Shown here: positions 1 through 56,730 of the stretch, piece by piece
Layout: every line of letters starts with the position of its first letter
Position numbering within the stretch: the stretch's first letter is position 1
DNA from: an uncultured Clostridia bacterium
GTDB lineage: Bacteria; Bacillota; Clostridia; Oscillospirales; Ruminococcaceae
Direction: 5' to 3'
DNA: 56,730 nucleotides
NCBI GenBank assembly: GCA_947630825.1
Contig: CANRJA010000011.1
Coordinates: forward strand, 1 to 56,730
The notes under the pieces: model-generated
The model's database searches: none
Told to the model about the DNA's origin: nothing
Seen by the model: the letters and a program-made list of their open reading frames with translations, nothing else
Position numbers and translations under genes: made by a program

Positions 1-1047
1 GCAGATGAATGTGCCGATATGATAAACGAGTTTGTACCTGTTGCAAGAGCGATAATCGGACTTAAAGATTTGAAAATCATTTCGTTCGGACCTCGTCCGC
101 TTAACTTTATGGCGTGCAACGCTCCGATTAAACCGCTATTTGATTTAGGCGTTGAAATTGAGGAGAACTCGGAGCTTGACTTGTTTGAGGCTTATAAAAT
201 GCACGACGGCGACGAGAGGATTCCAGAGGTAGTTAAGGATATGGAGGCAGAGCTTGGAGAGGGCAATAAAAAGCCTGAGATCCTGCCAAAACTTGCTCAG
301 TATGAGCTTACCCTCCTAGATTGGATCGAAACACATAAGGGCTATAGAAAGTATGTTGCGATAGCTGGAAAGTGCTGGCCTGCATTCCAAACGCAGTTTG
401 GGTTTGTTCCGTGCTATGTAAACAGTCGTCTGACCTCAAGAGGAATACCTGTTTCCTGCGAGGTTGATATTTACGGCGCTCTCAGCGAGTTTATAGGAAC
501 CTGCGTAAGCGACGATATAGTTACGCTTCTTGATATAAACAACACAGTTCCTTATGATTTATATGACGAGGATATCAAGGGCAAGCACGACTATACGACT
601 AAAGATATTTTTATGGGCTTCCACTGCGGTAACACAAGCTCAAAGAAGCTCACAAGCTGCTCTATGAAGTACCAGATGATTATGGCAAGAAGTCTGCCTG
701 AGGAGGTTACTCAAGGTACTCTTGAGGGAGATATTATACCGGGTGATATTACATTCTTCAGACTTCAAAGCACATCTGACGGAAAGCTTCGTTCGTATAT
801 TGCGCAGGGAGAGGTTCTGCCTGTTGCAACACGTTCTTTCGGAGCAATCGGTATATTTGCTATTCCTGAGATGGGACGCTTTTACCGTCATGTTTTGATT
901 GAAGGCAACTTCCCGCATCATGGAGCTGTTGCGTTCGGTCACTTCGGAAAGGCAATTTTCAGCGTGTTCAGATACTTGGGTATTGATGAGATAGGCTTTA
1001 ATCAGCCTAAGGGAATGCTCTATAAGAGTGAGAATCCTTTTAAATAA
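1..1047 (+). CDS. L-fucose/L-arabinose isomerase family protein (3' part)
   Basis: Reading is open from base 1, so only the C-terminal part (about 348 residues) is present; the ATG at 19 is internal. The sequence resembles the FucI/AraA-like isomerase fold. Recognisable stretches are SCEVDIYGALSEF in the middle, GDITFFRL, and the C-terminal GHFGKAIFSVFRYLGI. These enzymes interconvert aldoses and ketoses with a divalent metal in the cytoplasm. The exact substrate cannot be read from the sequence. A strong terminator follows, so this gene ends its transcription unit. Family assignment is fairly sure, substrate is not. Confidence 0.75.
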   Translation, partial: ADECADMINEFVPVARAIIGLKDLKIISFGPRPLNFMACNAPIKPLFDLGVEIEENSELDLFEAYKMHDGDERIPEVVKDMEAELGEGNKKPEILPKLAQYELTLLDWIETHKGYRKYVAIAGKCWPAFQTQFGFVPCYVNSRLTSRGIPVSCEVDIYGALSEFIGTCVSDDIVTLLDINNTVPYDLYDEDIKGKHDYTTKDIFMGFHCGNTSSKKLTSCSMKYQMIMARSLPEEVTQGTLEGDIIPGDITFFRLQSTSDGKLRSYIAQGEVLPVATRSFGAIGIFAIPEMGRFYRHVLIEGNFPHHGAVAFGHFGKAIFSVFRYLGIDEIGFNQPKGMLYKSENPFK

Positions 1048-1075
1048 GGTTAAGAAAAATCAACAAATTAACATT

Positions 1076-1118
1076 AAAGCCTTCCGAAATGTATACGATT
1101 TATTTTGGAAGGCTTTTT
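1076..1118 (+). terminator. Intrinsic terminator after the isomerase gene
   Basis: The inverted repeat AAAGCCTTCC / GGAAGGCTTTTT, with a loop of about 20 nt, is followed by a short T run. It sits 28 bases after the stop codon. Confidence 0.85.
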
Positions 1119-1147
1119 GTTCAATAAAATAAGCTGTGGAGGAAAAA

Positions 1148-1729
1148 ATGAAAAATACAACTAAGCTTCCTGAAGGATATGAGGAAATTTATAAGATTGA
1201 TTTGAAAAATGACAAAAAGAAAGCTATGTTTATACATATAACTGTATTTGTCATTGCAATACTGATGATTGTTATTGGTATGATATTTGTTCCTATTAAG
1301 AATCTGTTTGATCTTAGCGATGGAGCAGTTGTTTATTATGGGAGATTTTTTGTTATAATTATTGGTGTATTATTAAGTTTGTTTTTGCAAAATCTGATAG
1401 TTGGCATATGTATGAAATGTATTGTTAAAACAAAGTTACACTCTGGTTTAGCTCGAGGTTTCTCATATATAGGAAGCAATGCATATTTTAGTAAAAAGTC
1501 ATACATTTTTGTTGGTTTTTCACCATTTATTATAGTAATTGCACTTCTAATAATTATATGTTTAGTTGGAACAGAATGGTTTTGGAGTATATACTTCATA
1601 CAGGTTGGTATTTTATCCAGTTTGTTTAGCCATATTTACGTAACATATAAACTTTCTAAATTCCCTAAGAATATATTAATCAAGGATAATGGATTATCTA
1701 TGACAGTGTATTCAAATACACATAATTAA
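1148..1729 (+). CDS. DUF3267-like membrane protein with a lost HExxH motif
   Basis: A 193-aa integral membrane protein with about four hydrophobic segments (roughly residues 27-48, 64-88, 118-140, 145-163). I start it at the ATG at 1148, ten bases after a GGAGG; an in-frame GTG at 1136 overlaps that ribosome binding site. Family clues are the opening LPEGYEEIYKIDL, the central YFSKKSYIFVGFSPF, and the end KFPKNILIKDNGLSMTVY. All resemble DUF3267 putative zincin peptidases. In that family the second membrane segment carries HExxH; here residues 81-85 read QNLIV, so zinc ligands and the catalytic Glu are gone. It is probably a non-catalytic relative. The assignment is from memory of the family pattern. 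Confidence 0.6.
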   Translation: MKNTTKLPEGYEEIYKIDLKNDKKKAMFIHITVFVIAILMIVIGMIFVPIKNLFDLSDGAVVYYGRFFVIIIGVLLSLFLQNLIVGICMKCIVKTKLHSGLARGFSYIGSNAYFSKKSYIFVGFSPFIIVIALLIIICLVGTEWFWSIYFIQVGILSSLFSHIYVTYKLSKFPKNILIKDNGLSMTVYSNTHN

Positions 1730-1913
1730 TATTTAAAAGCCACAGAAAAAAATATTTATTATGTTATTTTTTAATTAATATATTGGTTATAAAATTCAGT
1801 ATATTTAAAGCGGTAAACGAAGTATAATAATATTAGATAAATGTCAGAATTAAATATTTTGTGTTGAAAAAAGAAAAAATGTGCTATGTGGGATTTAAAA
1901 AGGTTAGGGAAAT

Positions 1914-2987
1914 ATGAAAGCATTATTTAAAAATATTAATTATAAATTACTGTCGTGCGTGTTTGCAGTATTTTTGCTGGTTATATTGATTTTAATGTCT
2001 GTTTCTTCAGTTAATAAAACAGAAAAGCAGCCGATAGCAAAAATGGTAAGTGGTAATGCCGTTGAAGAAATAAGTGGAAAAGAGTTTGACATAAATAGTT
2101 TTCTAAATGCTGAGATCGAATTAACATTGAAACCGAATACAAGCGGATTCAAGCTTGTATATACGGCTGTTCCAAACAGTACGGAATACGAAATTTTCAG
2201 AAAAATCAACAGTGAAAAGGGCTTTACTCTTATCGATACAACTCAAAAAAACATATTTACAGATACAACAATTATAACCGGTAACACTTATATTTATAAG
2301 GTGAGAGCCGTTATAAAGCAGAAGGAAGGTCAGTTGACCAGCGGATTTTCCAATAAGGTAAAGAAAAAGTTTGTATGGTTTGATAAAAACAAAAAAATGG
2401 TGGCTCTGACCTTTGACGACGGACCGGGCAAGTATACAAATAAAATTTTAAAATGTCTGGATAAGTATAATGCGCACGCTACATTTTTTACTTTGGGATT
2501 GCAGGTTAATAAATACAAATCTTCTTTAAAAAAGGCGGACCTGATAGGGTGTGAGATAGGAAGTCATACGTTTGACCATACTAACCTGACTGTTTTATCT
2601 AAAAAGGAAATTAAAAGTGAAATAAAGAAAACGGACAATCGAATTCAAGCTATTATAGGTCACAAGGCTACTCTTGTACGTCCTCCGTATGGTGCGGTAA
2701 ATACAAAGGTTAAAAAGGTAATAAAAAAGCCAATAGTAACTTGGAATATAGATACCCGTGACTGGGCGACATTGAGTTCTTCAAAAACATTCGCTAATGT
2801 TATGAACAGCGTCGGCGACGGAGATATTATACTTATGCACGATATATATCGTTCTACAAAAGACGCAGTTTTGAAAATTATTCCTGCGTTAAAGCAAAAG
2901 GGTTATCAGATAGTTACCGTTTCCGAGCTTGCAGAGTATAAAGGAATAAAGTTAAAAAACGGTGAGGTTTACAGAGAAATCAATTAG
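1914..2987 (+). CDS. Membrane-anchored polysaccharide deacetylase (NodB domain)
   Basis: A 357-aa protein with a single N-terminal membrane segment (about residues 14-32), a fibronectin-III-like stretch (about 55-150) and a carbohydrate esterase 4 NodB domain (about 160-350). The canonical motifs are all present: TFDDGP with the catalytic base and metal Asp, SHTFDHTNL with the two metal His, RPPYG, a WNIDTRDW motif, and ILMHD near the end. It is expected to remove N-acetyl groups from peptidoglycan or another surface polysaccharide outside the membrane. It stands alone between an AT-rich spacer and a terminator. The 184 bases upstream are very AT-rich, with a possible -10 TATAAT at 1823 but no convincing -35. 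Confidence 0.88.
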   Translation: MKALFKNINYKLLSCVFAVFLLVILILMSVSSVNKTEKQPIAKMVSGNAVEEISGKEFDINSFLNAEIELTLKPNTSGFKLVYTAVPNSTEYEIFRKINSEKGFTLIDTTQKNIFTDTTIITGNTYIYKVRAVIKQKEGQLTSGFSNKVKKKFVWFDKNKKMVALTFDDGPGKYTNKILKCLDKYNAHATFFTLGLQVNKYKSSLKKADLIGCEIGSHTFDHTNLTVLSKKEIKSEIKKTDNRIQAIIGHKATLVRPPYGAVNTKVKKVIKKPIVTWNIDTRDWATLSSSKTFANVMNSVGDGDIILMHDIYRSTKDAVLKIIPALKQKGYQIVTVSELAEYKGIKLKNGEVYREIN

Positions 2988-3007
2988 ATTAGACCATTAT
3001 TAATATT

Positions 3008-3048
3008 AAAAGCCTGACGGCAGAGTAGTTCTGTCATCAGGCTTTTTT
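3008..3048. terminator. Bidirectional terminator between deacetylase and rubrerythrin genes
   Basis: AAAAGCCTGA / TCAGGCTTTTTT form a stem, extended inside by GGCAGA / TCTGTC. A/T runs on both sides let it serve the two convergent genes. Confidence 0.85.
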
Positions 3049-3064
3049 GATATTGAGGTGTTGA

Positions 3065-3616
3065 TTAATAGTTTTCTGCTTTTACCTCAAAGTATGACTT
3101 AGGATGTGCGCATACAGGACAAACCTCCGGTGCTTTTTTACCTACAACAATATGTCCGCAGTTGGAACACTCCCAGATAACGTCGCCGTCTTTTGAGAAT
3201 ACGCAGTCGCCCTCTATGTTTGCAAGCAGCTTTCTGAACCTTTCTTCGTGGGTCTTTTCAATCTCCGCTACCTTTTCAAATAAGAATGCTATTTGGTCAA
3301 AGCCTTCCTCTTTGGCGGTCTTTGCAAAGCCTGCATACATATCTGTCCACTCGTAGTTTTCACCTGCGGCAGCGTCGGTAAGATTTTTTTCAGTACCTGG
3401 CATAGTTCCGTCATTTATAAGCTTGAACCAAATTTTAGCGTGCGCTTTTTCGTTGTTGGCGGTTTCTTCAAAAAGCTTTCCTATTTGAACATATCCGTCA
3501 GATTTAGCTTTCTTTGCATAGTAGCCGTACTTTGTGTACGCTTGAGATTCTCCTGCGAATGCCGCAAATAGATTTGCCTCCGTTTTTGATCCCTTTAATT
3601 TTTTTGAGTCGCTCAT
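3065..3616 (-). CDS. rbr: Rubrerythrin
   Basis: 183 aa, starting at the ATG at 3616, which has an AGGAGG seven bases upstream; a longer frame to 3670 has no reason to be used. The N-terminal four-helix diiron domain shows [22 protein letters not shown] and EKTHEERF, which supply the Glu/His iron ligands. The C-terminal rubredoxin-type knuckles are CSNCGH and CPVCAHP. It reduces hydrogen peroxide to water in the anaerobe's oxidative stress defence. It is monocistronic, with a terminator downstream and a 14-bp palindrome in its leader that may be an operator. Confidence 0.97.
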
Positions 3617-3646
3617 AATTTTTTCCTCCTGTAAATTTATTAACAA

Positions 3647-3660
3647 TCGGGTTGACCCGA
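3647..3660. promoter_or_regulatory. Perfect 14-bp palindrome in the rubrerythrin leader
   Basis: TCGGGTTGACCCGA is a perfect inverted repeat (6-bp arms, central TG read outward) located 30 bases upstream of the rbr start. It is strikingly GC-rich for its surroundings. It could be a repressor operator or an mRNA hairpin; it does not match the PerR box. Confidence 0.4.
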
Positions 3661-3714
3661 CAGCTATCAAATTAATTATTGGCAGTTAAAGGCATATTAA
3701 ACAAAGCGTTAAGT

Positions 3715-5076
3715 TTAAAGTCCTTTTCTTGCGAAATTCATTAGCTCGCTTTTTGTGTTTTTGAGTTTATTCTCCAATACAAGCGTGAGAATTTCGTTCA
3801 GGATTTTTCCTATAGCATCACCTGCAAAGCCCATTTCAATAAGATCGTTCCCGTTTATTTCGAGGTCTTTCAAATTAAGCGGTACATTTGATTTTATAAC
3901 CTTGTCACCTATATTCTTTACTTCGCTGATTGTTCTAAGTTTATCTTCACGCATATATTCAGACTGCGCTAATGTGTCAGCTTTTCTTATCTTTATATAG
4001 TCTTTGAAAAAATCCTTGCCGTATTTTGATATAAATTTTTTTACCGACTTTTCATTTGCCGGAAATCTGTTATCGTGCTGTTCGATAAGATAGCAAATAT
4101 AATTTATATCTTTATTTGAAAACCTAAGAAAGTGTAATATCTTTTCAGCCAATTGCTTGCCTACATACGGGTGAGTTTTAAAGTGTGAAATTCCTTGCTT
4201 GTCGGTTTTCAAAGTGTTCGGCTTGCCAATGTCGTGAAGTAGCATTGTCATACGCAGATATGGCAAAGGCTCGATATTTGAAACTGAGTGCGCTGTGTGT
4301 TCATAAACATTATAACAGTGATGAGGTGTGTTCTGAGGCGTTAAATCGCATTTTTTTAACTCGGGTATTATAGAAAAAATAATCTCTTTATATTCAATTA
4401 AAATGGATAATACATTCTCTCCTGTGATAAGCTTTAAAAGCTCGTCCCGAATACGCTCTTTGGACACAAAGCTAAGCAGCTCTGCTTTTTTGTATACAGC
4501 AGATTTTGTTTTCGCATCGATTTCAAATTTGAGCGTTGACGCAAACCTTAAAGCACGAAGTATTCTCAGAGCGTCTTCTTCAAAGCGAGTATACGGCTCT
4601 CCGACACAGCGGATTATTTTGTTTTCAATATCATTCAGTCCGCCGAAATAATCTATAAGCCCTGACTTATTGTTGTAAGCAAGTGAATTGATAGTAAAAT
4701 CACGCCTTGATAGATCTTCCTTGAGGCTGGAAACGAATTCAACTCTTTCAGGGTGACGGTGATCGCAATAGCTTAAATCCTTTCTGAAGGTTGTAATCTC
4801 AATCTGCATACTGTCGATCACAACTGTTATTGTTCCGTGCTTTAAGCCTGTTTCTATTATTTTATAACAGGAAAAAATGTCTTTCAGCTTTTCAGGCTCG
4901 CAGCTTGTACAGATATCCCAGTCGGCAGGTTCTTTGCCCATAAGAGAATCGCGAACGCAGCCGCCTACGCAATATGCTTCAAAACCGTTTGCTTCAAGAA
5001 TATCAATGATTTTTTCTGCCTGATAAGGGATTTTTATTTTAATATCCGATATTTTGTATTTATTTTTTATACTCAT
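3715..5076 (-). CDS. cca: CCA-adding tRNA nucleotidyltransferase
   Basis: A 453-aa enzyme that builds or repairs the 3' CCA end of tRNAs using CTP and ATP. The nucleotidyltransferase head shows CVGGCVRDSLMGKEPADWD (residues about 36-54), with the GG-x-RD motif and the catalytic DWD pair. A downstream EDALRILRALRF motif follows. A metal-dependent HD phosphohydrolase domain lies in the second half (LLHDIGKP, later EQHDNRFP). Start at 5076 has GGTGA nearby. The gene precedes nothing co-oriented closely and follows the DUF1275 gene by 15 bases, so the two are probably cotranscribed. Confidence 0.95.
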   Translation of the reverse strand: MSIKNKYKISDIKIKIPYQAEKIIDILEANGFEAYCVGGCVRDSLMGKEPADWDICTSCEPEKLKDIFSCYKIIETGLKHGTITVVIDSMQIEITTFRKDLSYCDHRHPERVEFVSSLKEDLSRRDFTINSLAYNNKSGLIDYFGGLNDIENKIIRCVGEPYTRFEEDALRILRALRFASTLKFEIDAKTKSAVYKKAELLSFVSKERIRDELLKLITGENVLSILIEYKEIIFSIIPELKKCDLTPQNTPHHCYNVYEHTAHSVSNIEPLPYLRMTMLLHDIGKPNTLKTDKQGISHFKTHPYVGKQLAEKILHFLRFSNKDINYICYLIEQHDNRFPANEKSVKKFISKYGKDFFKDYIKIRKADTLAQSEYMREDKLRTISEVKNIGDKVIKSNVPLNLKDLEINGNDLIEMGFAGDAIGKILNEILTLVLENKLKNTKSELMNFARKGL

Positions 5077-5091
5077 TTTTCACCTTTTATA

Positions 5092-5787
5092 TTAATCTTT
5101 TCTAATGGTAAAAATTAAAAATACAGCTAGAAGTATTATGTCGCAAAACCAAATGCAGTGATAACCAATGCATTTTGACAGAACAGCTCCTATGAATGCG
5201 CCTAGAATAAACATAAGAATTACGCCTATATATTTAATACAGCTTTTAAGACCGTCTTTGTTTTTATAATGAGTGTATTTGAAAAGGTTTTCAAAGCAGC
5301 TTCTCAAATTTCCCGTACACATTGTAGAGGCATAAGGTATACCTTCAATTTTTCTAAAGCTGTTTACCTGTATTGAGCATATAAGCGATATCAAAACATT
5401 TACTATTCCGTGAGGAACATTTAAGGGTATAAAGCCTATTATAAAAAGCAATACTGTTTCAATTATTATAACAAAATGCTCCCATTTTATAAACAACTTT
5501 TTGGTAAAGCTTGTTTTAATAATTTCTGCTATGTACACGCCTATTGCGAATGCAAGTATAGGAATCAAATAATAACTTGCCTGATAAAAAGCTCCTCTTG
5601 CGGTATTAACAGCAAGCAGAACTATATTTCCTGTTTGAGCGTTCGCAAACACTCCTCCTCTTAAAACGAATGTATAAGCGTCTAAAAAACCGCCGACTAC
5701 GGCTAACAGACCTCCGATTAAAAACATTTCGTGAGAAGGAATGCTTTTTTTAATTGTGTTTGATTTTTTTGCAGTATCCTCTTTCAT
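5092..5787 (-). CDS. DUF1275 (YoaK-type) membrane protein
   Basis: 231 aa with about six hydrophobic segments. The N-terminal signature GGLLAVVGGFLDAYTFVLRG followed by FANAQTGNIVLLA is typical of the DUF1275/YoaK family, whose substrate is unknown. AAAGGAA lies about 10 bases before the start. It sits upstream of cca in the same orientation, an association that does not clearly predict function. Confidence 0.88.
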   Translation of the reverse strand: MKEDTAKKSNTIKKSIPSHEMFLIGGLLAVVGGFLDAYTFVLRGGVFANAQTGNIVLLAVNTARGAFYQASYYLIPILAFAIGVYIAEIIKTSFTKKLFIKWEHFVIIIETVLLFIIGFIPLNVPHGIVNVLISLICSIQVNSFRKIEGIPYASTMCTGNLRSCFENLFKYTHYKNKDGLKSCIKYIGVILMFILGAFIGAVLSKCIGYHCIWFCDIILLAVFLIFTIRKD

Positions 5788-5884
5788 AAGGTAAATTGTA
5801 TTTCCTTTCGGTATGTAAAAAATTTAATTCATATTATTATACAGAAAACTTATTAATTTATCTTTACAGGATAAAATAATAGAT

Positions 5885-7444
5885 ATGAAAAATTTAAATT
5901 TAAATCCCAAACAAAAAATTTTTATAAAACGTATTTACCTGCCTTGCATATCCGCTGTTTTAATGGGACTTCTGCAAACCTGTTTCGACGCTCCGCTTTT
6001 GTGCTTTGTCGGGCTTGTTCCGCTGTGTATTAGCGTTATAAACGAGCACAGCTTTTCTGTTTATATAATGAAGTTTTCTGCCTTTGCATTTTTATATTAT
6101 ATAATAAATTTCAGCTTTTTTATAAAAATTACTGATTTGGTGTCTGTCCCAAAGATTATCGGAACTGCCGTTTCGCTTTTTGTGATAATTATTATTTCTT
6201 CATTTGCGTCATTGATTTTAGTTTTAGTAATGTCTGTATTTCAAAAAATCACTAAGGGAAGAATAACAGATTCGTTTTTATTTGCGTTTCTGTTTGTGTT
6301 CGGAGAGTATATAATGGAAATTATTCCGTTTGTTTCGTTCCCATGGTCGAGAATAGAGCTTTCCTGCATAAGTCTTACGCCCTTTATGCAGATAGCCTCT
6401 TTGTTTGGAGGCAGATTTGCAGGGATAATAATTGTCTCAATAAACGCGCTTATTGCAGTGGGGATAAAGTCTTATGCACTTAATAAAAAAACCGTTACCT
6501 CATTTGCTTCGGCAGTTATTATATATCTGCTGGTTTTCAGCTTTGGATTGGTGAAAATAAATTCTGAAATAAAAACAAACGCTCTCATTAAGGGAGATAA
6601 TATAAATGTGCTTATTGCACAAGGCTCAGTTATGGGAGCCGAAAAGTGGGGGATTTCAAAAAACAAGGTATTTTTAGAGTATGATGAAATTTTAAAGCAA
6701 GTCGATTTGAACAATGTAGATCTAGTTGTTATGCCCGAAACGGCTTTGTGTGAAAATATAAATGAAAGCTCTGTTACAGATTACCTCAAAAGCGTTTCTA
6801 AAAACACCGATACGGTTATCGCAACGGGAAGCTTTTATTATGACAGGGATAACGATAAGCAGTATAACACTCTTTCTTATATCAGCCCTGATACCGACGA
6901 GGTTTTTTCATATTTCAAACAGCGGCTTGTTCCGTTCGGAGAATATGTTCCGTTTGGAAAGTTACTGTCTGACAAAAACAGCCTTGAAGCCGGAAATAAT
7001 AATTTTGCAATTAGCACGCCTTATGGAAAAATGGCGTCGGTTGTGTGTATTGAATCAATATATTCTTCAATTGCAAGAAAACAGGTCAAGAACGGCGCTG
7101 AGATTATATTGATAGCTACAAATGATTCGTGGTTTGAAAACACAGCGGCGAGAGAACAGCATTTCAGACATTCAAGGCTGAGAGCCATTGAAAACGGAAG
7201 GTATGTTTTAAGAGCCGCAAATTGCGGAATTTCCTCCGTGATAATGCCCTGCGGAGAGATAACAGGTATAATTTCAAACAGCGAAAGAGGAAAAATCATA
7301 TCAGAGGCAAGACTTATTTCAAAGCGTACTTTATATACAATGACAGGCGATCTTTTCTGGTACATTTCGCTGGTTATAATTTTGATTGGAATAAATAAAA
7401 TGGTCAAACAAAAGTATAGCTATAAATTTTTAAACAAGGTTTAA
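5885..7444 (+). CDS. lnt: Apolipoprotein N-acyltransferase
   Basis: A 519-aa polytopic protein. Hydrophobic segments fill residues 1-235, and a carbon-nitrogen hydrolase domain follows on the outer face. Catalytic signatures are VVMPETALCE (catalytic Glu), KQRLVPFGEYVPF (the active-site Lys region) and VVCIESIYS (nucleophile Cys, about residue 388), then RAIENGRYVLRAANCGIS. One C-terminal membrane helix closes the protein. It transfers a third acyl chain to the N-terminal Cys of lipoproteins. Lnt is classically a Gram-negative enzyme, so its presence suggests triacylated lipoproteins here; several lipoprotein-type genes are nearby. Confidence 0.92.
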   Translation: MKNLNLNPKQKIFIKRIYLPCISAVLMGLLQTCFDAPLLCFVGLVPLCISVINEHSFSVYIMKFSAFAFLYYIINFSFFIKITDLVSVPKIIGTAVSLFVIIIISSFASLILVLVMSVFQKITKGRITDSFLFAFLFVFGEYIMEIIPFVSFPWSRIELSCISLTPFMQIASLFGGRFAGIIIVSINALIAVGIKSYALNKKTVTSFASAVIIYLLVFSFGLVKINSEIKTNALIKGDNINVLIAQGSVMGAEKWGISKNKVFLEYDEILKQVDLNNVDLVVMPETALCENINESSVTDYLKSVSKNTDTVIATGSFYYDRDNDKQYNTLSYISPDTDEVFSYFKQRLVPFGEYVPFGKLLSDKNSLEAGNNNFAISTPYGKMASVVCIESIYSSIARKQVKNGAEIILIATNDSWFENTAAREQHFRHSRLRAIENGRYVLRAANCGISSVIMPCGEITGIISNSERGKIISEARLISKRTLYTMTGDLFWYISLVIILIGINKMVKQKYSYKFLNKV

Positions 7445-7496
7445 TGCTATCTTTAGATAAATATAACACAGAATTATTAAAAAATCTATGGTTTTG

Positions 7497-7667
7497 TATA
7501 ATTTTTAAAAAATGAGCAATAATATCAACGGGTTCTGTAAAGAGCTTTAATAAAGGCGCTGCAATGGTGCAGAGCCTGAAAATGCGAAGACTGGGAATTT
7601 AAACTTTGATTATTAATGTTATTATCTTTTTAAGTCTTTCGCTTTAGTAAGAAAGGATGGTCATAGA
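7497..7667 (+). promoter_or_regulatory. Probable -10 element and structured leader of the small lipoprotein gene
   Basis: TATAAT at 7497-7502 follows a weak -35. The 160-nt leader behind it holds a strong hairpin at 7554-7577 (AGGCGCTGCA, loop ATGG, TGCAGAGCCT, with one internal G-A pair). A small TAAAG/CTTTA hairpin lies just before it. I cannot match this to a known riboswitch. Confidence 0.3.
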
Positions 7668-7943
7668 ATGAAGAAGTTTATTGCAATGAGCTTAAGTCTT
7701 GTAGTTTGTGCTATGATGTTTGCAGGATGCAGTGACAATAAGAACAATAATGATAAGGCATCAAGCAACGAAACAACAACATCTGAAACTACAACCACAA
7801 CAGAAAGAGACACTGATAACGCTGACACTTCAAGAACTGACACCGCTGAAAGCGACGCGGAAGATTTAGGCGACGACGTAAAAGAAGGCGTTAACGACGC
7901 AATGGACGGTGCTTCAGATGCAGTATCTGATGTTGTAAGGTAG
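7668..7943 (+). CDS. Small Thr/Asp-rich lipoprotein
   Basis: 91 aa. A lipoprotein signal peptide ends in the lipobox MFAGC, so Cys21 or so should be lipidated. The mature part is low-complexity: Asn/Ser/Thr runs, then an acidic stretch rich in Asp and Glu. No enzymatic domain is visible. An AAGAAAGGA ribosome binding site precedes the ATG by about 11 bases. It is probably an envelope-attached spacer-type or hypothetical lipoprotein; its specific role is unknown. Confidence 0.75.
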   Translation: MKKFIAMSLSLVVCAMMFAGCSDNKNNNDKASSNETTTSETTTTTERDTDNADTSRTDTAESDAEDLGDDVKEGVNDAMDGASDAVSDVVR

Positions 7944-7992
7944 GTCAAAAAACTTTTTGGCATACATCATTACAAACTCTATAATCCATTTG

Positions 7993-8039
7993 ATTCGCAG
8001 CTTTATTGCAATGGGGCGTAAAGACTGCGAATTTTTTTT
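7993..8039 (+). terminator. Terminator after the lipoprotein gene
   Basis: ATTCGCAG / CTGCGAAT stem with a 24-nt loop, followed by eight T residues. Confidence 0.8.
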
Positions 8040-8048
8040 GAAAAAGCC

Positions 8049-8077
8049 TTGAAATTTGGTTTTTTTTGTGCTATACT
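8049..8077 (+). promoter_or_regulatory. Promoter of secG
   Basis: TTGAAA, a 17-bp spacer and TATACT lie 32 bases before the secG start codon. Confidence 0.75.
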
Positions 8078-8108
8078 TTATGCATTGACTTTATTGGAGG
8101 AGTAGATT

Positions 8109-8357
8109 ATGACTAAGGTTGAAATCATTAGCGGTGTTTTACTGTTAATCTCGAGTATATTGATAATTCTTGTCGTTCTTGTTCAGGAAAGTAAGGAACA
8201 GGGGATGACGTCCGCAATCGGCGGAGGTCAAAACGATTCGTTTTACTCTGGAAATATGAGAAATACCCGCGACGCAAAGCTTTCAAAGCTTACAAGAGTT
8301 TGCACTGTTATCTTTTTTGTAGTAACGCTAGTCGTTAATTTTATTACCTATCGTTAA
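8109..8357 (+). CDS. secG: Preprotein translocase subunit SecG
   Basis: 82 aa with two membrane helices (about residues 6-24 and 58-80), separated by the conserved cytoplasmic loop with VLVQESKEQGM and a GGGQNDSFYSGN motif. SecG assists the SecYEG channel during protein export. TTGGAGGAG lies at proper distance upstream. Own promoter and own terminator; rnr follows, as in many Firmicutes. Confidence 0.95.
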   Translation: MTKVEIISGVLLLISSILIILVVLVQESKEQGMTSAIGGGQNDSFYSGNMRNTRDAKLSKLTRVCTVIFFVVTLVVNFITYR

Positions 8358-8371
8358 CAGTTTAAATTCCA

Positions 8372-8404
8372 CCCTGCGTAATAAAAATTACGCAGGGATT
8401 TTTC
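8372..8404 (+). terminator. Terminator after secG
   Basis: CCCTGCGTAAT / ATTACGCAGGG perfect 11-bp stem with an AAAA loop, then a T-rich tail. Confidence 0.92.
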
Positions 8405-8425
8405 ATATATAATTAACCGCAAAAA

Positions 8426-8434
8426 TGGTATAAT
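8426..8434 (+). promoter_or_regulatory. Extended -10 promoter of rnr
   Basis: TGGTATAAT is an extended -10 element 48 bases before the rnr start. No good -35 is present, which fits extended -10 promoters. Confidence 0.5.
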
Positions 8435-8482
8435 GAAGTTAAAGTATTATGTTATAAAGTTTATTAATGTTTTGGTGAGAAT

Positions 8483-10630
8483 ATGGGTAAGAAAAAACAT
8501 AAGTCTAATAAGTCGAGAAATGAAAAAATAAAAAGAGAATATTCAGAGGTCATTCTTAGGGTACTGAGAGAAAGTGACGCCCCTATTTCATACAGCAAGC
8601 TTAGAAAAAAATGCAATATCAAAGACTACTATTATAAGCGGTTTGCAATGTGTATGAGTTATTTGAAAAAAGAAAGAAAAATCAGCAAATTGCAAGATGG
8701 ATTTATTCTGATGGAGAAAGTTAAGCCAATAAAATGCGAGGTGGTTAAACTCACTCAAGGCTATGCCTTCGTTCGTGACTGTAAAACTGACGAAGATATA
8801 TATGTCAATGATAAACACCTATTGGGCGCAATGCCGGGAGATATAGTCTTAGTTAGACCAATGACGAGAAGCGGCGTTCACACTAGCGGTGACGTCGTTA
8901 AAATTGAGGAGGAGAATTTCTCGAAGTTTATCGGAAACATTGTGATGAAAAATGGTGAATATGCAATAGAGCCTGATTCAATTTCTAATTTTGAAATAAA
9001 ATTCGTCAATCCGCTTGGAATTGCCTTTAAAGAAAATGACAAGGTAATGGCTGTCATATCTAAAAGGGGTAAAAATCACAGCGAACACAGATGCGAGCTC
9101 GTTTCTAACTACGGAAGCTCGCTTAAAGCTTCATGCTGCGCTATCAGTGTACTTGAATTAAACGGGGTATCTCCGGTTTTCCCTGATAATGTGATAAGCG
9201 AGGCAAAAGCTGTTTCTGATGAAGAAAAAGTAAACTGGGAGATACAAGGCAGAGTTGATTTGAGGGATTTGCCTATTTTTACTATTGACGGCGCTGATAC
9301 TAAAGATATAGACGACGCAATATCTGTGGTGAAAACCAAAAGCGGCTTTGAGCTGGGGGTTCATATTGCAGATGTTTCTCATTATGTAAAGCAAAAGTCG
9401 GCGCTTGATAACGAAGCCTTCAACCGCGGGACGAGCGTTTATTATGCGAACAAAGTTGTTCCTATGCTCCCAAAAGAGCTTTCAAACGGTATTTGTTCTC
9501 TTAATCCAAATGCCAACCGCTTGGCTTTTTCTTGCATTATGAATATAGACAAAAACGGAGTAACAAAAAACTATAAATTTGAAAAGTCAGTAATTCGCTC
9601 TAGGGTAAAGGGAGTTTATTCTGAAATCAACAAAATTATTTCAGGAGAGGCTGACAATGAGATAAAGGCAAAATATAGTGAGGTTATGGATACATTTCCT
9701 GATATGCTTGAGCTTTTCAGGCTTCTTGACAGAAACAAAAAAGCACGGGGCTGCCCGAACATTAAAACAAGCGAGAGCAGGCTTATCATTAACGACAATG
9801 ACGAATGTGTCGGAGTTGAGGGCAAAACAAGAGGAGTCAGCGAGGATATTATTGAGAACTTTATGCTTGCTGCGAATGAATGTGCGGCAAGATTCGGAAC
9901 GGAAAATGATTTGCCGTTCGTGTATCGTATTCACGAAAATCCGCCTATGAGTAAAGAAGAGTATCTATTTGAAGGCCTTACAAAGCTGGGTATTCCATTC
10001 AACTCTAACGGCAAGGTTACGGCAAGATTTTTAAGCGATATTTTAACACAATCAAAGGGAACTCCTAAAGCTGCTGTTGTAAACAGTATCGTTTTAAAAA
10101 GTATGGCAAAGGCGAGGTATTCGGTCGAACCAATTGGACATTTTGGTTTGGTGCTTGAAAACTATGCTCATTTTACATCTCCTATCAGACGTTATCCCGA
10201 CTTGACTATTCACAGGATAATGAGCGACTATTTGGAAAACCAAAACCATTCTGAGATGGAAAGAAAGTATAACAAGTTTACTCTAGCTTCTGCTGATAGG
10301 TCGTCAAAGCGGGAGATAACCGCAATGCTGGTTGAGCGTGAATGTGAGAGCTTCTATAAAGCAGAGTATTTAAGCAATCATATTGGCGAGGTCTTTAACG
10401 GGGTAATCACATCTGTTAAGGAGTTTGGATTTTATGTAGAGCTTGACAATACCTGTGAGGGTTTGGTAAGAGTTGAATCACTTCAGGACGGATATTACGA
10501 GTATGACGGCTCAATTACTCTGCGAAATGAGCTGACAGGCCAGAGCTTTATGTTGGGCGACACTGTTAAAGTAAAGGTTGTAAATGCTAACATAAGTTCG
10601 GGAAAGATAGATTTTGAACTGAGTGTTTAA
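8483..10630 (+). CDS. rnr: Ribonuclease R
   Basis: A 715-aa 3'-5' exoribonuclease of the RNB family that degrades structured RNA. Order: basic N-terminus (KKKHKSNKSRNEK), winged-helix region (about 20-75), two cold-shock-type OB folds, then the RNB catalytic domain. The catalytic domain carries TIDGADTKDIDDAISV with the metal-binding Asp cluster at about residue 275. The downstream LGVHIADVSHYV and TSPIRRYPDL motifs follow. A C-terminal S1 domain (VFNGVITSVKEFGFYVEL) binds RNA. It follows secG, a common pairing; smpB is not downstream. Confidence 0.96.
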   Translation: MGKKKHKSNKSRNEKIKREYSEVILRVLRESDAPISYSKLRKKCNIKDYYYKRFAMCMSYLKKERKISKLQDGFILMEKVKPIKCEVVKLTQGYAFVRDCKTDEDIYVNDKHLLGAMPGDIVLVRPMTRSGVHTSGDVVKIEEENFSKFIGNIVMKNGEYAIEPDSISNFEIKFVNPLGIAFKENDKVMAVISKRGKNHSEHRCELVSNYGSSLKASCCAISVLELNGVSPVFPDNVISEAKAVSDEEKVNWEIQGRVDLRDLPIFTIDGADTKDIDDAISVVKTKSGFELGVHIADVSHYVKQKSALDNEAFNRGTSVYYANKVVPMLPKELSNGICSLNPNANRLAFSCIMNIDKNGVTKNYKFEKSVIRSRVKGVYSEINKIISGEADNEIKAKYSEVMDTFPDMLELFRLLDRNKKARGCPNIKTSESRLIINDNDECVGVEGKTRGVSEDIIENFMLAANECAARFGTENDLPFVYRIHENPPMSKEEYLFEGLTKLGIPFNSNGKVTARFLSDILTQSKGTPKAAVVNSIVLKSMAKARYSVEPIGHFGLVLENYAHFTSPIRRYPDLTIHRIMSDYLENQNHSEMERKYNKFTLASADRSSKREITAMLVERECESFYKAEYLSNHIGEVFNGVITSVKEFGFYVELDNTCEGLVRVESLQDGYYEYDGSITLRNELTGQSFMLGDTVKVKVVNANISSGKIDFELSV

Positions 10631-10663
10631 AATATATTGTTTATTTAAACAGGAGTGGGTGAA

Positions 10664-12568
10664 ATGAAAGTTCAACATCAGATCTCAGTAAGGTCATTTA
10701 AGGCTGAAGGGTTTATTGAAAATTATCAACGGTTAATAAGTGAAACGGTAATTCCGTATCAGTATAGTGTGTTGAATGATAAATCTCTTGATACAGAAAA
10801 AAGCCATGTGGTTCAAAATTTTATAAATGCAGGTAAAGCTCTTAAAGGAAATTCAAATCACGACGGATTTTACGGAATGGTTTTTCAGGACAGCGACGCT
10901 GCCAAGTGGATAGAAGCGGCTGCGTACTCATTATCGAATTATCCTGATAAAGAGCTAGAGAAAACCGTAGATGAACTTATTGACATAATTTCAAATGCTC
11001 AGGACGAAGACGGTTATCTCAACACATATTATACGATAAAGGATAGGGAAAAACGCTGGACAAACCTACTTGAAGGTCACGAGCTGTACTGCAGCGGTCA
11101 TATGATAGAAGCGGCTTGCGCATACTTTGAGGTCACAGGAAAGGATAAGCTTCTGAAGGTTATGCTTAAAAACGCCGAACATATATATAAGGTCTTTGTT
11201 ACCTGCGGTCACGAAGGCTATCCTGGACATCCGGAGATTGAACTTGCACTGCTTAAGCTCTATCGCACAACGGGTAATAAGCATTGTCTTGAACTTGCTG
11301 AGCATTTTATTAATATAAGAGGTGTAGATCCTGACTATTATAAAAAGGAAAAGGAAAAGCGTGACTGGACAGTTTGGGGAAACAACGCCGAAGATAATAA
11401 TTACCAGCAGAGCGGAATGCCTGTCAGAAAAATGAGCGATGCAGTCGGTCATGCAGTTAGAGCTGTTTATTTATATACAGGAATGGCTGATCTTGCGTCG
11501 TTAATTGAGGATAAAGAACTGTTTTCTGCCTGCTGCAGACTATGGGAAAGCATAACTCAAAGGCAAATGTATATTACAGGTGGAATTGGCTCAACGGCAA
11601 TTGGAGAAGCGTTCAGCGTTGACTACGATTTGCCCAATGACACCGCTTATGCTGAAACTTGTGCGTCAATAGGTCTAATGTTTTTTGCTTCAAGAATGCT
11701 AGAAAACGATATTAACGGAGAATATGCCGATGTTATGGAACAAGCCTTTTATAATACTGTTCTTGCAGGGATACAGCTTGACGGAAAACGATTTTTCTAT
11801 GTAAATCCACTTGAGGTTATTCCGGGGATTTCAGGTGTTTCTCCTACACACCGCCATGATTTGACACTACGTCCGAAATGGTATGCCTGCGCTTGCTGTC
11901 CGCCGAATGTAGCAAGATTGATTTCATCGATTGCTGTGTATGCTTACGGAGAAAACAGCGATACTGCGTTTTGTCATATGTTTGCCGCAGGTAAGATTTG
12001 TTTTGATAACGGTATTAAGATATATTGCAAGACATCGTATCCATATGATTTCAATATTACATATGAAATTGAAAAAGGCGGCAGACTTGCAATAAGAATT
12101 CCTCATTGGAGCAAAACATATACGTTAAATATCAACGAAAAAGCTATTGAAGTTACACCACTAAAAGGGTATATTTATATTGACGTTTCAAATGGCGATA
12201 CTGTAAAATTAAAGCTCGACGATACGCCGAGATTTATATATGCTTCTTCAAGAGTTCCCGAACTTAACGGGCGAGTATCTCTTTGCAGAGGTCCTTTGGT
12301 GTATTGCTTTGAGGGAATCGACAATAATGGAGACGTGTTATCCGTTTCACTTAAAAGAAACGGAAAAGTAGATATTTTAGATGCTGATGATCTCTTAGGC
12401 GGTGCGGTCAAGTTGACAGCCGAAGCCGTTTATATACAGCAATCTGATAAGCTGTATTCAGACGCTGTGCCTGTACATAAACCTTGTAAAGCAGTTGCAG
12501 TTCCTTATTATACTTGGGGAAATAGGGGAGAAAATCAGATGCGTGTTTGGATGAATGAATTTATTTGA
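10664..12568 (+). CDS. Glycoside hydrolase family 127 (beta-L-arabinofuranosidase)
   Basis: 634 aa from the ATG at 10664, eight bases after AGGAG; an in-frame GTG at 10655 overlaps the ribosome binding site. The (alpha/alpha)6 barrel family uses a zinc-bound Cys nucleophile. Visible here are AYAETCASIG (Glu and Cys ligands, about residue 330) and YACACCPPNVARL (the paired Cys, one of them the nucleophile, about 410). No signal peptide, so it should act on imported arabino-oligosaccharides. It stands alone in its orientation between rnr and a terminator. Substrate specificity beyond the family is not certain. Confidence 0.92.
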   Translation: MKVQHQISVRSFKAEGFIENYQRLISETVIPYQYSVLNDKSLDTEKSHVVQNFINAGKALKGNSNHDGFYGMVFQDSDAAKWIEAAAYSLSNYPDKELEKTVDELIDIISNAQDEDGYLNTYYTIKDREKRWTNLLEGHELYCSGHMIEAACAYFEVTGKDKLLKVMLKNAEHIYKVFVTCGHEGYPGHPEIELALLKLYRTTGNKHCLELAEHFINIRGVDPDYYKKEKEKRDWTVWGNNAEDNNYQQSGMPVRKMSDAVGHAVRAVYLYTGMADLASLIEDKELFSACCRLWESITQRQMYITGGIGSTAIGEAFSVDYDLPNDTAYAETCASIGLMFFASRMLENDINGEYADVMEQAFYNTVLAGIQLDGKRFFYVNPLEVIPGISGVSPTHRHDLTLRPKWYACACCPPNVARLISSIAVYAYGENSDTAFCHMFAAGKICFDNGIKIYCKTSYPYDFNITYEIEKGGRLAIRIPHWSKTYTLNINEKAIEVTPLKGYIYIDVSNGDTVKLKLDDTPRFIYASSRVPELNGRVSLCRGPLVYCFEGIDNNGDVLSVSLKRNGKVDILDADDLLGGAVKLTAEAVYIQQSDKLYSDAVPVHKPCKAVAVPYYTWGNRGENQMRVWMNEFI

Positions 12569-12748
12569 GGTGTAAAAAGAGTGTAGAAAAACAAAGTAAC
12601 AATCAAGAACCTTAAACCAAAGAAAAAATGCTTTGTTAAGAAGAAAGTAAAATAGCGGCGAGCCGCCGCAGGCACTTCCGCCTTTGGAAAATTATCTATA
12701 AAACATAATTTGATAAACGGTGGGTCGTACATAGATGTAAAAAACAAG
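12569..12748. repeat. Structured intergenic element, copy A
   Basis: The intergenic stretch of 317 bases (12569-12885) holds no gene. From about 12655 it shows hairpin GCGGC-GA-GCCGC, the linker GCAGGCACTT, a second stem CCGCC (12678-12682) / GGTGG (12719-12723) and then GTCGTAC (12724-12730). The same order, with compensatory changes in the second stem, occurs at 35689-35770. Both copies lie between convergent genes. It could be a small RNA, a 3' UTR element or a dispersed repeat. Confidence 0.4.
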
Positions 12749-12776
12749 GCGTTCGGAAAAATTCCGAACGCTTTTG
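12749..12776. terminator. Terminator between the GH127 and SH3 genes
   Basis: GCGTTCGGAA / TTCCGAACGC perfect 10-bp stem, loop AAA, followed by TTTTG. It serves the + strand and possibly copy A. Confidence 0.88.
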
Positions 12777-12790
12777 TCTTGCTTCTTACA

Positions 12791-12822
12791 ATTATCCATT
12801 ATCCATTATCAATTATCAATTA
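12791..12822. repeat. Heptanucleotide tandem repeat (ATTATCM)
   Basis: Four 7-bp units, two ATTATCC and two ATTATCA, followed by ATTA. One of several 7-bp-period arrays in this window. Confidence 0.75.
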
Positions 12823-12885
12823 ATAACCCTGCCGTTGCACAAAGTGAACACATTTTACAAACCGCCCAAATGCTGAGAGCCATTT

Positions 12886-13524
12886 CTAGTTGTAGTAGTA
12901 TCCGCCGTCATTGCTGTCGTTATTAAAATTATTATTCTGATTGTACTGTGCGTAGCTAGTGTATGTGGTTGTAGATTCAGCGTATGCATTGTAAGCGTTG
13001 CTCGAAGTTGATTCAGGAAGTGAACCCGAAATATATCCGCTGTATACATATGCGTCTGTTGAGCCGTTGAATGAGATTCTGTACCAGCCGTTTATGTTTT
13101 CATAAACTGTAATTTCTCTTCCTGTGGCAAGCTCGCCGATCTGTTTGTAGCTTGAGCCTGGTCCGGAACGGACATTTACGCTTGATTTAACAGTCATTAC
13201 AGTGCCTTGCATATTATTACTATCATCACTTTCGCTGTCGTAGTCATTGTCATATTCATTGTCGTTATTATCATTTTGTGAGGAATCATTTTTGGATTTA
13301 ACAGTGACAGGCTTTGTTGTAGTGTCGGTGTGAATTCCAAGATTTGAATCAGCTACCAGCATACTGCTTGCAGTGTTGCCACTGCTTGGGAGAATTGATT
13401 TTGTAAATATTGCAATTACAATTATTATCAAAATAAACATTACAACAAAAATAGCTAGACCAATAAGGTTGTTTTTTGAATTATTGCTATTTGTGCTGTT
13501 GTTATTTTTTTTATTGTCCTGCAT
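12886..13524 (-). CDS. Membrane-anchored SH3b domain protein
   Basis: 212 aa. A polar Asn/Lys/Ser-rich N-terminus leads into one membrane helix (about residues 20-43). A Ser/Asp/Asn-rich acidic linker (about 50-108) follows, then a bacterial SH3 domain (about 110-170) with SVNVRSGPGSSYKQIG and GWYRIS. The tail is low-complexity (Asn, Tyr, Gly). Bacterial SH3 domains bind peptidoglycan, so this is probably a cell wall-associated protein with the domain outside. No catalytic domain is present. AGGAG lies before the start. Confidence 0.8.
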   Translation of the reverse strand: MQDNKKNNNSTNSNNSKNNLIGLAIFVVMFILIIIVIAIFTKSILPSSGNTASSMLVADSNLGIHTDTTTKPVTVKSKNDSSQNDNNDNEYDNDYDSESDDSNNMQGTVMTVKSSVNVRSGPGSSYKQIGELATGREITVYENINGWYRISFNGSTDAYVYSGYISGSLPESTSSNAYNAYAESTTTYTSYAQYNQNNNFNNDSNDGGYYYN

Positions 13525-13831
13525 GAAAATCGCTCTCCTAATAATTACATTTTACTTTGATTATAATTAATATATTTTGCAATTTATAATAATAAAATTC
13601 ACATTTACAATTATAATTTATTATACGATAAAAAAATACAAAAGTCAAACTAAAATAACAAATTGTCTATTATTTTACAAAACTTATTCTAAAAGACTTG
13701 CAGTTATTTATTATTCTGCATAAATAGATGAATTTTTATTTATTTGAAATCTCATTTTAGAACGGTATATTAGAATTTTATTCTTAATAAAAAGATAATA
13801 TGAATTATTAAAAAATAAATCCTTCAAAACA
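13525..13831. other. AT-rich intergenic stretch upstream of PEPCK
   Basis: About 300 bases of very AT-rich DNA between the divergent SH3 and pckG genes. I see no convincing ORF, hairpin or RNA gene; it presumably carries the SH3 gene promoter. Confidence 0.5.
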
Positions 13832-13849
13832 GTGTTAAATATTTAACAA
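13832..13849. promoter_or_regulatory. Rex-type operator upstream of pckG
   Basis: GTGTTAA-ATAT-TTAACAA matches the clostridial Rex consensus TTGTTAA-N4-TTAACAA at 13 of 14 defined positions. It ends 8 bp before the -35 of the pckG promoter, the same spacing as at rex. Binding by Rex is inferred. Confidence 0.65.
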
Positions 13850-13857
13850 TTCGCCTA

Positions 13858-13886
13858 TTGACAATAGCTGCGATTATGAGTATAAT
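13858..13886 (+). promoter_or_regulatory. Consensus promoter of pckG
   Basis: TTGACA, 17-bp spacer, TATAAT: a perfect sigma-A promoter. It overlaps the first codons of the longest possible reading frame, which shows that the gene starts further down at 13948. Confidence 0.9.
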
Positions 13887-13947
13887 GTTATTTGTGGAAA
13901 GTTGGTTTATTTCAACTATAATACCTAATAATGAGAGGAGTCAGACT

Positions 13948-15741
13948 ATGGCTAGTTTAACAAAAAACCCAAATGTTAATGCATGGGTTGATGAAATGAT
14001 TGCATTGACAAAGCCGGATAAGGTAATTTGGATAGACGGCAGCGATGAACAGCTTCAGACTCTTAGAGATGAGGCTATATCAACAGGTGAAATGATTAAG
14101 CTTAATGAAGAAAAGCTTCCGGGATGCTTATATCATAGAACTCTTCCAAACGACGTTGCAAGAGTGGAGGACAGAACATTTATCTGTACAAATACAAAGG
14201 AGGAGGCAGGTCCTACTAACAACTGGTGCGACCCTGCTGAGATGTATGCAAAGCTAACACCTATGTACGACGGCGTTATGAAGGGCAGAACAATGTATGT
14301 CATCCCTTATTCAATGGGACCTATTGGTTCGCCTTTGGCAAAGGTGGGAGTTGAGATTACAGACTCTATCTATGTAGTTTTGAATATGGATATTATGACG
14401 AGAATGGGCGCTAAGGCGTTCGAGAACCTCGGCGATACTTCAAACGACTTTGTAAGAGGTCTTCACTCAAAGGCTGATGTTGACCCTGAAAAAAGATATA
14501 TCGTACATTTCCCTCAGGATAACACAATTTGGTCGATAAATTCGGCATACGGTGGAAACGTACTTCTCGGCAAAAAGTGCTTTGCACTTAGAATTGCATC
14601 ATATCAGGGTAAAAATGAAGGCTGGATGGCTGAGCATATGCTTATTTTAGGCGTTGAAAAGCCGGACGGAGAGGTTAAGTATATAACTGCTGCTTTCCCA
14701 TCAGCCTGCGGAAAGACAAACCTTGCTATGCTTATTCCTCCTGAGGTTTATACGAAGAAGGGATATAAGGTTTGGACAGTCGGCGACGATATCGCTTGGC
14801 TGAAGCAGGGCGATGACGGGAGACTTTATGCTATCAACCCTGAAAACGGTTTCTTCGGAGTTGCTCCGGGAACAAATGCTAAATCAAACTTCAACGCCTT
14901 GGAGTCTACAAGAAAGAATACGATATTCACAAATGTAGCTATCAACAATGACGATATGACAGTTTGGTGGGAAAAGCTCGACAAGAATCCACCTGTAAAC
15001 GCTACAGAGTGGAAGGGAGCTAAGGTGAACGGTCCTGAGTATGTTGCAGAGGGCAACAACCTTGCGCACCCTAACTCAAGATTTACCGCACCTGCTGAAA
15101 ACTGCCCTTGCATTTCGCCTGAATTTAACAACCCCGAGGGAGTTCCTATCTCGGCAATTATATTTGGAGGAAGAAGGGCTAAGACTACTCCGTTGGTTTA
15201 TCAGTCATTCGACTGGACTCACGGTACATTCGTAGGCTCGGTAGTATCATCTGAGACAACTGCTGCTGCAACAGGCGCAGTAGGAGTTTTAAGACACGAC
15301 CCTATGGCTATGAAGCCTTTCTGCGGCTACCATATGGGCGACTACTGGGCTCACTGGGTCGAAATGGGCAAAAAGCTCGGTGACAAAGCGCCTAAGATAT
15401 TCAACGTAAACTGGTTTAAGCAGGATGACGATGGTAACTTTATTTGGCCGGGATTCGGCGACAATATGAGAGTTCTCGACTGGATCATCAAGAGATGCGA
15501 GGGAACAGTTGACGCTCAGGAAACCGCTATAGGATACCTTCCAAAGCCTGAGGATCTGAATCTTGAGGGCATTGAGGACGAGATAACACCTGAGATTTTA
15601 GATCAGCTTTTATCTGTTGACAAGGATCTCTGGAACGATGAGGTTGCTGATATTCGTGAGTTCTATAAGCAGTTCGGAGACAGACTTCCTAAAGAAATGT
15701 CTGACGAGCTTGATAAGCTAGAGGAAAGACTTAATAAGTAA
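13948..15741 (+). CDS. pckG: Phosphoenolpyruvate carboxykinase (GTP)
   Basis: 597 aa from the ATG at 13948, preceded by GAGAGGAG. The GTP-dependent PEPCK signature FPSACGKTN, with the nucleotide-binding P-loop and reactive Cys, lies at about residue 250. The flanking conserved VGDDIAWLK and NPENGFFGVAPGTN stretches follow. It interconverts oxaloacetate and PEP; in fermenting anaerobes it can fix CO2 onto PEP toward succinate while saving GTP. Regulation by the redox sensor Rex is suggested by the operator just upstream. The ATP-type enzyme common in Firmicutes has a different P-loop, so the assignment to the GTP type is secure. Confidence 0.96.
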   Translation: MASLTKNPNVNAWVDEMIALTKPDKVIWIDGSDEQLQTLRDEAISTGEMIKLNEEKLPGCLYHRTLPNDVARVEDRTFICTNTKEEAGPTNNWCDPAEMYAKLTPMYDGVMKGRTMYVIPYSMGPIGSPLAKVGVEITDSIYVVLNMDIMTRMGAKAFENLGDTSNDFVRGLHSKADVDPEKRYIVHFPQDNTIWSINSAYGGNVLLGKKCFALRIASYQGKNEGWMAEHMLILGVEKPDGEVKYITAAFPSACGKTNLAMLIPPEVYTKKGYKVWTVGDDIAWLKQGDDGRLYAINPENGFFGVAPGTNAKSNFNALESTRKNTIFTNVAINNDDMTVWWEKLDKNPPVNATEWKGAKVNGPEYVAEGNNLAHPNSRFTAPAENCPCISPEFNNPEGVPISAIIFGGRRAKTTPLVYQSFDWTHGTFVGSVVSSETTAAATGAVGVLRHDPMAMKPFCGYHMGDYWAHWVEMGKKLGDKAPKIFNVNWFKQDDDGNFIWPGFGDNMRVLDWIIKRCEGTVDAQETAIGYLPKPEDLNLEGIEDEITPEILDQLLSVDKDLWNDEVADIREFYKQFGDRLPKEMSDELDKLEERLNK

Positions 15742-15758
15742 TCAGTTTTATACAGATA

Positions 15759-15793
15759 AAAAAGGACAAATCCGTTTAGGGTTTGTCCTTTTT
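15759..15793 (+). terminator. Terminator after pckG
   Basis: AAAAAGGACAAA / TTTGTCCTTTTT stem with an 11-nt loop. Confidence 0.9.
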
Positions 15794-15796
15794 AGA

Positions 15797-15859
15797 GGCA
15801 AGAAGCAAGAAGCAAGAGGCAAGAAGCAAGAGGCAAGAAGCAAGAGGCAAGAGGCAAGA
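15797..15859. repeat. Heptanucleotide tandem repeat (RGCAAGA x9)
   Basis: Nine uninterrupted 7-bp units, each GGCAAGA or AGCAAGA, between the pckG terminator and the next promoter. Related units occur around 25224-25314. Confidence 0.95.
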
Positions 15860-15874
15860 GCTGTTCACTCTGTC

Positions 15875-15903
15875 TTGACACAAATAGTCAAGTATAGTAT
15901 AAT
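15875..15903 (+). promoter_or_regulatory. Consensus promoter of the glycosylation gene cluster
   Basis: TTGACA, 17-bp spacer, TATAAT. The spacer begins with an inverted repeat, TTGAC followed by GTCAA after seven bases. Confidence 0.85.
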
Positions 15904-15955
15904 TTTTTATTATAAATATGAATGAATTATTTGTTAATATTAAACAGGTGAAAAA

Positions 15956-16549
15956 ATGTTACAGGTGCTTTGGGGCTTTGTTTTTTTATTATTCGATATT
16001 AATTTATCATCATACAGTATTGATATTCTTCCTGATTTTATTGGTTGGATATTAATAGTTTTCGGATTAAATAGGGTTTTACTTAAATGCAAGATATTTA
16101 CCTTTGTTAAAGTCTCAGGTATATTTATGATTTTTGTAAGCCTTTTGCAGTTTGTAGTTCCATTTATGGGCAGGGGAAATTTTGTTTATACATATTTATC
16201 AACGCTTTTCAATATGGAAAATGCCGACTCTGCTTATCTATTAGACAATATATTCTGGGGTCTGAAGCTGTTTGTTTTAACGCTTGTTGTTTTTGCTTTA
16301 TTTAATATAAGAGACAGGCTGGGCGATATAAAAAGAATTAGAATTCTGAGAGATGTATGGCTTGGCGTTCTGATAATTGAGATTGCAACATATTTGCTTA
16401 ATAATTTTGTTTCAGATTATATCCCTGAAACTTTACAAAAGGCATTTATGCAGATTTTAGTTTTGGGAGTAATATTCTTAAAAATATGGATTGTTTTTAG
16501 TGTAAATAAAGTAAAAAAGGTATTAAATATCGGCGTCAATAATAAATAG
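15956..16549 (+). CDS. Hypothetical polytopic membrane protein
   Basis: 197 aa with about five hydrophobic helices. The segment DILPDFIGWILIVFGLNRV near the N-terminus is a pattern I have seen in uncharacterised clostridial membrane proteins. No catalytic motif is visible. The start ATG at 15956 follows CAGGTGA. It is the first gene after a consensus promoter and precedes the CsbB-like gene by 45 bases, so it may belong to the same surface-glycosylation unit. Function unknown. Confidence 0.6.
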   Translation: MLQVLWGFVFLLFDINLSSYSIDILPDFIGWILIVFGLNRVLLKCKIFTFVKVSGIFMIFVSLLQFVVPFMGRGNFVYTYLSTLFNMENADSAYLLDNIFWGLKLFVLTLVVFALFNIRDRLGDIKRIRILRDVWLGVLIIEIATYLLNNFVSDYIPETLQKAFMQILVLGVIFLKIWIVFSVNKVKKVLNIGVNNK

Positions 16550-16594
16550 GCAGTAAAATAAATTGAAGATGTTTAAATTTCCGGAGGAGATAAA

Positions 16595-17524
16595 ATGTTA
16601 TCAATTATAATACCCAGCTATAACGAGGAAAAGAATATTGAAAACACAGCTAATGTAGTGTCAGGCATTATGGAGGAAAATAAAATCGACTATGAGCTTG
16701 TTTTTGTGAACGACGGTTCTAAGGACAAAACGTGGGAGCTTATTTCCCGTTTGGCTGATGAAAGGGACAATATAGTCGGCGTTAATTTTTCAAGAAACTT
16801 CGGAAAGGAAAGCGCTATTTTTGCCGGTTTAAAAGAGGCGAAAGGCGACGCTTGTGTTTTGATGGACTGTGATTTACAGCATCCGCCGCAGGTTATTGTT
16901 GAGATGTATAACATTTGGAAGAATAACGACAGTATAGACATAGTTGAGGGCAGAAAGTCAAGCAGAGGCAGGGAAAACCCTGTTTACAAGTGCTTTTCTC
17001 TGATGTTTTATAAGCTGATAAAGAGTGCTTCGGGACTTGATATGAAAGCGTCGTCTGACTTTAAGCTGCTTGACAGAAAGGTTGTTGACAATTTAAACGA
17101 AATGCCTGAGAGGCTTACATTTTTCAGGGCAATGTCAAGCTGGGTAGGGTTTAATACGGAAACTGTCTATTTTGATGTTGCTGAGCGTTTTGAGGGCGAA
17201 TCAAAATGGTCTTTTAAATCGCTTGTGAAATATGCAGTCAATTCAATATCGTCTTTTACATCTGCACCGCTCCATATTGTCACGGTCATAGGCTTTATAA
17301 TGCTTTTGTGTTCCATAATTCTGGGTATCCAAACGCTTTGGAAGTTTGCTCACGGAAGCAGCGAGGGTTTTACGACAGTTATTCTTCTTATTCTTTTTAC
17401 CTCAAGCCTAATAATGATAAGCTTAGGCATAATCGGTTATTATATATCAAAAATATACGAAGAAATCAAATGCAGACCAAGGTATATAATCTCTGAGAAA
17501 AAGAAAAGTTTAAATTTAAAATAA
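16595..17524 (+). CDS. Polyprenyl-phosphate glycosyltransferase (GT2, CsbB/GtrB-like)
   Basis: 309 aa. The GT-A catalytic domain (about 1-225) opens with SIIIPSYNEEKNI and carries VNDGSKDKT and MDCDLQHPP, the nucleotide-sugar binding and DxD-type acidic motifs. Two membrane helices at about 230-252 and 262-285 end the protein. This layout is that of CsbB/GtrB/DPM1 enzymes, which load a sugar from a nucleotide donor onto undecaprenyl phosphate. GGAGG precedes the start. The next gene is a YfhO protein, the known partner of CsbB in Bacillus teichoic acid glycosylation, which supports that role. The sugar is unknown. Confidence 0.88.
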   Translation: MLSIIIPSYNEEKNIENTANVVSGIMEENKIDYELVFVNDGSKDKTWELISRLADERDNIVGVNFSRNFGKESAIFAGLKEAKGDACVLMDCDLQHPPQVIVEMYNIWKNNDSIDIVEGRKSSRGRENPVYKCFSLMFYKLIKSASGLDMKASSDFKLLDRKVVDNLNEMPERLTFFRAMSSWVGFNTETVYFDVAERFEGESKWSFKSLVKYAVNSISSFTSAPLHIVTVIGFIMLLCSIILGIQTLWKFAHGSSEGFTTVILLILFTSSLIMISLGIIGYYISKIYEEIKCRPRYIISEKKKSLNLK

Positions 17525-17576
17525 TTCGGATATGCAAAGGGGCATTGATTTATATATGAGTAAGGAGAAAAATCTA

Positions 17577-20399
17577 ATGTTGACTCCGCCTCGGGGTTCG
17601 GTATCGTTTGAAAAAAGGAGCGTAAAGCGGTGGATATATCAGCACAGAATTTATGGACTGGTATTTCTTATACCGCTTGTAATAATGTACATTGTGTATG
17701 CGGTGTTTAAGGTCCACCCGTGGGGAGATAACTCGGTTTTAGTTCTCGATTTAAACGGTCAGTATGTATATTACTACGAAGCCCTGAGAGACGCTTTCTG
17801 GGGAGACGGCAGTTTTATCTACAGTTGGAACAGAAACCTTTCGGGTGAGATGTTCGGTATTTTTGCGTATTATCTGTTAAGCCCTTTTATGCTGATTATA
17901 TGTATTCTGCCGAGAACTATGATGTGCGGAGCCATCGAGATAATTCAGCTTTTAAAAATCGGTACGGCTGCTGTCTCGTTTGCGTTTTTTATAAGAAAAA
18001 GCTATAAGCCTAAAAATGCAACTACCGTTATATTTTCAACCTGCTATGCTCTTATGACGTATATGGTCGTCGAGCTTATGGACCCTATGTGGCTGGACGG
18101 TCTTATATATCTGCCGTTTATTTGCTACGGAGTCGGAAAGCTTATAGATAAGGGCAAAGTGCTGTTTCTTATAATACCTCTGGCACTGATGTTTATTGCC
18201 CACTTTTATATCGGCTATATGGTGGCTATTTTTACAGCCTTGTATTTTTTGTATTACCTTTTTACAACCAAAACAAAGCAGTCGGCAAAATCCATACTGC
18301 TAAGTGTACTAAAGTTTATAGGCTCTGCGGTTGTTGCATTAATGCTCGCCTGTGTGGTTTTAATTCCGGTTTACAAGTCGCTGAGCCTGGGAAAGCTTGA
18401 ATTCAGCACTCCTGATTTTTCGCTGAGAAGTCAGTTCAATTTGTTTGACTTCTTTACAAAGCTTTTTCCGTTAAGCTACGACACGGTACGTCCTGAGGGT
18501 CTGCCTATGATTTTCTGCGGAACGCTTACGCTTATTATGGCGCCGCTGTTTTTCTTAAATAATAAAATCAGACTGAAGCAAAAAGCAGGTCTGGGCGCTT
18601 TGTCGGCTGTGCTGTTTGTCAGTATGTATTTAGCGCCTGTTGATATTGCATGGCACGGCTTTCAGGTTCCGAACTGGCTGCCTTATAGATACTCCTTTGC
18701 ATTTTCTTTTGTGCTTTTGCTTATGGCGGTAATGACGTTTGACAGATTGGACGGAGTTAGTCTGAAGGCTGTCGGCGGAACGGTTTTTGCACTTGTTTGC
18801 ACGCTTGCTTATTATGAGACGACCGATAGTTCCAGCTTTTATACAGTTACCGAAAAATCCCTTGATGACGGAACGACCTACAGCCAGATCGGCGGAATAT
18901 GGTTCTCGGCAATAATGCTTGTTTTATACTTTGTTCTGTTGCTTCTTTTAAAAAAGAGGAATAAAAGGTTTATTTCCATATTTATATCGGTAGTTGTGTT
19001 TGCCGAGCTTTATCTGGTATCGCTTGATACGGTAAGAAAGATAGATACAGACGTTGCTTACAGTGAATATACAAGTTATGAGAATTATATGACCGATATA
19101 CGGGAAATAGTTGATGACATACAAGAGAGTGACAAATCCTTTTACCGAATGGAAAAGACATTTGACAGAACGGTCTGTGACCCTATGGGAATAGGTTATG
19201 CTGGTATTTCTCATTCATCATCGACTATGAATACGAAGGCGCTTTTGTTCCTTAAAAAGCTGGGGTACGGCTACGGAGGAAATTTCACCTGCTATAACGG
19301 CTCGACATATCTGAACGATTCGCTTTTGGGTGTAAAATATCTTGTAGATAAGGACGACGAGCTTTGGTCGGCTTATTGTTCGACGAGAATAGAAAATGTT
19401 CCGTTAAAATATAACAAGGTAAAGGATTTCAAAGCGTCAGATGAATCAACAGACGGAACAGTTACACAGTATGAAAATCCATATGCTTTGTCTGTCGGAT
19501 TTCAGGCGGATTCAAGCGTGTGTGATTTGAAGCTTGGGGAATCAAATCCGTTTGAAAATCAAAATGACGTTTTTAATGCAATCATTGCAAACAGTTCGGA
19601 TAAGGGTAAAAATCAGATACTAAAGCCGCTGCAATTCACAGTTGACGAGATGGTCAATGTGGAGTCAGAGCCTTACGGAGACGACCTGACAAGGTATTAC
19701 AATACTGCAGAGGAGGGTTCCGAAAGCCATATAGATTATCTTATCAGTGTACAAAGCGACGGACCTGTATATGTTTATTTCCCGACGACATATGAAAAGG
19801 CGTGCAATCTTTGGTATTATGACGAGGAGGAGTTTCAGAGATATAAGTCTGAAAATAGCAGCGAGCCTGAAATGGATTATGCGGGCGGTTACTTCGAGGG
19901 GGATAATTACAGAATAGCGGATCTCGGAGAATTTGAAAAAGGCAGTACGATAAGACTGAGAATTACTCTGGATAGGGAGGCTTTCTGGAGCGAGGAGTTG
20001 TTTTATACATTAGATCATCAGGCGTTTGTAGACGCTGTTAATACTATCAAACAAAACGAGTTCGAGGTAACTGAATATACTGACAGAAGCTTAAAGGGCA
20101 ATATTGAAATAAGCGGAAGCGATAAAGTTATGCTTACGACAATTCCTTATGAAGATGGCTGGAAAATAACTGTTGACGGCAAGGAGACACAGCCTGTATG
20201 TGCTATTGAGTCACTGACAGCGCTAAGGCTTGATGAGGGAGAACACGAGATAGAGATGGTCTTTATGCCGAATTACTTCGTTTTTTCTGTTGTTATTTCA
20301 ATTGTGGGTTTGATTATTTGCGCTGTGATATTTGTTGTTGAGTATAAAAACGGTATTCTAAAAGAAAAGATAATAAAAAAATTCTCTAAAGCTAAATAA
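17577..20399 (+). CDS. yfhO: YfhO family membrane glycosyltransferase
   Basis: About 940 aa. The ATG at 17577 has AAGGAGA eight bases upstream; ATGs at 17532 and 17556 are alternatives with poorer sites. Around thirteen membrane helices fill the first two thirds, with an early extracytoplasmic loop containing VLDLNGQYVYYYEALRD typical of YfhO. A large outer domain (about 510-905) and one last helix follow. YfhO proteins have GT-C-like topology and are thought to move lipid-linked sugars onto lipoteichoic or related polymers. The neighbouring CsbB-like gene would make that donor. Confidence 0.88.
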   Translation: MLTPPRGSVSFEKRSVKRWIYQHRIYGLVFLIPLVIMYIVYAVFKVHPWGDNSVLVLDLNGQYVYYYEALRDAFWGDGSFIYSWNRNLSGEMFGIFAYYLLSPFMLIICILPRTMMCGAIEIIQLLKIGTAAVSFAFFIRKSYKPKNATTVIFSTCYALMTYMVVELMDPMWLDGLIYLPFICYGVGKLIDKGKVLFLIIPLALMFIAHFYIGYMVAIFTALYFLYYLFTTKTKQSAKSILLSVLKFIGSAVVALMLACVVLIPVYKSLSLGKLEFSTPDFSLRSQFNLFDFFTKLFPLSYDTVRPEGLPMIFCGTLTLIMAPLFFLNNKIRLKQKAGLGALSAVLFVSMYLAPVDIAWHGFQVPNWLPYRYSFAFSFVLLLMAVMTFDRLDGVSLKAVGGTVFALVCTLAYYETTDSSSFYTVTEKSLDDGTTYSQIGGIWFSAIMLVLYFVLLLLLKKRNKRFISIFISVVVFAELYLVSLDTVRKIDTDVAYSEYTSYENYMTDIREIVDDIQESDKSFYRMEKTFDRTVCDPMGIGYAGISHSSSTMNTKALLFLKKLGYGYGGNFTCYNGSTYLNDSLLGVKYLVDKDDELWSAYCSTRIENVPLKYNKVKDFKASDESTDGTVTQYENPYALSVGFQADSSVCDLKLGESNPFENQNDVFNAIIANSSDKGKNQILKPLQFTVDEMVNVESEPYGDDLTRYYNTAEEGSESHIDYLISVQSDGPVYVYFPTTYEKACNLWYYDEEEFQRYKSENSSEPEMDYAGGYFEGDNYRIADLGEFEKGSTIRLRITLDREAFWSEELFYTLDHQAFVDAVNTIKQNEFEVTEYTDRSLKGNIEISGSDKVMLTTIPYEDGWKITVDGKETQPVCAIESLTALRLDEGEHEIEMVFMPNYFVFSVVISIVGLIICAVIFVVEYKNGILKEKIIKKFSKAK

Positions 20400-20470
20400 A
20401 ATGATAAATAGTCGTTTCATTCGGCATTTATCTTCGTTGACATAGAAAACTAAATGGGTTTATTATTATA

Positions 20471-20497
20471 ACAGGAGGAATAATTCCCTCCTGTTTT
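20471..20497 (+). terminator. Terminator after yfhO
   Basis: ACAGGAGG / CCTCCTGT stem, loop of about 8 nt, followed by five T and a long T-rich stretch. Confidence 0.85.
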
Positions 20498-20641
20498 TGT
20501 TTTATTTTTTTATATTTTTTATATTTTTGCTTGTAGAAGTTTTAGGAGGTAACAGTCTAAAAACTAATTTCAGCAATGAGCCCATATTTGTTTTAAAGAC
20601 GTATTTGGGTTCGGGAATTTTAAGAAAGGATGGACAACAAA

Positions 20642-21451
20642 ATGAGAAAAAAATTAACCTATGGTGACGGAGCGCCCCTTGCGCTTTCGGTTTTTGCAGT
20701 TATTCTAAGCGCTCTTGCGGTGTTTTCTGAGTTTATCGGACGCAATGTGTTTAACTACTTCTTCGAAACGAGACGCACCTACATATTAAGTGCAGGAAAG
20801 TATATGTACTTTCAAAATTACGGAAGGGCATTAACTGTTTTCGTTGTATCAGCTGCATTTTGCTTTATACTTTTCAAATCTCGAAAAAGAAAAAGCATTG
20901 GCTCGGCTGAATGTTCGGTAGTTATGCTAACATCGCTGTCTCTTGGAGCTTATTCAGCCGCACAGCTAGGTCACGAGCTTAAAACCGGAAGCTTTTTGGA
21001 TTTTGCAGGACTTGATGATTCGGAGCTTTTTATATCATTGTTCAGATACGGCGTTGAAGCGTTTACAATATTGCCTGCATTGTTTTTAATTCTCTCCTCG
21101 CTGACTATGTTTGCAAGACTGTCAGCGGAAACATTCAAGGTAAGAGTTGAGAAACAGCTTCCGCTGGCATTTGAGGTGGACAACAGCGAGCCTGTTGTGG
21201 TTGAAGGCATTAAAAGCGTTGTTGATGAAAGCAAAGATGATATCGCTGATTTACCAAAATCTCAGGCTGAAAATTTACAAGGCGACACAGGTTCTATTTT
21301 CGAAATTATCAAGGAAGAAGAAACTTCTGATGAAACTGAAAGCGATATGACTTCTATTTCAAAAGAAGATTTGGATAATGAAAATTCAGAAGAAGAGCTT
21401 GAAAACCAAGTTACATTCGACAGCTTAAATCAACCGGTTGCAGGGAGCTAA
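20642..21451 (+). CDS. Hypothetical membrane protein with acidic C-terminal tail
   Basis: 269 aa from the ATG at 20642; AAAGGA lies 11 bases upstream and overlaps an earlier in-frame ATG at 20630, which is therefore unlikely. Four hydrophobic helices (about 14-34, 58-76, 90-110, 140-165) are followed by a roughly 95-residue tail rich in Glu, Asp and Ser without obvious domain. I do not recognise the family. The tail is probably cytoplasmic and disordered. It stands between two terminators, hence monocistronic. Confidence 0.6.
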   Translation: MRKKLTYGDGAPLALSVFAVILSALAVFSEFIGRNVFNYFFETRRTYILSAGKYMYFQNYGRALTVFVVSAAFCFILFKSRKRKSIGSAECSVVMLTSLSLGAYSAAQLGHELKTGSFLDFAGLDDSELFISLFRYGVEAFTILPALFLILSSLTMFARLSAETFKVRVEKQLPLAFEVDNSEPVVVEGIKSVVDESKDDIADLPKSQAENLQGDTGSIFEIIKEEETSDETESDMTSISKEDLDNENSEEELENQVTFDSLNQPVAGS

Positions 21452-21523
21452 TTATTTTTATGAAAATAACTCCGTCAGCAATTTATACTAAGCATTTTTA
21501 CTTCTAAAATTTATACAGCTTTT

Positions 21524-21556
21524 AAAGGGTATCTTTTGATGCCCTTTCTTTTTTGT
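21524..21556 (+). terminator. Terminator before asnB
   Basis: AAAGGGTATC / GATGCCCTTT 10-bp stem with a TTTT loop, then CTTTTTT. Confidence 0.92.
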
Positions 21557-21617
21557 ATTACGCTTTATTTAGTACCCGATTTGAAATATAAACATATAAT
21601 AATCTGAGGTGATTTTT

Positions 21618-23456
21618 ATGTGCGGAATAGCAGGCTCGGTGAACTGCAATGATGTTTTTGAAAAAGATATAAGGTATCTTTACGATATTAAAAATGTTCT
21701 CAAAAGGAGAGGACCCGACCAGGACGGCGTTTACATAAATAACGACGTTGCACTCGTTCATACCCGGTTGGCGGTAATAGACGTTATGAACGGAATACAG
21801 CCAATGATAACAAAAGAGTACGGTGATGATTACATAATAGTTTACAACGGAGAAATTTACAACACTGATGAAGTTAGAGACGAACTTAAATATAAAGGTC
21901 ACAGTTTTAATGGTCATTCGGATACAGAGGTTGTGTTAAAAGCCTTTATCGAGTGGGGAGAGGACAGTGTTAAAAAGCTAAACGGCATTTTTGCTTATGC
22001 TATTTGGAGCGAGAAGGACAACAGTCTGTTTATGGCTCGTGACAGAATGGGTGTAAAGCCTTTATTTTATTCTCAAAAGGGTGACAGGCTTATCTTTTCA
22101 AGTGAAATAAAAGGTATGCTGGCGCATCCGCTTATAAGACCGCAGGTGGATCTAACATCAATAGCTGAGATTATGCTTATAGGTCCGGGACGGACGATGG
22201 GCTATGGGATATACAAGGATGTAAGCGAGCTTCTTCCGGGGTATTCTGCGACATTTAAGGACGGACGTCTTAAAATTCAGCAATACTGGAAGTTGGAGGA
22301 CAAGGAGTGTAACGATACTTTTGAACAGTGTCTTGAGAAGGTAACGTATCTAGTCACAGACTCAATAAAGCGTCAAATTGTATCTGATGTTCCGCTGGGA
22401 ACATTTCTTTCGGGCGGGCTTGATTCAAGCGCGATTTCAGCAATTACCAACAGAGAGTACAAAAAGCAGAACCGTCAGCTTGATACATTTTCAGTTGAGT
22501 ACGTTGACAATGAGAAGTATTTTAAGGTAAACAAGTTCCAGCCCAACAGCGACAACATATATGTCGATAAAATGGTAGATTTTCTAGGCAGCAATCACCA
22601 TTACATAAAGGTTGATACTCCTGAGCTTGTAAAAGGACTGTTTATGTCGGTCGACGCTAGAGATCTTCCCGGAATGGCTGACGTTGACTCTTCTATGCTT
22701 TTGTTTTGCAAAGAAGTTAAAAATACCTGCAAGGTTGCCTTGTCGGGAGAGTGCGCCGATGAAATTTTCGGCGGTTATCCTTGGTACAGAGACAAGGAAA
22801 TTCGTATGACGGACGGCTTTCCTTGGTCGCAGTCAACGGCTTATAGAAACAGTCTGATGAGAGACGAAATTAAAATGTCTATTAATGCTAATCAGTATGT
22901 ATATGGAAAGTATCTTGAAACCATAGGAAAGGTTAATGTTCCTGATGATTTTGATAAAACAGAAAAACGTATGCGTGAGATGTTCAGGCTGAATGTAGAC
23001 TGGTTTATGCAAAATCTTCTCGAGCGCAAGGACAGAATGAGTATGTACAGCGGACTTGAGGTGAGAGTGCCGTTTTGCGATTACAGAATTGCAGAGTATT
23101 TATATTCTGTTCCGTGGAAGTATAAGGATTATGAGGGGAGAGAAAAGGGACTTCTCAGAAAGGCTCTGGAAGTCGATAATTGTCTGCCTGAGGAGATATT
23201 ATGGAGAAAGAAAAGTCCTTACCCCAAAACGCATAATCCAAATTATCTTTCTGCTGTTACGAAGCTTATGGAGGAGGTAGTTGAAAATTCAGCGTCGCCG
23301 ATACTTCATATAGTAAAGAAGTCAGAACTGGAAAAGCTGCTTAATCGTAAAGAGGAAATATACTGGTACGGACAGCTTATGGCAAAGCCTCAGACGATAG
23401 CATATCTTCTGCAAATAAATTATTGGCTTGACAAGTATAATATTTGTGTGGTTTAA
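21618..23456 (+). CDS. asnB: Asparagine synthase (glutamine-hydrolysing)
   Basis: 612 aa. I start it at the ATG at 21618 because the next codon is the Cys that must become the N-terminal nucleophile after Met removal (MCGIAG); GAGGTGAT lies seven bases upstream. The class II glutamine amidotransferase domain (about 2-190) shows RGPDQDG and HTRLAVID. The synthase domain has the PP-loop FLSGGLDSSAIS at about residue 265 and later LSGECADEIFGGYPW. It makes asparagine from aspartate, glutamine and ATP. Monocistronic by position, with terminator upstream. Confidence 0.96.
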   Translation: MCGIAGSVNCNDVFEKDIRYLYDIKNVLKRRGPDQDGVYINNDVALVHTRLAVIDVMNGIQPMITKEYGDDYIIVYNGEIYNTDEVRDELKYKGHSFNGHSDTEVVLKAFIEWGEDSVKKLNGIFAYAIWSEKDNSLFMARDRMGVKPLFYSQKGDRLIFSSEIKGMLAHPLIRPQVDLTSIAEIMLIGPGRTMGYGIYKDVSELLPGYSATFKDGRLKIQQYWKLEDKECNDTFEQCLEKVTYLVTDSIKRQIVSDVPLGTFLSGGLDSSAISAITNREYKKQNRQLDTFSVEYVDNEKYFKVNKFQPNSDNIYVDKMVDFLGSNHHYIKVDTPELVKGLFMSVDARDLPGMADVDSSMLLFCKEVKNTCKVALSGECADEIFGGYPWYRDKEIRMTDGFPWSQSTAYRNSLMRDEIKMSINANQYVYGKYLETIGKVNVPDDFDKTEKRMREMFRLNVDWFMQNLLERKDRMSMYSGLEVRVPFCDYRIAEYLYSVPWKYKDYEGREKGLLRKALEVDNCLPEEILWRKKSPYPKTHNPNYLSAVTKLMEEVVENSASPILHIVKKSELEKLLNRKEEIYWYGQLMAKPQTIAYLLQINYWLDKYNICVV

Positions 23457-23488
23457 ATATAATTAAATGATTTGTTTTACTAAGATAT

Positions 23489-23517
23489 TTGACTTTAGGA
23501 AATAATAAGGTTATAAT
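23489..23517 (+). promoter_or_regulatory. Promoter of the Thr-rich surface protein gene
   Basis: TTGACT, 17-bp spacer, TATAAT. Confidence 0.8.
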
Positions 23518-23558
23518 TTAAATGTATTAACAGGTAATTAAGCGAAAGGAAGATAAAA

Positions 23559-24314
23559 ATGTCAAATAAGATAAAAAGAGCGCTTTGCATTATATTGTCG
23601 CTTGCAGTTGTGCCGACTGCTTGTTTAACCGCTTTTGCAGAGGATCCGGCTGCTGAGCCTACAAACAATAACAGCGAGCAGGTTTTCGAGCCGTCAAGCT
23701 CTGCTTCACAGTCGGAGACCGAGACGGTAACAACCCCTGAAACAACAACTACAACGACTACTGCCACAACTACTACCACTACAACTGTTTCAACCACCAA
23801 GCGTTCAAAGAAGTCAAAAACTAAAACCACTACTACCACTGTTCAGACGAGCGAGTACAGGAATACAACAACTAACAGGAATCCTGCGCAGGTAAAAACG
23901 ACAACTACATCAGAAAACGATAAAGACGATGAAGAAGAAACGGCTTCAGCATCAGTTGTAACAACATCTGATACAAACCCAAGAGGAAGTATGACGCTGT
24001 TTCAGTCAGTTCTTATGATGGTAATTATAGTTCTGGTAATTGCTATATTAGCAGTAGTTTTGTGGATGAGGTCTAAGAAGAAAAAGAACGACAACAATTA
24101 CGACGATTATGATGACTATGACGATTACCAAGGCGGCGGAAACGGCGGTCAGGGTTATAAGGACGGATATTATGATAATCAAGACTATGACGGTTATGAT
24201 GATCCAAGGAGTCAGAATTTCCAAGACGACTACGACGATGAGCCTGAAATAATCTATGCTGAGGATTCAGATGATTTTGATAATTACGATTCAAACGATT
24301 CTCGCTACAGATAA
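23559..24314 (+). CDS. Surface protein with Thr-rich stalk and acidic cytoplasmic tail
   Basis: 251 aa. A signal peptide ends near CLTAFAED (about residue 27). A Ser/Thr-rich region with long Thr runs (about 50-135), probably an extended or glycosylated stalk, leads to one membrane helix (about 150-172). A short Lys cluster as stop-transfer follows. The C-terminal 75 residues are extremely rich in Asp and Tyr (repeated DDYDDY), with Gly and Asn. No folded domain is visible. The layout resembles a single-pass sensor or anchor, but the function is unknown. Confidence 0.7.
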   Translation: MSNKIKRALCIILSLAVVPTACLTAFAEDPAAEPTNNNSEQVFEPSSSASQSETETVTTPETTTTTTTATTTTTTTVSTTKRSKKSKTKTTTTTVQTSEYRNTTTNRNPAQVKTTTTSENDKDDEEETASASVVTTSDTNPRGSMTLFQSVLMMVIIVLVIAILAVVLWMRSKKKKNDNNYDDYDDYDDYQGGGNGGQGYKDGYYDNQDYDGYDDPRSQNFQDDYDDEPEIIYAEDSDDFDNYDSNDSRYR

Positions 24315-24321
24315 TAAAAAT

Positions 24322-24352
24322 AAGCTCCCGACTGAAAAATCGGGAGCTTTTG
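24322..24352. terminator. Bidirectional terminator
   Basis: AAGCTCCCGA / TCGGGAGCTT stem with an 8-nt loop, TTTT after it and A-rich DNA before it. It separates convergent genes. Confidence 0.9.
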
Positions 24353-24383
24353 TTATACTCAAATGTATTTTATTTTACTGAGT

Positions 24384-25133
24384 TTATTCGTAATCTATTA
24401 CGTTTACCCAGTTCATCAAAAAGTCTTTCTCTTCGGGGTTTCCCTTAACCGACTGTGAAGCCGCAACAATAGGCATCCACTGCTGAACGTACTGCTTAGC
24501 GGTATCGCTCTTTTCGCAGAACAGGTTGAGATATTTCTCTCCCAGCTTTTTCTGACCGTGAAGCATAAACAAAAGATAAGTTCTTGCAGCGTCTGCGGAA
24601 GCGTTACCCTGAGTAGCGTGCGCCCAGTCAATTACATAGGCTTCACCGTTTTCGGTAATAATTACATTCGACGGGTTAAAATCTCCGTGGCATACTTTAT
24701 TGTGTTTAGGCATTCCAGCCAAGCGGGTGTGAAGCTCGTATCTTGTTGTGGCGTCCAAATCAGTCTGAGAGATCTTACCCTGCATTTTGTCTTTCAGCTT
24801 GTTTAAAAGAGGGCTTCGCTTGCTTTGAATTTTAAGTTGTATATCAACGAATAACTCCATATATTCGTCAGTCTTTTCGGGGTTTTCTTCAATTAGCTTT
24901 GCGATAGTCTTACCCTCGATAAACTGACTTGTGATTGCCCACTTACCGTCGATTTTAGAAACCTCCAAAATGGAAGGTATGTTAAGTCCTGTTTCTTCAA
25001 CTCTTGCCTGATTGAGAGCCTCGTTTAAGATGTCGGATTTCTTGAAATCTTCGTTGAAGACCTTTATAGCCTTATTTCCGTCTTTATAAATGGTCTTTTT
25101 GCTTCTCTTAGCTATTACCTTTTCAAAATCCAT
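24384..25133 (-). CDS. Aminoglycoside phosphotransferase-like kinase
   Basis: 249 aa from the ATG at 25133, seven bases after GGAGGAT. Protein-kinase-like fold: an N-terminal lobe with the likely ATP Lys in KAIKVF (about residue 28). The catalytic loop is HGDFNPSNVI (about 150) and the metal-binding motif is VIDWAHA. This is the APH/choline-kinase superfamily. Many clostridial members phosphorylate small molecules other than antibiotics, so resistance should not be assumed. It follows adhE after a repeat-rich gap and is probably transcribed separately. Confidence 0.8.
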   Translation of the reverse strand: MDFEKVIAKRSKKTIYKDGNKAIKVFNEDFKKSDILNEALNQARVEETGLNIPSILEVSKIDGKWAITSQFIEGKTIAKLIEENPEKTDEYMELFVDIQLKIQSKRSPLLNKLKDKMQGKISQTDLDATTRYELHTRLAGMPKHNKVCHGDFNPSNVIITENGEAYVIDWAHATQGNASADAARTYLLFMLHGQKKLGEKYLNLFCEKSDTAKQYVQQWMPIVAASQSVKGNPEEKDFLMNWVNVIDYE

Positions 25134-25223
25134 AATCAATATCCTCCAATTTTATTTATTTGCTAACGATATCTTTCTTCATAAATAATACCAAAAATAT
25201 ATGCCAAATGCAAGGGCATTTAG

Positions 25224-25320
25224 ATGCAAGATGCAAGAAGCAAGAAGTTAGAAGCAAGAGGCAAGAAAATATTAATTAAATTTTTCAGAGACATTGTTTC
25301 TTGCTTCTTGCATCTGGTTT
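25224..25320. repeat. Heptad repeats arranged as a long inverted repeat
   Basis: Units like ATGCAAG, AAGCAAG and AGGCAAG occur in tandem at 25224-25266 and reappear inverted at 25296-25316. The arms at 25230-25246 and 25298-25314 are a perfect 17-bp inverted repeat. The array lies between adhE and the kinase gene and may act as a hairpin at the adhE transcript end. Confidence 0.85.
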
Positions 25321-25327
25321 CTTGTCT

Positions 25328-27973
25328 CTAAAAGTCTTCTATCAGCTTTTCGCCATAGTATGCTTTGAGATACATATCCTTGATCTCGCTCATAAGAGGA
25401 TATCTCGGGTTAGCTCCTGTGCATTGGTCGTCGAATGCGTCCTCAGTCATCTGGTCGAGAGTAGCCATAAAGTCTTCCTCAGAAATTCCGTAATCCTTTA
25501 TAGACTTCTTAATACCTACCGTTTCTTTGAGGTTGTCGATAGCGTCTATAAGGAGTTCAAGAGTTTCCTTATCGTCCTTGCCTCTAATGCCTAAGAAACT
25601 TGCGCACTCGCAGTATCTTTCAAGAGTATGAGGATATTGATATTGTGAGAATGTTCCCATCTTTCTTGGCGACGGGTTAGCATTGAACCTCATAACATTG
25701 TCAATCAAAAGTGCGTTTGCAACGCCGTGAGGCAGGTGATGATAAGCACCCAGCTTATGAGCCATTGAGTGGCAAACACCTAAGAATGCGTTGGCGAACG
25801 CCATACCTGCAAGCGTTGATGCCGTAGCCATCTTTTCTCTTGCGAGAGGGTCGTTAGCTCCTTTTTCGTATGCAGACGGCAGGTAAGTGAAGATGTTTTT
25901 AAGAGCCTTTAATGCAAGACCGTCTGTGTAATCTGTAGCCATAACAGATGCGTATGCTTCAAGAGCGTGGGTAACAGCGTCGATACCTGAAGCCGCTGTA
26001 AGTCCCTTAGGCTGATTCATCATCATATCAGCGTCTACAATAGCCATATTAGGCATCAGTTCATAGTCGGCAAGAGGATATTTTGTACCTGTTCTTTCGT
26101 CTGTAATAACTGCAAAAGGTGTAACCTCAGAACCTGTACCCGATGAAGTCGGAACGGCAACAAAGTAAGCCTTTTCGCCCATTTTAGGGAATGTGTAAAC
26201 TCTCTTGCGGATATCAATAAATCTCATTGCCATATCCATAAAGTCAGCTTCGGGATGCTCGTACAGCACCCACATAATTTTAGCAGCGTCCATTGCCGAG
26301 CCTCCGCCTATTGCGATAATAACGTCAGGTCCGAAGGCCGTCATCTGCTTTGTACCCTCTAAAGCGCAGGCAAGCGTCGGGTCGGGGGCAACGTCAAAGA
26401 ACGTAGCGTGCTTGATTCCCATTTCGTCTAATTGGTCTGTAACGCATTTTGTGTATCCGTTTTCGTATAAGAACTGGTCTGTAACAATAAAGCACTTCTT
26501 TTTATCCATTACTGTCTTAAGCTCACGTAGTGCGACCGGCAAACAGCCCTTTTTGAAATAAACCTTTTCAGGTGCTCTGAACCAAAGCATATTCTCTCTC
26601 CTCTCGGCAACTGTCTTTATGTTTAATAGATGTTTAACTCCTACATTTTCAGAAACTGAGTTTCCTCCCCAAGAACCGCAGCCCAGCGTTAATGACGGGG
26701 AAAGCATAAAGTTATAAAGGTCGCCGATACCGCCGTGTGATGAAGGAGTGTTTACAAGAATACGGCAGGTCTTCATCATATTAGCAAACTTATCTATCTT
26801 TTCCTTTTCGGTAACAGGATTAACGTAAAGTGAAGCCGTGTGTCCGTATCCGCCGTCTTTTATCAAGTGGTCGGCTTTGTTTAAGGCGTCGTCGAAGTCT
26901 TTTGCCTTATACATACCCAGAACAGGAGACAGCTTTTCGTGAGCAAAAGGCTCGTCGAGAGAAACAGATGTGACCTCACCGATAAGAATTTTTGTACTTT
27001 CCGGAACGTCGATCCCTGCGAGTTTAGCAATATCATATGCAGACTGTCCGGCGATCTTTGAGTTAAGAGAGCCGTTGATTATCATTGTTTCACCGAGCTT
27101 CTTTGTCTCTGCCTTGCTGAGAATATAGCATCCTCTTTCTTTAAACTCTTTCTTGACCTCTGTGTAGATGTCTTTATCAATGATGACCGACTGCTCGGAA
27201 GCACAGATAACTCCGTTATCGAATGTTTTTGAATGAATAATTGAGTTTACAGCCATCTTAATATCAGCCGATTTATCAATAACAGCAGGTACGTTTCCTG
27301 CGCCGACTCCGATGGCAGGCTTTCCGCTTGAGTAAGCGGCATGAACCATACCTGGTCCGCCTGTTGCAAGAATAATGTCAGCCTCGCTCATTACCAAATT
27401 TGTAAGCTCAAGTGACGGAACGTCAATCCAAGCGATAATTCCCTCAGGAGCGCCTGCTTTTACGGCAGCTTCCAAAACGATTTTTGCCGCTTCAATGGTA
27501 CATTTCTTAGCTCTTGGGTGAGGGGAGATAATAATTGCATTTCTTGTCTTTAAGCAGATAAGAGTTTTGAAAATTGCAGTTGAAGTAGGGTTGGTAGTAG
27601 GAATAACCGCCGCAACCACACCGATTGGTTCTGCGACTTTAATAGTGCCAAAAGCCTCGTCTCTTTCGATAATGTCGCAGGTTTTAGTATTCTTATATGC
27701 GTTGTAGATATATTCAGCCGCATAGTTGTTTTTTATAACCTTGTCCTCAACAATTCCCATACCTGTTTCTTCAACAGCCATTTTGGCAAGCGGTATTCTC
27801 TGCTTGTTTGCCGCAATAGCCGCCGCCTTGAAGATCTCATCAACCTTTTCCTGAGGATATGCTGCAAACTCTTCTTGAGCCTTTCTAAGCTCTTTCAGCC
27901 TTGCCTCTAAAGTCTCAACACTGTCGACAAGCGTTACTGTTGTCCCTGCTGATGTTTCTTTCTTGTTACTCAT
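25328..27973 (-). CDS. adhE: Bifunctional acetaldehyde-CoA/alcohol dehydrogenase
   Basis: 881 aa, the usual AdhE length. The N-terminal CoA-acylating aldehyde dehydrogenase half has the catalytic Cys in DNGVICASEQ (about residue 250) and the SSGKPAIGVGAGNVPAV loop. The C-terminal iron-dependent alcohol dehydrogenase half has GGGSAMDAAK and the iron-site His residues in DAVTHALEAY and GVCHSMAHKLGAYHHLPHG. It reduces acetyl-CoA to ethanol with two NADH. It lies 42 bases after rex on the minus strand and shares its Rex-controlled promoter, a direct redox feedback. Confidence 0.97.
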   Translation of the reverse strand: MSNKKETSAGTTVTLVDSVETLEARLKELRKAQEEFAAYPQEKVDEIFKAAAIAANKQRIPLAKMAVEETGMGIVEDKVIKNNYAAEYIYNAYKNTKTCDIIERDEAFGTIKVAEPIGVVAAVIPTTNPTSTAIFKTLICLKTRNAIIISPHPRAKKCTIEAAKIVLEAAVKAGAPEGIIAWIDVPSLELTNLVMSEADIILATGGPGMVHAAYSSGKPAIGVGAGNVPAVIDKSADIKMAVNSIIHSKTFDNGVICASEQSVIIDKDIYTEVKKEFKERGCYILSKAETKKLGETMIINGSLNSKIAGQSAYDIAKLAGIDVPESTKILIGEVTSVSLDEPFAHEKLSPVLGMYKAKDFDDALNKADHLIKDGGYGHTASLYVNPVTEKEKIDKFANMMKTCRILVNTPSSHGGIGDLYNFMLSPSLTLGCGSWGGNSVSENVGVKHLLNIKTVAERRENMLWFRAPEKVYFKKGCLPVALRELKTVMDKKKCFIVTDQFLYENGYTKCVTDQLDEMGIKHATFFDVAPDPTLACALEGTKQMTAFGPDVIIAIGGGSAMDAAKIMWVLYEHPEADFMDMAMRFIDIRKRVYTFPKMGEKAYFVAVPTSSGTGSEVTPFAVITDERTGTKYPLADYELMPNMAIVDADMMMNQPKGLTAASGIDAVTHALEAYASVMATDYTDGLALKALKNIFTYLPSAYEKGANDPLAREKMATASTLAGMAFANAFLGVCHSMAHKLGAYHHLPHGVANALLIDNVMRFNANPSPRKMGTFSQYQYPHTLERYCECASFLGIRGKDDKETLELLIDAIDNLKETVGIKKSIKDYGISEEDFMATLDQMTEDAFDDQCTGANPRYPLMSEIKDMYLKAYYGEKLIEDF

Positions 27974-28015
27974 TTATAAATCTCTCCTATTCATAAATAA
28001 AAAATTAAATGCTAA

Positions 28016-28654
28016 TTAATGGCGTCTTTTTATAGATTTAGACAGAAGTGCAATTGACGCCGAAAGATTTTCATTCTGAACAATTATATCGTCAGGCACA
28101 TTTAAATGTACCTGAGCAAAGTTCCATATAGCCAGAACTCCTGCTTTTACCATAATATCGCAAATTTCCTGAGCGTGCTTATCTGGAACAGTTATTATAC
28201 CGATTTTAACATTGAAGCTTTTGCAAATCTCGCTTATACGGTTAATTGGAAAAATCCTTTTTCCGTGAACCTCTGTACCAATTAATTTTTCGTTTGTATC
28301 AAAACCTGCAACAACATTTAGACCGTGGTTTTTAAAACCCTCAAATGATATTAACGCACTGCCTAAATGTCCGACTCCGACGATGATAGCGTCCTTAACA
28401 TTATCATAGCCCAAATACTTTTCAATATCCAAAATCAGATCTCTCAGCAGATATCCTGTTCTGGGCTTTCCTCCGCATTCGCTAACCGCCGCTAAATCCT
28501 TTCTGACCTGTACCTCATTGAGGTTCAGCCCCTTGGCAACAATAGGTGCAGAAATGGTCATAACGCCCTCTTCTGCCTTACCCCTAAGATAGGTTAGATA
28601 ATCAGGAAGTCTTTTAACTGTTTGTTTTGGTACTGTTTTTTCATTCTCGAACAT
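28016..28654 (-). CDS. rex: Redox-sensing transcriptional repressor Rex
   Basis: 212 aa. An N-terminal winged helix (about 1-80) contains RLPDYLTYLR and VRKDLAAV. The Rossmann NAD(H)-binding half carries VGVGHLGSAL, with GxGxxG (about residue 92). A C-terminal swapping helix follows. Rex reads the NADH/NAD+ ratio and releases DNA at high NADH. It is the first gene of the rex-adhE operon, with a Rex-type box in front, so it should control itself. GAGGTGGTAAT lies before the start. Confidence 0.96.
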   Translation of the reverse strand: MFENEKTVPKQTVKRLPDYLTYLRGKAEEGVMTISAPIVAKGLNLNEVQVRKDLAAVSECGGKPRTGYLLRDLILDIEKYLGYDNVKDAIIVGVGHLGSALISFEGFKNHGLNVVAGFDTNEKLIGTEVHGKRIFPINRISEICKSFNVKIGIITVPDKHAQEICDIMVKAGVLAIWNFAQVHLNVPDDIIVQNENLSASIALLSKSIKRRH

Positions 28655-28706
28655 ATTACCACCTCACATGCTTATTAAATTAATCAGTATTAATTTATCG
28701 AAAACA

Positions 28707-28735
28707 ATTATAATAGCACCTTTTACCGTTGTCAA
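28707..28735 (-). promoter_or_regulatory. Consensus promoter of rex-adhE
   Basis: On the minus strand, TTGACA, 17-bp spacer, TATAAT, about 50 bases before the rex start. Confidence 0.9.
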
Positions 28736-28743
28736 TAGTTATA

Positions 28744-28761
28744 TTGTTAATTATTTGACAT
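28744..28761. promoter_or_regulatory. Rex-type operator upstream of rex-adhE
   Basis: TTGTTAA-TTAT-TTGACAT matches TTGTTAA-N4-TTAACAA at 12 of 14 defined positions. It ends 8 bp upstream of the -35, exactly as at pckG. Confidence 0.7.
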
Positions 28762-29011
28762 TCTACCTTTTTACTAAAATTAATAATATTTGGGTAATAT
28801 TTTTAAATAATTTAACACGGATTTTTTATAAGCTTTCATACATTTTATATTATGAAAATAATCAAAAAAATTTATTTACAAAAAATATAAACCGTCAAGG
28901 CATTTTTGCTTAAACGGTTCAAGAAATATTTAAAGAGCTTATTTCATATTAATATGTATTACAAAATAACGTCAAAATGTAAACCCAAAAATCAATACAA
29001 TTAAAAAATAT
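28762..29011. other. AT-rich intergenic region between rex and the LRR gene
   Basis: The 454-base gap between the divergent genes holds the rex promoter and operator at one end and the LRR promoter at the other. In between is AT-rich DNA with one imperfect AACCGT/ACGGTT hairpin at about 28891-28919. No gene is visible. Confidence 0.5.
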
Positions 29012-29040
29012 TTGACGAATCTTTGTTATTAAAGTATAAT
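29012..29040 (+). promoter_or_regulatory. Promoter of the LRR protein gene
   Basis: TTGACG, 17-bp spacer, TATAAT. An inverted repeat TGTTATTAA / TTATTAACA spans the spacer and -10. Confidence 0.8.
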
Positions 29041-29108
29041 TATTAACAGACAACTATGTATCAATTATAAGAGTTATAGAGATATTTTAAATTAATTTAG
29101 GAGGGAAT

Positions 29109-30524
29109 ATGCAAAAGACTATATCTGTTTGTATAGTGATTTGTATACTGTTTACAGCAGTGTTTTTTACAAGCCAACCATTATCTGTTTTCGGCGCAGA
29201 TAACGGAATAGACTTTGAAAGCGCGGAGCCTATTGACAGTGATATAGTTTATCAAGTTTCAGTAGATAGCGGCGATTACGCAATTACCAGCTTTACCGCT
29301 TCTGAGGACGGATACTATTTGTTTGAGGCTCTTGGCGATAAATACAAGGTAGGAGCATTTTTTGGAAATGAGTATAACTACTATGAGCCTGTTGCAACGC
29401 TTTTCGACAGCGAAAAAAACGAAGTGCAGTATGTTGAGTTCGACGCTTATGATCCGTCAGTTGATAATAATGCTCCGTATGCGAAAATGGTTCAGAAAAT
29501 CCAAAAGGGAGAAACATACTTCTATAAAACCAACCTGCTTGATCCTAAAAAGAGCGGTACATATTTAATAAGAGTAATGAAAGCTCCTGATTTGGTTTTT
29601 ACATATTCATCGGAAGATGAATATTCCGGTTGTTATCAAGTTTACAGATATACAGGCTCTGAAAAGGAATTTACTATAAAAACACGATATACAGTTAGCG
29701 AGAGTGAATCTCTTTATACGCCTGATAATAATGTTCTTCTCAGCGGCATTAGTTTGGGAGCATTTGAGGGTAATGAGTTTTTAGAAACTATTAACCTGCC
29801 TTATGACTTTGATTTCATTGCTTCGGAAGCTTTTTTTAACTGTAAGAAACTCAGTAATGTAAATCTAAGCCGAAATATCGACACTATAGGCTACAGGGCA
29901 TTTGCAGGATGTGATTCATTGAAGAGTATTACTATCCGTTCTTATGATGTTATTCTTGAACCGCAATGCTTTGGTTACGATGAAAGCGGAAACAAGTACA
30001 GCGATTTTACTATATTCTGCTATGATGGCTCGACTGCGGAGGAGTATGCCAAAGATAATGGTATAAATTATTCAATAATAAGTAATGCGTTTGAAAGCTC
30101 AGACAATTCAGAAAAAACAGTCAGTGCAGAAAATAGTAATTCTAGTGCTTCTGATACTTTAAAGCCAACTTCTTACCAAAATGCAAGCAAAAGTATTACG
30201 AGTGTAAAGGCAATTCAGGTTAAGAAGGCGAAAATTAAGAAGGTAAAGAAAACCTCAAAGAAAAGACAGCTAAAGGTTAAATGGAAGAAAATAAGAGGCG
30301 TTTCAGGTTATCAGATAAAATGCGGACTTAATAGGAAAATGAAAAAAGGGAAAAGGGTGGTTTATGTAAAAGCAAACCGCAGTTCTAAAATTATTAAGGG
30401 CTTGAAGTCTAAGAAAACATATTATATTAAAATTAGGGCGTATAAGAAATATGTATCTGCAAAAGGTGAAGAGCTTTGGGCTTATGGAAAATGGTCAAAT
30501 ATTAAAAAGACTAAGACAAGGTAG
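29109..30524 (+). CDS. Secreted BspA-type leucine-rich repeat protein with C-terminal Fn3-like domain
   Basis: 471 aa. A signal peptide (about 1-31) ends near PLSVFGAD. Residues 32-165 form a region of unknown fold. LRR_5/BspA-type repeats (about 200-320) carry units such as IASEAFFNCKKLSNVNL and IGYRAFAGCDSLKSITI. A Ser/Asn linker follows, then a very Lys-rich module (about 375-471) with the WKKIRGVSGYQIKCG and KTYYIKIRAYKK pattern of clostridial Fn3-like domains. BspA proteins often mediate adhesion; that role is inferred. GGAGGGA precedes the start. Confidence 0.82.
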   Translation: MQKTISVCIVICILFTAVFFTSQPLSVFGADNGIDFESAEPIDSDIVYQVSVDSGDYAITSFTASEDGYYLFEALGDKYKVGAFFGNEYNYYEPVATLFDSEKNEVQYVEFDAYDPSVDNNAPYAKMVQKIQKGETYFYKTNLLDPKKSGTYLIRVMKAPDLVFTYSSEDEYSGCYQVYRYTGSEKEFTIKTRYTVSESESLYTPDNNVLLSGISLGAFEGNEFLETINLPYDFDFIASEAFFNCKKLSNVNLSRNIDTIGYRAFAGCDSLKSITIRSYDVILEPQCFGYDESGNKYSDFTIFCYDGSTAEEYAKDNGINYSIISNAFESSDNSEKTVSAENSNSSASDTLKPTSYQNASKSITSVKAIQVKKAKIKKVKKTSKKRQLKVKWKKIRGVSGYQIKCGLNRKMKKGKRVVYVKANRSSKIIKGLKSKKTYYIKIRAYKKYVSAKGEELWAYGKWSNIKKTKTR

Positions 30525-30533
30525 TAAAAATTA

Positions 30534-30567
30534 AAACCGGAGGCAAGGAAATTCTTGCTTCCGGTTT
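30534..30567. terminator. Strong hairpin between the LRR gene and hicB
   Basis: AAACCGGAGGCAAG / CTTGCTTCCGGTTT form a 14-bp stem with a 6-nt loop. The T-rich tail is better on the minus strand, so it may serve both genes. Confidence 0.75.
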
Positions 30568-30611
30568 GTGTCAAAAGCCCCCAGGTTTATTGGGGTTCGA
30601 TGCCCTAAGGC

Positions 30612-30648
30612 TCTAAAACGCCTCTGCTGAGCGGAAACTAACAGAGGC
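30612..30648 (-). terminator. Terminator after hicB
   Basis: On the minus strand GCCTCTG / CAGAGGC with a 15-nt loop, then GTTTT. A further CCCCA/TGGGG hairpin lies beyond it at about 30579-30595. Confidence 0.6.
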
Positions 30649-30659
30649 AATAAGATATT

Positions 30660-31070
30660 CTAATTAATATGAAGTTGATTTTTCAAAGCAGATTGAAGCG
30701 CTTGTGAGAAATTAACACCATTTTCAATTGCTAAATCATTGAGCCAAGATGGAATAGTAAGCGTTTTCTTAACGGACTTTTCAAAATGCTTTTTTGCATA
30801 CTCGTCAACGTCAACAGTAACCATATTTACAAATGCACTTTCGTACTCGTCATATTCTTCATCTACGTTGATACTTTCCATTGATGGAGCTTTAGGGACT
30901 TCTAAATTTTCAAGTTTAGCATTGTAGAGGTAGCCTGCAAGACAGTCAACAGCCATTTTCATAGCTTCATCGAGTGTATCGCCGCAGGTGGCTTGATTTA
31001 TAACAGGAAAAATGACTGAATAGTTGCCCTCTTTTTCTTTATAAAAGCAAGCAGGATACATTGATAACAT
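30660..31070 (-). CDS. hicB: HicB-type antitoxin
   Basis: 136 aa from the ATG at 31070, which follows AAAGGAG. The N-terminal degenerate RNase-H-like HicB domain shows YPACFYKEKEGNYSV, FPVINQATCGDTLDEAM and the VDCLAGYL helix. The C-terminal part (KTLTIPSWLNDLAIENG) looks like a ribbon-helix-helix DNA-binding end. It neutralises HicA and probably represses the operon through the palindrome in the promoter. It lies 34 bases behind hicA. Confidence 0.92.
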   Translation of the reverse strand: MLSMYPACFYKEKEGNYSVIFPVINQATCGDTLDEAMKMAVDCLAGYLYNAKLENLEVPKAPSMESINVDEEYDEYESAFVNMVTVDVDEYAKKHFEKSVKKTLTIPSWLNDLAIENGVNFSQALQSALKNQLHIN

Positions 31071-31104
31071 AAAATTACTCCTTTCATATCGTACAAGCAA
31101 AGGC

Positions 31105-31287
31105 TTACCTCAGCCCTGCTTGTTTAAGTATTGAGTTTGCCGTTCCTTTTGGAATATCGCCTTTATGGTTTGGTATTGTAACCTTACCTTTCTTTGTAGG
31201 GTGTGAGTAGTAAAAGTGAGAACCTCTAGTGTACAAATAGACCCATCCATCAGCTTTTATTAGCTTTTCCATTTCTTTGAATGTCAT
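31105..31287 (-). CDS. hicA: HicA-type mRNA interferase toxin
   Basis: 60 aa, the standard HicA size. The double-stranded RNA-binding-like fold has the catalytic His in TRGSHFYYSHP (about residue 23) and the conserved TIPNHKGDIPKGT segment. HicA cuts mRNA during stress when HicB is lost. The start follows GGTGAGAG. It is the first gene of the hicAB operon, whose promoter sits on a large palindrome. Confidence 0.95.
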   Translation of the reverse strand: MTFKEMEKLIKADGWVYLYTRGSHFYYSHPTKKGKVTIPNHKGDIPKGTANSILKQAGLR

Positions 31288-31309
31288 TCTCTCACCGCCT
31301 TACACATAT

Positions 31310-31353
31310 ATTATATGACATAATACGTATTATGTCAATACGTATTATATAAT
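31310..31353 (-). promoter_or_regulatory. hicAB promoter with palindromic operator
   Basis: On the minus strand, TTGACA (31338-31333) and TATAAT (31315-31310) are 17 bp apart. A perfect 22-bp dyad at 31316-31337 (half-site TGACATAATAC) fills the spacer and the -35. A second ATAATACGTATT-like unit lies just upstream. This is the expected place for autorepression by HicB. Confidence 0.85.
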
Positions 31354-31382
31354 ATTTTCTATGTTTTTCAAGGTCCGCCTTG

Positions 31383-31411
31383 TTGACATCTAACTAAATA
31401 TATGCTAAAAT
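31383..31411 (+). promoter_or_regulatory. Promoter of the hydrogenase maturation operon
   Basis: TTGACA, 17-bp spacer, TAAAAT. Transcription should start near 31418, leaving a leader of about 195 nt before the first gene. Confidence 0.88.
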
Positions 31412-31417
31412 ATATTC

Positions 31418-31596
31418 GTAAACAGAAAGGTTTTAGTCCCGACTGCGAGCGTTTAAAAACATAAATCGTTCTGATAACAAAGGTCAACCCTGAGTTTAAA
31501 GGCGAGAGTATAGCAAAACTTTTATCAAATCGTTTTTGATTTGGTATGTGAGTTAATTCTATCCTTTTGCCTTTTGGTGAAAGGATTTTTTGATTT
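31418..31596 (+). ncRNA. Attenuator-like structured leader of the hyd operon
   Basis: Four pairings are visible. First, hairpin GAGCG (31447-31451) / CGTTC (31467-31471). Second, hairpin ATCAAATC (31524-31531) / GATTTGGT (31538-31545). Third, a terminator stem ATCCTTTTGCC (31561-31571) / GGTGAAAGGAT (31576-31586) with TTTT loop and T tail. Fourth, a competing pairing of GGCGAGAGTATAG (31501-31513) with CTATCCTTTTGCC (31559-31571), 12 of 13 positions, which would break the terminator. I cannot match the upstream part to a known aptamer. Confidence 0.6.
31561..31592 (+). terminator. Leader terminator upstream of the TM1266-type gene
   Basis: An 11-bp stem (two G-T pairs) with TTTT loop followed by a run of T, 21 bases before the first start codon. 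It is placed for premature termination of the hyd operon. Confidence 0.85.
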
Positions 31597-31612
31597 AGAA
31601 AAGAGGTAAAGT

Positions 31613-31873
31613 ATGGAGGTCAATAACAGCGATACAAGGCTTGCTATTATAGCGATAATTGTAGAGGAGATAGAACAGACTGAAAAGCTTAATAAAATTC
31701 TGCATAATTATTCTCAGTACATAATAGGCAGAATGGGTATACCGTATCAAAAGAAAAATGTAAATGTAATAAGCGTTGTTGTCGACGCTCCGAACGATAT
31801 TATAGGCGCGATTTCGGGTAAGCTGGGAATGATAGATAATATAACGGTAAAAACGGTTTATTCAAAGCTGTAA
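31613..31873 (+). CDS. TM1266-type iron-only hydrogenase system regulator
   Basis: 86 aa, a small ACT-like (NikR C-terminal-like) domain with RLAIIAIIVEEIEQTEKLN at the N-terminus and YIIGRMGIPYQKK, then a VVVDAPNDIIGAISGKLG stretch. The family is found with [FeFe]-hydrogenase genes and is presumed to regulate them, though it has no DNA-binding domain of its own. AGAGG precedes the ATG. First gene of the operon, 16 bases before hydE. Confidence 0.88.
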   Translation: MEVNNSDTRLAIIAIIVEEIEQTEKLNKILHNYSQYIIGRMGIPYQKKNVNVISVVVDAPNDIIGAISGKLGMIDNITVKTVYSKL

Positions 31874-31889
31874 AGATAATAGGAGTTAT

Positions 31890-32951
31890 ATGAATAACAG
31901 AGAGTTAATTGAAAAGCTGAAAAGTGAAAGAGCCTTATCGAAAGATGAATTCACACAGCTTATCAGTACATATACAAAAGAAGACAGAGAGTTTGCCGCA
32001 AAACTGGCAAGAGAAGAGGCAAACATGGTATTTGGAAAAAAGATTTTTGTAAGAGGTCTTATTGAGTTTTCAAGCTACTGCAAGAATGACTGTTACTATT
32101 GCGGTTTAAGACGCTCAAACATAAATGCCGAGCGCTACCGTCTAAGCAAAGAGGATATACTAAGGTGTGCTGACGAGGGGTATGAACTGGGTTTCAGAAC
32201 CTTTGTACTGCAAAGCGGTGAGGACGGTTACTACACTGACGAGATTTTATGCGATATTGTGAAGAGCATAAAAGGCGCACATTCTGATTGTGCGATAACT
32301 CTTTCATTGGGCGAGAGAAGCGAGGAGAGTTATCAAAGGCTTTTAGACGCAGGTGCTGACAGGTATCTGCTTCGCCACGAGACGGCTAATGCCGAGCATT
32401 ATGCAAGACTTCACCCTAAAAACTTAAAGGCAGAGCATAGGCAGGAATGTCTGAGAACATTAAAAAGGATAGGCTATCAAACAGGCTGCGGATTTATGGT
32501 AGGTTCGCCGTTTCAGACGGCGGAGAATTTAGCAGAGGATATGCTGTTTATCAAAAGGCTTGACCCTGAGATGGTAGGTATAGGACCGTTTATACCTCAG
32601 CACGATACGCCTTTCAGAGACGAGCAAAAGGGCAGTCTTGAGGATACGCTTTTTATGCTGTCGCTCATAAGGCTTATGAAGCCGAATGTGCTTCTTCCTG
32701 CAACTACGGCTCTTGGAACTATTTCGCCAATCGGCAGAGAGCAGGGAATTTTGGCAGGGGCTAATGTTGTTATGCCAAATCTCTCGCCGACGGAGGTAAG
32801 GTCGAAGTACCTTTTGTATGACAACAAAATTTGCACAGGAGATGAATCTGCACAGTGTAAGGAGTGTTTAAATAACAGAATGAAAAGCATAGGATATGAG
32901 ATAGTTACCGACAGGGGAGATTATCAGGAATTGACAATTGACAATGGATAA
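31890..32951 (+). CDS. hydE: [FeFe] hydrogenase H-cluster radical SAM maturase HydE
   Basis: 353 aa, a BioB-like radical SAM TIM barrel. The cluster motif CKNDCYYC (about residues 63-70) binds the catalytic [4Fe-4S]; LQSGEDGYYTDE and CGFMVGSPFQT are further family marks. HydE helps build the azadithiolate bridge or iron precursor of the H-cluster. The last residues (ELTIDNG) and the stop codon lie inside a 7-bp tandem repeat that also occurs elsewhere, so the C-terminus has been reshaped by that repeat. AGGAG lies before the start. Confidence 0.96.
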   Translation: MNNRELIEKLKSERALSKDEFTQLISTYTKEDREFAAKLAREEANMVFGKKIFVRGLIEFSSYCKNDCYYCGLRRSNINAERYRLSKEDILRCADEGYELGFRTFVLQSGEDGYYTDEILCDIVKSIKGAHSDCAITLSLGERSEESYQRLLDAGADRYLLRHETANAEHYARLHPKNLKAEHRQECLRTLKRIGYQTGCGFMVGSPFQTAENLAEDMLFIKRLDPEMVGIGPFIPQHDTPFRDEQKGSLEDTLFMLSLIRLMKPNVLLPATTALGTISPIGREQGILAGANVVMPNLSPTEVRSKYLLYDNKICTGDESAQCKECLNNRMKSIGYEIVTDRGDYQELTIDNG

Positions 32952-32956
32952 TGAAC
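32929..32956. repeat. Heptanucleotide repeat at the hydE 3' end
   Basis: Units AATTGAC, AATTGAC, AATGGAT, AATGAAC run across the hydE stop codon. They are related to the inverse of ATTATCCATTGTCAATT-type arrays such as 12791-12822. Confidence 0.75.
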
Positions 32957-32995
32957 ATATTTGTGTTTAAATAAAATCAAAAACGGAGGATCATT

Positions 32996-34417
32996 ATGAA
33001 GTACGATGTTAAGTCTATGAAGGCAGAGGAATTTATCAACGACGCCGAGATTTTAGATACCTTGAAAGAGGCAGAGAAGCGTAAAGACGATAAGGAATAT
33101 GTTATGTCACTTATCGAGAGGGCAAGAGACTGCAAAGGATTAAGCCACAGAGAAGCTGCAGTACTGCTCGAATGTGAAATTCCTGAGTGTATTGAGGCTA
33201 TGGAAAAAACGGCAATGGAGATAAAGGAGAAGCTGTATGGTGACAGAATAGTAATGTTCGCACCGCTGTATCTTTCTAACTATTGTGTAAACGGCTGTAC
33301 ATATTGCCCGTATCATCACTGCAACAAGCATATAGCAAGAAAGAAGCTGTCTCAGGAGGAGATCAAAAAAGAGGTCATAGCCCTTCAGGATATGGGACAT
33401 AAAAGGCTTGCTATAGAATCGGGCGAGGACCCTGTGAATAATCCTATCGAGTATATTTTAGAGAGCATAAAAACTATATATTCTATAAATCACAAAAACG
33501 GTGCTATCAGACGAGTTAATGTAAATATTGCGGCAACGACGGTAGAAAACTACAGAAAGCTCAAGGAAGCAGGGATCGGAACATATATTCTCTTTCAGGA
33601 GACTTATAACAAACATGACTACGAGCTTTTGCACCCGACAGGTCCTAAGCACAATTACGCTTATCACACTGAGGCTATGGATAGAGCAATGGAGGGCGGA
33701 ATTGACGATGTAGGGATCGGAGTTTTGTTCGGGCTTGAGATGTATAAGTACGATTTTGTAGGTCTTTTGATGCACGCAGAGCATCTGGAGGCTGTTCACG
33801 GGGTAGGTCCGCATACAATTTCTGTGCCGAGAATATGCGGCGCTGACGACATTGACAAAGCTGATTTTTCAAATGCAATTTCAGACGATATTTTCGCAAA
33901 ACTGGTAGAGGTAATAAGAATTGCCGTTCCGTATACTGGAATGATAATTTCAACTCGTGAGTCGAAGAAGTCAAGAGAAAGGGTTTTAAAGCTTGGAGTT
34001 TCTCAAATCAGCGGAGGCTCCAGAACGAGCGTAGGCGGTTATGTTGACCCCGAGCCTGAGGAGGAAAACTCTGCTCAGTTTGACGTTACCGACACAAGAA
34101 CATTAGATGAGGTCGTAAACTGGCTTTTGGAAATGGGTTATATTCCTAGCTTTTGTACGGCTTGCTACCGTGAGGGCAGAACTGGCGACAGGTTTATGAG
34201 TTTGTGCAAATCGGGTCAGATAGCAAACTGCTGTCAACCGAATGCTCTTATGACATTAAAGGAGTATCTTGAGGATTATGCAAGTGAGGATACAAGACGA
34301 AAGGGAGAGGCTTTGATTAAAAAACAGCTTGAGCTTATCCCCAATGAAAAGACCAGAAGAATAGCCAAAGAGAGAATTGAAAAGATACATTTAGGCGAGC
34401 GTGATTTTAGGTTTTAA
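32996..34417 (+). CDS. hydG: [FeFe] hydrogenase H-cluster radical SAM maturase HydG
   Basis: 473 aa, a tyrosine lyase of the ThiH type that supplies CO and CN ligands for the H-cluster. The radical SAM motif CVNGCTYC (about residues 96-103) is followed by the HydG hallmark YHHCNKHIARKKL. The C-terminal extension holds the second, dangler-iron cluster motif (CTACYREGRTGDRFM and a later CC pair). CGGAGGA precedes the start. Central gene of the operon. Confidence 0.97.
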   Translation: MKYDVKSMKAEEFINDAEILDTLKEAEKRKDDKEYVMSLIERARDCKGLSHREAAVLLECEIPECIEAMEKTAMEIKEKLYGDRIVMFAPLYLSNYCVNGCTYCPYHHCNKHIARKKLSQEEIKKEVIALQDMGHKRLAIESGEDPVNNPIEYILESIKTIYSINHKNGAIRRVNVNIAATTVENYRKLKEAGIGTYILFQETYNKHDYELLHPTGPKHNYAYHTEAMDRAMEGGIDDVGIGVLFGLEMYKYDFVGLLMHAEHLEAVHGVGPHTISVPRICGADDIDKADFSNAISDDIFAKLVEVIRIAVPYTGMIISTRESKKSRERVLKLGVSQISGGSRTSVGGYVDPEPEEENSAQFDVTDTRTLDEVVNWLLEMGYIPSFCTACYREGRTGDRFMSLCKSGQIANCCQPNALMTLKEYLEDYASEDTRRKGEALIKKQLELIPNEKTRRIAKERIEKIHLGERDFRF

Positions 34418-34462
34418 TTTTAAGGTGAGACGGGTTAATAATTTTTGAAAGGCGGAATGTTT

Positions 34463-35662
34463 ATGCCGACGTTAAATGAAACACCAAGATCAGACAGACT
34501 TCATATAGGCTTTTTCGGAAAGAGAAATGCGGGAAAGTCAACGCTTATAAATGCCCTTGCAAAACAGCAGATATCAATAGTATCAGACGTCGCCGGAACG
34601 ACGACTGATCCTGTGTTTAAGTCTATGGAGATAGCAGGGATAGGCGCTTGCGTTCTGATTGACACAGCAGGCTTTGACGATATAGGCGAGCTTGGAAAAA
34701 TCAGAGTTGAAAAGACAAAAAAAGCGGCTGAGAAAACAGATGTTGCAGTAATACTATTTTCCGATTCAGATATAAAAAAAGAGCTTGAATGGTTTGAATA
34801 TTTCAATAAAAGTGGTACGCCCGTTTTGCTTGTAATAAGCAAAGCTGATATTATGTCAAGCGATGAAATTTCACAAATAAGCTCTGAGGTTAAGAAGGCA
34901 ACAGGCAAAGAGCCGTTGGTTGTAAGCGCTGAGAATGAGAGCATAACGGAAAGGTTTAAAGAAAATCTAATACGTCTTATACCTGAGGATTTTGGCAGCA
35001 GAAGTATAACGGGGGATTTAGTAAGCGACAGCGATTTGGTGCTTTTGGTAATGCCTCAGGATATTCAAGCGCCTAAGGGGCGGCTTATACTTCCTCAGGT
35101 ACAGACAATTCGTGATTTGCTTGATAAAAAATGTATTGTTATGAGCTGTACTACAGACAGGCTTGATAAAACTTTAAATGCTTTGGCTTATCCTCCTAAG
35201 CTGATAATTACCGACTCGCAGGTGTTTAAAACGGTTTATGAAAAAAAGCCAAAGGAAAGTATGCTGACTTCTTTTTCGACTCTGTTTGCAGGGTATAAGG
35301 GAGATTTGGAATATTATATAAAATCCGCAAAGTCTGTAGAGATGCTGACTGAAAAGTCTAAGGTTCTAATTGCAGAGGCTTGTACCCATGCGCCTTTAGC
35401 AGAGGATATTGGCAGAGAAAAGATACCGAGAATGTTGAGAAAAAAGGTCGGCGAGGGACTAAAAATCAATGTTGTTGGCGGTTCTGATTTTCCTGAGGAT
35501 TTAACAGAGTACGATTTGATAATTCAGTGCGGAGCGTGTATGTTTAACAGAAAATATGTAATGTCGAGAATTGACAGGGCAAAGGCACAAGGCGTTCCTA
35601 TGTCAAATTACGGAGTTATAATTGCTTATTTGAACAACATTTTAGATAAAATTTCATATTAA
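34463..35662 (+). CDS. hydF: [FeFe] hydrogenase H-cluster maturation GTPase HydF
   Basis: 399 aa from the ATG at 34463, eight bases after AAAGGCGGA; earlier in-frame starts overlap that site. The GTPase domain (about 1-175) has GKRNAGKST (P-loop), DTAGF and SKAD. A dimerisation part and the cluster-binding C-terminus follow. HydF is the scaffold that delivers the [2Fe] subcluster to HydA. Cluster ligands are in CTHAP (about 308) and CGAC (about 356). The residue before CGAC is Gln, where the usual pattern has His. hydA itself is not in the window. Confidence 0.96.
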   Translation: MPTLNETPRSDRLHIGFFGKRNAGKSTLINALAKQQISIVSDVAGTTTDPVFKSMEIAGIGACVLIDTAGFDDIGELGKIRVEKTKKAAEKTDVAVILFSDSDIKKELEWFEYFNKSGTPVLLVISKADIMSSDEISQISSEVKKATGKEPLVVSAENESITERFKENLIRLIPEDFGSRSITGDLVSDSDLVLLVMPQDIQAPKGRLILPQVQTIRDLLDKKCIVMSCTTDRLDKTLNALAYPPKLIITDSQVFKTVYEKKPKESMLTSFSTLFAGYKGDLEYYIKSAKSVEMLTEKSKVLIAEACTHAPLAEDIGREKIPRMLRKKVGEGLKINVVGGSDFPEDLTEYDLIIQCGACMFNRKYVMSRIDRAKAQGVPMSNYGVIIAYLNNILDKISY

Positions 35663-35666
35663 AAAT

Positions 35667-35800
35667 GGCTGATGAATATTCATCAGCCTGCAACGGTGAC
35701 GTTGCATACACCCTGTCTTTGAAAAATTTAAAAACGGCAGGTCGTACTTGGATAAAAAGCAAGTGCGAGTTTGATGCAGTGTGACCGTTGTATTTTTATA
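35667..35800. repeat. Structured intergenic element, copy B, with flanking palindrome
   Basis: The gap between convergent hydF and pflA opens with a perfect 22-bp dyad at 35667-35688 (half-site GGCTGATGAAT). Hairpin TGCAACG-GTGA-CGTTGCA (GNRA loop) follows at 35689-35706. Next is stem CCTGTC (35712-35717) / GGCAGG (35736-35741), and then hairpin CGTACTTG / CAAGTGCG (35743-35766). An outer closing stem CAACGGT (35691-35697) / ACCGTTG (35784-35790) would exclude the first hairpin. Shares its order and GTCGTAC with copy A. Confidence 0.5.
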
Positions 35801-35805
35801 TATGA

Positions 35806-36549
35806 TTATTTCCGCGTAGTTTTTATTCCGCTTAAAATAATCTTTTTAGCTTTCAAAGCGTCCTCTTTTGAAAGCGGTGGAGTATCTTTTAATGGATAAT
35901 CAATTCCAAGCGCTTCATATTTAGACTTTCCCATATCGTGATAAGCTAAGACGTCTATCGACTTTAAATTTTTAAGCGTTCCGATGTATTTACCCAACTC
36001 AAAAAGATAATGCTCATCATAGGTTATGCCCGGCACAACTACATGACGTATACATACAGGAACATTTTTGTCTTCGAGAAATTTAGTAAAATCTAGTATG
36101 TTTTTGCTCGAGAAGCCGGTGAGTTTTTTGTGTTCATCATCGTCTATGTGCTTAATATCAAGAAGCACAAGATCAGTGTATTTAACAAGCTCGTTGAATT
36201 CTTTGACTTTTTTCTTGTTATCCTTATCAAACAAGATTCCCGATGTATCAATGCAGGTGTGGATTTTCTGGGATTTAGCGGCTTTGAAAAGCTCAGTTAC
36301 AAATTTCATCTGCAAAAGCGGTTCTCCGCCGCTGACTGTTATTCCGCCGTTTCTGTAAAAACTCTTTTTTGAGTTGTATCTTGAAAGTATCTCTTTAACG
36401 CTTATTTCCTCTCCGCCTGTCATATCCCAAGTGTCAGGATTGTGGCAATACTGACACCGCATTGGGCAACCCTTAGTAAAAATAACCATTCTCACTCCCG
36501 GACCGTCTACCGTTCCGAAGCTTTCTATTGAATGTATGTGACCAAGCAT
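35806..36549 (-). CDS. pflA: Pyruvate formate-lyase activating enzyme
   Basis: 247 aa radical SAM enzyme. The cluster motif CPMRCQYCHNPDTW (about residues 28-41) and the GGEPLLQ motif are both present. It abstracts hydrogen from the radical-domain glycine of PFL. Here its natural target must be the separate 83-aa protein encoded 41 bases upstream, unless PflB and that protein form the substrate together. Last gene of the four-gene minus-strand cluster. Confidence 0.96.
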   Translation of the reverse strand: MLGHIHSIESFGTVDGPGVRMVIFTKGCPMRCQYCHNPDTWDMTGGEEISVKEILSRYNSKKSFYRNGGITVSGGEPLLQMKFVTELFKAAKSQKIHTCIDTSGILFDKDNKKKVKEFNELVKYTDLVLLDIKHIDDDEHKKLTGFSSKNILDFTKFLEDKNVPVCIRHVVVPGITYDEHYLFELGKYIGTLKNLKSIDVLAYHDMGKSKYEALGIDYPLKDTPPLSKEDALKAKKIILSGIKTTRK

Positions 36550-36590
36550 TTTAATTCCTCTCCTTATAAAGGATTTAATAAGCGAGATTT

Positions 36591-36842
36591 TTACAGCTTA
36601 TCGTGGAATGTTCTTGAAATAACCTCGTCCTGCTGTGCTTTTGTAAGCTTGACAAAATTCACTGCATACCCGGATACACGGACAGTAAGCTGAGGGTATT
36701 TCTCAGGGTGCTTTTGCGCGTCTATTAAAGTTTCACGAGACAATACATTTATATTGAGGTGGTGTCCGCCCTCCTCTGCATATCCGTCTAAAATTGAAAC
36801 AAGATTGTCTATTTGTTCTTTATTTGCCTTTACCTTTGACAT
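36591..36842 (-). CDS. grcA: Stand-alone glycyl radical domain protein (GrcA-like), PFL radical subunit
   Basis: 83 aa, matching only the last part of a full-length PFL. It carries [25 protein letters not shown] and the radical loop RVSGYAV with the likely radical Gly58, ending in the canonical RTFH helix. It resembles the E. coli repair protein YfiD/GrcA. Because the PflB of this operon has no such domain, I infer that it is the essential radical-bearing subunit, not a spare part. A strong GGAGGG lies before its ATG. It lies between the 77-aa paralogue and pflA. Confidence 0.9.
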
Positions 36843-36883
36843 AATTATTCCCTCCTAAGTTTATTCACTGAATTATTACTGAA

Positions 36884-37117
36884 TTATTGAAGAAGCTCGT
36901 CACCGTCGTCTAAGCCCTCAAACAATGTAGGTGAACTGCAAGGCATATTTCCTTCCATACAGTCCAGTGATTTTGAAACGGAAACCTTTTTGCGTTTACC
37001 GTTGAATTTTACACCGCCGTTGCTGTTTACCTTAATGTTCATATGTCCGCCTTTTTTAGACATAAAATCATCAAGCATTGCTACGATATCATCTATTCTC
37101 TCATCTGAAGTTTTCAT
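36884..37117 (-). CDS. Glycyl-radical-domain paralogue lacking the radical loop
   Basis: 77 aa. Residues about 7-30 (RIDDIVAMLDDFMSKKGGHM then NIKV) align with the start of the neighbouring 83-aa radical protein ([21 protein letters not shown]). After that the similarity ends: there is no RVSGYAV loop, but a basic segment (GKRKKVSVSK), two Cys (53 and 60) in LDCMEGNMPCSSP and an acidic end. GGAGG precedes the ATG, 24 bases after the pflB stop. It may occupy the PflB docking site as a cap, chaperone or inhibitor; this is inference. Confidence 0.75.
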   Translation of the reverse strand: MKTSDERIDDIVAMLDDFMSKKGGHMNIKVNSNGGVKFNGKRKKVSVSKSLDCMEGNMPCSSPTLFEGLDDGDELLQ

Positions 37118-37141
37118 AATATCCTCCGTTATTTATCAGTT

Positions 37142-39223
37142 TTAATACTCTTTGTCAAAGCTGTCTGTTTCAGAAAGCTCAATATCCACGTCAATATCGC
37201 CGACATAAATTTTATTATCCTTTCCAAGCGATTCAGGAATAATTGAGAATGTATTTGAAATGCCGTCCTGAGCGTCTTTGAAAGGAAGCTTTGAAACCGA
37301 CTTGAGCGACGCTACTGCGCCGTTTTTATCACGGGAGTGCATAGGGTTCGCTCCCGGAGCAAACGCCTCTCCGCCTTTGCGTCCGTCAGGCGTTGAGCCT
37401 GTGTTCTGCCCATAAACTACATTGGAAGTAATGGTTAGAATTGAAGTTGTAGGTATGCCGCCTCGATAGGTATGGTTACCTTTGATGTAGCTCATAAAGA
37501 TGTGAACTATATCGCTTGCTATTTCATCTACTCTGTCGTCGTCATTGCCGTATCTGGGAAAGTCTCCTTCGATTTCGTAATCTACGGCGATACCCTGCTC
37601 GTTTCTTATCGGTTTTACCTTTGCATATTTTATTGCCGAAAGCGAATCCGCAACAACCGAAAGACCTGCAATTCCCGTAGCAAACCATCTTGTGACCTTC
37701 TTGTCGTGGAGAGCCATTTGTATTCTTTCATAGCAGTATTTATCGTGCATATAGTGAATTATATTAAGTGCGTTCACATAAACCGAAGCCAGCCACTTCA
37801 TCATATCCTTGAATTTATCCATAACCTCTTTGTAGTCGAGATATTCTGACTTTATAGGTCTGTATTTTGGACCTATCTGCTTCATTGAAATTTCATCGAC
37901 ACCGCCGTTTATAGCGTAAAGCAGGCATTTTGCAAGGTTCGCCCTAGCCCCGAAAAACTGCATTTCCTTGCCTATTCTCATTGAAGATACGCAGCAGGCG
38001 ATTGCATAGTCGTCACCGTGAGTTACCCTCATAAGGTCGTCGTTTTCATATTGTATTGATGATGATTCTATTGAAGTCTTAGCGCAGAACCTTTTGAAAT
38101 TGTCAGGCAGGTTTACAGACCACAAAATTGTAAGGTTCGGTTCAGGCGCAGTGCCGAGATTTTCAAGCGTGTGGAGATACCTAAACGACATCTTTGTTAC
38201 CATATGCCGTCCGTCGACGCCTATGCCGCCTATTGATTCCGTTACCCAAGTTGGATCGCCTGAGAAAAGCTCGTTATATTCCGGCGTTCTTGCAAATTTT
38301 ACAAGTCTTAGCTTCATTATGAAGTGATCGACAAACTCTTGGATCTGCTCCTCTGTAAACGTGCCGTTTTTAAGGTCACGCTCTGCGTAAATGTCAAGGA
38401 AAGTTGAGGTTCTGCCCAGCGACATTGCTGCACCGTTTTGCTCCTTAACAGCTGCTAAATATGCGAGGTATGTCCACTGAATTGCCTCCTGAACGTTTTG
38501 TGCCGGCTTTGAAATGTCGAAGCCATAAATTTTACCCAGTTCAATAAGCTCTCCTAAGGCTCTTATCTGCTCGGAAAGCTCCTCACGTTCACGGATAACA
38601 TCGGAGTACATTGTTATTCTTGTTGTATCCTTTTGGTGTTGCTTGTCTTCAATAAGCTTGTCAACTCCGTAAAGGGCAACCCGTCTGTAGTCTCCTATAA
38701 TTCTTCCTCTGCCGTAAGCGTCAGGAAGTCCTGTTATAATGTGGCTGGAACGGCAGGCTCTCATTTCAGGCGTGTATGCGTCAAAAACGCCCTGATTGTG
38801 GGTTTTTCTATGAACGGTGTAGAATTTGCAGATGTCAGGGTCTACCTCATAACCATTTTCTGAGCAGGCTTTCATTGCCATACGGATTCCTCCGTTAGGC
38901 TGTAAAGCCCTTTTAAAGGGCTTATCCGTCTGAAAGCCGACTATCTTTTCTTTGTCCTTATCAAGATATCCGGGACCGTGCGATGTAATGGTCGAAATGA
39001 TTTTAGTGTCCATATCCAGAACTCCGCCGGCTTCACGCTCCTTCTTTGATAAATCCATAACCTGCTCCCAGAGGTCTTTTGTGGCTTGAGTAGGTCCGGC
39101 AAGAAATTTATCGTCCCCGTCATACGGTTTATAGTTTTTTTGAATAAAGTCACGAACGTTTATCTCCCTTTTCCAAACACCGTGATTAAATCCATTCCAT
39201 TCTTCAAAATTCATTGTTTTCAT
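37142..39223 (-). CDS. pflB: Pyruvate formate-lyase catalytic subunit without glycyl radical domain
   Basis: 693 aa from the ATG at 39223 ([12 protein letters not shown], aligning with the usual PFL N-terminus); a longer frame to 39271 is unlikely. The PFL barrel is intact, with [41 protein letters not shown] and the catalytic Cys pair in IACCVSS (about residues 410-411). The protein stops shortly after [12 protein letters not shown] with a short acidic tail, where normal PFL (about 760 aa) continues into the radical domain. That domain is encoded separately downstream. It converts pyruvate and CoA to acetyl-CoA and formate. Confidence 0.95.
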
Positions 39224-39290
39224 ATTTCGTTCTCTTTCTCCCAAATGTAGTTTTATATTTTTATGAAACATATCATTATTATATTAAACT

Positions 39291-39320
39291 TATATATTTT
39301 TTATTCGCCATTTTTTGCAA
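39291..39320 (-). promoter_or_regulatory. Possible pflB promoter
   Basis: On the minus strand, TTGCAA (39320-39315) and TATATA (39296-39291) with an 18-bp spacer, about 70 bases before the start codon. A NrdR-type box ends 3 bp upstream. Confidence 0.45.
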
Positions 39321-39323
39321 AAA

Positions 39324-39339
39324 ACACAATATATAGTGT
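39324..39339. promoter_or_regulatory. NrdR-box-like palindrome upstream of pflB
   Basis: ACACAATATATAGTGT fits the NrdR consensus acaCwAtATaTwGtgt at all 16 positions. A weaker copy, CTACAATATATGGTGT, lies at 39675-39690, and the similarity between the two copies continues for about 30 bases. NrdR binding is inferred. Confidence 0.45.
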
Positions 39340-39420
39340 TTGATAAAATTAGCAAACGTCACCAATAGTTATTATAGTTGGAAAGCTTAAAAAATGCAAT
39401 AGGTCATTTTTTATAAAAAA

Positions 39421-39574
39421 CCTTTAAAATTTTTTAGTTTATAAATTAAACAATCTATATTTTCTAAAGGCAAAACAAAATTAAAACGGTTATATCCAAA
39501 AATATGATTTTAATAAAAAAAGTAATAAAATTTTATTAAATTCATATAATGTATTACTTTTTTTGGTGGATATA
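39421..39574. repeat. Nested AT-rich inverted repeats between pflB and ddl
   Basis: The 601-base gap between divergent pflB and ddl has no gene. It contains CCTTTA / TAAAGG (39421-39469) around GTTTA/TAAAC. It also contains a 13-bp perfect stem AAAAAAAGTAATA / TATTACTTTTTTT (39515-39527 / 39552-39564), with an outer stem TATATCC / GGATATA (39491-39497 / 39568-39574). It may be a cruciform-prone regulatory region or a decayed MITE. Confidence 0.5.
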
Positions 39575-39736
39575 TTGCCATAAATTTTACCTAAAATGCC
39601 AATAATAACATACTATGAACTTTTTATAAAATTTTATAAAATTGCATAAATGTTGGGTTAAACAATAAAACCGACTACAATATATGGTGTTTTATAATAT
39701 AGCAATGCGGATATTCAGTCACAATTGACGGCGCTA

Positions 39737-39765
39737 TTGCAAAGAAAATTGATATGTGATATAAT
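39737..39765 (+). promoter_or_regulatory. Promoter of the ddl operon
   Basis: TTGCAA, 17-bp spacer, TATAAT with an upstream TG (extended -10). Confidence 0.75.
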
Positions 39766-39824
39766 AATACAGTATTGAAAAATTTACGACTGTTAGATGA
39801 AAATGGATTGCGAGGAGGATTGAA

Positions 39825-40892
39825 ATGGCAAAAACAAGAGTTGCCGTTATATTCGGCGGTGTGTCAAACGAACATGAAATTTCGCTTTTGTCTGCGACGA
39901 ATATAATAAACAATATACCGAGAGACAGATACGACGTTGTATGTATAGGTATTACCAAAAAGGGTCGCTGGCTTCTGTATATAGGAGATACCTCCAAGAT
40001 CGCCGACGGTTCATGGGAGCAGGACGGTGATAATGTTTCATGTATTCTTTCGCCTGATCCTCTTCACAAAGGGTTTATTGCAATACTCAACGACGGTCAG
40101 ATTCAGCATATTAAGGTCGACGTTATTTTTCCTGTTCTACACGGAAAAAACGGAGAGGACGGAACTATTCAGGGACTTTTTACATTGGCGAAAATTCCTT
40201 TTGTGGGCTGTGACTGCATTTCATCTGCTAACTGTATGGATAAGGAGATAACTCATATTATTCTTCAGTCTCACGGCATTAAGACGGCAAAGTGGATGTC
40301 AATAAACAGTTACGACATAGAGAGAGTTGATAAGATTGCAGCGGAAATGGAAAGCAAATTGGAATATCCTATGTTTGTCAAGCCTGCGAACTGCGGTTCG
40401 TCGGTCGGGATATCAAAGGTTAATAATAAAGAAGAGCTTATTAACGGTATAAAGAAGGCATTTGCTCACGATAAAAAAGTAGTTGTTGAAACAGGCATCA
40501 ACGGCATTGAATGTGAGTGCGCTGTTATGGGCAACTGCGGAGCTATTGCGTCAACAGTAGGCGAGATTGACTCGGCTAATGAATTTTATGACTACGAGGG
40601 AAAATATCAAAACGACGAATCCCGTACATACATTCCTGCAAGAATAAGCGAGGACAATATTTTCAAGATAAGACAAATAGCTCTTAAGGCTTATTCGGCA
40701 ATGGGCTGTACCGGGCTTGCAAGAGTGGATTTTTTCCTAACTGACGACGGCGAGATTATACTGAATGAGATAAACACAATTCCGGGGCATACGGCTATCA
40801 GTATGTATCCGCAGCTTATGGAGTATGAAGGACTTCCTCCGTCAGAGCAAATTCACAGACTTATAAGTCTGGCATTCGAGGTACAGAGATAA
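39825..40892 (+). CDS. ddl: D-alanine-D-alanine ligase
   Basis: 355 aa ATP-grasp enzyme. The N-terminal VIFGGVSNEHEISLLSA motif, the HGKNGEDGTIQGL motif, KPANCGSSVGISK in the ATP-grasp fold and INTIPGHT are present. The omega-loop keeps YDYEGKY with the Tyr typical of D-Ala-D-Ala ligases, so a D-lactate or resistance-type ligase is unlikely. It makes the peptidoglycan dipeptide. GAGGAGG lies before the start. First gene of ddl-murI-DUF1934-argS; its TAA directly abuts the murI ATG. Confidence 0.96.
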   Translation: MAKTRVAVIFGGVSNEHEISLLSATNIINNIPRDRYDVVCIGITKKGRWLLYIGDTSKIADGSWEQDGDNVSCILSPDPLHKGFIAILNDGQIQHIKVDVIFPVLHGKNGEDGTIQGLFTLAKIPFVGCDCISSANCMDKEITHIILQSHGIKTAKWMSINSYDIERVDKIAAEMESKLEYPMFVKPANCGSSVGISKVNNKEELINGIKKAFAHDKKVVVETGINGIECECAVMGNCGAIASTVGEIDSANEFYDYEGKYQNDESRTYIPARISEDNIFKIRQIALKAYSAMGCTGLARVDFFLTDDGEIILNEINTIPGHTAISMYPQLMEYEGLPPSEQIHRLISLAFEVQR

Positions 40893-41702
40893 ATGAATAA
40901 TAATGCAATAGGTGTTTTTGATTCAGGTGTGGGCGGATTGACCTGTGTGTCTGAGCTTCAAAAAATTCTTCCGTATGAGGATATAATATACTTAGGCGAT
41001 ACTGCGAGGATTCCTTACGGAACGAGAAGCAAGGAAACTGTTTTTGAATATGCAAAGCAGGACGTTGCGTTTTTCCGTGAGCACAATGTTAAAATGATAA
41101 TAGTAGCCTGCGGAACGGTTTCCGCTGTTATGATGGCATATCCCATTTTCGATGACGGCGAGCTTTCAAGCGGAGTTTTATATCCTGCTGTAAGGGCAGC
41201 TTGCGCTTCTACAAAGAATAAAAGGATTGGAGTTATTGCGACAAGCGCTTCAATAAAATCGGGCGGATATGGGAAAGCTATTCGTGAAATAATACCTGAT
41301 GCAAAATTGGTTGGAAAGGCTTGTCCTATGTTTGTACCGCTTGTTGAAAACGGCTATACCGACAGGGATAATGAGGTCGCAAAAATCATAGCAAGAGAGT
41401 ATCTTCAGATTATGATAGATGAAGATGTCGATACACTAATAATGGGATGTACGCATTATCCTCTTTTGAGGAATATTATCTCGGATGTTCTGGGAGAGAA
41501 GGTCACTTTGATTTCTCCCGGAGCTGAGGCTGCAAAGTACGCTTTGCGTACTTTGTCAGAAAAAGATATGCTTACAAGCAATAGGCAAAACGGTAAGCTG
41601 GAGCTTTACTGTACAGACAGCGTTGAGCTTTTCACTGAAAATGTAAAAACAATACTTGGCTCTGATATTAACGGCAAAATTTACAGAACTGCACTTAAAT
41701 AG
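40893..41702 (+). CDS. murI: Glutamate racemase
   Basis: 269 aa. IGVFDSGVGGLT at the N-terminus, YLGDTARIPYGTRS, the first catalytic Cys in VACGTVSA (about residue 70; the usual pattern is ACNTxSA, so Asn is Gly here) and the second in MGCTHYPLL (about 186). It produces D-glutamate for peptidoglycan. It starts at the base after the ddl stop, so translation is probably coupled, and its product and that of ddl serve the same pathway. Confidence 0.95.
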   Translation: MNNNAIGVFDSGVGGLTCVSELQKILPYEDIIYLGDTARIPYGTRSKETVFEYAKQDVAFFREHNVKMIIVACGTVSAVMMAYPIFDDGELSSGVLYPAVRAACASTKNKRIGVIATSASIKSGGYGKAIREIIPDAKLVGKACPMFVPLVENGYTDRDNEVAKIIAREYLQIMIDEDVDTLIMGCTHYPLLRNIISDVLGEKVTLISPGAEAAKYALRTLSEKDMLTSNRQNGKLELYCTDSVELFTENVKTILGSDINGKIYRTALK

Positions 41703-41749
41703 ATTTGCCTGTTTTGAGCCTTTGTAATAAGAGGTTAGATGATATTATA

Positions 41750-42175
41750 ATGAATGAAAAAGATGTAATGATAACACTAAACACAAAACAGTCTGACGGG
41801 TTAAACAGTGAACATATGGAAATTATCACTGAGGGAAAATATAATAAATTTAAAGACGGATATATAATTTCTTATAAAGATTCTGAAGCTACGGGGTTTG
41901 ACGGTTCTTCGACCGTCTTGAAAGCAACACAGAGCAATAAAGTAGAGATCGAGAGAACAGGCACTTCGCAGAGTCAAATTATTATCGAAAAAGCAAACAA
42001 GCATCACTGTCATTACGGCACACCATATGGTGCGGTTATGATTGGCGTAACGGCAAGAGAAATCAAATCGCATCTTAATGATAACGGCGGAGATCTGTTT
42101 TTCAAATATGTAATAGATATAAACTCCAGCTTTATAAGCGACTATGAAGTAAATATAAATGTAAAATTAAGCTAG
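41750..42175 (+). CDS. DUF1934 (YwiB-type) beta-barrel protein
   Basis: 141 aa from the ATG at 41750. The family, a calycin-like small barrel of unknown role, is recognised by its two-sheet pattern with TEGKYNKFKDGYIISYKDSE, the HYGTPYGAVMIGVTA motif and the ending VNINVKLS. In Bacillus the homologue ywiB lies before argS, as here, which supports the identification. GAGGT lies 15 bases upstream, so translation initiation looks weak or coupled. Confidence 0.82.
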   Translation: MNEKDVMITLNTKQSDGLNSEHMEIITEGKYNKFKDGYIISYKDSEATGFDGSSTVLKATQSNKVEIERTGTSQSQIIIEKANKHHCHYGTPYGAVMIGVTAREIKSHLNDNGGDLFFKYVIDINSSFISDYEVNINVKLS

Positions 42176-42250
42176 ATTTTTATAATTGATAATCGGCAGC
42201 AGACAATGGGTAATTAGATTATCAATTACATAAAAGATGGGAGATATTAA

Positions 42251-44011
42251 ATGACAAGTATAATTAACGAGTTGACAAAAATAGTCAGTGAGGCTTTTGT
42301 AAAATGCGGATATGATAAAAGCTTAGGTACGGTTTCCGTTTCGGACAGGCTTGATTTATGCCAGTTTCAGTGTAACGGAGCATTTGCAGGAGCAAAGCAG
42401 TATAGAAAAGCTCCTTTTATAATAGCTGATGAAGTAGTTGAAAAAATAAGCGGAAATGAGATTTTCAAATCTGTTGAAATGGTTAAGCCTGGCTTTATCA
42501 ATATGACGCTGAACGATGAAATAATTATTAATAAAACAAGGGAAATTGCAAATGATATAAATTTAGGCATTCCGCAGGTGGAAAAGAGTGAAACTATTGT
42601 TTTAGACTACGGCGGTCCTAATGTTGCAAAACCGCTTCACATCGGGCATCTTCGTTCTGCAATCATCGGAGAATCGCTAAAGAGAATCGCAAGAGCAATG
42701 GGGAACAAGGTTATTTCTGATGTTCACTTGGGCGACTGGGGCTTGCAGATAGGTCTTGTTATTGCAGAGCTGTCTGAGCGCAACCCTGACTGGGTATGCT
42801 TTTCTCCTGATTTCGACCCAGAAAAGGACAAGGTGAACCCTATTGATGTCGACGAGCTTAATGAAATATATCCTTATGCAAGTCAAAAGAGCAAGTCTGA
42901 TGAAGCTTTCAAGGAAAAGGCAAGAGCTATTACTGCTGAACTTCAGAGCGGTCACAAGGGATATATAGCCATCTGGAAAGAGATAATGCGTGTATCTGTA
43001 AAGGACCTAAAAGAGAATTATGAAAAGCTGTATGTTGATTTTGATTTGTGGTACGGCGAAAGCGACGCTAATAAATATGTGGACGAGCTTATAGATGTTC
43101 TCAATAAAAAGGGTTTAATGTATAAGAGCGAAGGCGCTTTGGTTGTAGATGTTGAAGAAGAAACGGACAAGGCGCCTGTCCCTCCTGTTATTATAAAGAA
43201 ATCGGATAATTCAAATATTTATGCAACAACTGATTTGGCTACCATTATTCAGCGTGAAAAGGATTTTTCTCCGGACAGAATTTGGTATGTGGTAGACAAA
43301 AGACAGGGATTGCATTTAACGCAGGTTTTCCGGTGTGCAAAGAAAGCAGGTATTGTGCCTGAAAGCACCGAGCTGGCTCACTTGGCGATAGGAACAATGA
43401 ACGGAAAGGACGGAAAGCCTTATAAAACAAGAGACGGCGGAGTGATGCGTCTTTCCGATTTGATAAATACGGTCGTTCAAGCGGCTATTGAAAAAATGTC
43501 AGATGAGAACTTTGAATCTGATGAGGAAAAGCGTGAGGCGGCTCAAAAGGTTGCCATTGCCGCTGTTAAGTTTGGTGACTTGTCAAACCATATTCAGAAG
43601 GACTATATATTCGATATAGATAAATTCTTATCATTTGAGGGCAAGACGGGAACTTACTTGATTTACACAGTAACAAGAATTAATTCTATACTGAGAAATC
43701 TCGGTGCTGACGATGATCAGCCGTTGTCTTTCAATGGAATTTACTCTGACATTGAGCGTGAGCTTTTGCTCAACATAATTCTCAGCGGAGAGGCGTTTAA
43801 ACACGCATTGTCAGAAAGAGCGCCCAGCGTTATATGCGATAATGCATATAAGCTTGCTTCGCTGTTCTCAACATTTTATCACGATAATCACATTATGGGT
43901 GAGACTGATAAGGATAAACAGTCTAGCTGGGTTTCGCTGTGCATATTGGTAAGACAGCTTCTTATCAAGCATTTAGATGTGTTAGGAATAAAAGCGGTTG
44001 AAAGAATGTAA
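42251..44011 (+). CDS. argS: Arginyl-tRNA synthetase
   Basis: 586 aa class I enzyme. An N-terminal add-1 domain, the HIGH-type motif KPLHIGHLRSA (about residue 125), the conserved VHLGDWG, and YATTDLATI. In the KMSKS region the sequence reads MNGKDGKPYKTRDGG, as usual for ArgRS. A C-terminal anticodon-binding DALR domain follows. It charges tRNA-Arg. GGGAGAT lies before the ATG; the short gap before it holds an ATTGATAATC / GATTATCAAT inverted repeat. Last gene of the ddl operon. Confidence 0.97.
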   Translation: MTSIINELTKIVSEAFVKCGYDKSLGTVSVSDRLDLCQFQCNGAFAGAKQYRKAPFIIADEVVEKISGNEIFKSVEMVKPGFINMTLNDEIIINKTREIANDINLGIPQVEKSETIVLDYGGPNVAKPLHIGHLRSAIIGESLKRIARAMGNKVISDVHLGDWGLQIGLVIAELSERNPDWVCFSPDFDPEKDKVNPIDVDELNEIYPYASQKSKSDEAFKEKARAITAELQSGHKGYIAIWKEIMRVSVKDLKENYEKLYVDFDLWYGESDANKYVDELIDVLNKKGLMYKSEGALVVDVEEETDKAPVPPVIIKKSDNSNIYATTDLATIIQREKDFSPDRIWYVVDKRQGLHLTQVFRCAKKAGIVPESTELAHLAIGTMNGKDGKPYKTRDGGVMRLSDLINTVVQAAIEKMSDENFESDEEKREAAQKVAIAAVKFGDLSNHIQKDYIFDIDKFLSFEGKTGTYLIYTVTRINSILRNLGADDDQPLSFNGIYSDIERELLLNIILSGEAFKHALSERAPSVICDNAYKLASLFSTFYHDNHIMGETDKDKQSSWVSLCILVRQLLIKHLDVLGIKAVERM

Positions 44012-44016
44012 TATAT

Positions 44017-44050
44017 AGCTCTCAGGGCTTATGTCTTGGGGGCTTTTTTG
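44017..44050 (+). terminator. Terminator after argS
   Basis: AGCTCTCA / TGGGGGCT stem (two G-T pairs) followed by TTTTTT. Confidence 0.75.
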
Positions 44051-44070
44051 TTTTTTAGATAACTATTAAT

Positions 44071-44099
44071 TTGCAAAACTAAATATATAATAGTATAAT
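44071..44099 (+). promoter_or_regulatory. Promoter of ogg
   Basis: TTGCAA, 17-bp spacer, TATAAT, 31 bases before the ogg start. Confidence 0.75.
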
Positions 44100-44130
44100 A
44101 AGTATACCATTATATAAAAGAGGTAATCCA

Positions 44131-45000
44131 ATGAACTATAAAGTTGTCGGTGAAGATATTGTAATTATCCAAAGTGATTTTGATTTAGACGAAACTCTCG
44201 ACTGCGGACAGGCTTTCCGTTGGGAGAGAATTGATAAAGACAGCGAGGACGCAGATTTGCTGTTGAATATTGACTTTGACAAAGCATATAAAGGCTTTCG
44301 GCTTAACACTCAGCTTTTGATAAGCCAGAAGAAAATTAATGAAAATAGCGATGAAAGTCAGATAACTTTACATAACACTACAGAGAGCGATTTTCTGGGC
44401 ATTTGGCTCAATTACTTTGACCTTGAAACAGACTATTCTCTGCTAAAAAAGGAATTTTCCTCTGACAAAACTATGTGCAGAGCCTGTGAGTTTGCTCCCG
44501 GTATTAGAATGTTAAAGCAGGATAAGTGGGAAGCGCTTTGCTCTTTTATTATTTCGCAGAACAACAACATTCCGCGAATAAAGGGGATAATTTCAAGAAT
44601 GTGCGAGCATTACAAAGGCTTTCCGTCTTATGAACAGCTTGCAGAAGAAACAGTGGAAAGTCTTGCGTTTCTTCGCGCGGGATTCAGGGCGAAGTATCTG
44701 ATTGACGCCGCTCAAAGACTTTCAATCGGCGAACTTGATTTAGACGATATTTCCTCAATGGATTTGGAAGCGGCGAGAAAATCGCTTATGACGATAAAAG
44801 GCGTAGGACCAAAGGTTGCAGAGTGTGCGCTTCTTTACGGAATGTACCGCACGGACGCTTTTCCTGTTGATGTATGGATAAAGCGTGTGATGGAGGAGTA
44901 TTATCCGAACGGGCTTCCCGAATGCGTAAAAGGTAAAGAGGGAATCGCACAGCAGTATCTTTTTCATTATATTAGAAATCTCGAAAGAGCAGATATTTAA
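44131..45000 (+). CDS. ogg: 8-oxoguanine DNA glycosylase (OGG1-like)
   Basis: 289 aa of the HhH-GPD superfamily. The N-terminal beta domain has DETLDCGQAFRWER. The central FIISQNNNIPRIKGII is followed by the helix-hairpin-helix MTIKGVGPKVAECALL, whose Lys is the Schiff-base nucleophile. The catalytic Asp is in FPVDVWIKRVM. It excises oxidised guanine from DNA with lyase activity. Own promoter. Oxidative DNA repair in an anaerobe goes with the rubrerythrin elsewhere in the window. Confidence 0.94.
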   Translation: MNYKVVGEDIVIIQSDFDLDETLDCGQAFRWERIDKDSEDADLLLNIDFDKAYKGFRLNTQLLISQKKINENSDESQITLHNTTESDFLGIWLNYFDLETDYSLLKKEFSSDKTMCRACEFAPGIRMLKQDKWEALCSFIISQNNNIPRIKGIISRMCEHYKGFPSYEQLAEETVESLAFLRAGFRAKYLIDAAQRLSIGELDLDDISSMDLEAARKSLMTIKGVGPKVAECALLYGMYRTDAFPVDVWIKRVMEEYYPNGLPECVKGKEGIAQQYLFHYIRNLERADI

Positions 45001-45310
45001 TAAAACAACTGTCCGACTTTAAGGTGTTGTTTGCTAAGGGAATTTTTTACATTTTGATGAACAAATTATTTGTTAAAAAAACTAAAAAATCTTTTCAACA
45101 TTATAGAAGTTTTTTTGGAAAAGCCAAAAAATCGGGTAGTTTTCAACCTTTTCAACAGAGTTTTAAACACTTTTTATTGAGATTTAAACCTTTTCAACAG
45201 CTTTTTCAACAGAATTTTGTGATTTTTAAATTCTTGTTGAATAATGCAAAAAATTACGGTCAATACTATTTTTAAGCGAATATTATTGGTATCGGAGGTT
45301 TAACTCGATT
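45001..45310. repeat. Intergenic region with five TTTTCAAC repeats
   Basis: Direct repeats TTTTCAACA/C at 45092, 45140, 45149, 45191 and 45203, three of them followed by G (TTTTCAACAG). An 83-codon frame (45024-45275) runs through them but is low-complexity Phe/Lys/Gln. The repeats differ from the DnaA box TTATCCACA at two positions. Confidence 0.6.
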
Positions 45311-45574
45311 ATGATTAAAGGGATTAATAAACAAATTGTAGAAATCAAATGTCCTAAAAATGAACAGTACGAGAAGATATTACTTTTCACAAAGCAAAAC
45401 AGCGATGTGAACCGTGTAAGCGAAATTGACGAGGATATGCTTGAAATGTACCGTTCAATTATGAGCAGGTCAAAACAGGATACTCACGAGCGCAACAATG
45501 CGGTAGCGTGTGTTGTTCTGCTTTCTCTTGCGTGCTTGTTTCTTTTGGGATTTCTGGTTTTCACACTTCTTTAG
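45311..45574 (+). CDS. Small tail-anchored membrane protein, unknown
   Basis: 87 aa. The first 60 residues are polar and charged (KCPKNEQYEKILLFTKQN, then acidic DEDMLEMYRS), and the end is one hydrophobic helix (about 65-87). CGGAGG before the ATG supports real translation. No family recognised. It could be a tail-anchored adaptor or a small inner membrane protein. Confidence 0.6.
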   Translation: MIKGINKQIVEIKCPKNEQYEKILLFTKQNSDVNRVSEIDEDMLEMYRSIMSRSKQDTHERNNAVACVVLLSLACLFLLGFLVFTLL

Positions 45575-45636
45575 AAGTTTTATCTGATGTTTTACAATAA
45601 ATAAAAATATTTTCAAGAAAAAATCTTCGAAAGCTA

Positions 45637-45665
45637 TTGGCTTTTGGGGATTTTTATGTTATAAT
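45637..45665 (+). promoter_or_regulatory. Promoter of rlmB
   Basis: TTGGCT, 17-bp spacer, TATAAT with an extended -10 TG. Confidence 0.7.
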
Positions 45666-45704
45666 GTATTTTGAGTAGTTGGATTTAGAAGCAGGAGTAG
45701 TTTT

Positions 45705-46583
45705 ATGAGCTTTGATAAAGGGTATAACAATAGAAAAGGTTATGAGAAAAAGCATCATAATAAAAAGGATAATTTAAGTCAAAGCAAACGTGCTTCTGAT
45801 TTTAACAAAACTGCGGATAGTGTTTATGACAATGATAATTCAGACTTTACAGACGGAAGTATTATATTAGGGCGCAATCCTGTTATTGAAAGCCTTAAAG
45901 CAGGCAAGCTGATTGATTCTATTTATGTAAACAGCGAAGCGGGCGGTTCAATTTCCTTGATTTGCAGACTGGCAAAGGAGAAAGGAATCGTTATAAAGCA
46001 GGTCAATGAGCAGAAGCTTAATAAAATGGCGAACGGCGAATCTCATCAGGGTGTTATTGCTATGACAGCCTGTGCTGAGTATGTTGATATACAGGATATA
46101 CTTAATATTGCAAAGGAGAAGAACGAGCCTCCTTTTATAATTATATGTGATGAGATTGAGGATCCGCATAATTTGGGTGCAATTATAAGAACTGCCGAAG
46201 CAAGCGGCGCTCACGGAGTCGTAATCCCAAAAAGGAGAAGCGCGTCTTTAAATCATACGGTTTATAAAACGTCTGCAGGCGCGGCAGCTTGGGTACCTGT
46301 GGCTAGGGTTTCAAATTTAAGTCAGGCGGTAGATACGCTTAAAGAAAACGGCGTTTGGATATACGGAACCGACTCAAGCGGAGAGGATTATAATAACGTA
46401 TCATTCGACGGAGCGGTGGGGCTTGTAATAGGCTCTGAGGGATTTGGTATGAGCAGACTGTTAAAAGAAAAGTGCGACTTTTTGTTGCGGCTGCCTATGG
46501 TCGGTAAAATCACATCTCTTAACGCTTCTGTAGCAGGCGGAATTTTTATGTATGAGGTTTTAAAATCACGAACAGTCTTGTAA
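45705..46583 (+). CDS. rlmB: 23S rRNA 2'-O-ribose methyltransferase, RlmB/TrmH family
   Basis: 292 aa. A basic, disordered N-terminus (1-45) leads into the substrate-binding domain (ILGRNPVIESL, HQGVIAM). The SPOUT methyltransferase domain follows, with its three motifs: DEIEDPHNLGAIIRTAEA, VIGSEGFGM and LPMVGKITSLNASVA. These form the SAM-binding trefoil knot. The usual target is G2251 of 23S rRNA; the paralogue problem in this family leaves the exact site uncertain. GCAGGAG lies before the ATG. Confidence 0.92.
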   Translation: MSFDKGYNNRKGYEKKHHNKKDNLSQSKRASDFNKTADSVYDNDNSDFTDGSIILGRNPVIESLKAGKLIDSIYVNSEAGGSISLICRLAKEKGIVIKQVNEQKLNKMANGESHQGVIAMTACAEYVDIQDILNIAKEKNEPPFIIICDEIEDPHNLGAIIRTAEASGAHGVVIPKRRSASLNHTVYKTSAGAAAWVPVARVSNLSQAVDTLKENGVWIYGTDSSGEDYNNVSFDGAVGLVIGSEGFGMSRLLKEKCDFLLRLPMVGKITSLNASVAGGIFMYEVLKSRTVL

Positions 46584-46689
46584 TTGCTTATGGCGATTTT
46601 GTTGATTACAGGGTGAGATAAATCTTGCCTTTATATAAATATAAAAACAAAGAACAGGAAACAGCAATAATGAAAAGGAAGTGTAGGAA

Positions 46690-49368
46690 TTGGCAGATAA
46701 TTTTAATCTTGACGATATTTTAGACGAATATTCTGACAAGGCTAAAAATGTAACTCCTCTGTCTGATGCTGATGTTGACGAGCTTATCGGAGCAGATGAA
46801 AAAAAAGAGGACAAAGCTGACAAAACTGAAAAAAAGTCAATTATTGATGATTCAATTTTTAATGAGGTAATTGACGACGGACGTCCTAAGGAAACAATTA
46901 AGGCTGAGGTAAATGGCGGTGATAACTCAAACGGAGGAATAGATGACATAGATATAGACGCTATGGTTGAAAAGGCTGTATCTGACGTTGGAGACACACC
47001 GGTTTTAGAGAATGAAGAACCAACTCTTGTAAATGATAATAAGCCGAATAATGTGGACAGTTTTACACTTCCTGATATTGAAGTAGACGATGCGGAATTT
47101 TCCGACAATGAAGATAATTTAAACGAGACTGATAATGTAAAGAAACACTCAAAAGGTTTTGCAAAAAAGCTGAGCCGGAAGATTGAAGAGGAACGGGAAA
47201 GGCTTGAGGCTGAACGGGCTGAGGAAGAGGAGGCTGAAAGAGAAGGTCTTGAAGCCGGAATGGGCAGCAGATTCAGACTGAGAAAAACTTCGGGAAACAC
47301 AGCTATAATTGAAGGGCTTTTAAAATTAAAGAGAGAAAGAGGTACTGTAAACAGAGAAGCAAACGTATCTCCTGTAAAGCGTCTTAGAATTAAAGACGTT
47401 GATTTAGGGCTGGAGGGAAAAATAATCCCCAGAACCGAGCAGTTGGAAAAAATCAATCTTGATGATGACGAGATAATTTTCCCTGAAGGCGCTACAGATA
47501 CAATGAAGCTTCGCATACTTGCGGAGAGAAGAAAAGACAAGGTGGATAACTTTGTTTTGGAAAACCCTGAGGCGGAAATAAAAGCTGACGTTAAAGACAG
47601 TGAAGCCAGAAAGCACGTTAAGGATTTTACAGACTACAATGAAGCTCCGAAGGTTTTGGAGGATATTCTGCAGCTTAAGAGCAATCTTGTTATAAGACTT
47701 TGCATCTTGGTGATAACGTCGTTTTTCAGCTTATACATAGCGTTTGCCAACGATTTGGGTTGGCCCATTATTGAAGCTTTCAGAAGAACAAGTGCAGAAT
47801 CATTTATTTTTACAAATATAGCATTGGGTCTTGTCTCGGCATTTGTTTCTTATACAGTTTTGACATCTGGAATTAAAAAGCTTATAAAACGAAATGCAGA
47901 TTGCGACAGCGTTGCCGCGTTGGGTATAGTTACTTCGCTAATATCGTCATTGTTGTTGTTTATAAATCCCGGCATTATGCAGACAAGGACATATCACATT
48001 TATATGTCTGCGGCTATTTTAGGGCTTTTGTTCAATACGCTGGGTAAACTTCTTATAGTAAACAGAACCGAAAGAAGCTTTAAATATGTTGCGGGCGAGT
48101 ACGACAAATTCGCTGTTACTAATGTATTAAACGAGGATATTGCGTCAAAGTTTACCAAAGGCGCGCTGCTTAATGATTTTCCTGAGCTCGCAACGATGAG
48201 GAAAACTGAATTTAACAATAATTTTTTAGAACATTCATACTCAATGGATATTGCCGATAAATGCAGCAGAAAGTATGCTCCTATACTTCTTGCCGCAAGC
48301 GTTTTAGTGGGCTTGCTTGCTCTTATTTTTGACAGAAATGCAGCAGGGTTTTCTCAAAAGATTTTATCTGCATTTGCAGCGTTTTCGGGAACGGTTTCAA
48401 TTTCATCTTCGTTTGCGCTTATGCTTATAGTAAACCTGCCGCTTGCAAGGGCTTCAAAAAGATTTTTACGCTCATCGGGAGTTATGCTGGGCTATTCTGC
48501 TGTTGAAGAATTTGCCGACACGAACTCTATTCTGGTTGACTCACGTCAGCTTTTCCCTGAGGGTATGATAAATCTTGTTAATTTAAAAGCTATGTCGGCA
48601 ACGCCTATTGAGGAGTCTATTTTAATGGCTGCCAGCTTGTCTTGTCAGGCTGGAAGCGTTTTGCAGTCGATGTTTTATAATATGCTTAAGGGAAAGACCG
48701 AAATGCTTTACCCTGTTGAAAGCTATATTTACGAGGACGGGTTGGGTCTATCAGGCTGGATAGACAATCAGAGAATACTTTTCGGAACGAGAGAGCTTAT
48801 GGAAAACCATTCTATCGAGGGGCTTCCTCCGCTTTCTAAGGAAAAGGAGTATACAAAGGGTTGTATTCCTGTTTATCTTTCCATTTCTGGGGTTGTCTCT
48901 ACACTGTTTGTTATAACGGTTAATTCTAGCATCAGCGTTAAGAAGTGGCTTCAGGTTCTTGAAAATCAAAATATCACAACGGTTATCAGATCGGTTGACG
49001 GTTTTATTTCTTTAAATCTGATGTCTGAGCTTTTTGATATTTCTCCTGATTCGTTAAAGTTTTTGCCGTTCAGATATCATAATGAGTATGAAGACCAGAC
49101 AGGTTTTATTCCAAAGGCTTCTGCTTCAATGCTCTGTTCGGGACATTTTCCGTCATTTGCAATGCTTATAAGCGGTGCGAAGAAGCTTCAGTTTATCACT
49201 AATTTAGGAATGACTGTTCAGTTGGCGGCAGCACTTTTAGGACTTTTGATTGCCCTTGTTATGATGCTTGTAGGTTCATTCAGTTCGCTTTCGGCGACTG
49301 TGGTCATATTGTATAATTTATTGCTTTCTCTTTTATCCTTGGGAGTACAGTATTTCAGAAAGCTGTAA
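46690..49368 (+). CDS. P-type ATPase-like membrane protein without catalytic motifs
   Basis: 892 aa, starting with TTG at 46690, eight bases after AAGGAAG. Residues 1-325 are acidic and disordered with a charged coiled coil (KIEEERERLEAERAEEEE). The rest is membrane helices with soluble loops laid out like a P-type ATPase. The run KRFLRSSGVMLGYSAVEEFA resembles the segment before the phosphorylation site. Where DKTGTLT is expected it reads VDSRQLFPE (about residue 615). No TGD or GDGxND motif follows. It looks like a non-pumping relative. Similarity is judged by eye. Confidence 0.6.
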   Translation: MADNFNLDDILDEYSDKAKNVTPLSDADVDELIGADEKKEDKADKTEKKSIIDDSIFNEVIDDGRPKETIKAEVNGGDNSNGGIDDIDIDAMVEKAVSDVGDTPVLENEEPTLVNDNKPNNVDSFTLPDIEVDDAEFSDNEDNLNETDNVKKHSKGFAKKLSRKIEEERERLEAERAEEEEAEREGLEAGMGSRFRLRKTSGNTAIIEGLLKLKRERGTVNREANVSPVKRLRIKDVDLGLEGKIIPRTEQLEKINLDDDEIIFPEGATDTMKLRILAERRKDKVDNFVLENPEAEIKADVKDSEARKHVKDFTDYNEAPKVLEDILQLKSNLVIRLCILVITSFFSLYIAFANDLGWPIIEAFRRTSAESFIFTNIALGLVSAFVSYTVLTSGIKKLIKRNADCDSVAALGIVTSLISSLLLFINPGIMQTRTYHIYMSAAILGLLFNTLGKLLIVNRTERSFKYVAGEYDKFAVTNVLNEDIASKFTKGALLNDFPELATMRKTEFNNNFLEHSYSMDIADKCSRKYAPILLAASVLVGLLALIFDRNAAGFSQKILSAFAAFSGTVSISSSFALMLIVNLPLARASKRFLRSSGVMLGYSAVEEFADTNSILVDSRQLFPEGMINLVNLKAMSATPIEESILMAASLSCQAGSVLQSMFYNMLKGKTEMLYPVESYIYEDGLGLSGWIDNQRILFGTRELMENHSIEGLPPLSKEKEYTKGCIPVYLSISGVVSTLFVITVNSSISVKKWLQVLENQNITTVIRSVDGFISLNLMSELFDISPDSLKFLPFRYHNEYEDQTGFIPKASASMLCSGHFPSFAMLISGAKKLQFITNLGMTVQLAAALLGLLIALVMMLVGSFSSLSATVVILYNLLLSLLSLGVQYFRKL

Positions 49369-49403
49369 AAAATATATCATTAATTACATTAATTTATAAA
49401 AGT

Positions 49404-49429
49404 ACGGCGAGTCTTTTAAGGCTCGCCGT
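49404..49429. terminator. Hairpin between convergent genes
   Basis: ACGGCGAG / CTCGCCGT 8-bp stem with a 10-nt loop and AT-rich flanks. Confidence 0.75.
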
Positions 49430-49467
49430 TAATTATGCAATTTATAAAGGTTTTATAGCAGTTCTTT

Positions 49468-50370
49468 TCAAAGCAGTTTTAAAAGCTCATCAACCTTGTT
49501 CTTCTCGGCAAGACCTTTTGAAAGTGCAGTTGCGTTTGCGGCAGCAGTTCCCAATTTGAGTGCATAATTATAGTCGTTTGACTCTATATAGCCTGCGATA
49601 AAGCCTGCAACCATTGAATCTCCTGCACCGACAGCACTTATCACTTTACCTGCCAGAGTGCCCGTTTTATAAATCTTACCATTTTCAGTAATTAGTATTG
49701 CACCGTTGCCGCCCATAGAAACAAGAACATTTAATGCTCCTCTTTTCTGAAGCTCTTTTGCACAATTGATTATATCATCATCTGTTTCTAATGTCTTCGA
49801 GAAAAGCTCGCCCAGCTCATAATGATTGGGCTTTATCAGAAAAGGTCTGTATCTCAGTACATTTGAAAGCAAGTCTTCTGTTGCGTCAACAACAATTTTT
49901 ATACCTCTGTTTTGAAGCCTTTTCATAATTCTTTCATATATATCGCTTGAAAGAGTGTTCGGAACACTACCTGCAAGCACTAGAATATCTCCGTTATGAA
50001 TATTATCAAGCTTATTATATAACTTATCCATTGCACTGTCTGTGATTTCAGGACCTCTGCTGTTTATTTCGGTCTCAATGTCCGTTTTCAACTTTATGTT
50101 TATTCTGGTCATTCCCTTGTCAAGCTCTATAAAGTCAGTGTTGATACCTCTTTCTTTCAGACTTTGCTCAAGGGCTTTTCCGGTAAAGCCTGCAATAAAC
50201 CCGAGTGCCGTGTTTTCAATTCCAAGATTTTTTAATACAATAGATACGTTTATTCCCTTTCCGCCTAGCTGTAATTCTTCTGAGCTTGTCCTGTTTACTT
50301 TACCAGCTTTTAGGTTGTCAACATTTATTATATAATCCCATGCCGGGTTAAAGGTTACTGTGTAAATCAT
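49468..50370 (-). CDS. fruK: 1-phosphofructokinase (PfkB family)
   Basis: 300 aa ribokinase fold. The N-terminal TFNPAWDYIINVDNLKAGKVNR and QLGGKGINVS motifs are typical of FruK/LacC. The C-terminal anion-hole motif AVGAGDSMVAGF carries the catalytic Asp. It phosphorylates fructose 1-phosphate, or tagatose 6-phosphate in the LacC branch. No fructose PTS or regulator gene adjoins it, which is unusual for fruK and leaves substrate open. Upstream is a 150-base AT-rich gap. Confidence 0.85.
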   Translation of the reverse strand: MIYTVTFNPAWDYIINVDNLKAGKVNRTSSEELQLGGKGINVSIVLKNLGIENTALGFIAGFTGKALEQSLKERGINTDFIELDKGMTRINIKLKTDIETEINSRGPEITDSAMDKLYNKLDNIHNGDILVLAGSVPNTLSSDIYERIMKRLQNRGIKIVVDATEDLLSNVLRYRPFLIKPNHYELGELFSKTLETDDDIINCAKELQKRGALNVLVSMGGNGAILITENGKIYKTGTLAGKVISAVGAGDSMVAGFIAGYIESNDYNYALKLGTAAANATALSKGLAEKNKVDELLKLL

Positions 50371-50527
50371 TTTCTCCTCCGTGTTTTTATGTTTACGTTT
50401 GATTTTTGTTATGTAATAATCTATAATTATATCATAACATATTTTGATGTGTTTTTAAATAGTAAGGGGTAGTTTGAATTATTACCTGCAAATTAAATGA
50501 TAAATCAGAGATAGTATGGAGAGTGCG

Positions 50528-50608
50528 ATGATTAAAGCGGTTTTTATTGACTTCTATGGTACTGTTGTGCATGAGAACGACGTTATAATAGAAAAAGTTA
50601 CAATTTGA
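50528..50608 (+). pseudogene. N-terminal remnant of a HAD-superfamily hydrolase
   Basis: An ATG opens a 26-codon frame reading MIKAVFIDFYGTVVHENDV, which is the first motif (DxxGT) of a HAD phosphatase with Asp nucleophile replaced in register by DFYGT as usual for this subgroup. It ends at a TGA after about one tenth of the normal gene. The remaining domain is absent, and a GNAT gene starts 30 bases later. A deletion remnant is the simplest reading. Confidence 0.75.
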
Positions 50609-50638
50609 TATAAGCATTTATTAAATCGGAGATGTGAA

Positions 50639-51055
50639 ATGAGATTTGTGAAAAGCAGTGGCATAAAAATATATTTATCAAAAAAAGATAAGACATTAAT
50701 ATCATCTTTTGAATGTATAGAAAATGCTGTTTTGAAAAGCAATGTGATAGCATTTGATATTTATAATGATAATACTCTTGTTGGTTTTGTTATGCTCAAT
50801 AATTTTGCTGAGGACAGTTTCTTTTTATGGGATTTTGCTATTGACAGCAACTTTCAAAATCAACATTACGGCGAACAGGCACTAATAGAACTACTGAATA
50901 TATTAAAATATGATTATAATGCCAAACTGATCACAACAACTTACAAGTATGGCAATACTCATGCAAAATATATTTATGAAAAGATTGGTTTTGTTGAGGT
51001 AGATACGGTAAATGAGTGTAATATACACGAAGTAAATTTGGAGATTAAATTATAA
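50639..51055 (+). CDS. GNAT family N-acetyltransferase
   Basis: 138 aa. The acetyl-CoA binding core is visible: LWDFAIDSNFQNQHYGEQALIEL corresponds to strand 4 and the Q/RxxGxG/A motif (QNQHYG here). A later YIYEKIGFVEVDTVNE is motif B. The substrate is unknown; the general shape suits small-molecule or spermidine-type acetylation. CGGAGATG precedes the ATG. It directly follows the HAD remnant and may be the acceptor of its former promoter. Confidence 0.82.
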   Translation: MRFVKSSGIKIYLSKKDKTLISSFECIENAVLKSNVIAFDIYNDNTLVGFVMLNNFAEDSFFLWDFAIDSNFQNQHYGEQALIELLNILKYDYNAKLITTTYKYGNTHAKYIYEKIGFVEVDTVNECNIHEVNLEIKL

Positions 51056-51083
51056 TATAACGGAGTAATATTTTAAGAGGTGA

Positions 51084-51455
51084 GTGTTGTTGTTGAATTG
51101 TATAATAGTTGGAATAGGCGGTTTTATTGGAACAGTTTGCAGATACCTAGTCGGACTTTTGCCATTAAAACCGGAAAATGCTTTTCCGATAAAAACTCTG
51201 GCTATAAATTTTGTAGGGGCGTTTCTGCTGGGACTTATTACCGCAGCGGCGGCAAAGAGCAAATCAATCAATCCGCAAATTTTGTTGATGCTCAAAGTTG
51301 GGGTCTGCGGCGGATTTACTACATTTTCTACCTTTGCATACGAGTCTGTAGATTTGATGAAAAACGGCAGTTTAGTCGTTGCTTTTTGCTATATTGCTGT
51401 AAGTATTATCTTGGGCGTGCTTGCAGTCTTTGCTGCACAGATGCTTATAAAATAG
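51084..51455 (+). CDS. crcB: Fluoride exporter FluC/CrcB
   Basis: About 123 aa with four membrane helices. The family motif GGFTTFSTF (about residue 75) lines the fluoride pore; GGFIGTVCRYL at the N-terminus and NFVGAFLLG in the second helix also match. It exports F- as a dual-topology dimer. GTG at 51084 is very near AAGAGG, and the following TTG codons are alternative starts. I see no fluoride riboswitch upstream. Confidence 0.92.
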   Translation: MLLLNCIIVGIGGFIGTVCRYLVGLLPLKPENAFPIKTLAINFVGAFLLGLITAAAAKSKSINPQILLMLKVGVCGGFTTFSTFAYESVDLMKNGSLVVAFCYIAVSIILGVLAVFAAQMLIK

Positions 51456-51491
51456 ATTAAGTAATTCATGGATAGGTGGAGGATTTTTAAT

Positions 51492-51951
51492 ATGGACTGG
51501 TTGTTTGAAAAGGATAACAATTTGTCATGTGCGTGTGGCGGGGTTATTGCTAAGAGGCAATAAAGTTTTAGTACAAAAAATAAAAAATAAAAATGAATAT
51601 GCCATACTCGGCGGACACTTAAAATTCGGTGAAACAACGGAAGAAGCTCTTGTTCGGGAATATCAAGAGGAAATTGGCGCAAAGATAATATGCAAGCGCT
51701 TATTGTGGACGGAGGAGAATTTTTGGAAGTGGAATGGTAAGGATGCACACAATATTAGTTTCTATTATTTGATTGATCTATATGAAGGCACTATTATTCC
51801 CAATGGATTTACTCCTCTGAAAGATAATTGTAATGTCGTCTTTGGCTGGGTATCAATTGAAGAGTTAAAGGATATAAATATTTATCCTCAATTTTTAAAA
51901 AAGGAAGTTCATAGGCTTGGAGAATGTCCAAAGCATTTTATTAGCAGATAA
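51492..51951 (+). pseudogene. Nudix hydrolase, frameshifted near its start
   Basis: A GGAGG-supported ATG at 51492 begins MDWLFEKDNNLS, the typical opening of this Nudix group, but that frame stops after 23 codons. The +1 frame continues with VRVAGLLLRGNKVLVQ and an intact Nudix box (GGHLKFGETTEEALVREYQE then EIGA), reading to 51951. One extra base near 51528-51532 explains the split. Either the gene is broken, a sequencing error exists, or translation starts from the poor TTG at 51505. Confidence 0.75.
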
Positions 51952-51968
51952 TAGAGTGATTAAAATTT

Positions 51969-52006
51969 TCCATCGCATATGGGAAAACCATAGCGACGGT
52001 TTTTGC
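51969..52006 (+). terminator. Terminator after the Nudix gene
   Basis: CCATCGC and TATGG pair with CCATA and GCGACGG around a GAAAA loop (one mismatch, one bulge), followed by TTTTT. Confidence 0.8.
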
Positions 52007-52035
52007 TTTCTACTCAGATGTATCGTAAATTTATC

Positions 52036-52064
52036 TTGCAAAAGAATGTCGGATATGATAAAAT
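52036..52064 (+). promoter_or_regulatory. Promoter of guaA
   Basis: TTGCAA, 17-bp spacer, TAAAAT with an extended -10 TG, 29 bases before the guaA start. Confidence 0.7.
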
Positions 52065-52093
52065 ATTTGTATTATAAAATAAGGAGAAATTTT

Positions 52094-53629
52094 ATGACTC
52101 ATCAATATGTGTTGATCCTCGATTTCGGAGGTCAGTATAATCAGCTTATCGCAAGACGTGTTCGTGAATGTGGAGTTTATTGCGAGGTCAAGCCTTACAA
52201 TAAAATGTCGGTTGAGGATATTAAACAACTTGACCCTGTCGGCATTATTTTCACAGGAGGTCCTCAAAGTGTTTACGGAGACGGTGCACCCGGCATTTCA
52301 AGTGAGATTTTTGAACTTGGTATACCTGTTTTAGGCATTTGCTATGGCTGTCAGCTTATGGCTCATACTCTTGGCGGTAAGGTTGAGACCTGCGTTACAA
52401 GTGAGTACGGAAAGACTGAGACTGAGTACGATACAAGCTCTCTGCTGTTCAAGGACATTGATGAAAAGGCTGTTTCCTGGATGAGTCATACTGATTATGT
52501 AAGCGAGATACCTCAGGGATTTAAAAATATCGCACATACAGAAAACTGTCCAAATGCAGCATTTGAAAATGCAGAGAGAAAGCTGTACGGAATACAGCTT
52601 CACCCAGAGGTCAATCACACTCAAAACGGAAATAAAATTCTTCACAATTTTTTATACAATGTCTGCGGCTGTGTTGGCGACTGGACTATGGAAAACTTCG
52701 CTGAAACTCAGATAAAGGAAATCAGAGAAAGAGTATGCAGCGGAAAGGTTCTTTTAGGGCTTTCGGGCGGAGTGGATTCATCTGTTGCCGCAGCACTTCT
52801 GTCAAAAGCGGTGGGAAGCCAGCTTACCTGCATTTTTGTTGATCACGGTTTTATGAGAAAAAATGAGGGTGACGAGGTTGAAGAAGCCTTCAAAGACTGG
52901 GATATAAACTTCGTAAGAGTGAACGCAAAAGAGCGATTTATGTCAAAGCTGAACGGCGTATTCGATCCTGAAACCAAGAGAAAAATCATAGGCGAGGAGT
53001 TTATTCGTTGTTTCGAGGCGGAGGCTAAGAAAATCGGCACGGTTGACTATCTTGTTCAGGGAACGATTTACCCTGACATTATCGAGTCGGGAACAGGAGA
53101 CGCTGCAGTAATAAAGTCACACCACAATGTTGGGGGGCTTCCTGACTATGTTGACTTTAAAGAGATTATAGAGCCGTTACGCTTGTTATTCAAAGACGAG
53201 GTTAGAAAGCTAGGTCAGGAGCTTGGGTTATCAGACACTTTAGTATGGCGTCAGCCGTTTCCGGGACCCGGACTTGCGATAAGAATAATCGGTGAGATAA
53301 CAGATGAAAAGCTGACGATACTTCAAGATGCTGACTGGATCTTCAGAGAGGAGATTGCGAAAGCGGGTCTTGACAGGGAAATTCACCAATATTTTGCTGT
53401 GCTTACCTCAATGCGCTCGGTAGGCGTAATGGGCGACGGCAGAACATATGATTACACACTTGCTTTAAGGGGAGTTACCACGACCGACTTTATGACTGCT
53501 GATTTTGCAAAGATACCGTACGAGGTTCTGGAGACCTGTGCAAGCAGGATAGTTAATGAAGTTGGCAACATAAACCGAGTTGTATATGATATAACTACCA
53601 AGCCGCCTGCTACTATTGAGTGGGAGTAA
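52094..53629 (+). CDS. guaA: GMP synthase (glutamine-hydrolysing)
   Basis: 511 aa from the ATG at 52094 with AAGGAG seven bases upstream; the longer frame to 51917 overlaps the promoter. The class I amidotransferase domain has [14 protein letters not shown] and the catalytic Cys in [10 protein letters not shown], with His and Glu in GIQLHPEV. The ATP pyrophosphatase domain has the PP-loop [10 protein letters not shown] (about 230). The C-terminal dimerisation part ends in the expected KPPATIEWE. It makes GMP from XMP. Confidence 0.97.
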
Positions 53630-53631
53630 CT

Positions 53632-54392
53632 ATGAATGACTGGTTTACAATAGATAAAATAGACGCAAAAACTTATGTTATCAGTGAATACTATCATCCG
53701 GAAGAAACGCATTGCTATTTATTACTTGGGTCAGAGCGTGCCGTTTTGATTGATACAGGTCTTGGTGTATCGAATATTAAAAGCGTTGTTGATAGTTTAA
53801 CCTCTCTTCCAATACTTGTTATAACAACGCATATTCATTGGGATCATATCGGAGGACATAAATATTTTTCGGATTTTTATGTCCATAGTGCAGAAATGGA
53901 TTGGTTAAATGGCAAGTTTCCTTTACCGTTAGAAACTGTGAAAGAAATGGTTGTTGACCACTGTGCTTTACCTGACGACTTTGATATAAACAATTATGAG
54001 TTATTTCAAGGTGTGCCAACAATGGTTTTGACTGATAAAAATATTATTGATATTGGCGGACGTCAGATTGAAGTTTTGCATACTCCCGGACATTCGCCCG
54101 GACACTGCTGTTTTTATGAGCAGGATAGAAGATGGCTGTATTCCGGTGATTTGATTTATAAAAGTTGTTTGACGCCTTTTATCCGACTACCGACCCACTT
54201 GCGTTTATGCGTTCTGTTGAAAAGGTGAAAGCGTTGAGCCCACAAAGAATATTTCCAGCGCATCATCAGTTGGATATTCCTGCTTCGCTGGTTAAAAAAG
54301 TTTCAGATGGTTTTCAATATTTGTTTCGGCAGGGTAATCTGAAACAGGGTAATGGTGTATTTGATTTTGGGGAGTTTCAGATACATATTTAA
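53632..54392 (+). pseudogene. Metallo-beta-lactamase-fold hydrolase, frameshifted
   Basis: The first frame (53632-54228) carries the metal motif THIHWDHIGG, HTPGHSPGH and SGDLIYK, then turns into unrelated residues. The rest of the protein (DAFYPTTDPLAFMRSV to the end) continues in another frame from about 54165 to 54392. One missing base near 54160-54165, in a run of A, accounts for it. The family is the glyoxalase II-like MBL hydrolases. It starts two bases after guaA, so it was probably translationally coupled. Truncation would remove the C-terminal lid and probably a metal-site His (PAHH). Confidence 0.8.
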
Positions 54393-54414
54393 GTTAACAA
54401 ATTGGGCAAACCTT

Positions 54415-54443
54415 TTGCTTTTTTAAGCAAAATCGCTTATAAT
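54415..54443 (+). promoter_or_regulatory. Promoter of the deoxyribosyltransferase/TIR-like gene
   Basis: TTGCTT, 17-bp spacer, TATAAT. The -35 lies inside the inverted repeat TTTTGCTT / AAGCAAAA with a 4-nt loop, a possible operator. Confidence 0.7.
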
Positions 54444-54509
54444 ATTCTTGCTGGTAGTGGCAAAACAAGACAAAATTATTTAATACTTTAAATGCATGGA
54501 GGGAAGATT

Positions 54510-55601
54510 ATGGAAAAACCGAAGGTTTTTGTTCTAATGCCATTTAAAGATGAATTCTTTGAGGCATATGAAATGCTAAAAGAGCATTTTTATGATGACT
54601 TCGAATTTTCGCACGCAGGGGATGAGGATAATCAGCAAAATATTTTGGCTGATATTATTTCATCGATTTATAGTGCGGAAATTGTTTTGGCTGACCTTAC
54701 AGGCTTAAATCCAAATGTAATGTATGAATTAGGAATCGCACATACTTTCAATAAAAAAACAATTATAATAACGAAAGATAATCTTAGTACCTTGCCTTTT
54801 GACTTGAAACAGTATCGAACTAAGGACTATTCTACACACTTTAAGAAATTCTATGGACTCATCGAATATTTGGATAAAAACCTTCATGGAACCATAGATG
54901 GGAGTATTGTTTTCAGTAATCCTGTAAGTGATTTTCTTGATCAAAACCAAATTCAACCTCAAAATCTATTTAAATCAAATGATTATTCACTTGATATTCC
55001 TGAAGGAGAGAAAGGATTTTTAGATTTCTTGGCCGACATTGAAGAAGACACAAATAAAATGACTGACAATTTTAACGCTATTTCTTCTGATATAGAAACT
55101 ATGAATTCAGGTATAAATGAGTATGCAAAAGAAATTGAAAGAGTACAAAAAAATGGAGGTAATAGCACAGCGGCTTTTGTTCGCAAACAATCAAAAAAGG
55201 TTGCTGAATATATTTCAACATTTAGTATGCAATTAAAGGCACATACTAAATCAATTCAGAGTTTATGGACTAAAGTTGAGAAAAACACATTAGGTTTATT
55301 AGAGAATAACTATTCCTCAAAACCAGAAAATAGGGAATCGATAAAAGAATATGCAAAAGCTTTGCACGGAATGATGAATCCCATAACTGATTCCAATAAG
55401 TCCATCTTAGAGATGAAAAAAACATCTCTTAATAATTTAGGAATAGAAAGAAGTATGAATCAAGCAATTCATTTTTTGGATCAGGATCTTTCGACTTATC
55501 TTGATATGACTGAGCAAATGGAGGGTTCAATTGAAAAAATAATTGAGAGAAGTCGATTTATCATAGGCGATTTTTCTTTGGATGAAATGGCAACACTTTG
55601 A
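54510..55601 (+). CDS. Nucleoside deoxyribosyltransferase/TIR-like domain protein with helical C-terminus
   Basis: 363 aa from the ATG at 54510, six bases after GGAGGG. The N-terminal domain (about 1-140) has KVFVLMPFKDEF and AEIVLADLTGLNPNVMYELG then IAHTFNKKTIIIT. This is the Rossmann-like pattern shared by nucleoside 2-deoxyribosyltransferase-like and TIR-like NAD-processing proteins. The rest (about 165-363) is helical and coiled-coil-like (EEDTNKMTDNFNAISSDIET). Such architectures occur in antiphage effectors, which is a guess here. Its own promoter and terminator mark it as a single unit in a region with eroded genes. Confidence 0.6.
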   Translation: MEKPKVFVLMPFKDEFFEAYEMLKEHFYDDFEFSHAGDEDNQQNILADIISSIYSAEIVLADLTGLNPNVMYELGIAHTFNKKTIIITKDNLSTLPFDLKQYRTKDYSTHFKKFYGLIEYLDKNLHGTIDGSIVFSNPVSDFLDQNQIQPQNLFKSNDYSLDIPEGEKGFLDFLADIEEDTNKMTDNFNAISSDIETMNSGINEYAKEIERVQKNGGNSTAAFVRKQSKKVAEYISTFSMQLKAHTKSIQSLWTKVEKNTLGLLENNYSSKPENRESIKEYAKALHGMMNPITDSNKSILEMKKTSLNNLGIERSMNQAIHFLDQDLSTYLDMTEQMEGSIEKIIERSRFIIGDFSLDEMATL

Positions 55602-55622
55602 CAACATTTTAATTATTCATTA

Positions 55623-55671
55623 TAAAATAGCTATCTGATTTCTGTTAAAGAAGTTAGATAGCTATTTTTTG
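55623..55671 (+). terminator. Terminator after the TIR-like gene
   Basis: AAAATAGCTATCT / AGATAGCTATTTTTT 13-bp stem with a 19-nt loop and T run. Confidence 0.92.
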
Positions 55672-55900
55672 TTTATTATTCCCTTAAGATCAGTGCAGTA
55701 AGACTAAATAATATTCGGACTGCCGGTATTCGTAATTAAATTATGAGAATAAAAATAATGTTTTCTAAATTATTCTTATATATAGTTATTATTGGTCTTT
55801 CCTTTTTTAAAAGCATTATTCCAATCTCTATCGCCGACCTTAAAATCATATTTTGCTTCAGCATAAACAACAAGGTTGAAATATTATCAATTATCTTATC
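55672..55900. other. Intergenic region before the HTH gene
   Basis: AT-rich, no confident gene. On the minus strand a short frame reads VVYAEAKYDFKVGDRDWN before a stop, which looks like a leftover gene end but is too short to name. Confidence 0.4.
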
Positions 55901-56350
55901 TTGACGAAAGGTATAGATAAAAAGAATATAACTAAGTATCATCTGTCAAAAATAAGCGGTGTACCTAAAACTACAATTATAGATATTTGTTCAGGACAAA
56001 GTTCGATTGACCGTTGCTTTGCAAAAACCGTTTTACAAATTGCAAAGGCGTTGGGATGCTCTATGGAGGATATTATGATGCTTGAAGAACCAAAAAAGTA
56101 CAATGCCGAAACTGGCTTGCCTGAAGATAAAAGCTATTTGGAGTGTGGACTACCAGAATATTTGAAAACATCTTTAGCCAATATGAAAAAATCTTGGGAT
56201 ATCGAATATAGCGGTCAAAGAGACTATCATTGGGATTTATATTGGGGAGAGTTAAATGCGGATATAAATTCTGCTGAGATTGATAAGAGTATATCTTCGG
56301 AACAGGCTTGGTATTTACGAGAAAAATATTTAAGAATGGAAAGGAATTGA
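55901..56350 (+). CDS. HTH (Xre-type) protein paired with a HipA-like gene
   Basis: About 149 aa. The helix-turn-helix (about residues 10-55) reads YHLSKISGVPKTTIIDICSG and IAKALGCSMEDIMML. A charged C-terminal part with SYLECGLPEYLKTSL and SSEQAWYLREKYLRMER matches a clostridial HTH group that usually sits in front of a HipA-like kinase. No ATG is in a suitable place; the TTG at 55901 lacks a clear ribosome binding site, so the start may be lost or unusual. Its TGA overlaps the next ATG by one base. Confidence 0.7.
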   Translation: MTKGIDKKNITKYHLSKISGVPKTTIIDICSGQSSIDRCFAKTVLQIAKALGCSMEDIMMLEEPKKYNAETGLPEDKSYLECGLPEYLKTSLANMKKSWDIEYSGQRDYHWDLYWGELNADINSAEIDKSISSEQAWYLREKYLRMERN

Positions 56351-56730
56351 TGTTTAGGCATAATGGGAACTGGGGCTTTTTGTATGAGGTAGATACGGAT
56401 AGAATAAAAATAGCTCCTGTGTATGATTGCGGAAGTTGCTTATTCCCTCAAGCTGATGAAGTAATAATGCAAAAGGTTCTTGATGAGCAGGAGGAACGAG
56501 ATTTAAGAATTTTTCAAATCCCACTGTCAGGAATCAAGATAGACAGTAAAAAAATCAACTACCATACTTTCTTATCATCTCTTAAATACCCTGACTGCAA
56601 TAGAGCATTAAAGCGAATTTCTCCAAAGATTGACTTGAAAAAGATTTGTGCTATTATCGATGATACCCCGTATATTACCGATTTGCAAAAGGCATTTTAC
56701 AAGACAATGCTTACAGAGCGAAAGGAAAAA
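56350..56730 (+). CDS. HipA-like kinase C-terminal part, N-terminally truncated, runs off the window
   Basis: From the ATG at 56350 the frame is open to the end of the window (127 codons). It opens with FRHNGNWGFL, the RHxxNxG catalytic loop of HipA-like serine kinases, followed by IKIAPVYDCGSCLFPQ, the metal-binding region. The roughly 200 residues that normally precede this loop are missing, because the HTH gene ends exactly here. I read it as a remnant of a HipA-type toxin or kinase that has lost its ATP-binding lobe. Confidence 0.65.
   Translation, partial: MFRHNGNWGFLYEVDTDRIKIAPVYDCGSCLFPQADEVIMQKVLDEQEERDLRIFQIPLSGIKIDSKKINYHTFLSSLKYPDCNRALKRISPKIDLKKICAIIDDTPYITDLQKAFYKTMLTERKEK

Follow-up and report, generated by a model that had tools for sequence, protein, structure and literature searches.

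A naturally split pyruvate formate-lyase in Clostridia: a separate glycyl radical subunit and a cysteine-bearing third module

Pyruvate formate-lyase (PFL) is the textbook case of a glycyl radical enzyme; an equally familiar weakness is that oxygen destroys it at the radical glycine. A parallel to the locus reported here has been engineered. According to the available text of PMC8683613, E. coli PFL cut at residue 695 and combined with YfiD, or with YfiD lacking its N-terminus, has wild-type activity once activated; binding and activation of the pair are weak, residues 696-733 of PFL are required for YfiD recognition, and free YfiD shows no detectable activation. A 2025 review, in the portion available (PMC12288474), states that such small proteins are made by "some facultative anaerobes". 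Among the open-licence literature matches listed, none describes a PFL that is split by nature.

Parts of such a system are nonetheless on record. The radical protein described below has already been noticed, as its NCBIfam name, GrcA3, indicates. The closest solved sequences are PDB 38lb (1167 bits) and 38la (1129.5 bits), both Formate acetyltransferase. In a tree calculated without 19 near copies, 38lb falls inside the branch of split PFLs, implying that at least one group has a split PFL in hand, and 38la, which ends GKED, falls just outside it. Both entries are absent from structure-library matches to 2026-04-08 and are therefore probably newer.

The pfl operon and the identity of its products

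We analysed a 56,730-nucleotide stretch ("the window") from an uncultured member of the Ruminococcaceae. Four cistrons transcribed from the minus strand in the order pflB, 77-aa gene, 83-aa gene and pflA (Table 1) are separated by spacers of 24, 41 and 41 bases. An in-frame ATG at 39271 offers pflB an alternative upstream start that would give a protein of 709 aa. The first-pass annotation had credited each cistron with its own GGAGG-type ribosome site; this holds for the 77-aa gene (GGAGG) and the radical gene (AGGAGG), but upstream of pflB there is only the less clear GGGAGAAAGAG. The site in front of pflA is AGGAGAGG.

Table 1. Features of the pfl operon in the window.
Feature	Position	Strand	Remarks
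pflB core	37142-39223	minus	ATG at 39223, 693 aa; stops at the linker preceding the glycyl radical domain, followed by a new acidic C-terminal tail
Middle protein gene, 77 aa	36884-37117	minus	Helix and strand as in the radical subunit, then C-x6-C-x2-PTLFEGLD
Glycyl radical subunit gene, 83 aa, RVSGYAV	36591-36842	minus	NCBIfam GrcA3 (NF038360); PF01228 49-106
pflA, radical SAM activating enzyme	35806-36549	minus	TIGR02493
Terminator-like hairpin after pflA, 9 pairs, T-rich tail	35667-35688	minus	Consensus match only

PflB exceeds the cut-off of the PFL model TIGR01255 (1101.8 against 994.2 bits), its residues 25-690 matching model positions 2-667 of 744. The 83-aa protein corresponds to model positions 661-744. 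Placed on the E. coli chain, the cut lies near residue 681, with the core reaching about 680 and the radical protein taking over at about 682, so the two together cover the enzyme. PflB keeps the active-site cysteine pair (IACCVSS, aligned to IACCVSP in E. coli), but the glycyl radical domain is not on its chain, the loop-bearing half being a separate cistron. These alignments bear out the proposal that PFL is naturally divided here between a PflB core and an 83-aa radical protein, that both carry the expected motifs, RVSGYAV included, and that they complement each other when aligned to full-length PFL. In the full-length PFLs of relatives (40 compared of 44 found, a few of them twice from the same genome), the distance between core and radical loop does not vary, indicating that the fission was precise. 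The 83-aa protein passes the cut-off of GrcA3, NF038360 (163.4 against 158 bits), and falls below those of GrcA/YfiD, TIGR04365 (94.4 against 170), and GrcA2, NF008341 (106.6 against 145). PflA scores 290.3 bits against TIGR02493 (cut-off 231.75).

Codon changes were counted in three pairwise comparisons that involve two near genomes and the window. In the radical gene 2, 9 and 11 codons differ, all of them synonymously. By the same counts pflB has 4-10 non-synonymous against 58-85 synonymous codons, and the middle gene 2-4 non-synonymous against 5-12 synonymous.

The 77-aa middle protein has no Pfam family above cut-off, no match in the plasmid collection, and nothing in the PDB (best E 1.5). 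Against NF038360 it gives a weak match below the cut-off, confined to residues 4-31 (19.2 bits, E 0.001). Profile-profile comparison with the radical subunit is much clearer (probability 96.2, E 2.7e-9, 36 columns), and the matched stretch is the helix and strand that precede the radical loop; we assign this strand to the beta-10 named in the available text of PMC8683613. Beyond the strand, 37 of 37 aligned middle proteins have, where the radical loop would be, a stretch ending C..C..P, and none of them carries the SGYA radical motif; the strict motif was checked on these 37 of 63 middle proteins. The middle protein is thus no GrcA3, having neither a cut-off score nor a radical glycine motif, and its homology was shown for the first half. 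Newly recognized here is the kinship of the 77-aa protein with the radical subunit's first half, a C..C..P element standing in the loop's place. That a further complete cistron separates the two halves had been recognized at the outset; its kinship to the radical subunit had been missed.

No terminator-like hairpin was found between the cistrons on the operon strand. The terminator scan gave 4 matches in the region against a shuffled mean of 3.4, and promoter and terminator scans alike gave counts the same as in shuffled sequence. A search of the whole window for Rex-type sites (TTGTTAANNNNTTAACAA, up to 3 mismatches) returned 13 matches against a shuffled mean of 11.5, with none upstream of pflB and one, with 3 mismatches, near the operon in the spacer between the radical gene and pflA.

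Neighbouring genes were noted in passing from their sequence. Genes resembling hydE, hydG and hydF, for FeFe hydrogenase maturation, lie at 31890-35662, convergent with the pfl operon. Genes resembling adhE and rex stand in tandem at 25328-28654, with Rex-like palindromes at 28744 and 28801 (2 and 3 mismatches, in a window whose total is not above chance).

Distribution and phylogeny of the split

The genome that holds the window (1.82 Mb, 94% complete, 49 contigs) contains a single PF02901 match, and the search for another pflB with a radical domain therefore came back empty. At 94% completeness, this genome taken by itself could still have a second pfl that escaped assembly. Its other full PF01228 protein adjoins a small radical SAM protein and reads as the anaerobic ribonucleotide reductase, NrdD. 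Pyruvate:ferredoxin oxidoreductase is also present, so PFL need not be the sole route to acetyl-CoA.

Surveys were extended to the family, class and phylum. Within the family, 69 of 119 genomes have a match over the PFL cut-off, 18 of them split, 51 full-length and none both. The class sample gave 98 of 196 genomes over the cut-off; ten are split, none with a second match over the cut-off, and in the nine that were new the radical gene lies within the retrieved locus in every case. Only two split genomes were among the 89 of 299 over the cut-off in the phylum sample. Partial PFL matches under the cut-off were kept out of these classes (four genomes of the family; G560, G546 and others in the class sample). 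Across the three samples, full-length TIGR01255 matches over the cut-off are absent from all 27 distinct split genomes. Among the relatives that bear names are Ruminococcus bicirculans, R. albus, R. flavefaciens, Blautia, Lachnotalea, Claveliimonas, Beduini and Massilimicrobiota.

In a quick maximum-likelihood tree of 120 PflB cores (SH-aLRT support, 11 near copies left out), 90 split PflBs form one branch without a fused member (SH-aLRT 99). The recurrence of the arrangement in 27 genomes, together with this single branch, indicates that the split is no artefact; a survey of relatives had been suggested as a check. Just outside the branch are one split PflB (L191) and two fused ones (L167 and L174), whose branching order is unsettled. 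The fewest fused/split changes that fit the tree are two: two fissions, or one fission and one re-fusion. L191 is a minimal split PFL: its PflB ends GKDD without a tail, and a short way on comes the radical gene, which is in another frame and has a ribosome-like site. It possibly arose by a separate fission.

Some variation in layout and setting was also observed. Two loci (L089 and L184) have the gene order pflB-radical-middle in place of pflB-middle-radical, and in a third (L102), whose 9.8 kb yielded no PflB, there is a radical subunit gene of this family at 4992-5240. IMG/VR contigs L132 (990-1214), L133 (5001-5225), L134 (5001-5225) and L135 (5001-5216) encode radical subunits that share 67-79% identity with that of the window; no PflB was found in the available DNA of these four contigs, two of which are 145 and 167 kb long. 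Gut phages may thus carry a radical subunit for the split PFL of their host. In INPHARED, a GrcA-like stretch is present in 1539 of 50,697 phage records, mostly enterobacterial phages, but coverage reaches 80% of the query in only 36. Matches over 95% come from a small number of unannotated records of 2 to 78 kb that bear the names of Staphylococcus, Listeria or Enterococcus phages and may be mislabelled gut contigs.

A cysteine module in two positions and the proposed assembly of the enzyme

The reading of the locus as a two-part enzyme was right about the split, but it did not recognize what the middle cistron is, nor that a cysteine-bearing tail on PflB can take its place. Among 101 distinct split systems, 65 have the middle gene, 29 have a Cys tail, seven have neither and none has both. 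The counts draw on the nearest 80 of at least 578 relatives, 17 loci, the window and nine split loci; 105 split loci were reduced to 101 by removing two with PflB cut by the contig (L085 and L125), one duplicate (L099, of L037) and one identical entry (L188, the same as L057). A Cys tail is defined as two or more cysteines in the C-terminal tail of PflB, a criterion chosen after looking at the tails. The pattern C..C..P[TN][LIV] occurs in 15 of 26 tails, ten of the 26 having PTLFEGLD as in the window's middle protein; the remaining 11 have CACCEP, CC or other cysteine pairs. For comparison, one or two cysteines lie between core and loop in 4 of the 40 full-length PFLs, without the motif.

If rows were independent, the exclusion of middle gene and tail would have a Fisher p of 5e-19, but the rows are not independent. 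Within the split PFLs the tree shows 13 changes of state. Five independent pairs on starred branches could be compared, with the tail opposite in three to five and the same way in none, and the sign test on these pairs is not significant (median p 0.125). The exclusion is thus strong by count, clustered phylogenetically and based on few independent switches; by phylogeny it is suggestive. Since seven of the 101 systems have neither form, the module is not indispensable. In a set of 98 loci, from which L053 (PflB incomplete in the contig) and L102 (lacking PflB) were dropped, seven have neither form of the module, and five of these show the order pflB-pflA-radical gene. After GKD, most split PflBs continue into a new acidic extension (type VFxGDLDID), those without cysteines included; this may be a docking strand.

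We favour, with a probability of roughly 0.85, the overall explanation that the locus encodes a natural multi-piece PFL consisting of a PflB core, an obligatory radical subunit, PflA and a Cys module. Its assembly, the exchange of the subunit and the role of the module we infer as follows. The barrel and the Cys-Cys thiyl site would come from PflB, to which the 83-aa subunit would add, in trans, the last strand together with the glycyl radical loop. PflA would install the radical on the 83-aa subunit, most likely while it is docked on PflB, by analogy with E. coli YfiD. Cleavage by oxygen at the radical glycine would then spoil only an exchangeable 9-kDa piece, and it is plausible, as had been proposed, that the cell discards just this cartridge. 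Indirect support comes from E. coli, where complexes with truncated PFL match the wild type in activity after activation, poor as that activation is (PMC8683613). The third module, present in most split PFLs, would be a short Cys element carried either on the PflB tail or on the middle protein beside the helix-strand copy, and would act while the radical subunit is absent or being charged. The natural split resembles the engineered E. coli pair and should face the same problem, namely weak docking and an open site; because the acidic tail and the Cys module are the extra parts noticed, we assign them to docking or to keeping the site.

When a tail-type PflB was modelled with its radical subunit as a joined chain (L062; 94 rows, 736 residues), the result lay 3.1 A from 1cm5 and reproduced the PFL fold to the last residue. 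This fits assembly in trans but is weak evidence of docking, because the two parts formed a single chain and PFL is known to AlphaFold. The two-piece model gives the fold but, its Cys tail being disordered (pLDDT under 50), not the position of the module. A three-piece pseudo-fusion of PflB, middle protein and radical subunit (L052, 52 rows) gave a poor model (pLDDT 61.7).

Other readings of the two halves can be weighed against the same data. An assembly error or a recent nonsense mutation in one gene might be suspected, the window being a contig of a 49-contig genome, but this is barely credible given the genes' own ribosome sites, another gene in between, and the recurrence of this layout in isolate or complete genomes that have names (Ruminococcus bicirculans, Claveliimonas bilis, R. 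albus and Beduini massiliensis). The first-pass annotation had likewise argued against a simple frameshift, and rightly: another gene intervenes, and the same split is seen in other genomes. By the coordinates, the radical gene lies in a different frame from pflB in the window; in one near copy (L052) all three genes share a frame, with six stops separating them. Recurrence, the preponderance of synonymous changes and the lack of a second PFL in the genome searches led us to reject frameshift, mis-assembly and a second PFL. Nor is it probable that the 83-aa protein serves as a common spare part of the GrcA/YfiD kind next to a pflB that is truncated, dead or decaying. Its NCBIfam name, autonomous glycyl radical cofactor GrcA3, would suit a spare part, and GrcA-like genes are common, phages included; yet the 83-aa protein falls under the GrcA and GrcA2 cut-offs, and in the 27 split genomes, which have no full-length PFL over the cut-off, it would have nothing to repair. 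A dying pflB, for its part, is at odds with changes that are mostly synonymous and with the same linker end in all tails compared. As far as sequence goes, the earlier view that the radical subunit is obligatory, unlike GrcA, is upheld, and with no other PFL in its own genome the 83-aa protein is very probably an obligatory part of the enzyme and not a repair part.

The middle protein leaves more latitude. Chance placement of an unrelated small gene in the operon would agree with the want of a Pfam family above cut-off; the profile relation to the radical subunit and the exclusion with the Cys tail make it quite improbable. Most likely the module binds where the radical subunit sits on PflB, or close by, and serves in docking, placeholding or thiol protection, any one of these roles being tentative. 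A possible reading, held no more firmly than that, is that the middle protein is a docking or recognition element for PflA or the radical subunit, replacing E. coli residues 696-733, with cysteines that are structural or metal-binding and take no part in redox or radical chemistry. According to the available text of PMC8683613, YfiD binding to E. coli PFL cut at 695 is undetectable and the glycyl radical level is 32-fold below that reached with a cut at 733, and the exchange of the module with the PflB tail points the same way. Nothing speaks directly against a docking element; the two conserved cysteines fit either reading. The alternative, somewhat more doubtful, is that the middle protein or Cys tail is a radical-free mimic in the radical subunit's seat, where two thiols at or near the catalytic cysteines would hold, protect or quench an empty or oxygen-damaged site until a newly charged radical subunit arrives.

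A lineage containing Ruminococcus, Blautia and relatives, in which every surveyed member is split, suggests that a radical cofactor can be a true subunit. With the multi-piece PFL, nature provides a system for measuring docking, charging and replacement with no need to break the enzyme first, and the exchangeable Cys module is a testable handle on how an open radical site is handled.

Comparison with known systems

Benzylsuccinate synthase also has small proteins tied to a glycyl radical enzyme, its beta and gamma subunits. An accessory subunit of this type carries four cluster-binding cysteines on one chain. The beta and gamma subunits bind [4Fe-4S] clusters in a HiPIP-like fold, whereas the middle protein of the window has two cysteines, too few for a [4Fe-4S] accessory subunit of that kind, and is kin to the radical domain. 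With canonical PFL (TIGR01255, E. coli PflB) the split enzyme shares the core, the Cys-Cys site, the radical motif and the PflA partner. It differs in having the radical domain on an 83-aa protein, an acidic and sometimes Cys-bearing tail in the place of the linker and, in many split systems, an extra 77-aa protein. Like E. coli GrcA/YfiD, the 83-aa subunit is a small protein that comprises the last strand and radical loop and would act in trans on PFL. Unlike GrcA/YfiD, it is encoded in the pfl operon of genomes where no intact PFL was found, and it is without the 60-residue disordered N-terminus that the available text of PMC8683613 describes for YfiD. By its score the 83-aa subunit is a member of GrcA3 (NF038360), a family whose name speaks of an autonomous cofactor, whereas the data presented here argue for an obligatory subunit.
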